A DNA stretch of 64,000 nt from a bacterium. Its GTDB lineage: Bacteria; Bacillota; Bacilli; Lactobacillales; Streptococcaceae. Shown piece by piece: positions 1 to 64,000 of the stretch (position 1 is its first letter; every line of letters begins with the position of its first letter). The notes beneath the pieces were generated by a model that was not told where the DNA came from, ran no database searches, and saw nothing but the letters and a program-made list of their open reading frames with translations. Position numbers and translations under genes: made by a program. The stretch lies in NCBI GenBank assembly GCA_905221085.1, contig CAJNBT010000002.1, positions 144,784 to 208,783 on the forward strand, written 5' to 3'.

Positions 1-519
1 TTTCTTTATATCTGAAATATCGATTGGATTTCCAAAGTTCATATCGACACGCTCACGGCTAACCAAGCCCTTCAAAGTCATAGGACCTGTGTAGGTAACC
101 GGCATGATTCGGACCTTGGCCATCTTGGCAATCAGGGCTACGCCACCTTTAACATCGTTTGAGTGACGGCTTCCACTTGGAAACATGATGAGAGAGCGGT
201 CACTTTTTTTGAGGACATTGATAGGGTATTTGATGGCAGAGGCACTCGGATTTTCACGGTCAATAGGAAAGGCGCCACACATACGAATCCACCAACCAAA
301 GATACGGTTAGTAAAGAGTTCTTTTTTGGCCATAAAGATAAATTGTTTTGGCTTGGTCGCAAAGGCCATATATACAGGATCCCACCAGGTGCGGTGAGGG
401 GCAACTAGAATATAATTTTCATCTTGATCAGGAATTTTATCAGTATTATGATAGTGGGCATTGCCATTGATGGACCATAGGAGCAATACAACTAATCCGC
501 GTAAATAAGTATAAAACAT
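1..519 (-). CDS. plsC: 1-acyl-sn-glycerol-3-phosphate acyltransferase PlsC, C-terminus cut by window edge
   Basis: Translated from the minus strand, 173 codons are visible and the gene continues beyond base 1. The family moves an acyl chain onto lysophosphatidic acid at the inner face of the membrane, making phosphatidic acid for phospholipids. The catalytic HX4D motif is present as HRTWWD at residues 42-47, followed by the glycerophosphate-binding region GAFPIDR, the FPSGSR block (the EGTRS equivalent) and IMPVTYTG. A hydrophobic N-terminus could anchor it. The ATG at 519 is preceded by AAGGAG at a suitable distance, and a TTGCCA-17-TATAAT promoter lies upstream on the same strand. The divergent neighbour is a P-type ATPase. 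The family call is secure; acyl-chain preference cannot be read. Confidence 0.9.
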   Translation of the reverse strand, partial: MFYTYLRGLVVLLLWSINGNAHYHNTDKIPDQDENYILVAPHRTWWDPVYMAFATKPKQFIFMAKKELFTNRIFGWWIRMCGAFPIDRENPSASAIKYPINVLKKSDRSLIMFPSGSRHSNDVKGGVALIAKMAKVRIMPVTYTGPMTLKGLVSRERVDMNFGNPIDISDIKK

Positions 520-549
520 GCGATCTCCTTCGATTATTTTCTTGTTATT

Positions 550-578
550 ATTATACCTTATCAAAGAAGGGCTGGCAA
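550..578 (-). promoter_or_regulatory. plsC promoter, TTGCCA-17-TATAAT
   Basis: Read on the minus strand, TTGCCA (578-573) and TATAAT (555-550) are 17 bases apart, about 30 bases before the plsC start codon. Confidence 0.75.
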
Positions 579-615
579 ACTTTTTCTCTTGACTAGGTGC
601 ATATTTGGGATGAGA

Positions 616-652
616 TTAGAATTCTTTTAGAAAAAATGATATGATAGAATTT
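616..652 (+). promoter_or_regulatory. Extended -10 promoter predicted to give a leaderless ATPase mRNA
   Basis: TGATATGAT is an extended -10 element whose hexamer lies at 640-645. A weak -35 (TTAGAA) sits 18 bases upstream. The ATG at 653 begins 7 bases after the hexamer, where transcription would start, and no Shine-Dalgarno sequence precedes it. Confidence 0.6.
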
Positions 653-2989
653 ATGGATAAAAATAAGATTATGGGATTAACCCAAAGAGAAGTCAAGGAA
701 AGACAGGCTAAGGGCTTGGTTAATGATTTTACTGCATCGGCTAGTACCAGCACTTGGCAAATCGTTAAACGAAATGTCTTTACCCTTTTTAACGCTTTGA
801 ACTTTGCCATTGCTTTGGCGTTAGCTTTTGTGCAGGCTTGGAGCAATCTGGTCTTCTTTGCCGTTATTTGCTTTAACGCTTTTTCTGGTATTGTGACTGA
901 GCTGCGGGCTAAACACATGGTGGACAAGCTCAATCTCATGACCAAGGAAAAGGTCAAGACTATTCGTGATGGCCAAGAAATGGCTCTGAATCCTGAAGAA
1001 TTGGTGCTAGGAGATGTCATTCGTTTGTCTGCTGGGGAGCAGATTCCCAGTGATGCCTTGGTTCTGGAAGGATTTGCGGAAGTCAATGAAGCCATGTTGA
1101 CGGGGGAAAGTGATTTGGTGCAAAAGGAAGTTGACGCCTTGCTTTTGTCAGGAAGCTTCCTAGCCAGTGGGTCAGTTTTGGCTCAAGTCCACCATGTCGG
1201 GGCTGACAACTATGCTGCCAAGCTCATGCTGGAAGCCAAGACAGTTAAACCAATCAACTCCCGTATCATGAAATCGTTGGACAGGTTAGCTGGTTTTACT
1301 GGGAAGATTATCATTCCCTTTGGTCTAGCTCTCTTGCTAGAAGCCTTGATGTTGAAAAGCCTACCTCTCAAGTCATCCGTTGTCAATTCGTCGACAGCCC
1401 TTTTGGGAATGTTGCCTAAGGGAATTGCCCTTTTGACCATTACGTCGCTCTTGACTGCAGTGATTAAGCTAGGTTTGAAAAAGGTCTTGGTGCAGGAGAT
1501 GTACTCTGTTGAGACCTTGGCGCGCGTGGATATGCTCTGTCTGGACAAGACGGGTACCATCACCCAAGGAAAGATGCAGGTGGAGGCTGTTATTCCGATA
1601 ACTCAAGCTTATGGTGATGAGGCTATTGCCAGCATCCTGACCAGCTATATGGCCCATAGTGAGGATAAAAATCCAACAGCCCAAGCCATTCGTCAGCGTT
1701 TCCAAGGTCAAGTAGCCTATCCTATGATCTCTAATCTGCCTTTCTCAAGCGACCGCAAGTGGGGAGCCATGGAGTTAGAAGGTTTGGGAACAGTTTTCTT
1801 AGGTGCACCTGAGATGTTGCTGGATTCTGAGCTCCCAGAAGCCAGAGAGGCTCTAGAGAGAGGATCACGTGTCTTGGTCTTAGCTCTCAGTCAGGAGAAA
1901 TTAGACCATCACAAGCCACAGAAACCATCTGATATTCAGGCCCTGGCCTTGCTGGAAATCTTGGACCCCATTCGAGAGGGAGCAGCAGAGACGCTGGACT
2001 ATCTCCGTTCTCAGGAAGTGGGGCTCAAGATTATCTCTGGTGACAATCCAGTTACGGTATCCAGCATTGCCCAGAAGGCTGGCTTTGTAGACTATCGCAG
2101 CTATGTAGACTGTTCGAAAATAACGGATGAAGAATTGGTTGATATGGCTGAGAAAACCGCTATTTTCGGTCGTGTTTCCCCTCATCAAAAGAAACTCATC
2201 ATCCAAACGCTGAAAAAAGCAGGGCATACAACAGCTATGACAGGGGACGGAGTCAATGATATCCTGGCTCTTCGTGAGGCGGATTGTTCGATTGTGATGG
2301 CTGAGGGAGACCCTGCGACTCGTCAGATTGCTAATCTAGTTCTCTTGAACTCAGACTTTAATGATGTTCCTGAGATTCTCTTTGAAGGCCGTCGGGTGGT
2401 CAATAACATCGCCCACATTGCACCGATTTTCTTGATAAAAACCATCTACTCTTTCTTACTCGCAGTCATCTGTATTGCCAGTGCTCTTCTAGGGCGGTCA
2501 GAGTGGATCTTGATTTTCCCCTTCATTCCAATTCAGATTACCATGATCGACCAGTTCGTGGAAGGTTTCCCACCATTCGTTCTGACTTTTGAGCGAAATA
2601 TCAAACCTGTTGAGCCAAACTTCCTCAGAAGATCCATGCTTCGTGCCCTACCAAGTGCACTGATGGTCGTCTTCAGCGTTCTCTTTGTGAAACTATTTGG
2701 AAGTAGTCAAGGTTGGTCTGAGATAGAAATATCTACCCTCCTCTATTATCTACTTGGGTCTATCGGTTTCTTATCCGTATTTAGAGCCTGCATGCCATTT
2801 ACCCTATGGCGTGTCCTCTTGATTGTTTGGTCAGTAGGAGGTTTCTTAGCCACAGCTTTCTTCCCAAGAATTCAAAAACTGCTTGAAATTTCGACATTAA
2901 CAGGACAAACACTGCCGGTCTATGGGGCCATGATGCTGGTCTTTACCGTAATTTTCATCCTGACCAGTCGTTACCAAGGGAAAAAATAA
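653..2989 (+). CDS. Cation-transporting P-type (E1-E2) ATPase
   Basis: A 778-residue membrane pump that couples ATP hydrolysis to cation transport. The phosphorylation motif DKTGT has its Asp at about residue 298; a TGES actuator motif precedes it and a TGDGVND hinge motif lies near residue 530. Hydrophobic segments surround residues 45-95, 215-270 and the last 220 residues. No CPC metal-binding motif is seen in the membrane segment, so a heavy-metal (P1B) pump is unlikely; it looks like the P2/P3-like group common in lactic acid bacteria, with the ion unknown. An ATG at 641 is also in frame but overlaps the -10 hexamer, so 653 was chosen. A hairpin terminator follows, making this a single-gene unit. 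Confidence 0.9.
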   Translation: MDKNKIMGLTQREVKERQAKGLVNDFTASASTSTWQIVKRNVFTLFNALNFAIALALAFVQAWSNLVFFAVICFNAFSGIVTELRAKHMVDKLNLMTKEKVKTIRDGQEMALNPEELVLGDVIRLSAGEQIPSDALVLEGFAEVNEAMLTGESDLVQKEVDALLLSGSFLASGSVLAQVHHVGADNYAAKLMLEAKTVKPINSRIMKSLDRLAGFTGKIIIPFGLALLLEALMLKSLPLKSSVVNSSTALLGMLPKGIALLTITSLLTAVIKLGLKKVLVQEMYSVETLARVDMLCLDKTGTITQGKMQVEAVIPITQAYGDEAIASILTSYMAHSEDKNPTAQAIRQRFQGQVAYPMISNLPFSSDRKWGAMELEGLGTVFLGAPEMLLDSELPEAREALERGSRVLVLALSQEKLDHHKPQKPSDIQALALLEILDPIREGAAETLDYLRSQEVGLKIISGDNPVTVSSIAQKAGFVDYRSYVDCSKITDEELVDMAEKTAIFGRVSPHQKKLIIQTLKKAGHTTAMTGDGVNDILALREADCSIVMAEGDPATRQIANLVLLNSDFNDVPEILFEGRRVVNNIAHIAPIFLIKTIYSFLLAVICIASALLGRSEWILIFPFIPIQITMIDQFVEGFPPFVLTFERNIKPVEPNFLRRSMLRALPSALMVVFSVLFVKLFGSSQGWSEIEISTLLYYLLGSIGFLSVFRACMPFTLWRVLLIVWSVGGFLATAFFPRIQKLLEISTLTGQTLPVYGAMMLVFTVIFILTSRYQGKK

Positions 2990-2996
2990 AGAAAGA

Positions 2997-3023
2997 CTGC
3001 AATCTGTGGATTGCGGTTTTTTT
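2997..3023 (+). terminator. Rho-independent terminator after the ATPase
   Basis: An 8-bp stem (CTGCAATC with GATTGCGG, one wobble-type mismatch) is followed by seven T. Confidence 0.8.
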
Positions 3024-3090
3024 AGGTGCAAGATTGCCAGCCGGAATGTGGTATAATAAAAGGTAACAGAGTTTTGGAAAGTGAGAGAAG

Positions 3091-3768
3091 ATGATTTCAA
3101 AGAGATTAGAATTGGTGGCTTCCTTTGTGCCACAGGGAACTATTTTACTAGATGTGGGAAGTGACCATGCTTATCTGCCAATTGAGTTGGTTGAGAGAGG
3201 CCAAATCGAAGGAGCTATTGCAGGGGAGGTTGTGGAAGGTCCTTACCAGTCTGCGGTTAAAAATGTTGAAGCTCACGGCCTAAAGGAGAAAATCCAAGTC
3301 CGTTTAGCCAATGGCTTGGCAGCCTTTGAAGAGGCAGATCAGGTATCGGTCATCACCATTGCCGGTATGGGAGGCCGTTTGATTGCTAGGATTTTAGAGG
3401 AGGGCTTGGACAAGTTAGCTAATGTAGAGCGTTTAATACTCCAGCCCAATAATCGTGAAGACGACTTGCGCATTTGGTTGCAAGACCACGGTTTTCAGAT
3501 TGTAGCAGAAAGCATCTTAGAAGAAGCTGGCAAGTTTTATGAAATTCTAGTGGTGGAAGCCGGACAAATGAAGCTATCAGCCAGAGATGTCCGCTTTGGC
3601 CCCTTCTTGTCCAAAGAAGTCAGTCCAGTATTTATCCAAAAATGGCAGAAAGAAGCTGTTAAGCTAGAATTCGCCCTCGGACAAATTCCAGAAAAAAATC
3701 TGGAGGAACGTCAAGTTTTAGTAGATAAAATTCAAGCCATCAAGGAGGTTCTCCATGCTAGCAAGTGA
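3091..3768 (+). CDS. trmK: tRNA (adenine22-N1)-methyltransferase
   Basis: A 225-residue Rossmann-fold methyltransferase that places m1A at position 22 of bacterial tRNAs using S-adenosylmethionine. The SAM-binding motif [12 protein letters not shown] lies near residues 19-30, and the family's catalytic block appears as LQPNNRE; the C-terminal third is a helical extension typical of TrmK. An extended -10 (TGGTATAAT, 3051-3056) lies upstream and GAGAGAAG serves as ribosome site. Its 3' end overlaps the next gene by 14 bases, the usual trmK-Nif3 pairing in Firmicutes. Length matches the family. Confidence 0.9.
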
Positions 3769-4552
3769 AGTGATTAAATGTTATGAAGCCTTTTGTCCTC
3801 AAGAATTTTCTATGGAGGGAGATAGTCGTGGCCTGCAAATTGGCACTTTGCACAAGGATATCCAAAGGGTCATGATCGCTCTCGATATTCGTGAAGAAAC
3901 GGTGGCTGAAGCCATTGAAAAGGGTGTGGATTTGATTATCGTCAAGCACGCGCCGATTTTCCGTCCCATCAAGGATTTGGTAGCTAGCCGTCCACAAAAT
4001 CAGATTTACATTGATCTGATAAAGCATGATATCGCAGTTTATGTCAGCCATACCAATATTGACATCGTTGAAAATGGCCTCAATGACTGGTTTTGTCAGA
4101 TGCTAGGTATCGAGGAGACGACTTATCTACAGGAGACAGGTCCAGAACGTGGAATTGGACGTATTGGGAATATTCAACCTAAGACATTTGGAGAATTGGC
4201 CCAGCATGTTAAGCAAGTCTTTGGCCTAGATAGTCTTCGAATGGTGCATTATCAAGAGACTGATTTGCAGAAGCCTATTTCAAGAGTGGCTATCTGTGGT
4301 GGTAGCGGGCAGTCATTCTATAAGGATGCTTTGGCAAAGGGAGCAGATGTCTATATCACTGGTGACATTTATTACCACACTGCACATGATATGCTGTCTG
4401 ATGGCTTGTTAGCACTGGATCCAGGTCACTATATCGAAGTGCTTTTTGTGGAAAAAATTGCAGAGCTTCTTAATCAATGGAAAGAGGAAAAAGGCTGGGA
4501 TATTGATATCTTGCCTAGTCAAGCATCGACCAATCCTTTCCACCATATCTAG
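3755..4552 (+). CDS. Nif3-like dinuclear metal-centre protein (YqfO family)
   Basis: A 265-residue NIF3/DUF34 protein. Family members form toroidal hexamers with a two-metal site, but their reaction is still debated; GTP cyclohydrolase-like or metal-chaperone roles have been proposed. Metal-ligand blocks are visible as VKHAPIF (residues about 63-69), SHTNID (about 95-100), [10 protein letters not shown] and the C-terminal GHYIE. This is the short form, lacking the central PII-like insertion of longer homologues. The ATG at 3755 follows AAGGAGG and lies inside the end of trmK, so translation is probably coupled. Confidence 0.88.
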
Positions 4553-4568
4553 TTAGAAGGTGAAGACA

Positions 4569-5672
4569 ATGAAGAAAGTTGCTATTATCGGAGCAGGGAT
4601 TGTGGGAGCAACAGCTGCCTACTATCTCTCGAAAGAAAGTGACCTTGAGGTAACCGTTTTTGACCATGGACAGGGGCAGGCTACCAAGGCAGCGGCGGGC
4701 ATTATCAGTCCTTGGTTTTCAAAACGCCGCAATAAAGCATGGTACAAGATGGCACGCTTGGGGGCTGACTTTTATGTGGATTTGTTGGCTGATTTAGAAA
4801 AATCAGGACAAGAAATCGACTTTTACCAGCGTTCGGGAGTTTTTCTCTTGAAAAAGGATGAGTCCAAGTTAGAAGAACTCTATCAACTGGCTCTTCAGCG
4901 TAGGGAAGAATCTCCTTTAATAGGTCAGTTAGCTATTTTGGACCAAGCCTCAGCTAATGAATTATTCCCTGATTTGCAGGGATTTGACCGTCTGCTCTAT
5001 GCTTCTGGTGGAGCGAGGGTAGATGGCCAACTCTTAGTGACTCGTTTGCTGGAAGCTAGTCAGGTCAAGCTGGTCAAAGAAAAAGTGAGTCTGATACCTT
5101 TAGCATCAGGTTACCAGATTGGCGCAGAGGTGTTTGATCAGGTTATTTTGGCGACGGGAGCTTGGTTGGGGGACTTGTTAGAACCCTTGGGTTATGCTGT
5201 GGATGTCCGTCCTCAAAAAGGACAACTAAGAGATTATCAACTTGCCCAAGACATGGAAGCTTACCCTGTTGTTATGCCAGAAGGGGAGTGGGATTTGATT
5301 CCTTTTGCAGGTGGGAAATTATCCCTAGGCGCTACTCATGAAAATGACATGGGATTTGACTTGACCGTAGATGAAACCTTACTCCAACAAATGGAGGAGG
5401 CAGCCTTGCCTCACTATCCAGTCTTGGCAGTAGCGACTTCAAGAGCTGAGCGTGTGGGAATCCGTGCTTATACCAGTGATTTCTCTCCTTTTTTTGGGCA
5501 GGTGCCAGAATTGGCAGGTGTCTATGCTGCTAGTGGACTAGGTTCATCAGGTCTCACAACTGGTCCTATCATTGGTTACCATCTAGCTCAACTGGTTCAA
5601 GGAAAGGACTTGACCTTGGATCCTCTAAACTATCCAATTGAAAACTATGTCAAACGAGTAAAAAGTGAATAA
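4569..5672 (+). CDS. FAD-dependent DAO-family oxidoreductase
   Basis: A 367-residue flavoenzyme of the D-amino-acid-oxidase/glycine-oxidase (DadA-like) fold. The N-terminus has the dinucleotide motif VAIIGAGIVGA, and the C-terminus carries the second FAD-contact block (GVYAASGLGSSGLTTG). The substrate, an amine or amino acid, cannot be assigned from sequence. The ATG at 4569 was chosen because AGAAGGTGA precedes it; a GTG nine bases upstream falls inside that ribosome site. It lies 16 bases after the Nif3 gene, so it is probably the third gene of the trmK unit. Confidence 0.85.
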   Translation: MKKVAIIGAGIVGATAAYYLSKESDLEVTVFDHGQGQATKAAAGIISPWFSKRRNKAWYKMARLGADFYVDLLADLEKSGQEIDFYQRSGVFLLKKDESKLEELYQLALQRREESPLIGQLAILDQASANELFPDLQGFDRLLYASGGARVDGQLLVTRLLEASQVKLVKEKVSLIPLASGYQIGAEVFDQVILATGAWLGDLLEPLGYAVDVRPQKGQLRDYQLAQDMEAYPVVMPEGEWDLIPFAGGKLSLGATHENDMGFDLTVDETLLQQMEEAALPHYPVLAVATSRAERVGIRAYTSDFSPFFGQVPELAGVYAASGLGSSGLTTGPIIGYHLAQLVQGKDLTLDPLNYPIENYVKRVKSE

Positions 5673-5712
5673 GCATTTTACTGAAATTTTAGCCTACCCT
5701 CTAGGATGGCAA

Positions 5713-5741
5713 ATGACATTCCCTATCAAAAATGATAAAAT
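5713..5741 (+). promoter_or_regulatory. galE promoter, ATGACA-17-TAAAAT
   Basis: A -35-like ATGACA (5713-5718) and a -10-like TAAAAT (5736-5741) are separated by 17 bases, 33 bases before the galE start codon. Confidence 0.6.
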
Positions 5742-5774
5742 AAGAAAAAATAATCCGAGAATCGAGGAAAACAG

Positions 5775-6794
5775 ATGCAAGAAAAGATTTTGGTAACAGG
5801 TGGAGCTGGTTTTATCGGAACCCACACAGTTATTGAGTTAGTCCAAGCAGGTCATCAGGTTGTTGTGGTGGATAACCTTGTTAATAGTAACAGAAAAAGT
5901 TTAGAAGTTGTTGAGAGAATTACAGGAGTTGAAGTGCCTTTTTATGAGGCTGATATCCGTGATACAGATAACCTCAGAGACATTTTCAAACAAGAAGAAC
6001 CAACAGGGGTCATTCACTTTGCTGGTTTGAAGGCTGTCGGTGAATCTACTCGTATTCCTCTTGCCTACTATGACAATAATATCGCTGGAACTGTTAGCCT
6101 TTTGAAAGCCATGGAAGAAAATAACTGTAAAAACATCATTTTCAGTTCTTCTGCGACAGTTTACGGAGATCCTCATACAGTGCCAATCTTGGAAGATTTC
6201 CCACTGTCAGTGACCAATCCATATGGCCGTACTAAACTCATGCTAGAGGAAATTTTGACGGATATTTACAAGGCAGACTCAGAATGGAATGTGGTCTTAC
6301 TTCGTTACTTTAACCCAATCGGAGCCCATGAGAGTGGAGATCTGGGAGAAAATCCAAACGGTATTCCAAACAACCTCTTGCCATATGTGACTCAAGTAGC
6401 AGTTGGGAAATTAGAGCAAGTGCAAGTGTTTGGAGACGATTACGATACGGAAGATGGAACTGGTGTTCGTGATTATATCCACGTTGTCGATTTGGCTAAA
6501 GGTCACGTTGCAGCTCTACAAAAAATCCAAAAGGGTTCAGGCCTAAACGTTTATAACCTTGGAACAGGTAAAGGCTATTCTGTTCTTGAAATTATCCAAA
6601 ACATGGAAAAAGCAGTGGGACGCCCAATTCCTTACCGCATCGTAGACCGTCGCCCAGGTGATATCGCAGCCTGCTATTCAGATCCTGCAAAAGCCAAAGC
6701 AGAATTGGGCTGGGAAGCAGAACTCGGCATCACCCAAATGTGTGAAGATGCATGGCGTTGGCAAAGTAAGCATCCAAATGGATTTGAAGACTAA
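5775..6794 (+). CDS. galE: UDP-glucose 4-epimerase
   Basis: A 339-residue short-chain dehydrogenase-type epimerase interconverting UDP-glucose and UDP-galactose with bound NAD. The NAD motif GGAGFIG is at residues 9-15, the SSSATVYG block supplies the catalytic Ser, and NPYGRTK contains the YxxxK pair. Length and motif order match GalE. A GAGGAAA ribosome site precedes the ATG. It stands apart from any gal or lac operon and runs directly into a glycosyltransferase gene, so it may feed surface-sugar synthesis rather than galactose use; that is inferred from context only. Confidence 0.92.
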   Translation: MQEKILVTGGAGFIGTHTVIELVQAGHQVVVVDNLVNSNRKSLEVVERITGVEVPFYEADIRDTDNLRDIFKQEEPTGVIHFAGLKAVGESTRIPLAYYDNNIAGTVSLLKAMEENNCKNIIFSSSATVYGDPHTVPILEDFPLSVTNPYGRTKLMLEEILTDIYKADSEWNVVLLRYFNPIGAHESGDLGENPNGIPNNLLPYVTQVAVGKLEQVQVFGDDYDTEDGTGVRDYIHVVDLAKGHVAALQKIQKGSGLNVYNLGTGKGYSVLEIIQNMEKAVGRPIPYRIVDRRPGDIAACYSDPAKAKAELGWEAELGITQMCEDAWRWQSKHPNGFED

Positions 6795-6795
6795 G

Positions 6796-7761
6796 ATGGT
6801 GATGTCAATCATTGTCCCCTGTTTAAACGAAGAGGAAGTACTTCCTCTTTTTTATCAGGCTTTGGAAGCTTTACTTCCAGATTTGGAAACAGAAATCGAG
6901 TATGTCTTTGTCGATGATGGATCGAGCGATGGAACCTTGGAACTCTTAAAGGCCTATCGGGAGCAAAATTCGGCAGTTCATTATATTTCTTTCTCGCGAA
7001 ATTTTGGAAAAGAAGCAGCCCTCTATGCAGGTTTGCAATATGCGACAGGGGATTTGGTGGTGGTGATGGATGCAGACCTCCAGGATCCTCCTAGTATGCT
7101 GCTTGAGATGAAAGCCTTGCTAGACCGGAATGTGGACTTGGACTGTGTTGGAACAAGGAGAACTAGTCGGGAGGGAGAACCCTTCTTTCGCAGTTTTTGT
7201 GCTAATCTCTTTTACCGCCTTATGCAAAAAATTAGTCCAGTAGCCCTGCCGTCAGGTGTCCGTGATTTTCGCATGATGAGAAGGTCTGTGGTCGATGCCA
7301 TTTTAAGCTTGACGGAGTCCAACCGTTTTTCTAAGGGACTCTTTGCCTGGGTCGGTTTTAAAACCCACTATCTGGACTATCCAAATGTCGAAAGGCAGGC
7401 TGGCAAGACCAGTTGGAGTTTTAGGCAACTCTTTTTCTACTCCATTGAAGGGATTGTTAACTTTTCAGATTTTCCCTTGATTATAGCCTTTGTGGCAGGT
7501 CTCCTATCTTGTTTTATTTCTCTGTTAATGACCTTTTTTGTTGTAGTTCGGACTCTCATTTTGGGAAATCCGACATCAGGTTGGACCTCTCTGATGGCTG
7601 TTATTCTCTTTCTTGGAGGCATCCAACTCTTGACCATTGGGATTCTCGGCAAGTATATTAGTAAGATCTATCTAGAGACTAAAAAAAGACCACTTTATCT
7701 TATCAAAGAAAAAAGTGATCTTCCTATTTTAACCGAAAAAAATAGAGAGAAAAGACTATAA
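6796..7761 (+). CDS. GtrB/DPM1-like membrane glycosyltransferase, GT2 family
   Basis: A 321-residue inner-membrane transferase expected to move a sugar from a nucleotide donor to undecaprenyl phosphate. The GT2 domain shows DDGSSDGT and the metal-binding DADLQDPP; two hydrophobic segments near residues 230-260 and 265-290 fit the GtrB C-terminal membrane pair. The start codon lies one base after the galE stop, so translation is probably coupled; ATG at 6796 or 6802 are both possible. An in-frame upstream extension inside galE (from 6658) is judged a shadow. No GtrA-type flippase is beside it. The donor is unknown; UDP-Gal or UDP-Glc is suggested by galE. Confidence 0.87.
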   Translation: MVMSIIVPCLNEEEVLPLFYQALEALLPDLETEIEYVFVDDGSSDGTLELLKAYREQNSAVHYISFSRNFGKEAALYAGLQYATGDLVVVMDADLQDPPSMLLEMKALLDRNVDLDCVGTRRTSREGEPFFRSFCANLFYRLMQKISPVALPSGVRDFRMMRRSVVDAILSLTESNRFSKGLFAWVGFKTHYLDYPNVERQAGKTSWSFRQLFFYSIEGIVNFSDFPLIIAFVAGLLSCFISLLMTFFVVVRTLILGNPTSGWTSLMAVILFLGGIQLLTIGILGKYISKIYLETKKRPLYLIKEKSDLPILTEKNREKRL

Positions 7762-7811
7762 TTTTACATGGAAATATGCTAAACTAGAAGGAGTGGATTA
7801 CCGCCATTGAT

Positions 7812-8018
7812 TTAGGATTCCTGGCTTCCAATCAGGGCGCGAGTTGGGCAATTTTTAACAGCCTCTAAGACGTCCTGACTAGGAGAAATTTCTTTTTCTA
7901 ATTGATCAGGATCATCGTAAAAACGTACGATTCCATTATCGTGATAATCAAATAAATCAGAATAAGTTTGACAAAGCCCACAGGCGATGCAACGTTCGGG
8001 TATAAGTGTGATTTTCAT
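7812..8018 (-). CDS. Small [4Fe-4S] ferredoxin
   Basis: A 68-residue ferredoxin with one cluster: CIACGLC near the N-terminus and a distal NCPTRAL supply the four Cys ligands in the CxxCxxC...CP pattern. It is a soluble electron carrier; the partner enzyme is not evident nearby. The start at 8018 removes an unlikely hydrophobic extension and matches the family. No Shine-Dalgarno is seen; TATAAA lies 7 bases upstream, so the message may be leaderless. It converges on the glycosyltransferase and diverges from the LysM gene. Confidence 0.85.
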   Translation of the reverse strand: MKITLIPERCIACGLCQTYSDLFDYHDNGIVRFYDDPDQLEKEISPSQDVLEAVKNCPTRALIGSQES

Positions 8019-8069
8019 GTTCATATTTATATTGTAATAAGAAAAGTAAAAAAAAACAAGGAGTAAGGT

Positions 8070-8555
8070 ATGGCAAAAGAACCGTGGCAAGAAGATATTT
8101 ATGAAAATCAAGAAGAAACAAGATCAGGCCGTCGTTCGAGAACACAGGGTGGGGGAGTCATTGCGAATCGTATCCTAACTATTTTAGCAAGTATTTTCTT
8201 TGTGATTGTAGTTGTGATGATTATTGTTCTGATTTATCTGTCATCGGGTGGGAGTAATCGTACAGCAGCCTTGAAAGATTTTCATGATTCTGATGCAAAT
8301 GTAGTACAGATTTCATCTTCTAGTAGTTCAGAGCAGGCATCTTCTGGTTCAGAAGAAAAGGTAGAAGAGTCATCTAGTAGTTCAGAACATCCAACTGATC
8401 CAGAAGGAACTACAAAAGTTTTGGCTGGAGAAGGAGAAGCAGCCATTGCCGCTCGTGCAGGAATCTCGATTGCTCAGTTGGAAGCCTTAAATCCTGGACA
8501 TATGGCTACAGGATCTTGGTTTGCTAATCCAGGTGATGTTGTCAAAATCAAATAG
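8070..8555 (+). CDS. Single-pass membrane protein with C-terminal LysM domain
   Basis: A 161-residue protein of the SAG1386/EF1546 type. It has a charged cytoplasmic N-terminus, one membrane helix at about residues 31-58, a low-complexity Ser/Glu linker (runs of SSSSS) and a C-terminal LysM module (about 115-161, with [18 protein letters not shown] and PGDVVKIK). LysM modules bind N-acetylglucosamine polymers, so it probably tethers membrane to peptidoglycan. AAGGAG precedes the ATG. The cmk gene starts 8 bases downstream, and the pair is conserved in streptococci. Confidence 0.85.
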
Positions 8556-8563
8556 GAGTTGAT

Positions 8564-9235
8564 ATGAAAATAATTCAAATTGCTATTGATGGTCCAGCTT
8601 CCAGCGGTAAGAGTACAGTTGCAAAGATTATTGCCAAGGATTTTGGATACACCTATCTAGATACAGGTGCTATGTATCGTGCAGCGACCTACATGGCTCT
8701 CAGGAACCAATTAGGAGTTGAACAAGTTGAAGAACTCTTAGACTTATTGGACCAGCATCCAATCAGCTTTGGACGTTCAGAAACTGGAGAACAGCTTGTC
8801 TTTGTAGGAGATGTGGATATTACCCATCCTATCCGTGAAAATGAAGTGACCAATCATGTTTCAGCCATTGCGGCAATTCCTGAAGTGCGTGAGAAACTAG
8901 TTTCTCTCCAACAAGAGATTGCCCAGCAAGGTGGGATTGTTATGGATGGTCGCGATATTGGAACTGTTGTACTGCCACAAGCAGAACTGAAAATTTTTCT
9001 AGTAGCCTCTGTTGATGAAAGAGCAGAGCGCCGTTACAAGGAAAATATTGCCAAGGGAATTGAGACAGACCTTGAAACCTTAAAAGAGGAAATTGCTGCG
9101 CGTGACTACAAGGATAGTCATCGTGAGACTTCGCCTCTCAAACAAGCAGAGGATGCTGTCTACCTTGATACAACTGGCTTGAACATTCAAGAAGTAGTTG
9201 AAAAAATCAAAGCAGAAGCTGAAAAAAGAATGTAA
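8564..9235 (+). CDS. cmk: Cytidylate kinase
   Basis: A 223-residue cytosolic kinase phosphorylating CMP and dCMP with ATP in pyrimidine nucleotide synthesis. The P-loop GPASSGKST is at residues 10-18, the nucleoside-binding DTGAMYRA block follows, and MDGRDIGT lies in the second half. Length is normal. It is probably cotranscribed with the LysM gene and ends at a good terminator. Confidence 0.95.
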
Positions 9236-9240
9236 ATGTA

Positions 9241-9270
9241 AAAAAGCCGATAGATTGATATCGGTTTTTT
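9241..9270 (+). terminator. Terminator after cmk
   Basis: CCGATA and TATCGG form a stem around a 6-base loop, flanked by A-rich sequence upstream and six T downstream. Confidence 0.85.
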
Positions 9271-9276
9271 CTAAAT

Positions 9277-9305
9277 TTGTCAAAATGCTGATTTTAAGGT
9301 ATAAT
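9277..9305 (+). promoter_or_regulatory. phnA promoter, TTGTCA-17-TATAAT
   Basis: The hexamers are at 9277-9282 and 9300-9305 with a 17-base spacer. The leader is about 53 bases and ends with AAGGAGA. Confidence 0.8.
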
Positions 9306-9364
9306 AGTTGCTGTTCGAGAAATTTTGATTTTCAAAGAATAGTGAATGATGATAAGGAGAAACT

Positions 9365-9703
9365 ATGAATAACTTACCAAATTGTCCAAAATGTAACTCA
9401 GAGTATGTCTACGAAGACGGTGCCCTACTGGTTTGCCCAGAGTGTGCTCATGAGTGGAATCCTGCTGAAGTTGCAGATGTAGAAGAGGGCCTTGTTGCTA
9501 TCGATGCCAATGGAAATAAATTGGCTGACGGTGATACTGTAACCCTCATCAAGGATTTGAAAGTAAAAGGTGCGCCAAAAGATTTGAAACAAGGGACGCG
9601 CGTGAAAAATATCCGCATCGTAGAAGGTGACCACAATATCGACTGTAAAATTGATGGCTTCGGTGCTATGAAGCTCAAATCAGAGTTTGTGAAGAAAATT
9701 TAA
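9365..9703 (+). CDS. phnA: PhnA/YjdM zinc-ribbon protein
   Basis: A 112-residue soluble protein with an N-terminal zinc ribbon (CPKC at 8-11 and CPEC around 27-30) followed by the small beta-barrel PhnA domain ([15 protein letters not shown]...). The historical name alkylphosphonate utilisation protein rests on linkage to phn genes in E. coli; no phosphonate genes are present here and the real role is unknown. The next gene starts 2 bases after its stop. Confidence 0.85.
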
Positions 9704-9705
9704 GC

Positions 9706-10335
9706 ATGTCAAAGAACTACAAACTTGTATTTTATAGCCGTATCTTCTTGTTTCTAGCGGCTTTCACGGGAGTTTATCTTGAAATCGCCAAGCATGGTGG
9801 ATTTGGGATGTTGCTATATTATACGGTTCTGTCAAATCTTTTAGTAGCGATTTTTACGCTCTATCTTCTAAAGGTTATGAGCCGTTTAGGTGAAAACTGG
9901 CAAAGGCCAAGTCTCTTGCGCTTAAAAGGTGGGGTCACCATGAGTATTATGATTACCTGTGTGATTTACCATTTCCTCTTAGCGCCCATTGCGACTAATT
10001 TCTATACTCTAGAAAATTTCCTTTGCCACTATATCGTTCCCCTCTGGTTTTTAGCAGATACCCTCTTTTTTGACAAACAGGGTCAATACAAAATCTGGGA
10101 TCCAGTTGTGTGGACGATTTTACCCTTGCTGTATATGATTTTTGCTCTTTTTAATGGCTTGGTATTGAAATTAGATATTCCTAATTCTAAGGTCAGTCCT
10201 TTTCCTTATTTCTTTTTGAATGTGAACAAGGGTTGGGATGTTGTGTTTAAGTGGTGTCTGATTATCTTTGTTGCCTATATGGTTGCAGGATTTATCTTCT
10301 ACTTTATTAAGCAAATCAAGAGAAGGTCATCCTAA
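9706..10335 (+). CDS. Pr6Pr-type six-helix integral membrane protein
   Basis: A 209-residue protein with about six membrane segments (near residues 10-28, 35-55, 75-95, 105-120, 138-155 and 178-200). It resembles the Pr6Pr (FAR-17a/AIG1-like) family, whose function in bacteria is not established. It begins 2 bases after phnA and is probably cotranscribed with it. A BOX element starts at its stop codon. Confidence 0.7.
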   Translation: MSKNYKLVFYSRIFLFLAAFTGVYLEIAKHGGFGMLLYYTVLSNLLVAIFTLYLLKVMSRLGENWQRPSLLRLKGGVTMSIMITCVIYHFLLAPIATNFYTLENFLCHYIVPLWFLADTLFFDKQGQYKIWDPVVWTILPLLYMIFALFNGLVLKLDIPNSKVSPFPYFFLNVNKGWDVVFKWCLIIFVAYMVAGFIFYFIKQIKRRSS

Positions 10336-10530
10336 TACTCTTTGAAAATAAAATTCAAACCACGTCAGATTCGCCTTGCCGTATATATGTTACTGACTTC
10401 GTCAGTTTCATCTACAACCTCAAAACCATGTTTTGAGCTGACTTCGTCAGTTCTATCTACAACCTCAAAGTAGTGCTTTGAGCAACCTGCGGCTAGCTTC
10501 CTAGTTTGCTCTTTGATTTTCATTGAGTAT
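10335..10530 (+). repeat. BOX element, A-B-B-C
   Basis: A degenerate boxA (ACTCTTTGAAAAT... to ACTGAC), two 45-base boxB units (ACTTCGTCAGTTTCATCTAC type) and boxC ending GATTTTCATTGAGTAT. The parts match the established BOX layout of pneumococcus and relatives. It lies between the Pr6Pr gene and the MFS transporter. Confidence 0.92.
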
Positions 10531-10653
10531 AAGACACAAGGGATTCATTTTCGAGTTTAAGAAGGAGTCTATATACGAATGAGACTTCTTCTTTTCTTGC
10601 TTGAGAATTATCAACAGAGAAAGATATTAAGAGAAAATATAGAAAGAGATTTC

Positions 10654-11805
10654 ATGAAACAATTTTTAGAACGGGCCAGTATTTTGGCTCTCTCCCTCGT
10701 TTTGATTACGTCTTTTTCCATCTCGAGTGCCCTGCCAGCCATGTTTGACTATTATCAAGGTTATCCTAAGGAACAAATTGAGCTCTTGGCGAGCTTGCCA
10801 TCCTTTGGGATCATGATTATGTTACTACTAAATGGTTTCTTAGAAAAAATATTTCCTGAGAGATTACAGATTAGTTTGGGCTTGCTGATTTTATCACTGA
10901 GTGGAACAGCACCCTTTTGGTATCAAGCCTACCCCTTTGTCTTTGGAACACGGATTCTTTTTGGTTTGGGTGTTGGAATGATCAATGCTAAGGCCATTTC
11001 TATTATCAGTGAACGTTATCAAGGAAAAACGCGGATTCAGATGTTGGGGCTACGTGGCTCTGCAGAGGTCGTTGGGGCCTCTCTCATTACCTTGGCAGTT
11101 GGCCAGTTGTTGGCCTTTGGTTGGACAGCTACCTTCATAGCCTATAGTGCTGGATTTTTAGTGCTGATCCTTTATCTGCTCTTTGTCCCTTATGGAAAAG
11201 AAAAGAAAGAAGTTAGGAAAAAGGAGAAGGAAGCAAGTCGCTTAACTCGGGAAATGAAAGGTTTGATTTTTATCCTAGCTATAGAAGCAGCAGTGGTAGT
11301 TTGTACCAATACGGCTATTACGATTCGTATTCCAAGTTTGATGGTGGAAAGAGGGCTTGGAGATGCCCAGTTATCTAGTTTTGTTCTCAGTGTCATGCAG
11401 TTAATCGGGATTGTGGCTGGTGTGAGTTTCTCTTTCTTGATTTCTATCTTTAAAGAGAAACTGCTCCTCTGGTCTGGTATTACCTTCGGCTTAGGGCAAA
11501 TCGTGATTGCTCTCTCTCCATCCTTGTGGGTGGTAGTGGCAGGAAGCATTCTGGCTGGTTTTGCCTACAGTGTAGCCTTGACGACGGTCTTTCAACTTGT
11601 CTCTGAAAGAATTCCAGCTAAACTCCTCAATCAAGCAACTTCATTTGCTGTATTAGGCTGTAGTTTCGGAGCCTTTACGACACCATTCGTTCTAAGTGCA
11701 ATTGGCTTGCTAACACAAAATGGGATGTTGGTCTTTAGTATCTTAGGATCTTGGTTGATTGTAACCTCTATCTTTGTTATGTACCTACTTCAAAAGAGAG
11801 CTTAG
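10654..11805 (+). CDS. Major facilitator superfamily transporter
   Basis: A 383-residue permease with about twelve membrane helices and a charged central loop (KEKKEVRKKEKEASR) between the two six-helix halves. The MFS motif-A region is weak. The substrate is unknown. The start MKQFLERAS was chosen because it begins just before the first helix and AGAAAGAG precedes it. An in-frame ATG at 10579 with GAAGGAG would add 25 residues and is an alternative. The stop codon is part of the terminator stem. Confidence 0.82.
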   Translation: MKQFLERASILALSLVLITSFSISSALPAMFDYYQGYPKEQIELLASLPSFGIMIMLLLNGFLEKIFPERLQISLGLLILSLSGTAPFWYQAYPFVFGTRILFGLGVGMINAKAISIISERYQGKTRIQMLGLRGSAEVVGASLITLAVGQLLAFGWTATFIAYSAGFLVLILYLLFVPYGKEKKEVRKKEKEASRLTREMKGLIFILAIEAAVVVCTNTAITIRIPSLMVERGLGDAQLSSFVLSVMQLIGIVAGVSFSFLISIFKEKLLLWSGITFGLGQIVIALSPSLWVVVAGSILAGFAYSVALTTVFQLVSERIPAKLLNQATSFAVLGCSFGAFTTPFVLSAIGLLTQNGMLVFSILGSWLIVTSIFVMYLLQKRA

Positions 11806-11826
11806 GATTGGTTCCTAAGTTTTTCT
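11801..11826 (+). terminator. Terminator overlapping the MFS stop codon
   Basis: A perfect 7-bp stem, CTTAGGA with TCCTAAG, a 5-base loop and a T-rich tail; the TAG stop codon lies in the left arm. Confidence 0.88.
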
Positions 11827-11867
11827 TTTTAGGATTTTTGTACCCATACAGTATTTATTTTAAGACC

Positions 11868-11903
11868 TTGTCTACAGACTAATTTCTTGATAAAATAGAA
11901 GTT
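11868..11903 (+). promoter_or_regulatory. truA promoter, predicted leaderless
   Basis: TTGTCT (11868-11873), a 17-base spacer and TAAAAT (11891-11896) are followed after 7 bases by the truA ATG. No ribosome site is visible. Confidence 0.6.
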
Positions 11904-12653
11904 ATGACAAGATACAAAGCAACTATTTCCTATGACGGTTACGCCTTTGCTGGTTTTCAGCGCCAGCCTCATGCGCGTAGCGTTCAGGAGGAAATTGAAA
12001 AAACCTTGACGAGACTCAATAAAGGGAAAGCAATCACTGTTCACGGTGCTGGTAGGACTGATAGTGGGGTTCATGCCTTGGGACAGGTTATTCATTTTGA
12101 CTTGCCCTATCAGATGGATGAGGAGAAGCTCCGTTTTGCTTTGGATACCCAGTCCCCTGAAGATATTGATGTGATTTCGATTGAGCTTGTGGCAGATGAT
12201 TTTCATTGTCGTTATGCTAAGCATAGCAAGACTTATGAGTTTATCGTGGATAGAGGGCGTCCCAAAAATCCCATGCGCCGTCACTATGCCACCCACTTTC
12301 CCTATCCGCTTGATGTGGAACGGATGCAGATGGCAATCAAAAAGTTAGAGGGAATACATGATTTTACAGGCTTTACAGCCTCTGGAACCAGTGTGGAGGA
12401 TAAGGTTCGCACCATCACAGAAGCTAGTCTCAGGGTTGATGAGACAGGACAATTTTTGACCTTTACCTTTTCAGGAAATGGTTTCTTGTATAAGCAGATT
12501 CGCAATATGGTGGGGACACTGCTCAAAATCGGAAATAATCGTATGCCAGTGGAGCAGATTGACCTGATCTTGGAGAAAAAGGACAGGCAACTTGCAGGTC
12601 CCACTGCAGCACCCAATGGTTTGTATTTAAAGGAGATTCATTATGAAGAATAA
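11904..12653 (+). CDS. truA: tRNA pseudouridine(38-40) synthase
   Basis: A 249-residue enzyme converting uridines 38-40 of the anticodon arm to pseudouridine. The catalytic Asp is in [11 protein letters not shown] (about residues 48-58); the [15 protein letters not shown]-terminal block and the [14 protein letters not shown]-terminal block are classic TruA. It overlaps thiD by 11 bases and heads a truA-thiD-ECF operon, the usual pneumococcal order. Confidence 0.95.
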
Positions 12654-13416
12654 TCGTATTTTAGCACTTTCTGGAAATGACATTTTTAGTGGTGGTGGCC
12701 TGTCAGCTGATTTGGCTACCTATACCTTGAACGGTTTGCATGGCTTTGTAGCAGTGACTTGTTTGACAGCCTTGACAGAAAAGGGCTTTGAAGTCTTTCC
12801 AACTGACGATGCCATTTTTCAACATGAATTAGATAGCTTGCGTGATGTGGAATTTGCAGGGATTAAGATTGGTCTTCTACCAACTGTCAGTGTGGCTGAG
12901 AAGGCATTGGACTTTATCAAACAACGCTCAGGAGTGCCTGTGGTGCTGGATCCTGTCTTGGTCTGCAAGGAAACGCACGACGTAGCTGTAAGTGAACTCT
13001 GCCAAGAATTGATTCGCTTTTTCCCTCATGTCAGCGTGATTACGCCTAACCTTCCAGAAGCAGAATTATTAGCTGGTCAGGAAATTAAAACCTTGGAAGA
13101 TATGAAAGCTGCAGCGCAGAAATTGCATGACTTAGGCGCGCCAGCAGTCATTATCAAGGGAGGCAATCGCCTTAGTCAGGACAAGGCTGTGGATGTCTTT
13201 TATGATGGACAGACCTTTACTATCCTAGAAAATCCTGTCATCCAAGGGCAAAATGCTGGCGCAGGTTGTACTTTTGCCTCTAGCATTGCCAGTCACTTGG
13301 TTAAAGGTGATGAACTTTTACCAGCAGTAGAAAGCTCTAAGGCTTTCGTTTATCGTGCTATTGCACAAGCAGACCAGTATGGAGTGAGACAATATGAAGC
13401 AAACCAAAACAACTAA
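12643..13416 (+). CDS. thiD: ThiD/PdxK-type hydroxymethylpyrimidine or pyridoxal kinase
   Basis: A 257-residue ribokinase-fold enzyme. It phosphorylates hydroxymethylpyrimidine (thiamine salvage) or B6 vitamers; sequence alone does not decide. The N-terminal [14 protein letters not shown] block, [17 protein letters not shown] and the anion-hole motif AGAGCTFAS with its catalytic region are visible. It overlaps truA and the downstream ECF substrate-binding gene, supporting a vitamin salvage role. B6 kinases of this ThiD-like type exist in Gram-positives. Confidence 0.85.
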
Positions 13417-13855
13417 AATTGCCCTTGTATCCCTATTAACCGCCCTCTCTGTGGTTCTAGGTTATTTCTTAAAAATTCCAACACCGACAGGCATTCTAAC
13501 TCTTTTAGATGCTGGTGTCTTCTTTGCGGCCTTCTACTTTGGTAGTCGTGAAGGGGCTGTAGTAGGAGGACTAGCAGGTTTCTTGATTGACCTCTTATCA
13601 GGCTATCCTCAGTGGATGTTCTTTAGCTTGGTTAACCATGGCTTGCAGGGATTTTTCGCAGGATTTAAAGGAAAAACTCAGTGGTTAGGCCTTATCTTAG
13701 CAACGATTGCCATGGTAGGGGGTTACGCCTTGGGTTCTACATTGATGAATGGCTGGGCAGCAGCCCTACCAGAAATCCTACCAAATTTCATGCAAAATAT
13801 GGTAGGGATGATTGTAGGATTTATCCTTAGTCAAAGTATCAAGAAGATAAAGTAA
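13394..13855 (+). CDS. ECF transporter S component, HMP or B6 vitamin type
   Basis: A 153-residue membrane protein with five or six hydrophobic segments, the size of an energy-coupling-factor S component. These bind a vitamin and dock on the shared EcfAA'T module encoded elsewhere. The start overlaps the thiD end by 23 bases. Coupling to a ThiD/PdxK kinase suggests hydroxymethylpyrimidine (HmpT) or a pyridoxine relative (PdxU); this is inference. Confidence 0.82.
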   Translation: MKQTKTTKIALVSLLTALSVVLGYFLKIPTPTGILTLLDAGVFFAAFYFGSREGAVVGGLAGFLIDLLSGYPQWMFFSLVNHGLQGFFAGFKGKTQWLGLILATIAMVGGYALGSTLMNGWAAALPEILPNFMQNMVGMIVGFILSQSIKKIK

Positions 13856-13884
13856 AAAGTTAGCTGTTCGAGCTAACTTTTTTT
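13854..13884. terminator. Bidirectional terminator between ECF gene and pepQ
   Basis: AAAAAGTTAGCT pairs with AGCTAACTTTTTTT around a 5-base loop. A and T runs on both sides serve both converging genes. Confidence 0.9.
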
Positions 13885-13892
13885 GTATAATA

Positions 13893-14975
13893 TTAATCAA
13901 AATAAAGCAAGTCTTTGCTGGTGTTTGTAAAGAGGTCAAAGCCATCCTTGGTAACAACACCGCAGTCTTCGATACGGACACCGACTTTACCAGGGATATA
14001 GATACCTGGTTCAACAGAGAAGCACATGCCTTCTTCGATGACCATGTCGTTTCCTTCCATGATAGATGGGAATTCGTGGACATCCATACCGATACCGTGA
14101 CCGAGACGGTGGTTAAAGTACTCACCGTAACCAGCTTTTTCGATGACTTCACGGGCAGCGCGGTCCACCTCATGGGCAGTCACACCTGGCTTGATAAAGT
14201 CAAGAGCAGCTTGTTGGGCTTCAAGAGTCAAGTTGTAAATGTCTTTCTTGAATTGGTCAGGTTTGCCGACAGCAACCGTACGAGTCATATCAGATGCATA
14301 GCCGTTGACTAGAACACCGAGGTCAAAGAGGAGAAGGGCGTCATTTTCAACCTTGTTAGCTGCTGGAATACCGTGTGGATTTGCAGCATTATCACCAGTC
14401 AAGACCATGGTATCAAAGCTCATTTCATAGCCTTCACGTTTCATGGCAAAGTCAATTTGGGCGATGATATCTGTCTCAGTCTTATCAAGAGAAATATTGT
14501 CAAAACCAACATTGACAGCCTTGTCCGCATAGAGACCTGCAACCATCATTTTTTGCACTTCGTCAGCTGATTTGATGAGGCGCATACGTTGGATACGAGG
14601 AGTGAGGTTTTCAAACTCAGCAGTTTCAAAGACTGTTTTCAAGCCATGGTATTTGGTCAAAATGAGATTGTCAAACTCAACAGCGACACGTTTGAAGTCA
14701 AGCTGTGGAAGAGCATGTTTCATTTTTTGCCATGGGTTTTCAGAGTCTACATAACCAACTACTGGGAAAGAGACAGTGCTGCTTGCACGCTCAACCTCAA
14801 GGGCTGGGACAAAGAGGAGGGGTTCCTGATCTGCTAGAACAAAAAGGAACATTTGGCGTTCATGGGGATCACTGTAAAAGCCAGTGAGGTAATTGATTGT
14901 GACGGGGTCAGATACGACAGCGACATCTAGTTTTTCTGATTCAAGATATGTTACGATTTGTTGTAATTTAGACAT
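13893..14975 (-). CDS. pepQ: Xaa-Pro dipeptidase, M24 family
   Basis: A 360-residue cytosolic metallopeptidase cleaving dipeptides with C-terminal proline. The pita-bread fold ligands are visible: the two Asp in DLGVLVNGYASDMTRT, the His in HRLGHGIGMDVHE, and Glu in EEGMCFSVEPG and GVRIEDCG. The N-terminal creatinase-like domain is about residues 1-125. AGAAGGTAG precedes the ATG. It converges on the ECF gene. Confidence 0.93.
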   Translation of the reverse strand: MSKLQQIVTYLESEKLDVAVVSDPVTINYLTGFYSDPHERQMFLFVLADQEPLLFVPALEVERASSTVSFPVVGYVDSENPWQKMKHALPQLDFKRVAVEFDNLILTKYHGLKTVFETAEFENLTPRIQRMRLIKSADEVQKMMVAGLYADKAVNVGFDNISLDKTETDIIAQIDFAMKREGYEMSFDTMVLTGDNAANPHGIPAANKVENDALLLFDLGVLVNGYASDMTRTVAVGKPDQFKKDIYNLTLEAQQAALDFIKPGVTAHEVDRAAREVIEKAGYGEYFNHRLGHGIGMDVHEFPSIMEGNDMVIEEGMCFSVEPGIYIPGKVGVRIEDCGVVTKDGFDLFTNTSKDLLYFD

Positions 14976-15051
14976 ATGCTACCTTCTTTCTACCCCTCTA
15001 TTTTGGCAAAAAAAGAGAGAAAATGCAAGGGAGAAGGGTAAAAGAACAGGT

Positions 15052-15083
15052 AAAAAGAACTCCGATAAGATAGGGAGTTCTTT
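15052..15083 (-). terminator. Terminator after gatD
   Basis: On the minus strand AAAGAACTCC pairs with GGAGTTCTTT over a 10-base loop, followed by more T. Confidence 0.85.
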
Positions 15084-15101
15084 GATATCATTTTCCTTTG
15101 T

Positions 15102-15884
15102 TTAAGAAAAGTCAGCCTTGCTTTTGACGTCACTGTACTCTTCAGCGACTTCTTGGCTGAGGATGTCCTCGTAGGCAGGGAGTTGGATGTCCTGACCGTA
15201 TTTCTTCTTGAGGGCAGTAGTGACCAGGCGATAGGCCAGATTGGCATTACGAGAGAGGATAGGTCCGTGGAAGTAGGAACCAAAGACATTCTTATAATGA
15301 ACCCCTTCGCCAACCTTTTCTTCGTTATTTCCATTTCCATAGACAACCTGTCCCAGCGGTTTTTGGTCATCAGAAAGGAAGGTACGGCCCTGATGATTTT
15401 CAAAACCATAGTAGGTTTCATCGAAATCTTCATTGTGAATCTTGATGTCACCGATAAAGCGATTATTGGTCTGGTTGAGGGTGTAGTGCCCCATAACCCC
15501 TAGCCCTTCGATACGTTTACCTGAAGCTTCAACATAATATTGACCCAACAGTTGGAAACCACCGCAGATAGCCAGAACCACACCGTCGTTTTGGATGTAG
15601 TTGTCAATGCTCTCTTTTTTAGCAGGTAGGTCGTCTGCAATGATACTTTGTTCAAAGTCTTGACCACCGCCGAAAAAGGCGATATCATAGTGGTTTTCAT
15701 CAAAGTCATCATGGAGAGAAACGATGTCAACGATCACATGGGCTCCCAGCTTTTCAGCCACATACTTGAGCATGAGGATGTTTCCATTGTCACCATAAGT
15801 ATTCATGAGGTTTCCATAGAGGTGGGCAATGTTGAGCTGATAAGGGTAATTGCCAGTTTTTGAGGAAAGTGAAGTATAAACCAT
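15102..15884 (-). CDS. gatD: Lipid II isoglutaminyl synthase, glutaminase subunit
   Basis: A 260-residue CobB/CobQ-like class I glutamine amidotransferase. With MurT it amidates the D-Glu of the lipid II stem peptide to D-isoglutamine, needed for peptidoglycan cross-linking in pneumococci. The Cys nucleophile is in [10 protein letters not shown] and the catalytic His in [10 protein letters not shown]. Its ATG shares one base with the murT stop (TAATG), so the two are translationally coupled. Confidence 0.93.
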
Positions 15885-17227
15885 TAGTTCATCTCCTTTC
15901 TAACAATCTGACGACTAGCCAGCAGTTCACGGAATTCAAGCATGGCAGTATAGGTAGCCAGGATATAGGCATGCTTGCAATCTTGATTCTCAATGGTCTT
16001 GAGAACTTGTTCCAGATTGCTTGTTTCAGTGATTTTCTCAGCTGGATAGCCAGTCACTCGAAGGCGACGTGCAATTTCAGAATGACGAACACCGCCAGCG
16101 TTAATTTCTGGAATATCCATCTCAGTGATTTGTTCAAAATCAGCATCCCAGATCCAGCTAGTGTCAATTCCGTCTGCATAGTTGGCATTAAGGAGGACAG
16201 ATAGGCTAAATGGATAAGGAGCTAGTTTGATCATTTCGATAGCTTGCGTTGCACCGACTGGATTTTTAATCAAAACAAGGGTGCATTCTTTATCGCCTAT
16301 ATGGAAGGTTTCCTGACGACCAAAGACAGCACGGCTCTTGTCAAATCCTTGCTTGATGAGTTGGGAATCAGCACCGAGGAAACGGGCGATGGCAACCGCA
16401 GCAAGGGCATTGTAGATATTGTAGAGCCCGCCGATTTGGATACCGTATTCTTGGCCGTCTATGACAAAGCGAGAGCGATTGTTGGTCAACTCAACCAGTT
16501 CTGTCAAGCGATAGTCTAGATCAGGACGTTTACATCCACAACCTTCACAGATATAGGCACCCAAGTTTGCATAAGTATTGTGCTCATATTTGAGGATGCT
16601 TTGACAGTCAGGACAGAGAATCCCTTCGGTATTGTAGTGAGCCAGTTTGGCTGGCCCTTTTTCTAAGTCAAAACCAAAATACTGTACAGGATTTGGAATT
16701 GCTGGCTTGTAGAAAAGCGGACTGTCACCATTGAGGAGAACAGTAGCTGTAGGCACCTTACGAATGGCATCCAAAATCATCTTATAAGTTGTGTAAATCT
16801 CACCATAGCGGTCCATCTGGTCACGGAAGATATTCGTGATAACAAATAAGCTTGGTTGAATATAGTCACAGATACGAGATAGGCTGGCTTCGTCGATTTC
16901 TAGGACGGCAATATTTTTCCCAGTTTTAGAAGATTTGGCTGTTAGGAAGGTTGTTGCAATCCCTGTAATCATGTTGGCACCGCTTGGGTTGGTCAGAACT
17001 TGACCATAAACTTCTTTTAAAATGCCGACAGTGAGGGCAGTTGTCAGGGTTTTTCCATTGGTTCCAGTGACCACGACAATCTCGTAGTTTTTAGCTAGGT
17101 TTTGTAAAATATCTTTATCGAATTGAAGGGCAAGTTTTCCTGGGAGCGTACTTCCACGGCCAAGATGGCTCAAGATGAAGTGAGAAGAACGCCCAGCAAG
17201 AAGGCCCAAAGTAGTTTTTAATTTCAT
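15884..17227 (-). CDS. murT: Lipid II isoglutaminyl synthase, Mur-ligase subunit
   Basis: A 447-residue Mur-ligase-like protein that activates the lipid II D-Glu carboxylate with ATP and accepts ammonia from GatD. The P-loop [10 protein letters not shown] lies near residues 54-63, and the MurT-specific four-Cys zinc ribbon is present (CPDC and CEGCGC around residues 205-230). The C-terminal DUF1727 region is complete. TATAAT with an upstream TG lies only 6 bases before the ATG, so the transcript is predicted leaderless. Confidence 0.93.
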
Positions 17228-17233
17228 GTTTCT

Positions 17234-17242
17234 ATTATATCA
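17234..17242 (-). promoter_or_regulatory. Extended -10 (TGATATAAT) 6 bases before the murT start
   Basis: On the minus strand TGATATAAT is followed by AGAAAC and then the murT ATG at 17227. No ribosome site exists upstream. Confidence 0.65.
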
Positions 17243-17280
17243 TAAAAGAGGGAAAAGACAGATTTGAGGTTCCGCAGAAG

Positions 17281-17305
17281 TAAAAACAGCCCTCAGAGGG
17301 CTGTT
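17281..17305 (-). terminator. Terminator after the Har-type reductase
   Basis: On the minus strand AACAGCCCTC pairs with GAGGGCTGTT and a T run follows. Confidence 0.85.
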
Positions 17306-17325
17306 CAATACGATTGAATCTTAAC

Positions 17326-18642
17326 TTAAATCGCAAATAAGTCATTCAAGTTCTCAGCCAAGGTTGGGTGAGTGAAGATTTGTTTTGTGAAGTAAGTGTA
17401 AGGAATCTTGTTGTCCATAGCAACAGTGATGATGTTGATGATTTCTTGAGAACCTTCTGAGAAGATACTTGCTCCAAGAATTTCTTTTGTTTCAGTATTG
17501 ACAACCGCTTTGAAAGCTCCGCGAAGGTCTCCATTTACGTGACCACGAGGCATTGCTGCAACAGGAATTTCCTTAACGGCGTATGGAAGTTTCAAATCAG
17601 CTGCTTGGCTTTCAGTCAAACCGACTTGTGAAAGTGCAGGTGTGATGAACATAGTATTTGGTACATTGAGACGGTCTTCAAGTGTGTAGCTGCCATCTCC
17701 AGCAAGGTAGCTGTAAACAACACGGAAGTCATCAAGTGAAATGTAAGTAAATTGAAGGCCACCGTTGACATCTCCAACTGCAAAGACACCAGGAACGTTT
17801 GTTTGACAATGTTTGTCTACTTTAATAGCACCACGTTCAGTTAGTTCAATATCTGTATTTTCAAGTTGAAGTGGTTCTACATTTGGTTTGCGTCCAGTTG
17901 AGTAGAGAAGGGCGTCGAAACGGTACGTTTCGTTTTCAGTTACGAGGAGCACTTGGTCACCATCGTTTTTGATTTCAGTAGTGCGGATATTTTGAAGTAA
18001 TTCAATACCGTCTTCTTCCATATATTGCTTAGCAAGAGCTGCGATGGAAGGTTCTGCACGAGGTAGGAAAGTATCCAAGGCATCTAGAACTGTAACTTTG
18101 CTTCCAAGTTTATTGTAAAGACCAGCAAATTCAAGACCGATATTTCCGCCACCAAGGACACCAAGTTTTTCAGGCAATTTGTCCAAGTTTTGGATACCTG
18201 TTGAGTCAAAGACATTTTTGCTTGTAGCAAGTCCTGGAATTGGCAAGACGTTTGAAACAGCACCAGTGTTGATGACGATAGTTTCAGCAGTCAATTCTTG
18301 TTTTTCATCACCAGCTTGGATTTCGATGACTTTATTTGAAAGGAAGTGAGCTTCCGCATCAAAGATATCCACGCCTGTACCAGCAACAGTCGCATAGTTT
18401 TTACCGTTGAGGCGACCAGTGATCGTGTTTTTGGTAGCAATCACTTCTTCAAAAGACAAGTCTTTCTCAGCAGCAACTAGCAAAGTTTTAGTTGGAATAC
18501 AACCGATGTTGATACAAGTTCCACCGTACATAGCTTTACTACGTTCAACGAGGGCAACTTTTTTGCCAGCTGAAGCCAATTTACCTGCTAGTGTTTTACC
18601 AGCTTTACCAAATCCGATAACGATTAAATCATAAGTTAACAT
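17326..18642 (-). CDS. har: Flavoprotein disulfide reductase, Har/RclA type
   Basis: A 438-residue class I pyridine nucleotide-disulfide oxidoreductase. FAD motif VIGFGKAGKTLA is at residues 8-19, redox-active pair CINIGC at 43-48, NAD(P)H motif GVLGGGNIGLEFAG in the middle, and the dimer-domain FTHPTLAENL at the C-terminus. From memory, the pneumococcal orthologue was described as Har, a reductase detoxifying hypothiocyanous acid made by host peroxidases; RclA of E. coli is related. The name is inferred from family and neighbourhood. AGGAGG precedes the ATG and an extended -10 (TGCTAGAAT) lies upstream. It is divergent from cshA. Confidence 0.82.
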   Translation of the reverse strand: MLTYDLIVIGFGKAGKTLAGKLASAGKKVALVERSKAMYGGTCINIGCIPTKTLLVAAEKDLSFEEVIATKNTITGRLNGKNYATVAGTGVDIFDAEAHFLSNKVIEIQAGDEKQELTAETIVINTGAVSNVLPIPGLATSKNVFDSTGIQNLDKLPEKLGVLGGGNIGLEFAGLYNKLGSKVTVLDALDTFLPRAEPSIAALAKQYMEEDGIELLQNIRTTEIKNDGDQVLLVTENETYRFDALLYSTGRKPNVEPLQLENTDIELTERGAIKVDKHCQTNVPGVFAVGDVNGGLQFTYISLDDFRVVYSYLAGDGSYTLEDRLNVPNTMFITPALSQVGLTESQAADLKLPYAVKEIPVAAMPRGHVNGDLRGAFKAVVNTETKEILGASIFSEGSQEIINIITVAMDNKIPYTYFTKQIFTHPTLAENLNDLFAI

Positions 18643-18970
18643 TTAGAGTTCCTCCTATTCGAATTTCATTCTAGCACAAGAAAAAAACTTTTGCACAATT
18701 CTGCTACGCTTTAAAAAAGTTAATGAAATTGTTGAAATTTTAGCCTTATTTTCTCAGAAAATCGTTTACATGACATTATCGAAGGATTAGGCTATCTTTT
18801 GCTCTAGTCTTGTGTTATACTAGATAGGTTGCAAAGAAAACAGTACTTTTCTTTTGTGGAAAAGAAGCAACACGATTTTGTATCCAGTATATGAAAATAC
18901 GTCATAAAAAGAAAAGTATAAACTAAGCCCTATAGGGTGGCTTCGCACCACCTTTAGAAAGAAGAAAAAC
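18643..18970. promoter_or_regulatory. Divergent har/cshA control region with palindrome and cshA leader
   Basis: No gene is seen here. The har -10 lies at 18668-18673 on the minus strand. A perfect 15-base palindrome with one central base, ATTTTCT-C-AGAAAAT, spans 18748-18762. For cshA an extended -10 (TGTTATACT, hexamer 18816-18821) starts a leader of about 140 bases holding hairpins (CTTTTC/GAAAAG near 18850 and GGTG/CACC near 18940). Confidence 0.6.
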
Positions 18971-20548
18971 GTGAAATTTAATGAATTAAACTTGTCTGCT
19001 GATTTGCTAGCAGAGATTGAAAAAGCTGGTTTTGTAGAAGCCAGTCCGATCCAAGAACAAACCATTCCCTTGGCCCTTGAAGGCAAGGACGTTATCGGTC
19101 AAGCTCAGACTGGTACAGGAAAAACTGCAGCCTTTGGTTTGCCAACCCTTGAAAAAATCCGTACAGAAGAAGCGACCATCCAAGCCTTAGTCATCGCTCC
19201 AACTCGTGAACTAGCTGTCCAAAGTCAAGAAGAACTCTTCCGCTTTGGTCGTAGTAAGGGAGTCAAAGTCCGTTCAGTATATGGCGGATCAAGCATTGAA
19301 AAACAAATTAAGGCTCTTAAATCTGGTGCCCATATCGTGGTGGGAACACCTGGTCGTCTCTTGGACTTGATTAAACGCAAGGCCTTGAAATTACAAGACA
19401 TTGAAACACTTATCCTTGACGAAGCGGATGAAATGCTCAACATGGGATTCCTTGAAGACATCGAAGCGATCATCTCCCGCGTCCCTGAAAGCCGTCAAAC
19501 CTTACTTTTCTCAGCAACTATGCCAGATGCCATCAAACGTATCGGTGTTCAGTTTATGAAAGAGCCTGAGCATGTCAAGATTGCTGCTAAGGAATTGACC
19601 ACAGAATTGGTTGACCAGTACTATATCCGTGTTAAGGAGCAAGAAAAATTTGATACCATGACTCGTCTTATGGATGTGGAACAACCAGAACTTGCTATTG
19701 TATTTGGTCGTACCAAACGCCGTGTAGATGAATTGACTCGTGGACTGAAAATCCGTGGCTTCCGTGCAGAAGGAATTCATGGAGACCTAGACCAAAACAA
19801 ACGTCTTCGTGTCCTTCGTGACTTCAAAAATGGCAACCTTGATGTTTTGGTTGCGACAGACGTTGCAGCGCGTGGATTGGATATTTCAGGTGTGACCCAT
19901 GTCTATAACTACGATATTCCACAAGATCCTGAAAGTTATGTTCACCGTATCGGTCGGACAGGTCGTGCTGGTAAGTCAGGTCAGTCTATTACCTTCGTTT
20001 CACCTAATGAAATGGGTTACCTCCAAATCATCGAGAACTTGACAAAGAAACGCATGAAAGGTCTCAAACCTGCAAGTGCAGAAGAAGCCTTCCAAGCTAA
20101 AAAGCAAGTAGCTCTTAAGAAAATCGAACGTGATTTTGCTAATGAGGAGATTCGTAGCAACTTTGAGAAGTTTGGCAAGGATGCTCGTCAATTGGCCTCA
20201 GAATTTAGTCCTGAAGAATTGGCCATGTATATTCTCAGCTTAACAGTTCAGGATCCAGATAGTCTTCCTGAAGTGGAGATTGCGCGTGAAAAACCACTGC
20301 CATTTAAACCATCAGGTAATGGCTTCGGTGGTAAAGGTAAGGGAGGTCGTGGAGGCCGTCGTGGGGACGATCGTCGAGACCGTGATCGCCGTGGCAATGG
20401 TCGTCGTGATGATTTCAAAAAAGGAAGTCGTGGCAATGATCGTTTTGATAAAGACAGACGTTACCGTAATAAAGACAATAAAAAACCACGCAATACTTCA
20501 AGCGAAAAGCAAACAGGCTTTGTTATTCGTAACAAGGGCGACAAATAA
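18971..20548 (+). CDS. cshA: DEAD-box RNA helicase
   Basis: A 525-residue ATP-dependent RNA helicase used in ribosome assembly, mRNA turnover and cold growth in Gram-positives. Motifs in order: ASPIQEQT (Q), AQTGTGKT (I), PTRELA (Ia), DEAD (II), SAT (III), VATDVAARGLD (V) and HRIGRTGRAG (VI). The C-terminal tail from about residue 440 is rich in Gly, Arg and Asp (RGGRRGDDRRDRDRRG), an RNA-binding tail. The start is GTG, with AGAAAGAAG just upstream. A long structured leader suggests post-transcriptional control. A terminator follows. Confidence 0.93.
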   Translation: MKFNELNLSADLLAEIEKAGFVEASPIQEQTIPLALEGKDVIGQAQTGTGKTAAFGLPTLEKIRTEEATIQALVIAPTRELAVQSQEELFRFGRSKGVKVRSVYGGSSIEKQIKALKSGAHIVVGTPGRLLDLIKRKALKLQDIETLILDEADEMLNMGFLEDIEAIISRVPESRQTLLFSATMPDAIKRIGVQFMKEPEHVKIAAKELTTELVDQYYIRVKEQEKFDTMTRLMDVEQPELAIVFGRTKRRVDELTRGLKIRGFRAEGIHGDLDQNKRLRVLRDFKNGNLDVLVATDVAARGLDISGVTHVYNYDIPQDPESYVHRIGRTGRAGKSGQSITFVSPNEMGYLQIIENLTKKRMKGLKPASAEEAFQAKKQVALKKIERDFANEEIRSNFEKFGKDARQLASEFSPEELAMYILSLTVQDPDSLPEVEIAREKPLPFKPSGNGFGGKGKGGRGGRRGDDRRDRDRRGNGRRDDFKKGSRGNDRFDKDRRYRNKDNKKPRNTSSEKQTGFVIRNKGDK

Positions 20549-20549
20549 G

Positions 20550-20579
20550 AAAAAGCGGTTCAAAATGAATCGCTTTTTT
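20550..20579 (+). terminator. Terminator after cshA
   Basis: AAAAAGCGGTTC pairs imperfectly with GAATCGCTTTTTT around a short loop. Confidence 0.85.
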
Positions 20580-20755
20580 ATATAAGGAGACCAAGGGTGA
20601 AAGAAGATGGTGATAGCAAAGGATAGGTGAAATGGAAAGGTATTATCCACTCATCTTCTTATGATAATATAATATCAAAAATAAATTAGTTTGTCAATGA
20701 TAAAAATCTATTTTTCTAAAATATTTCAGCTAGTCTAAATTGCAATTAAATAAGC

Positions 20756-20778
20756 AATTTTCAGATAATAATTGAAAA
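20756..20778 (+). promoter_or_regulatory. CodY-box-like operator overlapping the codY -35
   Basis: AATTTTCAGATAATA (20756-20770) matches 13 of 15 bases of the CodY consensus AATTTTCWGAAAATT. It also forms a perfect inverted repeat, AATTTTCA-9-TGAAAATT, whose right arm covers the -35 region of codY. The operator role is inference. Confidence 0.65.
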
Positions 20779-20800
20779 TTCAAGCTTTTTATGTTATAAT
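20772..20800 (+). promoter_or_regulatory. codY promoter, TTGAAA-17-TATAAT with TG extension
   Basis: TTGAAA at 20772-20777, a 17-base spacer and TGT-TATAAT with hexamer 20795-20800. GAGGTG precedes the ATG at 20827. Confidence 0.85.
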
Positions 20801-20826
20801 GATAGCGATTAAATTCGAGGTGAAAA

Positions 20827-21615
20827 ATGGCACATTTATTAGAAAAAACAAGAAAAATTACTTCTATCCTGAAGCGCTCGGAGGAGCAGTTGCAGGAAGA
20901 GCTTCCCTACAATGCGATTACCCGTCAACTGGCAGATATTATTGATTGTAATGCTTGTATTGTCAATAGCAAGGGACGTCTCCTTGGTTATTTCATGCGT
21001 TACAAAACCAATACAGATCGTGTAGAGCAGTTCTTCCAAACTAAGATTTTCCCAGATGACTACATTCAAGGTGCGAACATGATCTACGATACAGAAGCCA
21101 ATCTGACAGTTGATCATGATTTAAGTATTTTCCCTGTGGAAAGTCGTGCCGACTTTCCAGATGGTTTGACGACCATTGCACCGATTCATGTATCAGGGAT
21201 TCGCCTTGGCTCTTTGATTATTTGGCGCAATGATAAAAAATTCGAAGATGAGGACTTGATCCTTGTTGAGATTGCCAGTACCGTTGTTGGGATTCAGCTT
21301 CTTAACTTCCAACGAGAAGAAGATGAGAAAAATATCCGTCGCCGTACTGCCGTCACCATGGCAGTCAACACTCTTTCTTATTCAGAACTCCGTGCTGTTT
21401 CAGCGATTTTAGGGGAATTAAATGGAAATGAAGGGCAGTTGACTGCATCTGTGATTGCAGACCGTATCGGTATTACCCGTTCTGTGATTGTCAATGCTCT
21501 TCGTAAACTTGAGTCTGCGGGAATTATTGAAAGTCGCTCACTTGGAATGAAGGGAACCTACCTTAAGGTCTTGATTTCAGATATTTTTGAAGAAGTGAAG
21601 AAAAGAGATTACTAA
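20827..21615 (+). CDS. codY: Global nutritional regulator CodY
   Basis: A 262-residue GTP- and branched-chain-amino-acid-sensing repressor of nutrient uptake and amino acid synthesis genes. The N-terminal GAF domain occupies about residues 1-150, and the C-terminal winged helix shows [25 protein letters not shown]. Length and motifs match CodY. Its own promoter carries a CodY-box-like repeat, consistent with autoregulation. The stop TAA shares its last base with the pncA start. Confidence 0.95.
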
Positions 21616-22190
21616 TGACTAAAGCTTTGATTTCGATTGATTATACAGAAGATTTTGTTGCCGACAGTGGTAAATTGACAGCAGGTGCTCCAGCTCAAGC
21701 TATTTCGGAAGCCATTAGTAAGGTGACTCGATTAGCTTTTGAACGCGGAGATTACATCTTCTTTACCATCGATGCTCATGAAGAAAACGATTGTTTCCAT
21801 CCAGAAAGCAAGCTATTTCCTCCTCACAATTTGATTGGGACTAGTGGACGCAATTTATATGGAGATTTGGGGACCTTTTATCAAGAGCATGGTTCAGACA
21901 GTCGTGTCTTTTGGATGGATAAACGCCATTACTCAGCTTTTTCAGGGACTGACCTAGATATTCGTTTGAGAGAGCGTCGAGTGTCTACAGTTATCTTAAC
22001 AGGAGTTTTGACCGATATCTGTGTCCTACATACAGCTATAGATGCCTATAATCTAGGATATGATATCGAGATTGTTCAACCAGCTGTTGCTTCTATCTGG
22101 CCTGAAAATCATCAATTTGCCCTAGAACACTTCAAAAATACACTTGGAGCTAAGTTAGTAGATGAGAAGCTAAATGAAATTTCAGAGTAA
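21615..22190 (+). CDS. pncA: Nicotinamidase / isochorismatase-family hydrolase
   Basis: A 191-residue cysteine hydrolase converting nicotinamide to nicotinic acid for NAD salvage. The triad is visible: Asp in SIDYTEDF, Lys in MDKRHYSAF and Cys in LTDICVLHTA, with the cis-peptide-type loop before it. The metal-binding DAHEENDCFHPE block is present. It overlaps codY by one base (TAATG), so it is coupled to codY expression. A general isochorismatase-family hydrolase is the alternative. Confidence 0.87.
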   Translation: MTKALISIDYTEDFVADSGKLTAGAPAQAISEAISKVTRLAFERGDYIFFTIDAHEENDCFHPESKLFPPHNLIGTSGRNLYGDLGTFYQEHGSDSRVFWMDKRHYSAFSGTDLDIRLRERRVSTVILTGVLTDICVLHTAIDAYNLGYDIEIVQPAVASIWPENHQFALEHFKNTLGAKLVDEKLNEISE

Positions 22191-22225
22191 TTTAGTTGAT
22201 GAATGAAAAAAATTTGAAAAAAGTG

Positions 22226-22254
22226 TTGACAAGAGTCCTAAAAGTTGATATACT
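22226..22254 (+). promoter_or_regulatory. tRNA-Leu promoter, TTGACA-17-TATACT
   Basis: TTGACA at 22226-22231 and TATACT at 22249-22254; the tRNA starts 15 bases after the -10. Confidence 0.88.
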
Positions 22255-22269
22255 AGTAAAGTAATCGAC

Positions 22270-22355
22270 GCGGGGATGGCGGAATTGGCAGACGCGCAGG
22301 ACTAAGGATCCTGTGACCGCTTTAGGTCGTGAGGGTTCAAGTCCCTCTCTCCGCA
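22270..22355 (+). tRNA. tRNA-Leu, anticodon AAG
   Basis: An 86-base class II tRNA. Acceptor arms GCGGGGA and TCTCCGC pair with one G-T wobble, the D-arm is standard, the anticodon stem CAGGA/TCCTG encloses CTAAGGA giving anticodon AAG, a long variable arm follows, and the T arm has GGTTCAAGTCC. The CCA tail is not encoded. It stands alone with its own promoter and terminator. Confidence 0.95.
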
Positions 22356-22362
22356 TAGGATA

Positions 22363-22393
22363 AGAGTTAGCTTAGGCTAGCTCTTTTGTTTTC
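22363..22393 (+). terminator. Terminator after tRNA-Leu
   Basis: AGAGTTAGC pairs with GCTAGCTCT (one wobble) around a 4-base loop, followed by TTTTGTTTT. Confidence 0.82.
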
Positions 22394-22495
22394 ATCTAAT
22401 TCAAGTAGAGCAAAAAAATTTTTGCTCTTTTTTTGCATTTCATAAACATTTCATATTTGGATTTTATAATAGTCTTACAAATATGGAGGTGACAA

Positions 22496-23773
22496 ATGAA
22501 TCCAATCCAAAGAGCTTGGGCTTATGTCAGCAGAAAACGACTGAGAAGTTTTATTTTATTTCTGATTTTATTGCTACTATTGGCCGGAATTTCAGCCTGT
22601 TTGACTCTGATGAAGTCCAACAAAACAGTGGAAACCAATCTTTACAAATCACTCAACACATCTTTTTCTATTAAGAAGATAGAAAATGGTCAGACTTTCA
22701 AGTTGTCGGACCTAGCATCTGTAAGCAAGATTAAGGGACTGGAAAATGTCTCTCCTGAACTCGAGACGGTCACAAAATTAAAAGACAAGGAAGCGGTGAG
22801 TGGAGAGCAGAGCGTGGAGCGTGATGATTTGTCAGCTGCAGACAAAAACTTGGTTAGTTTAACAGCTCTTGAGGATTCATCCAAGGATGTGACCTTTACC
22901 AGTTCGGCTTTCAATCTAAAAGAAGGGCGACACCTTCAAAAAGGGGATTCCAAGAAAATCTTGATCCACGAAGAGTTGGCCAAGAAGAACGGTCTTTCGC
23001 TTCATGACAAGCTTCGCTTGGATGCTGGACAGTCAGAATCTGGCAAAGGACAAACAGTAGAGTTTGAGATTGTCGGCATCTTCTCTGGTAAAAAACAAGA
23101 GAAATTTACAGGCTTGTCTTCAGACTTTAGTGAAAACCAGGTCTTTACAGACTATGAAAGTAGCCAAACCCTTTTGGGAAATGGTGAATCTCAAGTCAGT
23201 GCAGCTCGCTTCTATGTAGAAAATCCTAAGGAAATGGATGGACTTATGAAGCAGGTGGAAAACTTAGCCTTGGAAAATCAAGGCTACCAAGTCGAAAAGG
23301 AAAACAAGGCTTTTGAACAAATCAAAGACTCAGTTGCAACCTTCCAAACCTTCCTTACCATCTTCCTTTATGGAATGTTGATAGCAGGAGCTGGAGCCTT
23401 AATTTTGGTCTTGTCTCTTTGGTTGAGAGAAAGGGTTTACGAAGTGGGAATCCTTCTGGCACTTGGAAAAGGCAAGAGCTCGATTTTCCTACAATTCTGT
23501 TTAGAGGTGGTTTTGGTATCTATCGGTGCTTTGCTTCCGGCATTTGTTGCAGGAAACGCCATTACATCCTATCTGCTCCAAACTGTCCTAGCAAGTGGAG
23601 ATCAGGCAAGCTTACAAGATACACTAGCCAAAGCAAGCAGTTTATCAACCAGCATCCTATCTTTTGCAGAATCCTATGTTTTTCTAGTTCTGCTTAGTTG
23701 CTTATCTGTAGCCCTTTGTTTCCTATTCTTATTTAGAAAATCGCCGAAAGAAATTTTATCATCTATTAGTTAA
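22496..23773 (+). CDS. vex1: Vex1 ABC transporter permease, FtsX/MacB type
   Basis: A 425-residue membrane protein with one N-terminal helix (about 18-38), a large extracellular region (about 40-275) and three C-terminal helices, the MacB/FtsX layout. It is the first gene of the pneumococcal vex1-vex2-vex3 export system located beside vncRS. TATAAT at 22465-22470 and GGAGGTG drive it. The substrate in pneumococcus was proposed to be the peptide Pep27; no such gene is recognised here. Confidence 0.88.
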   Translation: MNPIQRAWAYVSRKRLRSFILFLILLLLLAGISACLTLMKSNKTVETNLYKSLNTSFSIKKIENGQTFKLSDLASVSKIKGLENVSPELETVTKLKDKEAVSGEQSVERDDLSAADKNLVSLTALEDSSKDVTFTSSAFNLKEGRHLQKGDSKKILIHEELAKKNGLSLHDKLRLDAGQSESGKGQTVEFEIVGIFSGKKQEKFTGLSSDFSENQVFTDYESSQTLLGNGESQVSAARFYVENPKEMDGLMKQVENLALENQGYQVEKENKAFEQIKDSVATFQTFLTIFLYGMLIAGAGALILVLSLWLRERVYEVGILLALGKGKSSIFLQFCLEVVLVSIGALLPAFVAGNAITSYLLQTVLASGDQASLQDTLAKASSLSTSILSFAESYVFLVLLSCLSVALCFLFLFRKSPKEILSSIS

Positions 23774-23785
23774 GAAGGAGAAATC

Positions 23786-24433
23786 ATGACTTTATTACAA
23801 TTACAAGATGTTACCTACCGTTATAAGAACACTGCTGAAGCAGTCCTATATCAGATCAATTATAATTTTGAACCCGGGAAATTTTACAGTATTATTGGGG
23901 AGTCAGGAGCAGGAAAATCCACTCTCTTGTCCCTACTGGCTGGTCTAGATAGTCCTGTTGAAGGTTCTATCCTTTTTCAAGGAGAGGATATTCGTAAGAA
24001 GGGCTATTCTTACCATCGCATGCACCATATTTCTCTGGTCTTTCAAAATTATAACTTGATAGATTATCTTTCTCCACTGGAAAATATCCGCTTGGTCAAT
24101 AAAAAGGCAAGCAAGGATACACTGCTTGAGCTTGGTTTGGATGAAAGTCAGATTAAGCGGAATGTTCTCCAGTTATCAGGTGGTCAACAACAACGTGTTG
24201 CCATTGCTCGCAGTTTGGTATCGGAAGCTCCAGTTATTCTAGCTGATGAGCCAACAGGAAATCTGGACCCTAAAACTGCTGGAGATATTGTCGAACTGCT
24301 CAAATCACTTGCCCAGAAAACAGGTAAATGTGTCATTGTCGTAACCCACAGTAAAGAAGTGGCACAAGCGTCAGATGTTACACTTGAGTTGAAAGATAAG
24401 AAACTGACTGAAACTCGCAATATGACGAAATAA
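23786..24433 (+). CDS. vex2: Vex2 ABC transporter ATP-binding protein
   Basis: A 215-residue ATPase of the MacB/LolD group that powers the Vex1-Vex3 permeases. Walker A is GESGAGKST, the Q-loop FQNYNLID, the signature LSGGQQQR, Walker B VILADEPTGNLD, and the switch His in VTHS. It lies 12 bases after vex1 and 55 bases before vex3. Confidence 0.93.
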   Translation: MTLLQLQDVTYRYKNTAEAVLYQINYNFEPGKFYSIIGESGAGKSTLLSLLAGLDSPVEGSILFQGEDIRKKGYSYHRMHHISLVFQNYNLIDYLSPLENIRLVNKKASKDTLLELGLDESQIKRNVLQLSGGQQQRVAIARSLVSEAPVILADEPTGNLDPKTAGDIVELLKSLAQKTGKCVIVVTHSKEVAQASDVTLELKDKKLTETRNMTK

Positions 24434-24488
24434 TATGAGCTTTTTCTGTTAGAACTATAAAATAGAACAAAATCTAGAAAGGGAACCT

Positions 24489-25868
24489 ATGTTACACAAC
24501 GCATTTGCCTATGTTACAAGGAAGTTTTTCAAATCGATTGTCATCTTCCTGATTATTCTCCTCATGGCGAGCTTGAGTTTGGTCGGCTTGTCTATCAAGG
24601 GAGCTACTGCCAAGGCTTCTCAGGAGACCTTTAAAAATATTACCAATAGTTTTTCCATGCAAATCAATCGTCGCGTCAATCAAGGGACGCCACGTGGTGC
24701 TGGGAATATTAAGGGTGAAGATATCAAAAAAATCACCGAAAACAAGGCCATTGAGTCTTATGTGAAACGCATCAACGCTATCGGAGATTTGACTGGATAT
24801 GAACTTATCGAAACTCCAGAAACCAAGAAAAATCTGACACCTGACCGTGCTAAACATTTTGGAAGTAGCTTGATGATTACAGGTGTCAATGACTCTTCTA
24901 AAGAAGACAAGTTTGTCTCTGGTTCTTATAAGTTGGTCGAAGGTGAGCACCTAACCAACGATGACAAAGACAAGATTCTCATACACAAGGACTTGGCAGC
25001 CAAACACGGCTGGAAAGTAGGGGATAAGGTCAAACTAGACTCTAATGTCTACGATGCAGACAATGAAAAAGGTGCCAAGGAAACAGTTGAAGTGACAATC
25101 AAGGGACTCTTTGATGGCCACAATAAGTCGGCAGTCACCTACTCACAAGAACTCTACGAAAATACTGCTATCACAGACATCCATACGGCTGCTAAACTTT
25201 ATGGATACACAGAAGACACAGCTATTTATGGGGACGCAACCTTCTTTGTAACAGCAGACAAGAGCTTGGATGATGTTATGAAAGAGTTGAATGGCATCAG
25301 TGGTATCAACTGGAAGAGCTATACACTTGTTAAGAGCTCATCTAACTACCCAGCTCTTGAGCAATCCATCTCTGGCATGTACAAGATGGCCAACCTCCTC
25401 TTCTGGGGCAGCTTGAGCTTCTCAGTTCTTCTCCTTGCCCTCTTACTCAGCCTTTGGATCAACGCTCGACGCAAGGAAGTGGGAATCCTGCTCTCTATTG
25501 GTCTCAAGCAGGCAAGTATCTTGGGTCAATTTATCACCGAATCCATCTTGATTGCCATCCCTGCTCTTGTTTCTGCTTACTTCTTAGCTACTTACACAGC
25601 GCGTGCAATCGGAAACACTGTCCTTGCCAATGTCACTTCAGGTGTTGCCAAGCAAGCAAGTAAGGCAGCTCAAGCCTCTAACCTTGGTGGCGGTGCAGAA
25701 GTAGATGGTTTTAGCAAGACATTGTCGAGCCTAGATATTTCTATTCAGACATCAGACTTTATCATCGTCTTTGTCCTAGCCTTGGTTCTAGTGGTTCTCG
25801 TTATGGCGCTTGCTTCAAGCAATCTCCTCAGAAAACAACCAAAAGAGCTCTTGCTTGATGGCGAATAA
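24489..25868 (+). CDS. vex3: Vex3 ABC transporter permease
   Basis: A 459-residue FtsX-type permease, paralogous to Vex1: one N-terminal helix (about 13-35), an extracellular region to about residue 300, and three C-terminal helices with the ARRKEVGILLSIGL coupling region. It probably forms a heterodimer with Vex1. AAAGGGA precedes the ATG. It ends in a stem-loop whose loop also contains a TATAAT. Confidence 0.88.
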   Translation: MLHNAFAYVTRKFFKSIVIFLIILLMASLSLVGLSIKGATAKASQETFKNITNSFSMQINRRVNQGTPRGAGNIKGEDIKKITENKAIESYVKRINAIGDLTGYELIETPETKKNLTPDRAKHFGSSLMITGVNDSSKEDKFVSGSYKLVEGEHLTNDDKDKILIHKDLAAKHGWKVGDKVKLDSNVYDADNEKGAKETVEVTIKGLFDGHNKSAVTYSQELYENTAITDIHTAAKLYGYTEDTAIYGDATFFVTADKSLDDVMKELNGISGINWKSYTLVKSSSNYPALEQSISGMYKMANLLFWGSLSFSVLLLALLLSLWINARRKEVGILLSIGLKQASILGQFITESILIAIPALVSAYFLATYTARAIGNTVLANVTSGVAKQASKAAQASNLGGGAEVDGFSKTLSSLDISIQTSDFIIVFVLALVLVVLVMALASSNLLRKQPKELLLDGE

Positions 25869-25875
25869 CAAACTT

Positions 25876-25922
25876 GCTACCTATTCTCCTCCAAATGGGG
25901 TATAATATAGGTAGCATTTTTG
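25876..25922 (+). terminator. 9-bp stem-loop after vex3 enclosing a TATAAT
   Basis: GCTACCTAT (25876-25884) pairs perfectly with ATAGGTAGC (25907-25915), followed by ATTTTTGT. It can act as the vex3 terminator. TATAAT (25901-25906) lies in the loop against the right arm, so it could also be an operator or promoter. Confidence 0.6.
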
Positions 25923-25945
25923 TCTATTTCATCTTGATAAGGCCT

Positions 25946-25973
25946 TTGTTTTTCAGGATGAAACCGATATGAT
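25946..25973 (+). promoter_or_regulatory. vncR promoter candidate, TTGTTT-16-TATGAT
   Basis: TTGTTT at 25946-25951 and TATGAT at 25968-25973 precede vncR by 36 bases. Confidence 0.5.
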
Positions 25974-26009
25974 TTACAAGAAATTTAAAGGAATGTGAAA
26001 CGTTTTTCT

Positions 26010-26666
26010 ATGAAAATTTTAATTGTAGAAGATGAAGAGATGATCCGTGAGGGGATCAGTGATTATTTGACGGATTGTGGTTATGAAACCATTGAGGCTG
26101 CAGATGGGCAAGAAGCTTTAGAAAAATTTTCCAGCTATGAAGTAGCCTTGGTTTTACTGGATATCCAGATGCCCAAGCTCAACGGTCTAGAAGTCCTAGC
26201 TGAGATTCGTAAAACCAGTCAGGTTCCTGTATTGATGCTGACAGCCTTTCAGGATGAGGAATACAAGATGAGTGCCTTTGCCTCTCTGGCAGATGGCTAT
26301 CTGGAAAAACCTTTTTCCCTCTCCCTCTTAAAAGTAAGGGTGGACGCGATTTTCAAGCGCTATTATGATACGGGACGAATCTTTTCTTATAAGGATGCCA
26401 AGGTGGATTTTGAGAGCTACAGTGCAAGCCTAGCAGGAGAGGAAGTAGCTATCAATGCCAAAGAGTTGGAAATTTTAGACTATCTGGTGAAAAATGAAGG
26501 GAGGGCCTTGACCCGATCTCAGATAATAGATGCTGTCTGGAAAGCGACAGATGAGGTTCCCTTTGACCGTGTCATTGATGTCTATATCAAGGAATTGCGG
26601 AAAAAGCTGGACTTGGACTGCATCCTCACTGTGCGCAATGTTGGTTATAAATTGGAGCGAAAATGA
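26010..26666 (+). CDS. vncR: VncR response regulator, OmpR family
   Basis: A 218-residue cytoplasmic regulator: receiver domain (residues 1-115) with phosphoacceptor Asp51 in LLDIQMPK and the acidic VEDEE patch, followed by a winged-helix DNA-binding domain (about 125-218). MKILIVEDEE was chosen as start because it is the family beginning; AAAGGA lies 17 bases upstream, rather far, and a GTG at 25995 is an alternative. It overlaps vncS by four bases (ATGA). Confidence 0.92.
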   Translation: MKILIVEDEEMIREGISDYLTDCGYETIEAADGQEALEKFSSYEVALVLLDIQMPKLNGLEVLAEIRKTSQVPVLMLTAFQDEEYKMSAFASLADGYLEKPFSLSLLKVRVDAIFKRYYDTGRIFSYKDAKVDFESYSASLAGEEVAINAKELEILDYLVKNEGRALTRSQIIDAVWKATDEVPFDRVIDVYIKELRKKLDLDCILTVRNVGYKLERK

Positions 26667-27991
26667 AACGAACAGGTTTATTTACAAAGATATTTATCTA
26701 CACCTTCTCGATTTTTAGTGTTCTGGTAATTTGCCTTCATTTAGCCATTTATTTTCTATTTCCCTCGACTTATCTGACCCATCGTCAGGAAACCATTGGC
26801 CAGAAAGCGACAGCCATTGCCCAGTCCCTAGAAGGGAAAGATAGGCAAAGTATCGAGCAAGTATTAGACTTGTATTCCCAGACTAGTGAGATTAAGGGGG
26901 CGGTCAAGGGGGAGATGACCGAGGACAAATTAGAGGTTAAGGACAGCCTTCCTCTGGATACGGACCGTCAGACAACCTCGCTTTTTATCGAGGAGCGCGA
27001 GGTGACAACGCAAGACGGTGGCACTATGACTCTCCAGTTTCTGGTGTCCATGGACTTGCAAAAGGAAGCAGAGCAGATTAGTCTCCAATTTCTTCCCTAT
27101 ACCTTGCTGGCCTCCTTTCTGATTTCCCTCTTGGTAGCCTATATCTACGCTAGGACCATTGTTGCTCCGATTTTGGAAATCAAGTGGGTGACCCGTCGGA
27201 TGATGGAACTGGATGCTCAAGTGCGATTGCGCGTGGATTCTAAGGATGAGATTGGTGATCTCAAGGAACAAATCAATAGCCTCTACCAGCATCTTTTGAC
27301 TGTTATTGCGGACTTGCATGACAAGAATGAAGCTATTCTCCAGCTGGAAAAGATGAAGGTTGAGTTCCTACGTGGAGCTTCTCATGAATTGAAAACACCT
27401 CTGGCTAGTTTGAAAATCCTGATCGAAAACATGAAAGAAAATGTCGGGCGTTATAAGGATAGAGACCACTATCTGGGAGTTGCCTTAGGAATTGTGGATG
27501 AGCTTAATCACCACGTTCTCCAGATACTTTCTCTCTCGTCTGTACAGGAATTACGAGATGATAGGGAACAAATTGACTTACACCAGATGACGCAAAGTCT
27601 GGTTAAGGATTATGTCTTGCTCGCCAAGGAGAGAGGGCTCCAGATAGACAATAGTTTGACCCATCAGCAGGCTTATCTAAACCCATCAGTTATGAAGTTG
27701 ATCCTATCTAATCTCATCAGCAATGCCATCAAGCACTCCACTCTAGGTGGCTTGGTCCGCATCGGGGAGAGAGAAGGAGAACTCTTTATCGAGAATAGCT
27801 GTAGCCCAGAAGAACAAGAAAAACTAGCCCAGTCTTTTTCTGACAATGCTAGTCGCAAGGCTAAGGGTTCTGGGATGGGGCTCTTTGTGGTCAAGAGTCT
27901 ATTGGAACATGAAAAATTACCTTATCGTTTTGAGATGAAGGAGAATCGTTTGTCCTTCTTCATAGCTTTTCCAAAAGTCGCCCAAGACTAG
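26663..27991 (+). CDS. vncS: VncS sensor histidine kinase
   Basis: A 442-residue membrane kinase partnering VncR. Two membrane helices (about 9-32 and 145-165) bracket an extracellular sensor, then a HAMP region, a dimerisation domain with His241 in GASHELKTPL, and an ATPase domain with the N-box LISNAIKHS and glycine-rich GSGMGLFVVK. In pneumococcus this pair was reported to respond to Pep27 and to affect lysis and vancomycin tolerance, a claim that has been disputed. ATGA overlap gives coupled translation. Confidence 0.92.
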   Translation: MKRTGLFTKIFIYTFSIFSVLVICLHLAIYFLFPSTYLTHRQETIGQKATAIAQSLEGKDRQSIEQVLDLYSQTSEIKGAVKGEMTEDKLEVKDSLPLDTDRQTTSLFIEEREVTTQDGGTMTLQFLVSMDLQKEAEQISLQFLPYTLLASFLISLLVAYIYARTIVAPILEIKWVTRRMMELDAQVRLRVDSKDEIGDLKEQINSLYQHLLTVIADLHDKNEAILQLEKMKVEFLRGASHELKTPLASLKILIENMKENVGRYKDRDHYLGVALGIVDELNHHVLQILSLSSVQELRDDREQIDLHQMTQSLVKDYVLLAKERGLQIDNSLTHQQAYLNPSVMKLILSNLISNAIKHSTLGGLVRIGEREGELFIENSCSPEEQEKLAQSFSDNASRKAKGSGMGLFVVKSLLEHEKLPYRFEMKENRLSFFIAFPKVAQD

Positions 27992-28008
27992 GGATAGAAA
28001 GGGTTTAC

Positions 28009-28083
28009 ATGGATGAAGCTAGAAGAAATTCAATCGAAACTACGGGAAAAACTAGATTTTTTTGTCGAAAAGTGATAAAATGA
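28009..28083 (+). CDS. Possible small peptide between vncS and fba
   Basis: AAAGGG (27998-28003) is followed by ATG at 28009, opening 24 codons of a basic peptide (MDEARRNSIE...), and by ATG at 28013 in another frame, opening 20 codons (MKLEEIQSKL...) with an amphipathic helix pattern. Both have acceptable ribosome-site spacing and end before the fba start. Either could be translated as part of the vncRS message, or neither. Neither resembles Pep27 as remembered. Confidence 0.25.
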   Translation: MDEARRNSIETTGKTRFFCRKVIK

Positions 28084-28131
28084 ACAATGTAAATGGGATG
28101 ACCCATAAAAATATACAGGAGGCCTGATAAA

Positions 28132-29013
28132 ATGGCAATCGTTTCAGCAGAAAAATTTGTCCAAGCAGCTCGTGACAACGGTTATGCAGTTGGTGGATTT
28201 AACACAAACAACCTTGAGTGGACTCAAGCTATCTTGCGCGCAGCAGAAGCTAAAAAAGCTCCAGTTTTGATCCAAACTTCAATGGGTGCTGCTAAATACA
28301 TGGGTGGTTACAAAGTTGCTCGCAACTTGATCGCTAACCTTGTTGAATCAATGGGTATCACTGTACCAGTAGCTATCCACCTTGACCACGGTCACTACGA
28401 AGATGCACTTGAGTGTATCGAAGTTGGTTACACTTCAATCATGTTTGACGGTTCACACCTTCCAGTTGAAGAAAACCTTAAATTGGCTAAAGAAGTTGTT
28501 GAAAAAGCACACGCTAAAGGTATCTCAGTAGAAGCTGAAGTTGGTACAATCGGTGGTGAAGAAGACGGAATCATCGGTAAAGGTGAATTGGCTCCAATCG
28601 AAGACGCTAAAGCAATGGTTGCAACTGGTATCGACTTCTTGGCAGCTGGTATCGGTAACATCCACGGTCCTTACCCAGCAAACTGGGAAGGTCTTGACCT
28701 TGACCACTTGCAAAAATTGACAGAAGCTCTTCCTGGATTCCCAATCGTATTGCACGGTGGATCAGGTATTCCTGATGAGCAAATCCAAGCAGCTATCAAA
28801 CTTGGTGTTGCGAAAGTTAACGTTAACACTGAATGCCAAATCGCATTCGCTAATGCAACTCGTAAATTTGCTCGTGACTACGAAGCAAACGAAGCAGAAT
28901 ACGACAAGAAAAAACTCTTCGACCCACGTAAATTCTTGGCTGACGGTGTAAAAGCTATCCAAGCATCAGTTGAAGAACGTATCGACGTATTCGGTTCAGA
29001 AGGTAAAGCATAA
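28132..29013 (+). CDS. fba: Class II fructose-1,6-bisphosphate aldolase
   Basis: A 293-residue zinc aldolase splitting fructose-1,6-bisphosphate into triose phosphates in glycolysis. Zinc and substrate blocks are clear: HLDHGHYEDAL, EAEVGTIGGEEDG, IGNIHGPY and VLHGGSGIPDE, then NVNTECQ. CAGGAGGCC precedes the ATG. Codon use is strongly biased to preferred codons, typical of very highly expressed genes and unlike the adjacent methyltransferase. A terminator follows. Confidence 0.97.
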   Translation: MAIVSAEKFVQAARDNGYAVGGFNTNNLEWTQAILRAAEAKKAPVLIQTSMGAAKYMGGYKVARNLIANLVESMGITVPVAIHLDHGHYEDALECIEVGYTSIMFDGSHLPVEENLKLAKEVVEKAHAKGISVEAEVGTIGGEEDGIIGKGELAPIEDAKAMVATGIDFLAAGIGNIHGPYPANWEGLDLDHLQKLTEALPGFPIVLHGGSGIPDEQIQAAIKLGVAKVNVNTECQIAFANATRKFARDYEANEAEYDKKKLFDPRKFLADGVKAIQASVEERIDVFGSEGKA

Positions 29014-29034
29014 TCTAGCTGAATAATACAGATG

Positions 29035-29060
29035 AAACCTGCCCATTGGGTGGGTTTTTT
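29035..29060 (+). terminator. Terminator after fba
   Basis: AACCTGCCC pairs with GGGTGGGTT (two mismatches) over a 3-base loop, followed by six T. Confidence 0.85.
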
Positions 29061-29329
29061 GTATCTGAATATATAGCGAATATACTCTAGAAGAATTAAC
29101 CTTAAGTTGCTAAAAGGTTCTATTTTTTCTACAATAATGCTATGAAAAAATTAAAATGTAATCTTGGTTTTAGAGGAGCTTTTTTTAGTTTAAATAAATT
29201 TTAAAAATACTAATTAAGAAAATCATGAAATAATAGTAATTCAACATATGCTATAATAGAATGAAATCAAGGAATGGCAACCTATTCACCTTAAATCGAA
29301 ATAATATAAAAATATGAGGAAATTATAAG
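29061..29329 (+). promoter_or_regulatory. AT-rich gap with promoter of the methyltransferase gene
   Basis: No gene is seen. An extended -10 (TGCTATAAT, hexamer 29252-29257) gives a leader of about 66 bases ending in GAGGAAA. The gap is much richer in A and T than neighbouring core genes and marks the start of a probably acquired stretch. Confidence 0.6.
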
Positions 29330-30094
29330 ATGAACAATTATATAAAATTAAATAAAGATAGATGGAATAATGTAAAAAATGACTATACTGAGCCATTGAC
29401 ACATGAAGAATTAGAAGAAGCTAGAAAACATCAAATTTCTGTTGCCTTAACTGTTGGGAAAAAAGTTCCAAAAGAATGGTTTGAAAAAGCAAACGGAAAA
29501 AAGATATTAGGTTTAGCTTGTGGTGGAGGACAACAGGGACCAGTTTTTGCTGCAAAAGGTTATGATGTAACCATAATGGATTTTTCGAAATCACAATTAC
29601 AAAGAGATGAAATGGTTGCTAAAAGAGAAGGCTTAAAAATCAACACAGTTCAAGGTGATATGACAGAACCATTTCCATTTGAAAATGAAACTTTTGATAT
29701 TATTTTTAATCCAGTTTCAAATGTATATATAGAAGATTTAGAAAACATGTATAAAGAAGCTTCTCGAGTATTGAAAAAGGGTGGATTGTTAATGGTCGGA
29801 TTTATGAATCCTTGGATATACATGTATGATACTGATATTGTGTGGGACAAACCTGATGAGGAACTGCTTTTGAAGTTTTCATTACCTTTTAATTCAAAGG
29901 AGCTTGAAGAGGAAGGCAAGGTAACCATCAATCCAGAATATGGCTATGAATTTAGCCATACTTTAGAAACTCAGATTAGAGGACAACTTAAAAATGGTCT
30001 TGCTATGATAGATTTTTATGAATCGTGTGACAAAAGACATAGATTGTCACGTTATGGGAATGACTATATAGCTACACTTAGCATTAAACTATAA
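29330..30094 (+). CDS. Class I SAM-dependent methyltransferase, substrate unknown
   Basis: A 254-residue Rossmann methyltransferase of the Methyltransf_11/UbiE-like group. Motif I is LGLACGGGQQGP (about residues 61-72), followed by VTIMDFSKSQL (acidic Asp binding SAM ribose), VQGDMTEPFPF and the VLKKGGLLMVGF post-motif strand. The Cys in motif I replaces the usual aspartate or glutamate-rich start and is common in this small-molecule group. Codon use is AT-rich compared with fba, suggesting transfer. No pathway partner is beside it. Confidence 0.8.
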   Translation: MNNYIKLNKDRWNNVKNDYTEPLTHEELEEARKHQISVALTVGKKVPKEWFEKANGKKILGLACGGGQQGPVFAAKGYDVTIMDFSKSQLQRDEMVAKREGLKINTVQGDMTEPFPFENETFDIIFNPVSNVYIEDLENMYKEASRVLKKGGLLMVGFMNPWIYMYDTDIVWDKPDEELLLKFSLPFNSKELEEEGKVTINPEYGYEFSHTLETQIRGQLKNGLAMIDFYESCDKRHRLSRYGNDYIATLSIKL

Positions 30095-30198
30095 TGGTAT
30101 AGAACATACTTCAAGAGAATAGCCTGTTTTATTTTTCGTAAGGGTTAAAATCTAAATCCCAGTTTGTCGAAGTAAAACAATTAAATAAAATTCGAGAG

Positions 30199-30234
30199 AG
30201 GAAGTGAAAGCAGATAGTCGATACTTCCTTTTTT
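30199..30234 (+). terminator. Terminator-like hairpin after the methyltransferase
   Basis: GGAAGT pairs with ACTTCC over a 17-base loop, followed by six T. Confidence 0.6.
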
Positions 30235-30436
30235 GTTGTCAGAAATTGAAAAACTGAAAGTAGAATTTTTGGAAGAACTAAAAAACATTGGCACAAAGAG
30301 AAAGATTGGAAAGACAACCGATGAGTTTATTGTATATTTCAATGAAAATGCAACTGAAACAATCCAAGATAGACTGACAAGAATAATACTGAAGGAGCTT
30401 AGGAGAAAATTGGATGAAAAGATGATTTTGAATTAA
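30233..30436 (+). pseudogene. 3' remnant of an unidentified gene
   Basis: About 67 codons remain open, ending in a stop at 30436. The product is charged and helical (EIEKLKVEFLEELKNI... to ILKELRRKLDEK). The only possible starts are TTG codons placed on the T-run of a terminator hairpin, without a ribosome site, so it looks like the tail of a lost gene rather than a working one. No family is recognised. Confidence 0.4.
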
Positions 30437-30479
30437 AAATAGAATTTTAAGAGAGAAATCTCTAATTTCATAAAATTTA

Positions 30480-30493
30480 GGCAAACGCTTGCA
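30480..30493 (+). promoter_or_regulatory. cre-like CcpA site on the exporter promoter
   Basis: GGCAAACGCTTGCA has the GCAA-ACGC-TTGC inverted repeat and matches 11 of 14 positions of TGWAANCGNTNWCA. It overlaps the -35 hexamer, a position expected to repress. Inference from pattern only. Confidence 0.45.
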
Positions 30494-30517
30494 TTCTAGT
30501 TTTTATTGGACTATAAT
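30489..30517 (+). promoter_or_regulatory. ABC exporter promoter, TTGCAT-17-TATAAT, with long leader
   Basis: TTGCAT at 30489-30494 and TATAAT at 30512-30517. The leader of about 107 bases contains an inverted repeat GTAAGGA/TCCTTAC just upstream of the GGGAGA ribosome site. Confidence 0.8.
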
Positions 30518-30631
30518 AGGTTGGTATAGAACCTTCTGTAATAATAAAATGTAGCAGGTTTAGAAAGTAAGGATTTAGAATGTTTGTAGTCAAAAACACA
30601 ATGTTGCTATTCCTTACATAGGGAGATCAAT

Positions 30632-31624
30632 ATGGCAATGATAGAAGTGGAACATCTTCAGAAAAATTTTGTGAAGACTGTTAAGGAACCAGGCTTGAAG
30701 GGGGCTTTACGTTCTTTTATTCATCCTGAAAAGCAGATCTTTGAAGCGGTCAAGGATTTGACTTTTGAAGTTCCAAAAGGGCAGATTTTAGGATTTATCG
30801 GGGCAAATGGTGCTGGAAAGTCGACAACCATCAAAATGCTGACAGGGATTTTGAAACCAACATCTGGTTTTTGTCGGATTAATGGCAAGATTCCCCAGGA
30901 CAATCGCCAAGATTATGTCAAGGATATTGGAGTCGTTTTCGGACAACGAACCCAGTTATGGTGGGATTTGGCTTTACAAGAGACCTACACGGTCTTGAAA
31001 GAGATTTACGATGTGCCAGATTCGCTCTTCCATAAGCGCATGGACTTTTTGAATGAAGTCTTGGATTTGAAGGATTTTATCAAAGACCCCGTGAGGACTC
31101 TTTCACTGGGACAGCGCATGCGGGCGGATATTGCGGCTTCCTTGCTTCACAATCCCAAGGTTCTCTTTTTAGATGAGCCGACCATTGGTTTGGACGTTTC
31201 GGTCAAGGATAATATTCGTCGGGCTATTACTCAGATTAACCAGGAGGAAGAAACAACCATTCTCTTGACCACCCATGACTTAAGTGATATTGAGCAACTA
31301 TGTGATCGGATTTTTATGATTGATAAGGGGCAAGAGATTTTTGATGGAACGGTTAGCCAGCTCAAGGAGTCCTTTGGTAAGATGAAGACACTCTCCTTTG
31401 AACTGCTACCAGGTCAAAGTCATATCGTTTCTCACTATGAAGGTTTTTCGGATATGACAATTGACAGACAAGGAAATAGTCTCAACATTGAATTCGATAG
31501 TTCTCGCTACCAGTCAGCTGATATTATCAAGCAAACCCTGTCTGATTTTGAAATCCGCGATTTGAAGATGGTGGATACGGATATAGAGGATATTATCCGT
31601 CGCTTCTATCGAAAGGAGCTCTAA
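30632..31624 (+). CDS. ABC-2 exporter ATP-binding protein
   Basis: A 330-residue ATPase. Walker A is GANGAGKST, signature LSLGQRMR, Walker B VLFLDEPTIGLD and switch His in TTHD. The C-terminal 100 residues are an accessory domain seen in the larger ABC-2 exporter ATPases. Two permease genes follow with 1-base gaps, forming a complete exporter. The substrate is unknown; the same three genes precede prtA in pneumococcus as I recall. Confidence 0.9.
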   Translation: MAMIEVEHLQKNFVKTVKEPGLKGALRSFIHPEKQIFEAVKDLTFEVPKGQILGFIGANGAGKSTTIKMLTGILKPTSGFCRINGKIPQDNRQDYVKDIGVVFGQRTQLWWDLALQETYTVLKEIYDVPDSLFHKRMDFLNEVLDLKDFIKDPVRTLSLGQRMRADIAASLLHNPKVLFLDEPTIGLDVSVKDNIRRAITQINQEEETTILLTTHDLSDIEQLCDRIFMIDKGQEIFDGTVSQLKESFGKMKTLSFELLPGQSHIVSHYEGFSDMTIDRQGNSLNIEFDSSRYQSADIIKQTLSDFEIRDLKMVDTDIEDIIRRFYRKEL

Positions 31625-31625
31625 G

Positions 31626-32444
31626 ATGGTCAAATTGTGGAGACGTTATAAACCCTTTATCAATGCAGGTGTTCAGGAATTGATCACCTACCGAGTCAAC
31701 TTTATTCTCTATCGGATTGGCGATGTCATGGGGGCTTTTGTGGCCTTTTATCTCTGGAAGGCAGTCTTTGATTCCTCACAAGAGTCTTTGATTCAGGGTT
31801 TCAGTATGGCAGATATCACCCTCTACATCATCATGAGTTTTGTGACCAATCTTCTGACTAGATCAGACTCGTCCTTTATGATTGGGGAGGAGGTCAAGGA
31901 TGGTTCCATCATCATGCGCTTACTGAGACCAGTGCATTTTGCGGCCTCTTATCTCTTTACCGAGCTTGGGTCTAAGTGGTTGATTTTTATCTCTGTCGGA
32001 CTGCCATTTTTAAGTGTCATTGTGCTGATGAAAATCTTATCTGGACAAGGAATCGTAGAAATGTTGGGCTTAACTGTTCTTTATCTTTTTAGCTTGACGC
32101 TGGCATACCTGATTAATTTTTTCTTTAATATCTGTTTTGGGTTTTCAGCTTTTGTGTTTAAAAATTTATGGGGTTCCAATCTCCTCAAAACTTCCATAGT
32201 GGCTTTTATGTCTGGAAGTTTGATTCCTTTGGTTTTCTTTCCAAAGGTGGTTTCAGATATTCTATCCTTCCTGCCTTTCTCATCTTTGATCTACACGCCA
32301 GTCATGATTATTGTTGGGAAATACGATGTCAGTCAGATTCTTCAGGCACTCGCTTTGCAATTCTTCTGGCTCTTAGTGATGATGGGCTTGTCTCAGTTGA
32401 TTTGGAAACGAGTCCAGTCCTTTATTACCATTCAGGGAGGTTAG
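31626..32444 (+). CDS. ABC-2 family permease, first subunit
   Basis: A 272-residue integral membrane protein with about six helices, belonging to the ABC-2/DUF990-type permeases that come as pairs with a single ATPase. It starts 1 base after the ATPase stop (TAAG ATG) and ends 1 base before its partner. Cargo is unknown. Confidence 0.85.
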   Translation: MVKLWRRYKPFINAGVQELITYRVNFILYRIGDVMGAFVAFYLWKAVFDSSQESLIQGFSMADITLYIIMSFVTNLLTRSDSSFMIGEEVKDGSIIMRLLRPVHFAASYLFTELGSKWLIFISVGLPFLSVIVLMKILSGQGIVEMLGLTVLYLFSLTLAYLINFFFNICFGFSAFVFKNLWGSNLLKTSIVAFMSGSLIPLVFFPKVVSDILSFLPFSSLIYTPVMIIVGKYDVSQILQALALQFFWLLVMMGLSQLIWKRVQSFITIQGG

Positions 32445-32445
32445 T

Positions 32446-33231
32446 ATGAAAAAATATCAACGCATGCATCTGATTTTTATCAGACAATACATCAAACAAA
32501 TCATGGAATACAAGGTGGATTTTGTGGTTGGTGTGCTGGGAGTTTTTCTAACTCAAGGCTTGAACCTCTTGTTTCTCAATGTCATTTTTCAACACATTCC
32601 ATCACTAGAAGGTTGGACTTTTCAAGAAATCGCCTTTATTTATGGTTTTTCCTTGATTCCTAAGGGATTTGACCATCTCTTTTTTGACAATCTCTGGGCG
32701 TTAGGTCAACGACTAGTCCGAAAAGGGGAGTTTGACAAGTACCTGACGCGTCCTATCAATCCCCTCTTTCATATCCTCGTCGAGACCTTTCAGATTGATG
32801 CCTTGGGCGAACTATTGGTCGGTGGTATTTTACTGGGAACAACAGTGACCAGCATTGCTTGGACTCTTCCAAAATTCTTGCTTTTCCTAGTCTGCATACC
32901 ATTTGCGACCTTGATTTATACTTCTTTGAAAATCGCGACAGCCAGCATCGCTTTTTGGACCAAGCAGTCAGGCGCCATGATTTACATTTTCTATATGTTT
33001 AATGATTTTGCCAAGTATCCCATTTCAATTTATAATTCAGCTCTTCGTTGGTTGATCAGCTTTATCGTGCCTTTTGCCTTTACGGCCTATTATCCTGCTA
33101 GCTATTTCTTACAGGACAAGGATGTGTTCTTTAACATCGGAGGTTTGATGTTGATTTCCCTTGTTTTCTTTGTCATTTCCCTTAAACTTTGGGATAGGGG
33201 CTTAAATGCCTACGAAAGTGCAGGTTCGTAA
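32446..33231 (+). CDS. ABC-2 family permease, second subunit
   Basis: A 261-residue membrane protein with about six helices, the second half of the ABC-2 exporter. The layout MKKYQRMHLIFIRQYIKQ, then helix 1, mirrors the first permease; the FDKYLTRPINPLFHIL loop is characteristic of this family. A terminator follows immediately, so the operon ends here. Confidence 0.85.
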   Translation: MKKYQRMHLIFIRQYIKQIMEYKVDFVVGVLGVFLTQGLNLLFLNVIFQHIPSLEGWTFQEIAFIYGFSLIPKGFDHLFFDNLWALGQRLVRKGEFDKYLTRPINPLFHILVETFQIDALGELLVGGILLGTTVTSIAWTLPKFLLFLVCIPFATLIYTSLKIATASIAFWTKQSGAMIYIFYMFNDFAKYPISIYNSALRWLISFIVPFAFTAYYPASYFLQDKDVFFNIGGLMLISLVFFVISLKLWDRGLNAYESAGS

Positions 33232-33244
33232 ATAATACAATATC

Positions 33245-33272
33245 AAAGCCTTGTCTCAGGACAGGCTTTTTT
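33245..33272 (+). terminator. Terminator of the ABC exporter operon
   Basis: AAGCCTTGTC pairs with GACAGGCTT around a 4-base loop, followed by a T run. Confidence 0.85.
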
Positions 33273-33290
33273 AATAGAGATGAAAATTTC

Positions 33291-33318
33291 TTGACACCTA
33301 TTCTCAGAGTGCTATATT
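33291..33318 (+). promoter_or_regulatory. Strong promoter TTGACA-16-TATATT with TG extension
   Basis: TTGACA is at 33291-33296 and TGC-TATATT has its hexamer at 33313-33318. No ORF follows; 12 bases later a tRNA-like sequence begins. Confidence 0.85.
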
Positions 33319-33330
33319 GTAAGTGTAATC

Positions 33331-33560
33331 GCCGATTTAGCTTATACTCTTCGAAAATCTCTTCAAACCACGTCAGCTTCCATCTGCAACCTCAAAACAG
33401 TGTTTTGAGCTGACTTCGTCAGTTCTATCTACAACCTAAAAGCAGTGCTTTTAGCAACCTGCAGTTAGCTTCCTAGTTTGTTCTTTGATTTTCATTGAGT
33501 ATTAGTTGCTAGAGCAAGACACTCGTAAAGCCTAGGTCACAGGTGAAGATAGGACTGAGG
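33331..33560 (+). pseudogene. tRNA-Thr(CGT)-like relic interrupted by BOX
   Basis: GCCGATTTAGCTTA (33331-33344) reads as a tRNA acceptor arm, bases 8-9 and D-stem start. After the BOX, AGTTGCTAGAGCA (33504-33516) completes the D-arm, then an anticodon loop CTCGTAA (anticodon CGT, Thr) and AGGTCACAGG (variable loop and T-stem start) follow. The anticodon stem has two mismatches, and the T-loop and 3' acceptor strand are lost. A tRNA-type promoter precedes it and a terminator follows. The gene is clearly not functional. Confidence 0.7.
33343..33503 (+). repeat. BOX element inside the tRNA relic
   Basis: A boxA-B-B-C type element from ACTCTTCGAAAATC to CATTGAGTAT; boxA is shortened (CAGCTTCCATCTGCAACC). 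Short TA/TTA repeats at the junctions fit insertion with target duplication. Confidence 0.9.
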
Positions 33561-33977
33561 ATTTGAAAAATTAGATATGTAGAAAATAACCGTTAAGCCT
33601 CGTTCTTAGCGGTTTTTTATATTGTTTAATAGCGCTGATATTTCATCAATGATGTTTGACTTTGTGATGTTGCTAGTGCTTTAAGTTGATTGCTACTATT
33701 TTTGATGGTGTGAATGTTCTGATAATATTCCCCAGTTAACTACGAAAGTTTTTGACTCTATATTTTTAATGCGTGTTAAAAAATAAATTAATGCATGTTA
33801 ATTTTTCTTGACTTAAATTTTTTAAATGATATACTATTTTTATGGAGAGCTAACAATTATATATAAATGTACTACTCTATTTCCTAGATAATACTTAGTA
33901 AAACTTTTTATAACAAAGGCTAGCAAAGTTAAAGTTTTCTATCTATTGGAAGTTAAATAAATATGTAAGGAATTAAA
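33504..33977 (+). promoter_or_regulatory. prtA upstream region: operator pair, promoter, long leader
   Basis: No gene is seen. Two copies of TTAATGCRTGTTAA lie at 33766-33779 and 33788-33801, exactly 22 bases apart. A promoter TTGACT (33808-33813), 16-base spacer, TATACT (33830-33835) follows. TTCTTGACTTAAATTTTTT over the -35 resembles the PsaR operator as I remember it, and pneumococcal prtA is a PsaR target. The leader is about 135 bases, ending AAGGA. Confidence 0.6.
33588..33618 (+). terminator. Terminator after the tRNA relic
   Basis: AACCGTTAAG pairs with CTTAGCGGTT over a 7-base loop and is followed by six T. Confidence 0.85.
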
Positions 33978-36900
33978 ATGAAAAAAAGTACAGTATTGTC
34001 ATTAACCACAGCTGCAGTTATTTTAGCAGCATATGTCCCTAATGAGGTAGTTTTAGCAGACACATCTAGCTCTGAAGATGCTTTAACTATCTCTGATAAA
34101 GAAAAAGTAGTAGATAAACAAAAAGAAAACAAAGAAAAACTTGAAGATATTCATAATGCTATAGAAACTTCAAAGGATACTGAAGAGAAGAAAACAACGG
34201 TTATTGAGGAAAAAGAAGTTGTTAGTAAAGAATCTGTGATAGATAACAAAACTAGCAATGAAGAAGAAAAAATCAAAGAAGATTCCAATCAATCCAAAGA
34301 AGATAAAGTGGACTCGTCTGCAAGTAAAGACCCAGAAAGTCCCAAAAAAGAGGATAAACTTGTCTATATTGCTGAATTTAAAGATAAAGAATCTGGAGAA
34401 AAAGCAATCAAGGAATTATCCAATCTTAAGGATACAAAAGTTTTATATACTTATGATACGGTTTTTAATGGCGTTGCAATAGAAACAACTCCAGATAATC
34501 TGGACAAAATTAAACTAATAGAAGGTATCTCATCGGTTGAACGATCACAAAAAGTCCAGCCAATGATGAATCATGCTAGAAAGGAAATTGGAGTTGAAGA
34601 GGCAATTGATTACCTAAAATCTATCAATGCTCCATTTGGGAAAAACTTTGATGGTCGGGGTATGGTCATTTCAAACATCGATACTGGGACAGATTATAGG
34701 CATAAGGCTATGAGAATCGATGATGATGCCAAAGACTCAATGAGATTTAAAAAAGAAGACTTAAAAGGTACTGATAAAAATTTCTGGTTGAGTGATAAAA
34801 TCCCTCATGCTTTCAATTATTATAATGGTGGTAAAATTACTGTAGAAAAAGCTGATGATGGAAGCGATTATTTTGATCCACATGGAATGCATATTGCAGG
34901 GATTCTTGCGGGAAATGATACTGAAAAAGATATTAAAAACTTTAACGGAATAGATGGAATTGCTCCTAATGCACAGATCTTCTCTTATAAAATGTACTCT
35001 GACGCAGGATCTGGCTTCGCAGGAGATGAAACAATGTTTCATGCTATTGAAGATTCGATCAAACACAATGTCGATGTTGTTTCGGTATCATCTGGCTTTA
35101 CAGGAACAGGTCTTGTAGGTGAGAAATATTGGGAAGCTATTAGAGCGTTAAGAAAAGCAGGCATTCCAATGGTTGTAGCTACGGGTAACTATGCGACTTC
35201 TGCTTCAAGTTCTTCATGGGATTTAGTGGCAAATAATAATCTGAAAATGACCGACACTGGAAATGTAACGCGAACTGCAGCACATGAAGATGCGATAGCA
35301 GTTGCTTCTGCTAAAAATCAAACAGTTGAGTTTGATAAAGTTAACATAGGTGGAGAAAGTTTTAAATACAGAAATATAGGGGCCTTTTTCGATAAGAATA
35401 AAATCACAACAAATGAAGATGGTTCAAAAGCTCCTGATAAATTGAAATTTGTATATATAGGCAAAGGTCAAGACCAAGATTTGATAGGATTGGATCTTAA
35501 GGGCAAAATTGCAGTAATGGATCGAATTTATACCAAGGATTTAAAAGATGCTTTTAAAAGAGCAACGGATAAGGGCGCACGTGGCATTATGGTTGTAAAT
35601 ACTGTCAATTACTACAATAGAGATAATTGGACAGAGCTTCCAGCCATGGGATATGAAGCGGACGAAGGGACTAAAAGTCAAGTATTTTCAATTTCAGGAG
35701 ATGATGGTGTAAAGTTATGGAACATGATTAATCCTGATAAAAAAACTGAGGTTAAAAGAAATAGTAAGGAAGATTTCAAAGATAAATTGGAGCAATACTA
35801 TCCAATTGATATGGCCAGCTATAATTCTAATAAACCGAATGTAGGTGACGAAAAAGAGATTGACTTTAAGTTTGCACCTGACACAGACAAAGAATTGTAT
35901 AAAGAAGATGTCATAGTTCCAGCAGGATCCACATCTTGGGGACCGAGAACAGATTTGCTTTTAAAACCTGATGTCTCAGCACCAGGTAAAAATATTAAAT
36001 CCACTCTCAATGTCATCAATGGGAAATCAACTTATGGTTATATGTCAGGGACTAGTATGGCAACTCCAATCGTGGCAGCTTCTACTGTTTTGATTAGACC
36101 AAAGTTAAAGGAAATGCTTGAAAGACCTGCCTTGAAAAATCTTAAGGGAGATGACAAAATAGACCTTACAAGTCTTACAAAAATTGCCCTACAAAATACT
36201 GCACGGCCTATGATGGATGCAACTTCTTGGAAAGAAAAAAGTCAATACTTTGCATCACCTAGACAACAGGGAGCAGGCTTAATTAATGTTGCTAATGCTT
36301 TGAGAAATGAAGTTGTAGCGACTTTCAAAAACACGGATTCTAAAGGTTTGGTAAACTCTTATGGTTCTATTTCTCTTAAAGAAATAAAAGGAGATAAAAA
36401 ATACTTTACAATTAAGCTTCACAATACATCAAACAGACCTTTGACCTTTAAAGTTTCAGCATCAGCAGTAACTACAGATGCTCTAACTGATAGACTAAAA
36501 CTGGATGAAACATACAAAGATGAAAAATCTCCAGATGGGAAGCAAATTGTTCCAGAAATTCACCCAGAGAAAGTAAAAGATGCAAATATCACATTTGAGC
36601 ATGACACTTTCACTATAGCCCCAAATTCTAGCTTTGATTTGAATGCGGTTATAAACGTTGGGGAGGCTAAAAATAAAAATAAATTTGTAGAATCATTTAT
36701 TCATTTTGAGTCAGTGGAAGAAATGGAAGCTCTAAACTCCAATGGGAAGAAAACAAATTTCCAACCTTCTTTATCGATGCCTCTAATGGGATTTGCTGGG
36801 GATTGGAACAAGGAACCAATCCTTGATAAATGGGCCTGGGAAGAGGGTTCAAAATCAAAAACAATGGAAGGTTATGATGATGATGGTAAACCAAAAATTC

Positions 36901-39900
36901 CAGGAACCTTAAATAAGGGAATTGGTGGAGAACATGGTATAGATAAATTTAATCCAGCAGGAGTTATACAAAATAGAAAAGATAAAAATACAACATCCCT
37001 AGATCAAAATCCAGAATTATTTGCTTTCAATAACGAAGGTATCAACGCACCATCATCAAGTGGTTCTAATATTGCTAAAATTTATCCCTTAGATTCAAAT
37101 GGAAATCCTCAAGATGCTCAACTTGAGAGAGGATTAACACCTTCTCCACTTGTATTAAGAAGTGCAGAAGAAGGAATGATTTCAATAGTAAATACAAATA
37201 AAGAGGGAGAAAATCAAAGAGACTTAAAAGTCATTTCGAGAGAACACTTTGTTAAAGGAATTTTAAACTCTAAAAGAAATGATGCAAAGGGAATCAAATC
37301 TTCTAAGCTAAAAGTTTGGGGCGACTTGAAATGGGATGGACTCATCTATAACCCTAGAGGGAAAGAAGAAAATGCACCAGAAAGCAAGGATACCAAAGAT
37401 CCAGCTACTAGGATAAGAGGTCAATTTGAACCGATTGCGGAAGGTCAATATTTCTATAAATTTAAATATAGATTAACTAAAGATTACCCATGGCAGGTTT
37501 CCTATATTCCTGTAAAAATTGATAACACAGCCCCTAAGATTGTTTCGGTTGATTTTTCAAATCCTGAAAAAATTAAGCTGATTACAAAGGATACTTATCA
37601 CAAAGTAAAAGATCAATACAAGAACGAAACTCTATTTGCGAGAGATCAAAAAGAACATCCTGAAAAATTTGACGAGATTGCAAACGAAGTTTGGTATGCC
37701 GGCGCCGCTCTGGTTAATGAAGATGGAGAAGTTGAGAAAAATCTTGAAGTAACTTACGCAGGTGAGGGTCAAGGACGAAATAGGAAACTTGACAAAGACG
37801 GAAATACCATTTATGAAATTAATGGTGCAGGAGATTTAAGAGGAAAAATCATTGAAGTCATTGCACTAGATGGCTCTAGCAATTTCACAAAGATTCATAG
37901 AATTAAATTTGCTGATCATGCTGATGAAAAGGGGATGATTTCCTATTATCTAGTAGATCCTGATCAAGATTCATCTAAATACCAAAAGCTTGGAGAAATT
38001 CCTGAATCTAAATTTAAGAATTTAAAAAGTGTTAAAGATGATAGCCTAAACAAAGAGACAACTGAAGTAGAACATCATCAAGAAAATGAAGAATCTATCG
38101 AAGAAAAATCTAGCTTGACTATTCATAAAACGATTTCAACAATTAGAGAGTTTGAAAGTAAAGACTTGAAAAAACTCATTAAAAAGAAATTTAGAGAAGT
38201 TGATGACTTTACAAGTGAAACTGGTAAGAGGACAGAAGAATACGATTATAAATACGATGATAAGGGAAATATCATTGCTTATGACGATGGTAGTGCCTTA
38301 GAATATGAAACTGAAAAACTTGACGAAATCAAATCAAAAATTTATGGTGTTCTAAGCCCGTCTAAAGATGGACACTTTGAAATTCTTGGAAAGATAAGTA
38401 ATGTTTCTAAAAATGCCAAGGTATATTATGGTAATAAATATAAATCGATAGAAATCAAAACGACCAAGTATGATTCCGACTCAAAAACGATGACATTTGA
38501 TTTATACGCTAATATTAATGATATTGTGGATGGATTAGCTTTTTCAGGAGATATGAGATTCTTTGTGAAAGATGATGATCAGATAAAAGCTGAAACGAAA
38601 ATTAGAATGCCTGAAAAAAATAAGGAAACTAAAACAGAATATCCCTATGCATCAAGTTATGGGAATGTAATAGAATTAGGAGAAGGAGATCTTTCAAAAA
38701 ACAAACCAACCAATTTAACGGAGATGGAATCTGGTAAAATCTATGCTGATTCAGAAAAACAACAATATCTGTTAAAAGATAACATTATTCTAAGAAAAGG
38801 CTATGCACTAAAAGTGACTACCTATAATCCTGGAAAAACGGATATGTTAGAAGGAAATGGAGTCTATAACAAGGAAGATATAGCAAAAATCCAAAAGACC
38901 AATCCTAATCTAAGAGTCCTTTCAGAAAAAATAATTTATGCTGATAGTAGAAATGTTGAAGATGGAAGAAGTACTCAATCCGTATTAATGTCGGCTTTAG
39001 ACGGCTTTAACATTGTAAAATATCAAGTGTTTACCTTTAAAATGAACGATAAAGGGGAGGCAATCGATAAAGATGGAAATCTTGTAACAGATCCTTCTAA
39101 ACTGGTATTATTTGGTAAGGATGGTAAAGAGTACACTGGAGAGGATAAGTCCAATGTAGAAGCTATAAAAGAAGATGGCTCTACGTTATTTATTGATGCA
39201 AAACCAGTAAATCTTTCAATGGACAAGAACTACTTTAATCCATCTAAATCTAATAAAATTTATGTACGAAATCCAGAATTCCATTTAAGAGGTAAGATTT
39301 CTGATAAGGGTGGTTTTAACTGGGAGTTGAGAGTTAATGAATCGGTTGTAGATAATTATTTAATCTATGGAGATTTACACATTGATAACACTAGAGATTT
39401 TAACATTAAGCTTAATGTTAAAGACGGTGACATCATGGACTGGGGAATGAAAGACTATAAAGCAAACGGATTCCCAGATAAGGTAACAGATATGGATGGA
39501 AATGTTTATCTTCAAACTGGCTATAGCGATTTGAATGCGAAAGCGGTCGGAGTACACTATCAATTTTTATATGATAATGTTAAACCAGAAGTAAACATTG
39601 ATCCTAAGGGAAATACTAGTATTGAATATGCTGACGGAAAATCTGTAGTCTTTAATATCAATGATAAAAGAAATAATGGATTCGATGGTGAGATTCAAGA
39701 CAAACATATTTATGTAAATGGAAAAGAATACAAATCATTTGATGATATTAAACAACTAACAGATAAGATACTAAACATTAAGATTGTTGTAAAAGATTTT
39801 GCAAGAAATACAACCGTAAAAGAATTCATTTTAAACAAAGATACGGGAGAGGTGAGCGAATTAAAACCTCATACGGTGACTGTGACCATTCAAAATGGAA

Positions 39901-40550
39901 AAGAAATGAATTCTAAGATAGTGTCGGAAGAAGATTTCATTTTACCTGTCTATGAGGGTGAATTAGAAAAAGGATATCAATTTGATGGCTGGGAAATTTC
40001 TGGTGTCGAAGGGAAAAAAGATGCTGGTTATGTTATTAATCTATCAAAAGATACCCTTATAAAACCTGTATTCAAGAAAATAGAGGAGAAAAAGGAGGAG
40101 GAAAATAAACCTACTTTTGATGTATCCAAAAAGAAAGATAAGGTGCAAGCAAATCATAATCAATTAGATGAAAGTCACAGAAAAGAGGATTTACAAAGAG
40201 AAAATCATTCACACAAATCTGATTCAACTAAAGATGTCAAAACTACAGTTCCTGTACAAGTAAATTATAGTCAATTAGATGAAAGTCAAAGATCTGATTC
40301 AACTAAGGATGTTACAGCTACAGTTCCTGATAAAAATGATAAAAACTTTGAAAATAAGAAAGAAGTTTATCTTAATGAACCAGAGAATATAGCTAATAAA
40401 CATACCAATATCGATAGTAAATCGGATACTAACAATTCTGATAGATTGCCAAAAACCGGAACAGTTAGAGAAGGTTTTACACCATTCATTGCTGGAATAA
40501 TGTTTACCGTAGGTGCATTTCTTGGATTGAAGAAAAAAGATCAAGATTAG
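33978..40550 (+). CDS. prtA: Cell-wall subtilisin-like serine protease PrtA
   Basis: A 2,190-residue surface protease. Signal peptide residues 1-27; acidic/Lys-rich propeptide with inhibitor-like domain (about 35-190); S8 catalytic domain with Asp235 (NIDTGTD), His302 (DPHGMHIAG) and Ser693 (GTSMATP), interrupted by a PA-type insertion (about 450-580). Then an Fn3-like C5a-peptidase region, long beta-rich modules, an InlB-type repeat (near 1985-2035), a short degenerate QLDES repeat tail and LPKTG at 2157-2161 with helix and KKKDQD. Members cleave host proteins and contribute to virulence or lactoferrin-derived killing in pneumococcus. It is a single-gene unit with its own operator region. 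Confidence 0.95.
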   Translation: MKKSTVLSLTTAAVILAAYVPNEVVLADTSSSEDALTISDKEKVVDKQKENKEKLEDIHNAIETSKDTEEKKTTVIEEKEVVSKESVIDNKTSNEEEKIKEDSNQSKEDKVDSSASKDPESPKKEDKLVYIAEFKDKESGEKAIKELSNLKDTKVLYTYDTVFNGVAIETTPDNLDKIKLIEGISSVERSQKVQPMMNHARKEIGVEEAIDYLKSINAPFGKNFDGRGMVISNIDTGTDYRHKAMRIDDDAKDSMRFKKEDLKGTDKNFWLSDKIPHAFNYYNGGKITVEKADDGSDYFDPHGMHIAGILAGNDTEKDIKNFNGIDGIAPNAQIFSYKMYSDAGSGFAGDETMFHAIEDSIKHNVDVVSVSSGFTGTGLVGEKYWEAIRALRKAGIPMVVATGNYATSASSSSWDLVANNNLKMTDTGNVTRTAAHEDAIAVASAKNQTVEFDKVNIGGESFKYRNIGAFFDKNKITTNEDGSKAPDKLKFVYIGKGQDQDLIGLDLKGKIAVMDRIYTKDLKDAFKRATDKGARGIMVVNTVNYYNRDNWTELPAMGYEADEGTKSQVFSISGDDGVKLWNMINPDKKTEVKRNSKEDFKDKLEQYYPIDMASYNSNKPNVGDEKEIDFKFAPDTDKELYKEDVIVPAGSTSWGPRTDLLLKPDVSAPGKNIKSTLNVINGKSTYGYMSGTSMATPIVAASTVLIRPKLKEMLERPALKNLKGDDKIDLTSLTKIALQNTARPMMDATSWKEKSQYFASPRQQGAGLINVANALRNEVVATFKNTDSKGLVNSYGSISLKEIKGDKKYFTIKLHNTSNRPLTFKVSASAVTTDALTDRLKLDETYKDEKSPDGKQIVPEIHPEKVKDANITFEHDTFTIAPNSSFDLNAVINVGEAKNKNKFVESFIHFESVEEMEALNSNGKKTNFQPSLSMPLMGFAGDWNKEPILDKWAWEEGSKSKTMEGYDDDGKPKIPGTLNKGIGGEHGIDKFNPAGVIQNRKDKNTTSLDQNPELFAFNNEGINAPSSSGSNIAKIYPLDSNGNPQDAQLERGLTPSPLVLRSAEEGMISIVNTNKEGENQRDLKVISREHFVKGILNSKRNDAKGIKSSKLKVWGDLKWDGLIYNPRGKEENAPESKDTKDPATRIRGQFEPIAEGQYFYKFKYRLTKDYPWQVSYIPVKIDNTAPKIVSVDFSNPEKIKLITKDTYHKVKDQYKNETLFARDQKEHPEKFDEIANEVWYAGAALVNEDGEVEKNLEVTYAGEGQGRNRKLDKDGNTIYEINGAGDLRGKIIEVIALDGSSNFTKIHRIKFADHADEKGMISYYLVDPDQDSSKYQKLGEIPESKFKNLKSVKDDSLNKETTEVEHHQENEESIEEKSSLTIHKTISTIREFESKDLKKLIKKKFREVDDFTSETGKRTEEYDYKYDDKGNIIAYDDGSALEYETEKLDEIKSKIYGVLSPSKDGHFEILGKISNVSKNAKVYYGNKYKSIEIKTTKYDSDSKTMTFDLYANINDIVDGLAFSGDMRFFVKDDDQIKAETKIRMPEKNKETKTEYPYASSYGNVIELGEGDLSKNKPTNLTEMESGKIYADSEKQQYLLKDNIILRKGYALKVTTYNPGKTDMLEGNGVYNKEDIAKIQKTNPNLRVLSEKIIYADSRNVEDGRSTQSVLMSALDGFNIVKYQVFTFKMNDKGEAIDKDGNLVTDPSKLVLFGKDGKEYTGEDKSNVEAIKEDGSTLFIDAKPVNLSMDKNYFNPSKSNKIYVRNPEFHLRGKISDKGGFNWELRVNESVVDNYLIYGDLHIDNTRDFNIKLNVKDGDIMDWGMKDYKANGFPDKVTDMDGNVYLQTGYSDLNAKAVGVHYQFLYDNVKPEVNIDPKGNTSIEYADGKSVVFNINDKRNNGFDGEIQDKHIYVNGKEYKSFDDIKQLTDKILNIKIVVKDFARNTTVKEFILNKDTGEVSELKPHTVTVTIQNGKEMNSKIVSEEDFILPVYEGELEKGYQFDGWEISGVEGKKDAGYVINLSKDTLIKPVFKKIEEKKEEENKPTFDVSKKKDKVQANHNQLDESHRKEDLQRENHSHKSDSTKDVKTTVPVQVNYSQLDESQRSDSTKDVTATVPDKNDKNFENKKEVYLNEPENIANKHTNIDSKSDTNNSDRLPKTGTVREGFTPFIAGIMFTVGAFLGLKKKDQD

Positions 40551-40703
40551 GACAAAAGCTATAGAAAAATGGTTTGTGTACTGAGATGAGATAGTGTGGT
40601 GATGAAACAGTTTTGTGACAATTGCTATTTAATACTTAATTCTTAAGTTTACATTGATAATTATACTCTTTTAGAATGTATTAATGTACTTTATTTAGAT
40701 AAC

Positions 40704-40738
40704 AAAAAATCTTCTTATTACAGATAGGAAGATTTTTT
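40704..40738. terminator. Terminator after prtA
   Basis: AAAAAATCTTC pairs perfectly with GAAGATTTTTT around a 13-base loop. Confidence 0.85.
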
Positions 40739-40891
40739 GGACTCTACCAATTTCATAAAATACTGTATCGAACTATAGAATAAAAATACTATTGCAATCG
40801 GCAAAGTGAAGGAACTCATTCTACTGGGTTTCTTTTTTTCTTAATTATTGAACCACTTAGACAGATATAGAGACCAGATAGTCAAAAGAAC

Positions 40892-40920
40892 TTGTTCTTG
40901 AAACTGACCTCTGCTATAAT
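40892..40920 (+). promoter_or_regulatory. Promoter TTGTTC-17-TATAAT with TG extension
   Basis: TTGTTC at 40892-40897 and TGC-TATAAT with hexamer 40915-40920. It drives the 102-residue membrane protein after a leader of about 66 bases. Confidence 0.8.
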
Positions 40921-40992
40921 AATTTTTGTAAGGGACGTGAGGCGTCGATACCAGATGATTCAAGTTTCTAAAAAGAAATTGGAGAAAAAGAA

Positions 40993-41301
40993 ATGAAAAA
41001 ATTATTGGGGATTGTATTTTTAGTAGCAGCAGCGACAGTAGTGTATTTTGGTTCTGTTGGCTGGCCAAGTTTGGATGTCAACCTATGGTCCCTGATTCCG
41101 GTGGGTCTGTTCCTCTTTTTCACTATAGAGAATCTTTTGAAAAAAGACTACAAGGCTAGTCTGATGTGTTTGATTATTGCCTTCATCATCGCAAATGCAA
41201 TTTTGGACCTTTTGCCAATTTCAAGTGGTCTAGTAATTGGTGCAGGCGTCCTAGCTTGTGTAGGTATTGGATTTATCTTTCCTGATAAAGAAGGGAAATA
41301 A
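40993..41301 (+). CDS. Small four-helix membrane protein of unknown function
   Basis: A 102-residue protein with hydrophobic segments at about 3-20, 32-47, 56-72 and 77-95, and a lysine-rich loop between the second and third (LLKKDYKAS). The layout recalls LiaF/LiaI-type envelope stress membrane proteins, but no diagnostic motif is seen. TTGGAGAAAAAG precedes the ATG. It is a single-gene unit ending at a BOX element. Confidence 0.75.
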   Translation: MKKLLGIVFLVAAATVVYFGSVGWPSLDVNLWSLIPVGLFLFFTIENLLKKDYKASLMCLIIAFIIANAILDLLPISSGLVIGAGVLACVGIGFIFPDKEGK

Positions 41302-41460
41302 TACTCTTCGAAAATCTCTTCAAACCACGTCAGCTTCCATCTGAAACCTCAAAACAGTGTTTTGAGCTGACTGCGTCAGTTCTATCTACAACCTAAAAGC
41401 AGTGCTTTTAGCAACCTGCGGCTAGCTTCCTAGTTTGCTTTTTGATTTTCATTGAGTATA
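41301..41460 (+). repeat. BOX element
   Basis: Begins ATACTCTTCGAAAATC, contains two boxB-like blocks (the second with ACCTAAAAGCAG) and boxC GCGGCTAGCTTCCTAGTTTG, ending CATTGAGTATA. It is nearly identical to the copy at 33343. Confidence 0.93.
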
Positions 41461-41484
41461 AGAATTATTAAAAAAGATATAAAG

Positions 41485-41529
41485 AAAAAACACTTCAATC
41501 ACTGTATTTAGTTTGATTGAGGTGTTTTA
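41485..41529. terminator. Bidirectional terminator before the DUF3397 gene end
   Basis: AACACTTCAATC pairs with GATTGAGGTGTT over a 14-base loop, flanked by A and T runs; it serves the minus-strand gene best. Confidence 0.8.
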
Positions 41530-41540
41530 GATTTAGTTTT

Positions 41541-41894
41541 TTATTTCTGAGTAAACAATTCAACAACCATCTCGATATACATGACAAGGGTTAATAAAAA
41601 TCCTGCACGCCAGAAGAATTTGATGAATTTAGGATAGTAAAAGCTACGTTTTTTCAAAAGGAAGAAAAAAACGAGAATAATGGCTAGGACTGAGAGGGCT
41701 AGGCCCAGTCTAGGGAGGAAATTATGGGTAAAGGTTTTAGCTGTGATTAGGTAGTACTCAAATACCAAGACTGGAAAAGCCAAATCCGCAAAGTTTCGTC
41801 CTAGTTTTTTTAATCTAAAAAGTTTGGTTATGATAATGCAGACTACTAAGGTCAGTATCAATAATAAAATAGATGCTAATTTCATTAAAATCAT
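41541..41894 (-). CDS. DUF3397 family membrane protein
   Basis: A protein of 117 residues (from MILMKLAS) with four hydrophobic segments and a basic KKRSFYYPKF loop; it matches the DUF3397 family of unknown function found in streptococci and lactobacilli. The start is uncertain: ATG at 41900 lies against the -10 region, whereas ATG at 41894 lies 6 bases after an extended -10 (TGATACAAT), implying a leaderless transcript. It is divergent from mnmL. Confidence 0.75.
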   Translation of the reverse strand: MILMKLASILLLILTLVVCIIITKLFRLKKLGRNFADLAFPVLVFEYYLITAKTFTHNFLPRLGLALSVLAIILVFFFLLKKRSFYYPKFIKFFWRAGFLLTLVMYIEMVVELFTQK

Positions 41895-41964
41895 ATCCAT
41901 ATTGTATCATAAAAAAAGGCTAATGGAAACGAGAAACAGAGGAATTTATAGGAAAGTCAGGCTT

Positions 41965-42000
41965 TTGAGATTGTGAGTGTTTTTTGTTATAATGAAAGTT
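41965..42000 (+). promoter_or_regulatory. mnmL promoter, predicted leaderless
   Basis: TTGAGA (41965-41970), a 17-base spacer and TGT-TATAAT (41988-41993), then 7 bases and the ATG at 42001. There is no ribosome site. Confidence 0.75.
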
Positions 42001-42948
42001 ATGAAATCTTATAATACCTTGAATGATTATTATCGAAAACTCTTTGGAGAAAAGACTTTTAAAGTCCCTATTGATGCGGGATTTGACTGTCCCAATCGTG
42101 ATGGAACTGTGGCTCATGGAGGTTGTACTTTTTGTACGGTTTCTGGTTCTGGAGATGCTATCGTAGCACCGGATGCCCCTATCCGTGAGCAATTTTATAA
42201 GGAAATTGACTTTATGCACCGTAAGTGGCCAGATGTTCAGAAGTATTTGGTTTATTTTCAAAATTTTACCAACACCCATGAAAAGGTGGAAGTGATTCGA
42301 GAGCGCTATGAGCAGGCTATCAACGAGCCAGGTGTAGTAGGAATCAATATCGGAACACGGCCAGATTGTTTACCAGACGAAACTATTGAATATTTGGCTG
42401 AGTTATCGGAGCGTGTGCATGTGACAGTTGAATTGGGCTTGCAGACTACTTATGAAGCAACCTCTGACCTGATTAACCGTGCCCACTCTTATGAATTGTA
42501 CGTGGAAACGGTCAAACGTTTGAGAAAGTATCCTAAGATTGAGATTGTTTCTCATTTGATCAATGGTTTGCCTGGTGAAACCCATGAGATGATGGTCGAA
42601 AATGTTCGTCGCTGTGTCACGGATAACGATATTCAAGGAATTAAACTGCACTTGCTTCACCTCATGACCAATACGCGTATGCAACGAGATTACCATGAGG
42701 GACGTTTACAACTGATGAGTCAGGACGAATATGTCAAGGTCATCTGTGACCAATTGGAGATCATTCCCAAGCATATTGTCATCCATCGAATCACAGGAGA
42801 TGCACCTAGAGATATGCTGATTGGTCCTATGTGGAGCCTCAATAAATGGGAAGTGCTAAATGCTATTGAAACCGAAATGCGACGCCGTGGAAGCGTTCAA
42901 GGATGCAAGGCTGTAAAACAGGAGTTTAATAATGAAAAGACCACTTGA
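42001..42948 (+). CDS. mnmL: Radical SAM protein, YtqA/TIGR01212 family
   Basis: A 315-residue Elp3-like radical SAM enzyme. The cluster ligands are spaced Cx11CxxC (CPNRDGTVAHGGCTFC), the expanded pattern of the TIGR01212 group. It is followed immediately by a YtqB/MnmM-type methyltransferase. In Bacillus and Streptococcus the YtqA and YtqB pair was recently linked, as I recall, to making mnm5s2U at the tRNA wobble position without MnmC, with the names MnmL and MnmM. That assignment here rests on family and linkage. Start MKSYNTLNDYY lies at the predicted transcription start. Confidence 0.85.
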   Translation: MKSYNTLNDYYRKLFGEKTFKVPIDAGFDCPNRDGTVAHGGCTFCTVSGSGDAIVAPDAPIREQFYKEIDFMHRKWPDVQKYLVYFQNFTNTHEKVEVIRERYEQAINEPGVVGINIGTRPDCLPDETIEYLAELSERVHVTVELGLQTTYEATSDLINRAHSYELYVETVKRLRKYPKIEIVSHLINGLPGETHEMMVENVRRCVTDNDIQGIKLHLLHLMTNTRMQRDYHEGRLQLMSQDEYVKVICDQLEIIPKHIVIHRITGDAPRDMLIGPMWSLNKWEVLNAIETEMRRRGSVQGCKAVKQEFNNEKTT

Positions 42949-43489
42949 AATGGCACATGATTTTTTGGCTGAGGTCGTGACAAAAGAGGATGTCGTAGTG
43001 GATGCGACCATGGGAAATGGCCATGATACTCTCTTTCTAGCCAAACTAGCCAAGCAAGTCTATGCCTTTGATATTCAGGAGCAAGCTTTGGAAAAGACCC
43101 AAGAGCGTTTGGACCAGGCTGGAATGACAAATGCCCAGTTGATTTTACAAGGTCATGAGACTCTGGACCAGTTTGTGACAGAAGTCAAGGCAGGGATTTT
43201 CAATCTGGGCTATTTGCCATCAGCTGATAAGTCTGTTATCACCCAACCTCAGACAACTATTGAAGCCTTAGAAAAGTTGTGCCACTTGCTTGTCAAAGGG
43301 GGACGGATTGCCATCATGATTTACTATGGTCATGAAGGAGGAGATATTGAGCGGGGCGCTGTCTTGGATTTTGTGAGCCAGTTGAACCAACAGGAGTATA
43401 CAGCTGCCATTTACCGAACGCTTAATCAAGTCAACAACCCACCATTTTTAGTGATGATTGAAAAATTAGAGAGATATAGACATGGATAA
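42932..43489 (+). CDS. mnmM: tRNA-modifying methyltransferase, YtqB/MnmM family
   Basis: A 185-residue class I SAM methyltransferase. VVDATMGNGHDTLFLA (about 27-42) is motif I, and FNLGYLPSADKS is the family's conserved substrate-side block. MnmM methylates the 5-aminomethyl group of nm5s2U34 in tRNA. Its start overlaps mnmL by 17 bases, indicating coupled expression. Confidence 0.87.
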   Translation: MKRPLEMAHDFLAEVVTKEDVVVDATMGNGHDTLFLAKLAKQVYAFDIQEQALEKTQERLDQAGMTNAQLILQGHETLDQFVTEVKAGIFNLGYLPSADKSVITQPQTTIEALEKLCHLLVKGGRIAIMIYYGHEGGDIERGAVLDFVSQLNQQEYTAAIYRTLNQVNNPPFLVMIEKLERYRHG

Positions 43490-43736
43490 ACAATACCTAC
43501 GTGAAAAGCTGGATGCCATGCGCCAGAATTTTGTCGAATCAACCCACCATGAACGAGCGGTGGGGGTGTTAGACCAAGCGCATATGAGCAAAAAAATGCT
43601 TAAAATCAAGAAAAAATTAGTTGCTCTTGAAATGGAACGGTGCCAGAGAAAAATTGAGCACAAAGACTGTTCCAAGATTGACCAAAAAATCAAAGAGCAG
43701 AAGGAGATATTTGAATCCTGTTGTAAAAAAGATTAA
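43482..43736 (+). CDS. Small charged protein, function unknown
   Basis: An 84-residue lysine- and glutamate-rich, mostly helical protein with a central basic segment (KMLKIKKKL) and a CC pair near the C-terminus. It overlaps mnmM by 8 bases and ends 11 bases before the antiporter gene, so it lies in the middle of one transcript. No motif is recognised. Confidence 0.7.
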   Translation: MDKQYLREKLDAMRQNFVESTHHERAVGVLDQAHMSKKMLKIKKKLVALEMERCQRKIEHKDCSKIDQKIKEQKEIFESCCKKD

Positions 43737-43747
43737 GGAGGACGTGC

Positions 43748-45802
43748 GTGGAATTACTGATTTACCTAATCTTATTTTTACTGGTTTTGATTGTCTCAAC
43801 TACAACCAATAAGCTCCTGCCCTTTTTGCCTCTCCCTTTGGTGCAGATTCTTTTGGGAATTGTGATTGGTCTCTTTTTACCCAATACTGACTTTCATCTC
43901 AATACAGAGTTGTTTTTGGCCCTGGTTATCGGGCCCTTGCTTTTCCGAGAGTCGGAGGAAGCAGATATTACGGCTATTTTAAAACACTGGCGAATCATTG
44001 TTTATCTCATATTTCCAGTGATTTTTATCTCGACCCTGAGTTTGGGTGGTTTGGCTCATCTTCTTTGGCTCAGCCTTCCCTTGGCAGCTTGTTTGGCTGT
44101 TGGGGCGGCCCTTGGTCCAACGGACTTGGTGGCCTTTGCCTCTCTTTCGGAGCGCTTTAGCTTTCCTAAGCGCGTGTCCAATATCCTCAAAGGTGAAGGT
44201 CTCTTGAATGATGCTTCTGGCTTGGTGGCTTTTCAGGTGGCCTTTGCGGCTTGGACAACTGGAGCCTTTTCCCTTGGGCAAGCAGGTAGTTCGCTCATCT
44301 TTTCAATCCTAGGCGGTTTTTTAATTGGCTTTTTAACAGCCATGACCAACCGCTTCCTCCATACTTTCTTGCTAAGTGTGCGCGCAACGGATATAGCCAG
44401 CGAACTTTTATTGGAATTGAGTTTACCTCTGGTGACCTTCTTTCTAGCAGAAGAAGTACACGTTTCAGGGATTATTGCTGTTGTAGTAGCAGGTATTTTA
44501 AAGGCAAGCCGTTTTAAGAAAATTACGCTCCTCGAAGCCCAAGTGGATACGGTGACCGAGACGGTTTGGCATACAGTGAACTTTATGCTCAACGGTTCTG
44601 TCTTTGTGATTTTAGGGATGGAGTTGGAAATGATAGCAGAGCCTATTTTAACCAATCCAATCTATAATCCCTTACTTTTATTGCTATCTCTTGTCGCCCT
44701 GACTTTTGTCCTCTTTGCCATTCGTTTTGTCATGATTTATGGCTATTATGCCTATAGGACTAGACGTCTCAAGAAAAAGCTAAATAAGTATATGAAGGAT
44801 ATGCTTCTCTTGACCTTCTCAGGTGTTAAGGGAACGGTGTCGATTGCTACGATCCTTCTGATACCAAGTAATCTAGAGCAGGAGTATCCTCTCTTGCTTT
44901 TCCTTGTTGCAGGTGTGACGCTTGTAAGCTTTTTAACAGGTCTCTTGATCCTGCCTCATCTTTCTGATGAACAGGAAGAAAGCAAGGATTATCTCATGCA
45001 TATCGCCATTTTGAATGAGGTTACTTCGGAGTTAGAAAAAGAACTTGAAACTCATAAGAATAAGCTCCCTCTCTATGCAGCCATTGACAATTATCATGGA
45101 CGAATAGAGAATCTTATCCTGAGCCAAGAAAATAGGGGCGAGCAAGAGGACTGGGAGGCCTTGAAACTTCTTATCCTCAGTATTGAGAGTGATGGTTTGG
45201 AACAGGCTTACGAAGAAGATAAGATGAGTGAGCGTGCCTATCGAGTCTATCAACGTTATCTGAAAAACATGGAACAAAGCATCAATCGCAAGTTTGCTTC
45301 ACGATTGACCTATTATTTCCTTGTTTCCTTGCGGATTTTACGTTTTCTCCTTCACGAAGTCTTTACCTTAGGCAAGACCTTCCGCAGTTGGAAAAATGAA
45401 GAATCTAAGAAACTCAGAGCCCTTGACTATGACCAAATTGCAGAGCTCTATCTAGAAAATACTGAGATGATTATCGAAAGTCTGGAGAACCTTAAAGGGG
45501 TTTATAAGAGTTCTTTAATCAGCTTCATGCAGGATTCTCGTCTCCGTGAAACAGCTATCATCACCAGTGGTGCCTTTGTCGAACGGGTTATCAATCGTGT
45601 CAAACCCAACAATATCGATGAAATGCTGAGAGGCTATTATTTGGAGCGCAAGTTGATTTTCGAATACGAAGAAAAACGATTGATTACAACCAAGTATGCC
45701 AAGAAGTTGCGACAAAATGTCAATAACTTAGAGAACTATTCCTTGAAGGAAGCTGCCAATACCCTGCCTTATGATATGGTGGAATTGGTAAGAAGAAATT
45801 AG
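43748..45802 (+). CDS. NhaP/CPA1-type Na+/H+ antiporter
   Basis: A 684-residue monovalent cation:proton antiporter: about twelve membrane helices (residues 3-415) and a long cytoplasmic C-terminal helical domain (about 420-684). The helix motifs LGPTDLVAFASL and GEGLLNDASGLVAFQ carry the conserved Asp of the ion site. The start is GTG after AAGGAGG. It ends the mnmL operon; a BOX element follows at once. Confidence 0.9.
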   Translation: MELLIYLILFLLVLIVSTTTNKLLPFLPLPLVQILLGIVIGLFLPNTDFHLNTELFLALVIGPLLFRESEEADITAILKHWRIIVYLIFPVIFISTLSLGGLAHLLWLSLPLAACLAVGAALGPTDLVAFASLSERFSFPKRVSNILKGEGLLNDASGLVAFQVAFAAWTTGAFSLGQAGSSLIFSILGGFLIGFLTAMTNRFLHTFLLSVRATDIASELLLELSLPLVTFFLAEEVHVSGIIAVVVAGILKASRFKKITLLEAQVDTVTETVWHTVNFMLNGSVFVILGMELEMIAEPILTNPIYNPLLLLLSLVALTFVLFAIRFVMIYGYYAYRTRRLKKKLNKYMKDMLLLTFSGVKGTVSIATILLIPSNLEQEYPLLLFLVAGVTLVSFLTGLLILPHLSDEQEESKDYLMHIAILNEVTSELEKELETHKNKLPLYAAIDNYHGRIENLILSQENRGEQEDWEALKLLILSIESDGLEQAYEEDKMSERAYRVYQRYLKNMEQSINRKFASRLTYYFLVSLRILRFLLHEVFTLGKTFRSWKNEESKKLRALDYDQIAELYLENTEMIIESLENLKGVYKSSLISFMQDSRLRETAIITSGAFVERVINRVKPNNIDEMLRGYYLERKLIFEYEEKRLITTKYAKKLRQNVNNLENYSLKEAANTLPYDMVELVRRN

Positions 45803-45805
45803 TTA

Positions 45806-45957
45806 ATACTCTTCGAAAATCTCTTCAAACCACGTCAACGTCGCCTTACCGTAGGTATGGTTACTGACTTCGTCAGTTTCATCTACAACCTCAAAGCAGT
45901 GCTTTGAGCAACCTGCGGCTAGTTTCCTAGCTTGCTCTTTGATTTTCATTGAGTATA
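45806..45957 (+). repeat. BOX element, A-B-C
   Basis: Starts ATACTCTTCGAAAATC, boxA with CAACGTCGCCTTACCGTAGG, one boxB and boxC ending CATTGAGTATA. Confidence 0.93.
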
Positions 45958-45981
45958 TGATTGTAAATAAAGGAGTATGAT

Positions 45982-46842
45982 ATGAAGAAGTGGTGGAAAG
46001 AGCTGATAGACAAGCCTTTATTAAAAGCTTTTTTGCATTATTATCAAGCATCAGATAGTGAGTTGACCAGTGTCGCAGTGGCCTACTATTGGTTGATTTC
46101 GATTTTTCCCCTGCTTTTGGTGGTGGTCAATATCCTCCCTTATTTTCAGATTCCAGTTTCCAATTTTTTAAAGGTTGTCAATGAATTCTTGCCTGAAACT
46201 ATGTATGATGTGGTCGCAAAGATTATTACAGAAGTGCTGACCCAACCGTCAACTGGTTTATTGAGTTTTGCGGTTTTGTCAGCCCTATGGACTTTTTCAA
46301 AATCTATGAACTTTCTGCAGAAAGCCTTTAATAAAGCTTACGGAGTAGCTAAAAATCGTGGAATGATTTCACAGCAACTCATGAGTTTGTTTGTCAGTTT
46401 TGGCTTGCAGATTCTCTTTGCTTTATCCCTATTTTTGGGTGTCTTTGGTCGCATGCTCCTCAACCTTATCAAAAGCTACTGGAAATCGGATAGTCCTCTC
46501 TTTGATTATCTGCAAGACCTAACAGGCCCCTTGATCTATGCCTTGATTTTCGCTATCTTGGTCATGCTTTATTATTTCCTGCCTAATGTTACGGTTCGAC
46601 GAATTCGCTATGTGTTGCCAGGTAGTGTCTTTGTCTTGTTGACTCTGGTTTTACTGCTCAATATCTTTTCAGTCTATATCAATAATTATGTCAATCACCT
46701 AGTGGACGTCCGCTTTTTCAGTTCCGTCGTCGTGGTGGTTATGATGTTCTGGTTTATTCTCATCGCTAAGATTTTGATTGTCGGAGCGGTAATCAATGCC
46801 AGTGTGCAGAGTTTGCAAGATCTGAATTTTAGAAAAGACTAA
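45982..46842 (+). CDS. YihY/UPF0761 family membrane protein
   Basis: A 286-residue protein with about six membrane helices, of the YihY family once misassigned as ribonuclease BN. The N-terminal ASDSELTSVAVAYYWLISIFPL block and the central FSKSMNFLQKAFNKAYGV are typical. The role is unknown; some members are called virulence factor BrkB. AAGGAG precedes the ATG. It should terminate at the stem whose left arm is at 46861, but that terminator is broken. Confidence 0.87.
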   Translation: MKKWWKELIDKPLLKAFLHYYQASDSELTSVAVAYYWLISIFPLLLVVVNILPYFQIPVSNFLKVVNEFLPETMYDVVAKIITEVLTQPSTGLLSFAVLSALWTFSKSMNFLQKAFNKAYGVAKNRGMISQQLMSLFVSFGLQILFALSLFLGVFGRMLLNLIKSYWKSDSPLFDYLQDLTGPLIYALIFAILVMLYYFLPNVTVRRIRYVLPGSVFVLLTLVLLLNIFSVYINNYVNHLVDVRFFSSVVVVVMMFWFILIAKILIVGAVINASVQSLQDLNFRKD

Positions 46843-46860
46843 CGAATTTTTAATTCATTA

Positions 46861-46880
46861 CAAAACGCATAATATCAAGG
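46861..46880 (+). other. Left arm of a split terminator
   Basis: CAAAACGCATAATATCAAGG is nearly identical to the left arm of the intact terminator at 53408-53425. Its pairing partner lies 1.38 kb away at 48263-48282. Confidence 0.75.
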
Positions 46881-46883
46881 TTG

Positions 46884-47126
46884 ATGTGTACTGACCCCAA
46901 AAAGCAAGCACCTGTAAGCAACGTGCCGAAATGGTCAAATCCTGATTATGTCAACGAATTAGACCCAAAAATCGTTGATATGCTAGTAGAATTTCACAAG
47001 TCACAAGGCACTTTGGAAACTCCCGAGGCGCAAGCAGAAATCGCCCAAAAACGTGAAGAAATCGAGCAAAGGAGAGCTAAGCTTGAGGCTAAAAAACAAG
47101 AACTTTTGAACCGCTTGAACAAATAG
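46884..47126 (+). pseudogene. Gene remnant joined to an IS3-like end
   Basis: An 80-codon frame with a helical, charged C-terminus (EEIEQRRAKLEAKKQELLNRL, shown to 20 residues as EEIEQRRAKLEAKKQELLNR). The first codons come from TGTACTGACCCCAAAAAG (46887-46904), which resembles an IS3-family terminal repeat, and there is no ribosome site. It is best read as the 3' tail of an unknown gene fused to an IS fragment. Weak chance of being a true small protein. Confidence 0.45.
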
Positions 47127-47170
47127 AGTTTCGCAAGTATTATGCTTACAAATTACTTGAGCAATTAACT

Positions 47171-47214
47171 AAAATATAAACCCTGCCTTTATATCTAGGC
47201 AGGGTTTATATTTT
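47171..47214. terminator. Long bidirectional terminator
   Basis: AAAATATAAACCCTGCCT pairs perfectly with AGGCAGGGTTTATATTTT (18 bp) around an 8-base loop; it overlaps the stop codon of the minus-strand secreted protein. Confidence 0.9.
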
Positions 47215-47872
47215 AGAAATTCACGTAGGATGTTACGGTTTTTACATACCCAGTATAGTTTGAGTTTCTATAGTATTCAGTGATAAACTTCCATTTTCTT
47301 TGAGCAACATGGATATAAGTACTTGTTATGTAGTATGGATATGGGCTTTGTGAAACCAAGTAAGACTGATAAGCTTGTATACCAAAATATGCTCCACCAA
47401 TTATTTTACCCCATGTACCCCCTAATACAGAAGCTATTTTACCAATCGCATAACTTATTCCAGAACCAATCATGAAGTTAGCGAATGTGTTGGCTTCTTT
47501 ATTCCCATGTACTGTGTTGACGTAATTCCAAACATTAGGATCGTATGATCTAAAAGACATATTTAGGTCGATTTCATTCTTTTGATAAGCCATATAAAAT
47601 GCCCCATTGATATAGACGCCGTCAGCACGTCGTTCAATAGTGTCTACACTTCCATCTGGATTGACAACCTCAAGAACTTCATCGCTTAAAATATTTACTT
47701 GCGCATCTCCGAACCGCACTGATGAGCCATTCTCAAACTGAGCCTCACTAGATACAACTTTAGAGTTTGCCGATAAGCTATCATCAGCAAAAACAACAAG
47801 CGACGGGGAAATGCTAGACATACAGAAAATAGACATAACTAGCAAACACATGCATTTAAACATCTTAGACAT
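47213..47872 (-). CDS. Secreted protein, possible large bacteriocin
   Basis: A 219-residue protein with a clear signal peptide (about 1-29, cleavage after VFA), an acidic, Ser/Val-rich middle, then a Gly-rich hydrophobic stretch (about 130-170, FMIGSGISYAIGKI and GKIIGGAYFGIQ) and a Tyr-rich, basic C-terminus ending YVNF. The overall layout recalls the geobacillin-26-like family of unmodified, heat-labile bacteriocins, but I cannot confirm that without a search. AAAGGAG precedes the ATG. It is divergent from a 65-residue membrane protein and lies in an islet. Confidence 0.6.
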   Translation of the reverse strand: MSKMFKCMCLLVMSIFCMSSISPSLVVFADDSLSANSKVVSSEAQFENGSSVRFGDAQVNILSDEVLEVVNPDGSVDTIERRADGVYINGAFYMAYQKNEIDLNMSFRSYDPNVWNYVNTVHGNKEANTFANFMIGSGISYAIGKIASVLGGTWGKIIGGAYFGIQAYQSYLVSQSPYPYYITSTYIHVAQRKWKFITEYYRNSNYTGYVKTVTSYVNF

Positions 47873-47952
47873 AACGGAAACTCCTTTGTATTTTTGATTT
47901 TTTTCAACTTTTGTTATACAATAAAACCAAATAAAAAGAAAGCGGTAACAAT
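47873..47952. promoter_or_regulatory. Divergent promoter region between secreted protein and SMR-like gene
   Basis: TTGTTATACAATAA (about 47911-47924) is nearly palindromic and provides -10-like hexamers on both strands (TATACA or TACAAT on plus, TATAAC on minus). The two promoters would overlap, so expression of the two genes may be mutually exclusive or jointly controlled. Confidence 0.5.
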
Positions 47953-48150
47953 ATGCTTAAGGCGAAAATTTTTTATATATTTTTATGTTTGATCGTTATC
48001 GAAACTACAGGCTTGTTGTTGTTGAAAAAAGGCCTTGAAAAGGGTTATTTAGATACAGGAGCTATTATCCTCGCAGTTTTTTCATTTGCTTTTTACAACC
48101 TATGTTCATTCGTTTGGGTCTGCTCTACAATAAAAAACAATAAAAAATAA
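47953..48150 (+). CDS. 65-residue SMR-like membrane protein, possible immunity protein
   Basis: Two hydrophobic helices (about 5-24 and 34-56) and a short basic tail. The first helix reads VIETTGLLLLKKGLEKG and lines up with the EmrE helix carrying its essential Glu (an E then G then K pattern), and the protein ends where helix 2 or 3 of an SMR protein would. It may be a half-size SMR relic or a dedicated immunity protein for the divergent secreted protein. Start ATG follows a weak GAAAGCGG. Confidence 0.5.
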   Translation: MLKAKIFYIFLCLIVIETTGLLLLKKGLEKGYLDTGAIILAVFSFAFYNLCSFVWVCSTIKNNKK

Positions 48151-48208
48151 ATAGACGTATTTTCAAAAAAAGATTGCATATTTATCTTAGTAAAACGACG
48201 ATTCTGAG

Positions 48209-48242
48209 AGCTTTTCAGACTTTGTCTATCATTAGAAAAGCT
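48209..48242 (+). other. Inverted repeat without T-run
   Basis: AGCTTTTC (48209-48216) pairs with GAAAAGCT (48235-48242) over 18 bases. It may be a weak transcript end or an insertion scar. Confidence 0.4.
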
Positions 48243-48262
48243 TAGAGCACCAAGGGATAATA

Positions 48263-48282
48263 CCTGATAATATGCGTTTTTT
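48263..48282 (+). other. Right arm of the split terminator
   Basis: CCTGATAATATGCGTTTTTT complements the arm at 46861-46880 and matches the right arm of the intact copy at 53436-53455. Confidence 0.75.
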
Positions 48283-48292
48283 CATTATGAAA

Positions 48293-49321
48293 TTAATAGA
48301 TAAACATGGCATCGCCAAAACTAAAGAAGCGGTAGTGTTCTTGGATGGCATGGTGGTAGGCATCTAAGACTAATTCACGGCCTGCAAAGGCAGAAACCAG
48401 CATAACCAGAGTTGATTTTGGCAGGTGGAAGTTGGTTGAGAAGGCATCTACGACCTTCCATTCATAGCCAGGTTTGATAAAGATATTGGTCCAGCCAGAA
48501 TCTGCTTGGATTTGCCCATCAAACTTGGAACCAATAGTTTCCAAGGTGCGGATAGAAGTGGTTCCTACAGCGATGACGCGACCACCATTTTCCTTAACAG
48601 AGCGGAGAGTGGCAGCAGCTTCCTCAGAAAGTTGGTAGAATTCTGAGTGCATTTCGTGTTCATCCAGATTGTCCACAGAAACAGGTCTAAAGGTTCCGAG
48701 TCCGACATGGAGAGTCAAATAGACCAGATGGATACCCTTAGCTTGTATTTCTGCTAGCAGTTCTTTGGTGAAGTGAAGTCCAGCAGTTGGTGCAGCAGCA
48801 GAGCCACTTTCCTTGGCGTAAACGGTTTGATAGCGTTCGCGATCATCTAGTTTTTCATGGATATAAGGCGGTAGCGGCATTTCACCTAGACTTTCCAAAA
48901 CTTCTAAGAAAATTCCTTGGTATTCAAAGCGGACAATACGGCCTCCGTGGGTCAATTCTTCTGTAACGATAGCGCTGAGGCGACCATCACCAAAGCTAAC
49001 ACGAGTCCCGACCTTGAGGCGTTTGGCAGGTTTAGCCAGAACTTCCCACTCATCTCCACTAGTGTTTTTAAGGAGGAGCAGTTCCACATGACCTCCAGTT
49101 TCTTCCTTTTGACCATAGAGGCGGGCGGGGAGAACGCGGGTGTCGTTCATAACAAGGGCATCACCAGGTTCCAGCATATCAATAATAGAGTGGAAGTGTT
49201 TATCCTGCATTTCTCCTGTCTCACGATTGACGATGAGGAGTTTAGAGGCATCACGTTTTTCAAGGGGCGTTTGGGCAATCAATTCCTCTGGCAAGTGGAA
49301 GTCAAAATCAGCTGTATTCAT
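48293..49321 (-). CDS. queA: S-adenosylmethionine:tRNA ribosyltransferase-isomerase
   Basis: A 342-residue enzyme adding the SAM-derived epoxycyclopentane ring to preQ1 at tRNA position 34 in queuosine synthesis. The start [17 protein letters not shown] and the blocks [20 protein letters not shown] and [10 protein letters not shown] are diagnostic. ATG at 49333 is an alternative, but AGAAAG would touch it, whereas it is 11 bases from 49321. It is divergent from nagB. Confidence 0.93.
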
Positions 49322-49397
49322 ATATCTGTTCATTCTTTCTAAGTTCTAATCCTATCCATTATAACATGTTTCAAGTTTGGACGCTCTTTTTTAGAAA

Positions 49398-49411
49398 TTA
49401 AATCGTTTTCA
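49398..49411 (-). promoter_or_regulatory. cre-like CcpA site upstream of nagB
   Basis: TGAAAACGATTTAA on the minus strand matches 13 of 14 positions of TGWAANCGNTNWCA, ending 2 bases before the nagB -35. Confidence 0.6.
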
Positions 49412-49412
49412 C

Positions 49413-49441
49413 TTGACAAAAATTGGTCTATACCATATAAT
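49413..49441 (+). promoter_or_regulatory. nagB promoter with NagR-type operator in the spacer
   Basis: TTGACA (49413-49418) and TATAAT (49436-49441) are 17 bases apart. TTGGTCTATACCA (49423-49435) fills the spacer and resembles the TGGTnnAnACCA sites of the GntR-family regulator NagR. AACGGAGG lies before the ATG. Confidence 0.7.
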
Positions 49442-49470
49442 AAATATAGATTAAAACGGAGGATGAAAAG

Positions 49471-50178
49471 ATGAAAGTTATTAAAGTTGAAAACCAAGTT
49501 CAAGGTGGAAAAGTTGCTTTTGAGATTTTGAAGGAAAAATTGGACAACGGTGCTCAAACTCTAGGACTTGCGACAGGAAGCAGTCCACTTGAATTTTACA
49601 AGGAAATTGTTGAGAGTGACCTTGATTTTTCAAATCTAACCAGTGTCAACCTTGATGAGTATGTAGGCCTTGATGGGGACAACCCACAGTCTTATCGTTA
49701 CTTCATGCAAGAAAACTTGTTTAACCAAAAACCATTTAAAGAAAGTTTCTTACCTCGTGGAGTTAAGCACAATGCTGAAGCTGAAGTAGAACGCTACAAT
49801 CAAATTTTGGCTGACCATCCAGTTGATCTGCAAATCTTGGGAATCGGTCGCAATGGACATATCGGATTTAATGAACCTGGTACTCCATTTGACAGTCAAA
49901 CTCATCTGGTAGAACTTGACAAGTCTACTATCGAAGCAAACGCACGTTTCTTTGACAAGATTGAAGACGTCCCAACCCAAGCCATTTCGATGGGGATTAA
50001 AAATATCTTGGATGCTAAGTCAATCCTTCTCTTTGCTTACGGTGAGTCGAAAGCAGAAGCCATTGCTGGAACAGTTTCTGGCCCAGTGACTGAAAGTCTA
50101 CCAGCAAGTAGCCTGCAAAATCACCCTGATGTGACCATTATCGCAGATGCTGAAGCACTTAGCTTACTTGAAAAATAA
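49471..50178 (+). CDS. nagB: Glucosamine-6-phosphate deaminase
   Basis: A 235-residue enzyme converting glucosamine-6-phosphate to fructose-6-phosphate and ammonia. GLATGSSPL near residues 31-39, SVNLDEY with the catalytic Asp, [14 protein letters not shown] and the C-terminal ADAEALSLL mark the short Gram-positive type, which lacks the allosteric tail of the E. coli enzyme. The promoter carries a cre-like site and a NagR-type operator, so both amino-sugar supply and glucose status probably control it. Confidence 0.95.
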
Positions 50179-50266
50179 AAAACGAAACCCTTCAGTTTCT
50201 TCTATCTGAACGCTTTCAACTCTTGTATAAATGTAAGAAAAAATCAAAATTAAACCGCATTTTTTC

Positions 50267-50295
50267 TTGACAATTATTCCTTTTACGTGTAGAAT
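50267..50295 (+). promoter_or_regulatory. rpsU promoter, TTGACA-17-TAGAAT
   Basis: TTGACA at 50267-50272 and TAGAAT at 50290-50295. Confidence 0.8.
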
Positions 50296-50329
50296 AGAAT
50301 AGATCTTGAACTTGAAGGGAGTGAAAAAA

Positions 50330-50506
50330 ATGTCTAAAACAGTAGTACGTAAGAATGAATCTCTTGACGACGCACTTCGTCGTTTCAAACGTGCGGTTAC
50401 TAAAGCTGGTACTCTTCAAGAAACACGCAAACGTGAATTCTATGAAAAACCTTCTGTAAAACGTAAACGTAAATCAGAAGCAGCTCGTAAACGTAAAAAA
50501 TTCTAA
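50330..50506 (+). CDS. rpsU: 30S ribosomal protein S21
   Basis: A 58-residue very basic protein, [19 protein letters not shown] to the [13 protein letters not shown] tail, typical of bS21, which sits by the anti-Shine-Dalgarno region of the 30S subunit. GGGAG lies 8 bases before the ATG. It has its own promoter and terminator. A longer in-frame upstream start is not supported. Confidence 0.95.
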
Positions 50507-50515
50507 TTAGAAATG

Positions 50516-50545
50516 AAAGGCTAGAGAAATCTAGTCTTTTTCTTT
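50516..50545 (+). terminator. Terminator after rpsU
   Basis: AAAGGCTAGA pairs with TCTAGTCTTT (one wobble) over a 4-base loop, followed by TTCTTTT. Confidence 0.85.
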
Positions 50546-50547
50546 TA

Positions 50548-50744
50548 ACACTCTTCGAAAATCTCTTCAAACCACGTCAACGTCGCCTTGCCGTAGATAT
50601 GGTTACTGACTTCGTCAGTTTCATCTACAACCTCAAAGCAGTGCTTTGAGCTGACTTCGTCAGTCTTATCTACAACCTCAAAACAGTATTTTGAGCAACC
50701 TGTGGCTAGTTTCCTAGTTTGCTCTTTGATTTTCATTGAGTATA
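50548..50744 (+). repeat. BOX element, A-B-B-C
   Basis: boxA with CAACGTCGCCTTGCCGTAG, two 45-base boxB units and boxC ending CATTGAGTAT. On the minus strand it reads as one open frame from boxC to boxA. Confidence 0.93.
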
Positions 50745-50832
50745 AATAAATACTCCAAAGCCTGCAAAAATCTGAAACTTCCTCCCACAATTTGATATAA
50801 TAGAGGGAAGAACTCATTTGAAGGAGGAAATG

Positions 50833-51768
50833 ATGTCGGTTTTAGTAAAAGAAGTGATTGAAAAGCTTAGACTAGACATTGTCTATGGCGAACCAGAATT
50901 ACTTGAAAAGGAAATCAATACAGCGGATATTACGCGACCTGGTCTTGAAATGACAGGCTACTTTGACTACTACACGCCAGAGCGGATCCAGCTCTTGGGG
51001 ATGAAGGAGTGGTCTTATCTGGTCAGCATGCCTTCCAACAGCCGTTATGAAGTTTTGAAAAAAATGTTTCTACCTGAGACACCGGCGGTCATTGTTGCCC
51101 GTGGTTTGGTGGTGCCAGAGGAGATGCTAAAGGCAGCCAGAGAATGTAAGATTGCCATTTTAACTAGCCGTACAGCTACCAGTCGTTTGTCTGGAGAATT
51201 ATCTAGTTATCTGGATTCTCGTTTGGCGGAACGCACCAGTGTTCACGGTGTCTTGATGGATATCTATGGGATGGGTGTCTTGATTCAAGGCGATAGTGGT
51301 ATCGGTAAGAGTGAAACAGGCCTTGAGCTTGTTAAACGTGGGCACCGCTTGGTAGCAGATGATCGGGTAGATATTTATTCTAAGGATGAATTAACTCTTT
51401 GGGGAGAGCCTGCTGAAATCTTGAAACACTTGATTGAAATTCGTGGGGTTGGGATTATCGATGTCATGAGCCTCTACGGTGCGAGTGCGGTAAAAGATTC
51501 TTCACAAGTTCAGTTGGCTGTCTACTTGGAAAATTACGATACGCATAAGACCTTTGATCGACTTGGAAACAATGCAGAGGAATTAGAAATTTCTGGCGTA
51601 GCCATTCCTCGTATCCGTATTCCAGTTAAAACAGGTCGTAATATCTCTGTCGTGATTGAGGCTGCTGCCATGAATTATCGTGCTAAGGAAATGGGCTTTG
51701 ATGCGACGCGTTTGTTCGAAGAACGCTTGACAAATCTTATTGCTCAAAACGAGGTGCCTAATGCTTGA
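50833..51768 (+). CDS. hprK: HPr kinase/phosphorylase
   Basis: A 311-residue bifunctional enzyme that phosphorylates HPr on Ser46 in response to fructose-1,6-bisphosphate and dephosphorylates it, driving CcpA-dependent carbon control. Walker [10 protein letters not shown] begins near residue 153, the [10 protein letters not shown] block precedes it, and the signature [10 protein letters not shown] follows. AAGGAGG sits 5 bases before the chosen ATG; ATG at 50830 is too close. Its end overlaps lgt by 8 bases, the common Firmicutes pairing. Confidence 0.95.
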
Positions 51769-52549
51769 TCCAATTGCTATTCATCTAGGTCCTCTAGCCA
51801 TTCGTTGGTATGCCTTGTGTATTGTGACAGGCTTGATTCTTGCGGTTTATTTGACCATGAAAGAAGCGCCTAGAAAGAAGATCATACCAGACGATATTTT
51901 AGATTTTATCTTAGTAGCCTTTCCTCTGGCTATTTTAGGAGCTCGTCTCTACTATGTCATTTTCCGTTTTGATTACTATAGTCAGAACTTGGGAGAAATT
52001 TTTGCCATTTGGAATGGTGGTTTGGCCATCTATGGTGGTTTAATAACTGGGGCTCTTGTACTTTATATCTTTGCTGATCGTAAACTCATTAATACTTGGG
52101 ATTTTCTAGATATTGCAGCGCCTAGCGTCATGATAGCCCAAAGTTTGGGTCGCTGGGGCAATTTCTTTAATCAAGAAGCTTATGGTGCAGCAGTGGATAA
52201 TTTGGATTATCTACCTGCCTTTATCCGTGACCAGATGTATATTGAGGGGAGCTACCGTCAACCGACCTTCCTTTATGAGTCTCTATGGAATCTGCTTGGC
52301 TTTGCCTTGATTTTGATATTCAGACGAAAATGGAAGAGCCTCAGACGAGGCCATATTACTGCTTTCTACTTGATTTGGTATGGTTTCGGTCGTATGGTCA
52401 TCGAAGGCATGCGAACAGATAGTCTCATGTTCTTTGGACTTCGAGTGTCTCAATGGCTATCAGTTGTCCTTATCGGACTGGGTATTTTTATCATTCTATA
52501 TCAAAATCGAAAGAAGGCCCCTTACTATGTTACAGAGGAGGAAAACTAA
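51761..52549 (+). CDS. lgt: Prolipoprotein diacylglyceryl transferase
   Basis: A 262-residue membrane enzyme moving diacylglycerol onto the lipobox Cys of prelipoproteins, with about seven helices. [13 protein letters not shown] is the Lgt signature containing the essential Arg and Asn-Phe region, and QPTFLYES is a second conserved block. GAGGTG lies before the ATG. It ends directly at the next gene (TAA ATG). Confidence 0.95.
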
Positions 52550-52933
52550 ATGTTAGAAGTTGCATATATTCTTGTAGCCCTTGCTTTGATTGTATTTTTG
52601 GTTTATCTGATTATCACTGTACAAAAGCTTGGACGTGTGATCGATGAAACAGAGAAGACGATTAAAACCTTGACTTCAGATGTGGATGTGACCTTGCATC
52701 ACACCAATGAATTGCTGGCTAAGGTCAATGTCTTGGCAGATGATATCAATGTCAAGGTGGCAACAATTGATCCACTCTTTAGTGCTGTTGCAGATTTATC
52801 TCTATCTGTTTCAGACCTCAATGACCATGCGCGTGTCTTGAGCAAGAAAGCTTCATCAGCTGGTTCAAAAACCATTAAGACTGGTGCAAGTTTGTCAGCT
52901 CTTCGTCTTGCAAGTAAATTTTTCAAAAAATAA
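52550..52933 (+). CDS. DUF948 single-helix membrane protein
   Basis: A 127-residue protein: one N-terminal helix (about 3-24), then a coiled-coil with heptad-like spacing (TVQKLGRVIDETEKTIK...) as in the general-stress DUF948/YtxG family. It directly follows lgt and precedes a YtxH gene, the usual lgt-ytxG-ytxH order. Exact function unknown; envelope stress is suspected. Confidence 0.82.
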   Translation: MLEVAYILVALALIVFLVYLIITVQKLGRVIDETEKTIKTLTSDVDVTLHHTNELLAKVNVLADDINVKVATIDPLFSAVADLSLSVSDLNDHARVLSKKASSAGSKTIKTGASLSALRLASKFFKK

Positions 52934-52949
52934 AAAAAGGAGAATTCTT

Positions 52950-53345
52950 ATGGGTAAACTATCCTCAATCCTTTTAGGAACCGTTTCAGGTGCAGCTCTT
53001 GCCTTGTTTTTAACAAGCGACAAGGGCAAACAAGTTTGCAGTCAGGCTCAAGATTTTCTGGATGATTTGAGAGAAGATCCTGAGTATGCCAAGGAGCAGG
53101 TCTGTGAAAAACTGACAGAAGTCAAGGAGCAGGCTACAGATTTTGTTCTGAAAACCAAAGAACAGGTTGAGGCAGGTGAAATCACTGTGGACAGTGTACT
53201 TGCTCAAGCCAAATCATGTGCTCGTCAAGCGACAGAAGCATCAAAAGATCGATTTAATAATCTCAAGGAACAATGGCAAGAAAAAGCCGAAACTCTTGAT
53301 GAATCAGAAGAGATTGTGATTGATATCGAAGAAGAAAAAATCTAA
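52950..53345 (+). CDS. YtxH-like membrane-associated protein
   Basis: A 131-residue protein with one N-terminal hydrophobic helix containing GTVSGAALALFLTSDKGK, the YtxH signature, then a long acidic helical region ending in EEIVIDIEEEKI. Start ATG at 52950 follows AAAGGAG. A longer in-frame start inside the previous gene (52884) is not supported. An intact terminator follows. Confidence 0.85.
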   Translation: MGKLSSILLGTVSGAALALFLTSDKGKQVCSQAQDFLDDLREDPEYAKEQVCEKLTEVKEQATDFVLKTKEQVEAGEITVDSVLAQAKSCARQATEASKDRFNNLKEQWQEKAETLDESEEIVIDIEEEKI

Positions 53346-53746
53346 ATTTGACGAGAATGAGCGAAAACTCAATTCTAGGAGAAAATGAAGCACATTTTTC
53401 CACAATCAAACGCATAGTATCAAGGACTGTAACTGCCTGATATTATGCGTTTTTTATGATTTTTAAGACTTTTTGATAAACTTTTTTAAAACACATGAGT
53501 GTTATGATTTTTTATGGTATAATGGCAGTGTTAGAAGTGAAATATTTACATTTTTTTATATTTTACTGATATTTTAGTAATATTAAGCGATATATTTTTT
53601 CTATGGTTAGAAATCAATGTAGTAGCTTATGATCAAGTAGAGGAAAAGCTCTAACATTTTAGTCAAGAAACGATCTAGTATTCTGTCAAGGGAAAATATT
53701 AGAACCCTCTATTTTGTAAAAAATAGTTAGAAAGAAAGTTAATAAA
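53346..53746 (+). promoter_or_regulatory. Long upstream region and leader of the lipase-domain surface gene
   Basis: After the terminator at 53408-53455, an extended -10 (TGGTATAAT, hexamer 53518-53523) gives a leader of about 215 bases with a TTACT/AGTAA hairpin and GTTAGAAAGAAAG before the ATG. No ORF is seen within it. Confidence 0.55.
53408..53455 (+). terminator. Intact terminator of the repeat family that flanks the islet
   Basis: AAACGCATAGTATCAAGG pairs with CCTGATATTATGCGTTTTTT over 10 bases; it is the model for the split copy at 46861/48263. Confidence 0.88.
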
Positions 53747-56700
53747 ATGAAAGACATTTTTAATAAACGTCAACGCTTTTCGATTCGAAAGTTTTCGGTT
53801 GGAGTGGCTTCTGTATTAATAGGAATTGCCTTGTTTACACCATCCCAGGGAGTACTTGCTTCTACGGAAAATAATGTGGCAACAGAGATAGGGGCTAATT
53901 CTGAAAAGGAGAATGCGACCCCTACTGTGGAGAAAAAAGAAGAGAATCAAAATTCACCAGAGAATCAAGGTGCTATCTCCAGTCCAGCTCCAAAAGATAC
54001 TCCAATAGGATCTACAAGGACTACAGAACTCGAGACATCTGGGAATAAAGAAAATAATAGCTTGACCACAGGGGCTTTCGTGGCAGGTGAAGACAGATCA
54101 AGCACTTCAGCGGTGAGAGCAGCATCAAATCCTTCCGAGATTAAAAAATATGAATTGACTAAGGAAGATGCTAAAAAAATCAAAGCAGGAGTAATCGGTT
54201 CAGAAGGTAATAAGCTTGACAGTTTGTTATTAAACGGCCCTGAGTTAAGTCCAGAAGCTTATACAGATGATGATTACTTGAAGGATAAAGATGAACTTTA
54301 TATTTATGAAAAAGGCGGGAAAAAGTATGTAGGCTATAATAGTCATCCCTTATTAGAAGATACTGATGGTGATGGTATTATTGACAGTAAAGAAAAGCCA
54401 GATGAAAAATTAAAATGGAATGTCAGTGAGCGGGATATGATTATGTTCATGGAATTGTCCTACCGTGATGATAATTACATTGATAGAGTGCTGAATCATA
54501 AGAAACCCTTAACAGAGTCAGAGTTATATAAAAAGAATGGTGACAGTAGACCACGTTATGAGTATATGATGATGAATAAGGAATTGGGTCCTTATTGGGA
54601 AAGGAAAAAAAGTTATCATACCTCCAGTGGACTAGATGCTGTCTTGTATGAAACTAAGAGTGATTTCTCATATTTACCAAATGGAACTGCACAAGTATTA
54701 GCCTTTCGTGGAACAAGTGATGCCAAAGATATAGGAACTGATATAACACTTGGATTAGGAAGCAATCCTCAACAAGGAATCGATGCAGAAAATATCATGC
54801 GTGAACTGGCTAAAGATAAGAGTATTACCAATCTATATTTGACAGGACACTCTTTAGGAGGATATTTAGTACAACGGGCAATGGTTGAAGCCTATCAGTT
54901 GGCATATTCTGACAGCAGAGTCATGTCTTCTAAAGAACAGCGGGCTTATAGAAACTTTTATAATAATGTATTAAAAAAAGGAACAACCTTTAATGCCCCA
55001 AAAGTGAGGACAAGTTATTTCTCATCATCTGAATTTTGGCAAAAAGGATTAGACAGTAAAAACATAGCTAAGTCTGGAAAAATGACACATTATATAGTTA
55101 ATAATGATTCTACTATAGGAAAAAGTGTCAGTAATGATAGTGATGTTGTCATAAATGTTGGGGATACAAAAGGAGGTCATAGTTCACGTTCTTATTTTGA
55201 AGCCGATATGATTAATAGACGATCAGAGTTCATGTCTGGGAAACGAATTTCCTTAGATGGGACAGGTTATCAAGATAAAAAAATGACAACAGCTAAATCT
55301 GTAGAAAAAGTTGGAGAAACTGCTGTATACAGTAAACGCGGAGATGACATCATTAAGTTAACAACTGTGAGTATCAAAGATCCTGATACAGGGCAGATTA
55401 CTAAAAATACACTTGATGAAGTGTTCAAGAAAGATGGTGCCAAATCAACAGTTGTGGTTACGTCAATCGAGCCAAGTGTTCGTTATGAAAAAGACGCTAC
55501 GAGAGCTAAAGGCGGAAAAAATGTAACAACAGCTGGTACTTCAGGCACTAGAACAGTCACTACAACTTATACTGTTAACCCTGCAGACGGTAGCCTCATT
55601 CCGCATGAGGGCAAACCCGTCATCAAACAGTCAACTCCTACGGTGGTCAAAGTTCCAGCCAAAGATGAGGTTGAGTACCTCAAAGACGGTGATGATGTTG
55701 TTAAGAAGACAACCACTTACGCGGTCAATGCAAGTACAGGAGCTCTTACTCCAACAGTAAGGAAAGATGTTGCCAATCCAAAAGGTGCCAAATCTAAAAT
55801 TGTGGTTACACCACTTAAGCCAAATGTTCGTTATGAAAAAGACGCCACAAGAGCCAAAGGTGAAGCAAAAATCACAGTAGCTGGTAGTTCAGGCACTAGA
55901 ACAGTCACTACAACTTATACTGTTAACCCTGCAGACGGTAGCCTCATTCCGCATGAGGGCAAACCCGTCATCAAACAGTCAACTCCTACGGTGGTCAAAG
56001 TTCCAGCCAAAGATGAGGTTGAGTACCTCAAAGACGGTGATGATGTTGTTAAGAAGACAACCACTTACGCGGTCAATGCAAGTACAGGTGACCTGACTCC
56101 AACAGAGACAACAGAAATCTTCAAGAGAAACGGCGCTAAATCTACAGTTGTTGTTACGCCGATCAAGCCAAGTATCCGTTATGAAAAAGACGCCACAAGA
56201 TCCAAAGGTGAAACTAATGTAACAACAGCTGGTACTTCAGGTACAAGAACAGTAACTACCACCTACACGGTTAATCCTACAGATGGTAGCCTTATTCCAC
56301 ATGAAGGAAAACCAGTTATCAAATCGTCAACTCCTACGGTGGTCAAAGTTCCAGCCAAAGATGAGGTTGAATACCTCAAAGACGGCGATGACGTTGTTAA
56401 GAAGACTACAAGCTACCAAGTCAATGCGAGTACAGGTGACCTGACTCCAACAGAGAAGAAGGAAATCTTAAAACAAAATGGCGCTAAATCTAAAGTTGTC
56501 GTTACCTCAATAGAGCCAAGTGTACGTTATGAAAAAGACGCCACAAGAGCTAAAGGTGAAGCTAATGTAACAACAGCTGGTACTCCAGGGACAAGTACAG
56601 TAACTACAACCTATACTGTTAATCCGACAGATGGTAGCCTCGTTCCGCATGAAGAACCAGCAGTGGTAGTCCCACCAAAACCGACAGTGGTCAAGGTGCC

Positions 56701-59700
56701 AGCTCAAGATGAGGTTGAATACCTCAAAGACGGCGACGACATTGTTAAGAAGACAACCAGCTACCAAGTCAATGCAAGTACAGGTGACCTGACTCCAACA
56801 GAGACAACAGAAATCTTCAAGAGAAACGGCGCTAAATCTACAGTTGTTGTTACGCCGATCAAGCCAAGTATCCGTTATGAAAAAGACGCCACAAGATCCA
56901 AAGGTGAAACTAATGTAACAACGGCTGGTACTCCAGGTACTAGAACAGTCACTACAACTTATACTGTTAATCCGACAGATGGTAGCCTCGTTCCGCATGA
57001 AGAACCAGCAGTGGTAGTCTCATCAAAACCGACAGTGGTCAAGGTGCCAGCAAAAGATGAGGTTGAATATCTCAAAGAAGGCGATAATGTGGTTAAAAAG
57101 ACAACCACTTACGCGGTCAATGCAAGTACAGGTGACCTGACTCCAACAGAGACAACAGAAATCTTCAAGAGAAACGGCGCTAAATCAACAGTAGTGGTTA
57201 CGCCGATCAAGCCAAGTGTCCGTTATGAAAAAGACGCTACGAGAGCCAAAGGTGGGGCAAATGTAACAGAAGCTGGTACTCTAGGCACTAGAACAGTAAC
57301 CACAACCTATACTGTGAATCCGACAGATGGTAGCCTCGTTCCGCATGAAGAACCAGCAGTGGTAGTCTCATCAAAACCGACAGTGGTCAAGGTGCCAGCC
57401 AAAGACAAAGTCGTAGAAACACCGATTGAACCAGAAGTGGAATACGTTGAAGATGTTGAAAAAGACTTCGGTACACCAGATGAGCGTACTGAGGGTGAAA
57501 AAGGTAAGACAGTTACTACCACCACTTATGATGTAGATCCAAAGGACGGTCATATCACAGAGCACCTTGGTACTCCAGTCGTCACCCCAGCAGGTAAGAC
57601 AATCGTTAAAGTAGGAGCTAAAACTAAGGTTGAACGTAATAAGGATGACCAGAGTCGTGATGTGATTGATACCATTACCTATGAAGTTGATCCAAAAACA
57701 GGTAAGGTAACTCCTATAACAGTTCGAACATATGGAATAACGAAAGAACCAACAACTGAGACAAGATCTGTACCATCCCCTGTTGTCTATGAAAAAGACG
57801 ATAGTCGTGACAAAGATTCAGAACCAGTTAGAAAAGCAGGAACTCCTGGAGAAGAAACGATTACCACAACGTACACAGTAGATCCGAAGACTGGTAAGAT
57901 AAGGTCTGTAGTTGGTCAACCAGTTCGTACGAAAGAACCAACGAATACAGTCGTTAAAGTTGGTGCTAAAGACAAAGTCGTAGAAACGCCGATTGAACCA
58001 GAAGTGGAATACGTTGAAGATGTTGAAAAAGATTTCGGTACACCAGATGAGCGTACTGAGGGTGAAAAAGGTAAGACAGTTACTACCACCACTTATGATG
58101 TAGATCCAAAGGACGGTCATATTACAGAGCACCTTAGTAATCCAGTTGTCACCCCAGCAGGTAAGACAATCGTTAAAGTTGGTGCTAAAACTAAGGTTGA
58201 ACATTCTAAAGATCCTGAAGGCCGTGATGTGATTGATACCATTACCTATGGAGTTGATCTAAAAACAGGTAAGGTAACTCCTACAACAGTTCGAACATAT
58301 GGAATAGCGAAAGAACCAACGACTGAGACAAGACCTGTACCATCCCCTGTTGTCTATGAAAAAGATGATACAAAAGAAAGAGGTACAACCCCAACTACTG
58401 TTAAAGGTGAGAATGGTGAAGATAGCATCACCACCACTTATACTGTAGATCCTAATACAGGCGCTATCACACCAACAGTAGGTGAGCCAGTTCGTACGAA
58501 AGAACCAACAGAAACAGTTGTCAAAGTAGGAACAAAACCGAAAGTAGAAAGAACAACAGATCTTGAAGGTCGAGAAGTCATCACTACGACAACGTACACA
58601 GTAGATCCTAAGACAGGAGAGGTAACTCCTACAACGACTAGAACGTATGGCCCAACAAGTAAAAAAGGTGAACCAGAAGTTCAAACAGAAACCCCAGAAT
58701 ACACAAATTCAATCTCGTCAAACGGAGTGGATGGAAACGGGAACTTAATAGATCCGCCAACAGTTGAATTACCAGAATTCAATGGTGGAGTGAATGGTGT
58801 ATTACCGGATTCAATTGAATTGCCAGAGTTAATGATTGAGGTTCGCTGGATTGATGAAGCTGGAAATGGATTGAAATCATCTGTTAAGACAGGTAATGAA
58901 AAGGATGCTGAACATGGTTCAATTTTGGGATATGAATTTGTACGAACTGTGATTGCTGAAAATGAACCCGTAATGACCCACATTTTCAGAAAAGTAAGTG
59001 GAACTCCAACTCCAAATCCAGCAACTCCACCTAAGGTAACAGCTGAAAACGGTGAACTGCCTTCTCCAATCACTTTACCAGAAGTAACTATTGAGGTTCG
59101 CTGGATTGATGAAGCTGGAAATGGATTGAAATCATCTGTTAAGACAGGTAATGAAAAGGATGCTGAACATGGTTCAATTTTGGGATATGAATTTGTACGA
59201 ACTGTGATTGCTGAAAATGAACCCGTAATGACCCACATTTTTAGAAAAGTAAGTGGAACTCCAACTCCAAATCCAGCAACTCCACCTAGGGTAATAGCTG
59301 AAAACGGTGAACTGCCTGCTCCAATCACTTTACCAGAAGTAACTATTGAGGTTCGATGGATTGATGAAGACGGGAATGTATTGAAACCATCCCTTAAGAC
59401 AGGTAGTGAAAAGGATGCTGAACATGGTTCAATTTTGGGATATGAATTTGTACGGACTGTGATTGCTGAAAATGAACCCGTAATGACTCACGTTTTCAGC
59501 AAAGTAAGTGGAAATACAACTCCAACTCCAAATCCAGCAACTCCGCCTAAGGTAACAATTTTTGAAAATGGTCTATTACCAGATTCAATTGAATTGCCAG
59601 AGCTCATGATTGAGGTTCGATGGATTGGTGAAGATGGAAATGTATTGAAACCATCCCTTAAGACAGGTAGTGAAAAGGGTGCTGAACATGGATCAATTTC

Positions 59701-60112
59701 TGGATATGAATTTGTACGAACTGTGATTGATGAAAATGAACCAGTAATGACTCACATTTTCAGAAAAGTAAGTTCAAACACAACTCCAATTCTAGTAACA
59801 CCTGATACTGATGGAAATTTTGGTCACGATACACCTGCGCTAACAACTCCAGTTACGCCAGTAATACCTGATGCTAATGGAAATTCTGGTCAAGATACAG
59901 CTGTATCACCAACTCCAATTCCAGATGCAGTTACTCCGAACGCAAATCATGAAGATACTACAGATTTTATTGATAATAGAGCTAAGTCAAATAATTCTCA
60001 AAATGTATTGCCAAATACAGGAACAGAATCAAATGCGACTCTTGCATCTCTAGGGCTTCTTGGTATGTTAGGCGGTCTCGGACTTGCTCTTGGAAAGAAA
60101 AAAGAAGACTAA
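53747..60112 (+). CDS. LPXTG surface protein with class 3 lipase-like domain and three repeat families
   Basis: A 2,121-residue wall protein. YSIRK-type signal (FSIRKFSVGVAS at 11-22, cleavage near 38); acidic Ser/Thr/Glu linker to about 130; a DTDGDGIIDS type-3-thrombospondin-like calcium loop near residue 205; then an alpha/beta-hydrolase domain (about 220-500) with GHSLGG nucleophile Ser369, Asp454 (NNDSTIG) and His478 (KGGHSS) as the likely triad. Then six 116-residue repeats, two 189-residue G5-like repeats, four 85-88-residue MucBP-like repeats, and LPNTG at 2088 with helix and KKKED. The hydrolase probably attacks a lipid or ester at the surface; substrate unknown. I do not recognise a named pneumococcal homologue. 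Confidence 0.88.
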   Translation: MKDIFNKRQRFSIRKFSVGVASVLIGIALFTPSQGVLASTENNVATEIGANSEKENATPTVEKKEENQNSPENQGAISSPAPKDTPIGSTRTTELETSGNKENNSLTTGAFVAGEDRSSTSAVRAASNPSEIKKYELTKEDAKKIKAGVIGSEGNKLDSLLLNGPELSPEAYTDDDYLKDKDELYIYEKGGKKYVGYNSHPLLEDTDGDGIIDSKEKPDEKLKWNVSERDMIMFMELSYRDDNYIDRVLNHKKPLTESELYKKNGDSRPRYEYMMMNKELGPYWERKKSYHTSSGLDAVLYETKSDFSYLPNGTAQVLAFRGTSDAKDIGTDITLGLGSNPQQGIDAENIMRELAKDKSITNLYLTGHSLGGYLVQRAMVEAYQLAYSDSRVMSSKEQRAYRNFYNNVLKKGTTFNAPKVRTSYFSSSEFWQKGLDSKNIAKSGKMTHYIVNNDSTIGKSVSNDSDVVINVGDTKGGHSSRSYFEADMINRRSEFMSGKRISLDGTGYQDKKMTTAKSVEKVGETAVYSKRGDDIIKLTTVSIKDPDTGQITKNTLDEVFKKDGAKSTVVVTSIEPSVRYEKDATRAKGGKNVTTAGTSGTRTVTTTYTVNPADGSLIPHEGKPVIKQSTPTVVKVPAKDEVEYLKDGDDVVKKTTTYAVNASTGALTPTVRKDVANPKGAKSKIVVTPLKPNVRYEKDATRAKGEAKITVAGSSGTRTVTTTYTVNPADGSLIPHEGKPVIKQSTPTVVKVPAKDEVEYLKDGDDVVKKTTTYAVNASTGDLTPTETTEIFKRNGAKSTVVVTPIKPSIRYEKDATRSKGETNVTTAGTSGTRTVTTTYTVNPTDGSLIPHEGKPVIKSSTPTVVKVPAKDEVEYLKDGDDVVKKTTSYQVNASTGDLTPTEKKEILKQNGAKSKVVVTSIEPSVRYEKDATRAKGEANVTTAGTPGTSTVTTTYTVNPTDGSLVPHEEPAVVVPPKPTVVKVPAQDEVEYLKDGDDIVKKTTSYQVNASTGDLTPTETTEIFKRNGAKSTVVVTPIKPSIRYEKDATRSKGETNVTTAGTPGTRTVTTTYTVNPTDGSLVPHEEPAVVVSSKPTVVKVPAKDEVEYLKEGDNVVKKTTTYAVNASTGDLTPTETTEIFKRNGAKSTVVVTPIKPSVRYEKDATRAKGGANVTEAGTLGTRTVTTTYTVNPTDGSLVPHEEPAVVVSSKPTVVKVPAKDKVVETPIEPEVEYVEDVEKDFGTPDERTEGEKGKTVTTTTYDVDPKDGHITEHLGTPVVTPAGKTIVKVGAKTKVERNKDDQSRDVIDTITYEVDPKTGKVTPITVRTYGITKEPTTETRSVPSPVVYEKDDSRDKDSEPVRKAGTPGEETITTTYTVDPKTGKIRSVVGQPVRTKEPTNTVVKVGAKDKVVETPIEPEVEYVEDVEKDFGTPDERTEGEKGKTVTTTTYDVDPKDGHITEHLSNPVVTPAGKTIVKVGAKTKVEHSKDPEGRDVIDTITYGVDLKTGKVTPTTVRTYGIAKEPTTETRPVPSPVVYEKDDTKERGTTPTTVKGENGEDSITTTYTVDPNTGAITPTVGEPVRTKEPTETVVKVGTKPKVERTTDLEGREVITTTTYTVDPKTGEVTPTTTRTYGPTSKKGEPEVQTETPEYTNSISSNGVDGNGNLIDPPTVELPEFNGGVNGVLPDSIELPELMIEVRWIDEAGNGLKSSVKTGNEKDAEHGSILGYEFVRTVIAENEPVMTHIFRKVSGTPTPNPATPPKVTAENGELPSPITLPEVTIEVRWIDEAGNGLKSSVKTGNEKDAEHGSILGYEFVRTVIAENEPVMTHIFRKVSGTPTPNPATPPRVIAENGELPAPITLPEVTIEVRWIDEDGNVLKPSLKTGSEKDAEHGSILGYEFVRTVIAENEPVMTHVFSKVSGNTTPTPNPATPPKVTIFENGLLPDSIELPELMIEVRWIGEDGNVLKPSLKTGSEKGAEHGSISGYEFVRTVIDENEPVMTHIFRKVSSNTTPILVTPDTDGNFGHDTPALTTPVTPVIPDANGNSGQDTAVSPTPIPDAVTPNANHEDTTDFIDNRAKSNNSQNVLPNTGTESNATLASLGLLGMLGGLGLALGKKKED
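55316..57403 (+). repeat. Six tandem 348-bp repeats in the lipase-domain protein
   Basis: The GATGAGGTTGA landmark recurs at 55664, 56012, 56360, 56708 and 57056, exactly 348 bp apart, with a more diverged first unit from 55316. Some adjacent units share stretches of over 150 identical bases, indicating recent duplication. Confidence 0.93.
57404..58537 (+). repeat. Two tandem 567-bp G5-like repeats
   Basis: GACAAAGTCG recurs at 57404 and 57971, 567 bases (189 codons) apart. Each encodes VEYVEDVEKDFG... and a KVGAK turn, then a YEKDD segment; a partial third unit follows to about 58660. Confidence 0.85.
58796..59775 (+). repeat. Four tandem MucBP-like repeats
   Basis: ATTGAGGTTCG recurs at 58835, 59090, 59345 and 59609 (255, 255, 264 bp). 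Each encodes EVRWIDEDGN... to THIFRKVS, a MucBP-like fold, separated by Pro-rich linkers. Confidence 0.87.
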
Positions 60113-60171
60113 AAATTTAGTCACAAGATGAAATGTTCATTGTTAAGTGGACAATGAATGTAAAAGACCAA

Positions 60172-60216
60172 GAAACGGCCTTGTTCCTCATTTCAAGAGG
60201 TGCAAGGCTGTTCTTG
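60172..60216 (+). terminator. Terminator-like hairpin after the lipase-domain gene
   Basis: AACGGCCTTG pairs with CAAGGCTGTT (one wobble) over a 19-base loop; the T-run is short. Confidence 0.6.
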
Positions 60217-60251
60217 TACTCTCGGAAAAGTAGATAGTATTCGTAATAAGA

Positions 60252-60348
60252 TATAGTGGATTGAAATAAAATGTACGCAAATCGATTGGTCAATTTCTAA
60301 AAATGAATTAGGAGTCGTGTTGGACTATTCCAACTTCAATCCACTATA
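60252..60348. repeat. RUP-like small repeat
   Basis: A 97-base unit bounded by TATAGTGGATTGAA and its inverted copy TTCAATCCACTATA, with TA at both ends. Size and terminal repeats fit the RUP family, which is thought to be moved by IS630-Spn1 transposase. Confidence 0.7.
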
Positions 60349-60833
60349 CTTATTTGAAATCAAAGTTCCCCTTTTGTTGATAGACTATTCAAGAAATATT
60401 GTTGTATAAGTATATATTTTGAAATCATAGTCATGGGGAATCGATGCTAGGATTTTTAATTAAAACTATTATATATTTGTTTTTAAGACAGAAATTTATT
60501 TTTTTTTGATTTTGTAATAATATAAGGTTATATTTATAGGATATATCTGAAGAAAATCTTAAAATTAAGGGTAGGAGATCTATTGTTATGCAGAGTCATT
60601 TTAAATTATTATGGACTTGTTGGTTATGATTTTTAGAAATCGTTTTCTTAAAATCGTTGGATTTATATCATTATGTTTGATTAAATATGTTGAACATGGT
60701 ATAATTGAGTCGTGATAGCTGTGATGTATCATAAATGCTCATCATAGTAGGCTTCATGGGTGCATTACTATAAGAAGTGTAGCCGTGAAGATTACTTTTA
60801 ATTTGATTTTGTGTTTTAACATAAGGAGGAACA

Positions 60834-63800
60834 ATGGAAAATAAATCAAATTCGCTCAGTAGAATAAAGCGTCACCAACGTGAAAAGGTTTTGCGCTATT
60901 CTATTCGTAAATATAGTTTCGGTGCCGCTTCAGTTGCTGTTGCAGCGCTGATGTTTTTGGGTGCCCGCGTTGCGAGCGCGGATAGTGTGCTGCCAAACGC
61001 TCCACAATCTAATACGGCTAATGCGGGTGTAGTGAACCCTAAAGATAAGGTCGATTCGCCTGTGGATGTTGCAGCATCTACTGAAAACAAAGTAGATGCA
61101 GGGAATCAAGCGCTTACAACTGCTGCACCTAGTGCGTCTACAGTTGATAAAGCCAAGTTGAAAAAAGTAGTTGAAGAGTTAAATGTTCTTCTTTCAACTA
61201 AATTAAACCTTGACGAGTCAGTAGTATCGCCTGTTAAAGACAGACTTCAAAAAGGGAAAGAAGCCCTAGAAAGTTCTGAGCTAGCTCAAAAGGATATCGA
61301 TGAACTTGTAGAACTCTTGTCTAAAGATGTGACAGTCGTATCAGCTGCTAAGGAAGCAACTGAGGTTCAAGTTGATAAACAAGCAGATAAAACTGAGAAG
61401 CCAGCTGACAATCTAGCAAGTCAAACTTCTCCTGAAGTCAGCGCAAGCGAAGAAAGCCAAACTGTATCAGCTAAAAAAGATGCTTTGAAAGTATCTGTAG
61501 ATCAATTGCAGGCAGCTGTTTTGGAATTGCCTGAGCATGAGACTAGCAAAGAAGTTCTTGAAAAAGCCAATGAACTATTGGGCTTGGCTCAAGGTGTTCT
61601 TGAAAATACAACAGTTTCTCTGAACGATGTTGAAGATATGACAAAACGTGTGAAGAGAATGTTTACTTCTGTTAAAAATGCTACAACGCGTTTGAATTCA
61701 GGTGCTCGTGACTCACGTAATGGTCAGAGAATGGCTCAAGGTACACAGTTTAGAGCTTATACAGCAACTAGCTCATCTGGGGCAATGAAGAACGTTAGAT
61801 ACTTTGCATCGGTTGATAAAAATACTAACGGTGGATCATATTTAAGGAATGATGATCCTGAATTTACAGAAAGAAAGACCGTAGTTAAATCAAGATATGA
61901 ACAAAATAGTTCAGGCAGATGGATGGTCTATGATGTCTACTTCAATAATAATGGGAAGGCTATGGTAGATCAATCTTATGGTCAGCATTATTATTTCCAA
62001 CCTCCATTTAATATCATGGATCCTTCAAATACGGTAACGAATTTAACGATTACTCGTTATCGAAATGTTGATGGCAATCCTAATAGAAAGCTTTCTGATG
62101 GAGGTAGCGGATTCCAACAGGTTGGAAGTACAGTTACAATTAGTAAGCCATGGGAACAGAAAGATAGACTCTTTGATAATGATAGAAGATCTCTATATGA
62201 TCCAAACTCAGGAGTAACTCGTGAAAATCAAAAATGGTATGTGTTTAAACGTAACCAAAATGATGGATATTTAGATTCGATTGTAAGAAAAACAGATGGA
62301 AATTATACTGGTGGGGTCAGTTATACTCTTGGAATGGAAGTCGGTAAGGCAGACGTAGATTATGCGATCCATATGACCGCTAGAGTAAAATTGAGGGATA
62401 ATGTAACAGACCAACAAGCTGCTAATGGTAATGTCTATGCAGCCTCTGTAACATCAGGACGAACTACGAATCAATCATATATTGTAGGTTCTCGAGGAAC
62501 AAGTGTAAAAGCAGAGCCAGATGCACCAAAAGACCCAATTAAAGGTCAAACAGTTACAAAAACAGTAGGAGATAACCCAGGAGATCCACTCAACCCTGTA
62601 TCTGAAGGTTATGTTAAACATGGAAAAAACGGAACTTTCCCTCCAGGTATGGAGTGGAAATGGGCAGGTGATCGTTCACCAAGTACAGCACAAGCCGGAG
62701 TATTCAAGTATACTTCTATTGCCATTTATCAAGACAAGACTAAATCAACTGATCCCGGTTCTGGTTCAGATGGAACAGTTACATTAAACGTTAAACCGAA
62801 AAAACCGGCTATTACAACAAATCTTGACCATAAAAAAGGCTCACCAGGTCAACAAATTACTGTAAATGTCCAAAACGGAGTGCCAGCCGGTTCGACAGTT
62901 AACCTTTACGATGGTACTAAACTTATCGGAACTGGAAAAACCACTGGAACTACTGCAACAGTTACAGTTGCAGAGCCTCTAACAGGAAATCCTATTACAG
63001 CTGAAACAGTAGTTACTAATACTAATGGAACAGTAAAATCTGATAAAAGTGATCCTGTTACTCCGACAGAAGCGCCAGATACACAACGACCTACAGTAAC
63101 AATCTCACCAGCTGAGAAAACAGTAGTAGAAGGACAAACTGTAACCTTCACAGTAACAGCAACAGATGATAAAAGTGTTACTATCGATCCTGCTGATTTC
63201 CTTAAACAATATGGTGATAGACTTGTTTCAAATGATAATGTAAAAATTACTCAAACTGAAAAAGTAACGACAATTACTATTAGAACTAAGAAAGAAGACA
63301 TTGGTAAACCACATACGATTACTTTCGGAGCTCATGATGATGCAGGTAATAAAGCTGAGCCTGCAACCTTTACTTTCAATGTAACACCAGCTGACGAGAT
63401 ACCACCAACAATTACTAATTTGACAGTTAATAGTGGTGCAGAAATTGATAGTACTAACCCACGTAAGATTGTCGTTTATCGTGAAGAAGAGTTTAGCGTT
63501 GATGTGAACTTAACTGATAACAGTGGTCGCTTGAATAAAGTTAAGGTAAACGATAATGCCTTAATTACCTCTCCATCAGGTGATTTTGAGGTTACTAATG
63601 GTGGTCGTCTTGACCTTCCTGCTAATGGTACAAGTATCAACTTTACCAATAAATCTAACAATTTGGGACAAGATGGCAATGCGACAGATACTAACCCATA
63701 TAAAGTTAATATTTCAGGTCATGTTGGTAAAGATCAGGTTGTCAATGCTAATGCTAGCAAAAATATCTGGAATCGTTATATTTCTGGATATGACCAAGCA

Positions 63801-64000
63801 GGTCTAACAAATAACAGTGGAAACAATGGTACTGCCAATAATGCCAACATCCAGATTGAATTCCGTAAGCAAGCTGATAAGTACACTCCAACAGCAGTAA
63901 CAGGTTCTAAAATCGATGTAGCAACAGATGGTACAATCAGTGGCTATAACACACCAGAGACTTATATTGCCAACAAGTCTGACTTGCCAACTAAAGGTAC
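60834..64000 (+). CDS. Giant YSIRK-signal surface protein, 3' end outside window
   Basis: At least 1,055 codons stay open to the window end. YSIRK signal RYSIRKYSFGAAS at 21-33 with cleavage after ASA (about 49); an Ala/Glu/Lys-rich helical region (about 50-290, with DKAKLKKVVEELN); a beta-rich adhesin-like domain (about 300-560); then Pro-rich linkers and Ig-like modules (KPAITTNLDHK..., GDP-rich, QRPTVTISPAEKT). The first domain resembles the putative N-terminal binding regions of large mitis-group adhesins, and a C-terminal LPXTG motif is expected but not visible. Partner unknown. Confidence 0.83.
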   Translation, partial: MENKSNSLSRIKRHQREKVLRYSIRKYSFGAASVAVAALMFLGARVASADSVLPNAPQSNTANAGVVNPKDKVDSPVDVAASTENKVDAGNQALTTAAPSASTVDKAKLKKVVEELNVLLSTKLNLDESVVSPVKDRLQKGKEALESSELAQKDIDELVELLSKDVTVVSAAKEATEVQVDKQADKTEKPADNLASQTSPEVSASEESQTVSAKKDALKVSVDQLQAAVLELPEHETSKEVLEKANELLGLAQGVLENTTVSLNDVEDMTKRVKRMFTSVKNATTRLNSGARDSRNGQRMAQGTQFRAYTATSSSGAMKNVRYFASVDKNTNGGSYLRNDDPEFTERKTVVKSRYEQNSSGRWMVYDVYFNNNGKAMVDQSYGQHYYFQPPFNIMDPSNTVTNLTITRYRNVDGNPNRKLSDGGSGFQQVGSTVTISKPWEQKDRLFDNDRRSLYDPNSGVTRENQKWYVFKRNQNDGYLDSIVRKTDGNYTGGVSYTLGMEVGKADVDYAIHMTARVKLRDNVTDQQAANGNVYAASVTSGRTTNQSYIVGSRGTSVKAEPDAPKDPIKGQTVTKTVGDNPGDPLNPVSEGYVKHGKNGTFPPGMEWKWAGDRSPSTAQAGVFKYTSIAIYQDKTKSTDPGSGSDGTVTLNVKPKKPAITTNLDHKKGSPGQQITVNVQNGVPAGSTVNLYDGTKLIGTGKTTGTTATVTVAEPLTGNPITAETVVTNTNGTVKSDKSDPVTPTEAPDTQRPTVTISPAEKTVVEGQTVTFTVTATDDKSVTIDPADFLKQYGDRLVSNDNVKITQTEKVTTITIRTKKEDIGKPHTITFGAHDDAGNKAEPATFTFNVTPADEIPPTITNLTVNSGAEIDSTNPRKIVVYREEEFSVDVNLTDNSGRLNKVKVNDNALITSPSGDFEVTNGGRLDLPANGTSINFTNKSNNLGQDGNATDTNPYKVNISGHVGKDQVVNANASKNIWNRYISGYDQAGLTNNSGNNGTANNANIQIEFRKQADKYTPTAVTGSKIDVATDGTISGYNTPETYIANKSDLPTKG

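Follow-up and report, generated by a model that had tools for sequence, protein, structure and literature searches.

Two genes that face away from each other, one for a secreted protein and one for a small membrane protein, raise the question of what they do together in the 64,000-nucleotide stretch of mitis-type streptococcal DNA studied here (the window). The first encodes 219 aa on the minus strand (47213..47872, including the stop codon) and the second a two-helix protein of 65 aa on the plus strand (47953..48150); both assignments are based on the open reading frames and on homologues. An initial annotation had placed these divergent frames in an islet, with 80 bp between their start codons, and had suggested a bacteriocin whose immunity protein resembles half of an SMR transporter. 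Frames and spacing were recovered exactly. In our analysis the pair very probably represents an unnamed family of class III-type bacteriocins, each with a cognate membrane immunity protein.

The intergenic region shared by the two genes (47873..47952) was nearly invariant in the ten loci compared, its length being 80 bp in nine of them and 97 bp in one owing to a 17-bp duplication. A consensus scan detected the promoter-like sequence TTGATT-17-TACAAT here (47894-47922, plus strand), which is weak evidence because nine such sites were found within 46850-48300, compared with a mean of 5.2 (sd 2.6) in shuffled sequences. Beyond the toxin gene an additional frame, orf81, converges with it (46923..47126, plus strand; 67 aa from the GTG at 46923, or 81 aa if counted from a TTG). 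Between these convergent genes the sequence contains a perfect 15-bp inverted repeat with an 8-nt loop (47174..47211); it is absent from the output of the terminator scan and probably constitutes a bidirectional terminator of the toxin gene and orf81. The surrounding 1.3-kb unit (46898..48203) was recovered by blastn at 13 other loci with 92-97% identity and occupies two or more chromosomal sites. In agreement with the proposed islet, yihY (PF03631) and queA flank it on its two sides in the window, and it occupies the same position in eight other loci. In four loci the unit adjoins a glpF-like gene (this gene was checked in one of them, and the G105 site is outside these counts). At the glpF-side site of L061 (6479-9277) and L060 (1543-5029) the pair adjoins an Rgg regulator (TIGR01716, checked in L061), together with radical-SAM and transporter genes that, by eye, look like a separate peptide (RiPP) cluster.

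By eye, a Sec-type signal peptide is recognised at the start of the 219-aa protein (residues 1-29; 47786..47872, minus strand), with cleavage after VVFA and before DD. Removal of this peptide leaves a mature toxin of 189-190 aa and 21.2-21.3 kDa without any Cys; Sec leader and mature mass agree with a class III bacteriocin. The signal peptide had already been pointed out in the initial annotation, and the same holds for two further features that were found again, a Gly-rich core (residues 125-176, 9 Gly in 52) and a Tyr-rich basic tail (residues 177-219, 9 Tyr in 43, pI 9.5). At E≤1, 568 homologous proteins were obtained with the 219-aa query and 129 with the 65-aa query, the best 120 being listed in either case; judged from sequence comparison, these numbers are more than chance. 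One cluster, P0015, named from S. pneumoniae and comprising 756 member sequences, is 91% identical to the window toxin. HMM searches of Pfam, NCBIfam and PHROG matched neither protein to a named family above cut-off. Some streptococcins are of the lactococcin 972 type, and identity with this type was rejected for the 219-aa protein, for which no Pfam family was found at E≤10.

The distribution of both genes was determined in 284 genomes of the genus, counting matches at E≤0.01. Toxin matches occurred in 16 genomes and small-protein matches in 51, the latter splitting sharply into 21 genomes with E≤2e-24 and 30 with E≥5e-5; G197 (L016/L081) was dropped because only residues 1-36, essentially the signal peptide, were matched (E 0.0099). 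Window-like toxins with 66-96% identity were present at 13 loci in 11 genomes, giving 14 loci together with the window, and this form was confined to mitis-type streptococci among the genomes searched. The 65-aa gene was found in divergent orientation at all 14 loci. Its frame was disrupted at one of them (G107), the toxin frame at five: G100 carried a nonsense mutation, while frameshifts were seen in G097, G105, G107 and G109, so that nine of the 14 toxins were intact. Small genes that end two residues early (G001, G198) or run on (second copy in G201) were counted as intact. Absence of co-occurrence, or a small frame broken in most genomes with the secreted gene, had been named in the initial annotation as evidence against a bacteriocin and immunity pair. 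On both points the data speak for the pair, whereas the SMR nature of the partner had to be given up, as discussed below.

In ten further genomes the small gene was matched strongly, and the toxin not at all at E≤0.01. In seven of them the common segment measured 271-277 bp and started 14-18 bp outside the toxin start codon; it was 291 bp long with 79% identity in L073, and 216 and 205 bp long in L071 and L072, where its start lay 14 bp ahead of the small gene. A tblastn search with seven toxin queries (1e-3) detected no toxin remnant within about 4.5-5 kb of these orphan loci. All ten orphan frames were open, with a pN/pS of 0.52 overall and of 0.69 when the seven long-segment copies are taken by themselves. 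A single site next to lepA accounts for at least four of the copies (L064, L065, L066 and L069; lepA was checked for L065), and the ten are therefore not independent events. In comparison, orf81, which appears cytosolic and coiled-coil-like by eye, was located convergently beside the toxin gene in all 14 window-like loci and was present in 4/4 toxin-bearing genomes versus 0/20 genomes without a toxin match (ten with an orphan small gene and ten others). One weak extra match was obtained in G158, and the orf81 frame was disturbed in this genome and in G001. Hence orf81 travels with the toxin gene, with which it also shares the probable terminator. The small gene can outlast the toxin gene and orf81 was not seen to do so, which is the pattern expected of an immunity gene.

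The weak small-protein matches correspond to a membrane protein of about 83 aa that was encoded beside potD in all 11 loci examined (L082-L087, L089, L091, L094, L097 and L098, of mitis type; PotD was checked for one locus). In L074 the protein paired with the divergent toxin shares 78% identity over 63 aa with the potD-site protein of L094, and 45% over 49 aa with the 65-aa protein of the window. The potD-site gene is thus most simply read as a putative orphan immunity gene of the L074 type.

Profile and tblastn searches revealed divergent toxins in other streptococci and beyond, in total 25 distinct loci after merging of copies (L076 with L078; L108, L109 and L110; L130, L141 and L151; L134 with L135; and the 14 window-like loci as one). 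Proteins P0241-P0251, which came without context, and H6 (P. polymyxa) and H9 (Listeria), known from listings alone, were left out. A gene for a small membrane protein overlapped the toxin gene or lay within 140 bp of it in 21 of the 25 loci (the window type, L074, L076/L078, L077, L079, L080, L107, L108-L110, L130 with its copies L141 and L151, L131, L132, L133, L136, L137, L138, L139, L145, L147, L148, L149 and L150). The hydropathy rule required at least two segments; 20 partners passed, and the L074 partner, which has one segment by the strict rule, was counted by homology because of its similarity to the window protein. With the same rule, 8 of the 222 control ORFs, all at least 150 aa long and drawn from 40 loci as well as the window, had such a neighbour within 200 bp; some of these controls represent the same region in related genomes and are thus non-independent. 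No recognisable partner was present at four loci: in L075 both genes were disturbed and one segment was seen, L140 (E 8e-4) had masked DNA alongside, L146 matched at E 1e-4, and L134/L135 contained a toxin remnant only.

The arrangement of the partner genes differed among loci, being divergent, upstream co-directional or downstream, and the small proteins of different subfamilies mostly exhibited no visible similarity to one another. Interrupted toxin frames occurred among the remote loci as well (L075, L077, L078, L080, L132, L133 and L137), and the partner was open in all of these except L075; in L077 the toxin had an in-frame stop and no recognisable signal peptide. Carriers included Listeria, Priestia megaterium, Paenibacillus polymyxa and Macrococcus records of the plasmid collection. 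Four toxin relatives were located on plasmids (Priestia, Paenibacillus, Macrococcus), with the small gene adjacent.

Several of these loci deserve a separate description. In L131 (96-1533; Lactobacillales) an AgrA-like response regulator adjoins and precedes the toxin homologue, after which two different membrane proteins of 74 aa are encoded; a second, shorter ORF at 96-371 has a start nearly identical to that of the toxin homologue, and the locus may be a multi-toxin bacteriocin locus. In the S. suis-like homologues of L107 (82-2085) and L110 (1411-3467) the small gene immediately precedes the toxin gene in the same orientation, and an XRE-type regulator in divergent orientation suggests regulated toxin expression; the label Rgg for these regulators, which were classified by eye, was dropped as no Rgg model matched at E≤1e-10. 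In L080 (4428-4841) the usual two-helix partner is replaced by a 137-aa protein that, by eye, seems to be composed of two hydrophobic halves. The homologue on a Paenibacillus polymyxa plasmid (L148, 2001-2738) is annotated as adenosine deaminase, a name that is probably wrong.

A different delivery context was encountered in L138, from the Bacilli genome G644. An open frame of 1864 codons ends there in RHS repeats and an RHS core (PF05593, E 2e-44; TIGR03696, E 2e-23), and the core is followed by a tip of about 100 residues that is a relative of the toxin C-terminal domain. Its identity is 69% over 105 aa with the C-terminal half of the stand-alone secreted homologue L136, from a genome of the same genus (G788); with the window toxin it amounts to 39% over 76 aa (pairwise E 2e-8). 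In profile-profile comparison the streptococcal set (A1) matched the wider set that includes the L138 tip (A6) with a probability of 99.1 and E 7e-19. Downstream of the RHS gene a 93-aa membrane protein is encoded that is 51% identical over 78 aa (E 8e-24) to the 109-aa membrane protein encoded divergently from the stand-alone toxin of L136; neither of these partners has detectable similarity to the 65-aa protein of the window. Thus, one domain is found on two delivery modules with a homologous partner beside both, as is expected of polymorphic toxins, albeit for a single RHS gene: the RHS case is one gene in one genome pair, with no second fusion among the family loci examined. Since the tip domain as well as the partner are homologous in both contexts, they appear to be shared between them, as in the polymorphic-toxin cassettes described in PMC3482391. 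On sequence grounds, no other single argument speaks as strongly as the RHS link for the C-terminal half as the toxin and the small membrane protein as its putative immunity factor.

The C-terminal toxin domain of the window protein comprises about residues 112-219 (47216..47539, minus strand), as delimited by sequence and profile comparison and by an AlphaFold2 model of residues 110-219. That model was usable (pLDDT 74.5, pTM 0.69), in contrast to the poor model of the full-length toxin, and predicted a strand, helices over model residues 20-66 and then three strands (beta-alpha-beta-beta-beta); a fold search with it gave no convincing match. Within this domain the Gly-rich hydrophobic core (residues 125-176; 47345..47500, minus strand) was hypervariable by both pN and sliding p-distance. 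Across the nine intact copies pN reached 0.166 in the core and 0.012-0.041 in other segments, and the sliding p-distance peaked at 0.237 at position 47410. With a pS of 0.164 the core pN/pS was 1.01, i.e. not above 1.

Variation of the core was compared with that of the immunity gene. In the nine intact pairs the distances of the two correlated at the protein level (r=0.77, 0/2000 permutations) and at the DNA level (r=0.80, 8/5000). Over the same loci the toxin outside the core gave r=0.18 with the immunity protein (P 0.16), the N-terminal part of the toxin, although it is located between core and immunity gene, gave r=0.00 for DNA (2163/5000), and the C-tail correlated weakly (DNA r=0.33, 210/5000). 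When the five broken loci were added, the correlation of core and immunity DNA decreased to r=0.37 in 14 loci (25/5000). Some weakening of this kind is expected, because broken toxins no longer select a matching immunity protein. The control gene orf81 correlated with the immunity gene too, with r=0.72 in nine loci and 0.41 in 14. The partial correlation of core and immunity given orf81 was 0.58 (11/5000) in the nine intact loci and 0.16 (400/5000) in 14, where orf81 and immunity given the core reached a higher value of 0.24 (82/5000). In view of the orf81 correlations, shared ancestry or lineage effects may lie behind the correlation of core and immunity gene. Matching of the core to the immunity protein in specificity is nevertheless likely from these comparisons.

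We propose that the 219-aa protein would be exported via Sec with removal of its signal peptide, and that its N-terminal beta-rich part (about residues 34-111) would present a toxin domain formed by the C-terminal 105 or so residues; beta-strands are predicted to hold the hydrophobic, Gly-rich helical segment of that domain between them. This domain may act at the membrane of the target cell, either by inserting there or by jamming a membrane protein; the hydrophobic variable helix and the predicted membrane partners in 21 of 25 loci argue for such a site. The divergently expressed 65-aa protein would block this step in the membrane of the producer. The hypervariable helical core probably determines which immunity protein is effective, so that strains would differ in their toxin and immunity types, and toxin-free strains could retain the immunity gene as a shield.

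Other readings of the pair have to be weighed against this proposal. The view that the 65-aa protein is a half-size SMR transporter, exporting the toxin or a toxic ion, originates from a Glu in its first helix and a superficial match to the first helix of EmrE. Four transmembrane helices in about 105-110 aa, the first of them with an invariant Glu, characterise SMR transporters. By contrast, two hydrophobic segments were recognised in the 65-aa protein, no SMR model was among its Pfam or NCBIfam hits at E≤10, and no SMR structure was obtained at E≤10 in PDB sequence searches with the protein itself or an eight-row profile. The Glu is not conserved either: at the aligned position several close (potD-site) relatives and the L074 partner carry Gln while others have Glu, and the remaining partner subfamilies show no recognisable counterpart. 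Moreover, the adjacent proteins at other loci have two or three segments and no visible likeness to the 65-aa protein. Profiles, PDB searches, helix number, size and the Glu thus all stand against SMR membership, which was rejected, and a transporter of this kind is extremely improbable.

An unlikely alternative in terms of fratricide or self-limitation holds that the toxin mainly hits the kin of the producer in a programmed state, such as competence or high density, and that the small protein protects cells in that state. Mitis-type streptococci, to which the window-like form was confined in the genomes searched, are known as a group for natural competence, and quorum-type regulators were seen near homologues (AgrA-like in L131, and Rgg about 450 bp beyond the L061 pair). 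However, the 80-bp intergenic region does not contain the competence cin-box, TACGAATA, and persistence of the small gene without the toxin in ten genomes suits defence against others. The secreted protein might also be a signal or surface factor instead of a toxin, its membrane partner serving as receptor, chaperone or regulator. Genes for a secreted and a membrane protein around a common intergenic region would fit such roles, as would a core pN/pS that is near 1 and not above it; because a relative of the domain occupies the toxin-bearing tip position of an RHS protein, the partner is kept in the absence of the secreted protein, the core is hypervariable and plasmids carry members of the family, we regard them as very unlikely.

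The pair is accordingly taken as a probable Sec-secreted bacteriocin and its dedicated membrane immunity protein, with a toxin domain related to the tip of an RHS protein. If this is true, a large bacteriocin without a name in the family libraries searched is present in pneumococci and their oral relatives, and the immunity genes have spread more widely than the toxin, which would bear on displacement among strains of the human airway. It would further join two fields that are usually kept apart, bacteriocins and RHS tips, and would yield a toxin domain that has unusually small, testable immunity proteins. A variable core beside a conserved frame makes toxin and immunity matching directly testable. 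With a slight preference only, we also favour a broader interpretation, in which an unnamed membrane-targeting domain of Bacillota would serve both as a free Sec bacteriocin and as an RHS tip, accompanied in each case by a small membrane immunity protein of its own; among mitis-group streptococci, pneumococcus included, the hypervariable helical core would set allelic specificity, and the orphan immunity genes at lepA, potD and elsewhere would form a layer of resistance that bacteriocin surveys leave uncounted.

Among known systems, dysgalacticin with its immunity factor DysI and streptococcin A-M57 are among the closest, compared by description only. Dysgalacticin contains an essential disulphide, whereas the mature window protein has no Cys, which argues against dysgalacticin itself. 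In size and layout these systems are nearly the same as the 219-aa protein: dysgalacticin of S. dysgalactiae subsp. equisimilis, as described in PMC8308785, is a class III bacteriocin made as a 220-aa preprotein with a 28-aa Sec leader (21.5 kDa), has an adjacent gene for the membrane-associated DysI, and blocks the sugar PTS. It is plasmid-encoded, while the window toxin lies among chromosomal genes. A resemblance to geobacillin 26, raised initially, is plausible for layout alone and by description. According to PMC13176240, geobacillin 26 and alicyclobacillin 24 are Sec-secreted class III proteins of 245 and 238 aa with about 25% mutual identity, with an alpha-helical core supported by beta-elements, a hydrophobic C-terminal segment and a proposed membrane-associated action; the main text of that paper does not use the word immunity and describes no partner. 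The toxin and its homologues gave no geobacillin 26 hit in NCBIfam, where the presence of such a model is uncertain.

In the species group of the window toxin, 20 pneumococcal bacteriocin clusters have been screened, comprising cib, streptococcins, streptolancidins and others (PMC10438807); the term Class III is absent from the main text of that study. No account of the toxin family was found in the literature searched, which was open-access, with subscription papers mostly outside. The pore-forming domain Tox-WTIP was discarded as a candidate, as the window protein lacks its motif Wx[ST]IP. A conceptual parallel is offered by the RHS/YD-repeat polymorphic toxins, in which, as PMC3482391 describes, C-terminal domains are carried on varied delivery proteins with immunity genes alongside. 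There the toxin domain forms the tip of a delivery protein, whereas here it mostly belongs to a small free secreted protein. Small membrane partners are known from these systems as well: immunity proteins with two transmembrane segments (Imm17, Imm-CdiI) may act at the membrane, as PMC3482391 suggests, and the 65-aa protein would be a further protein of two helices with such a role.
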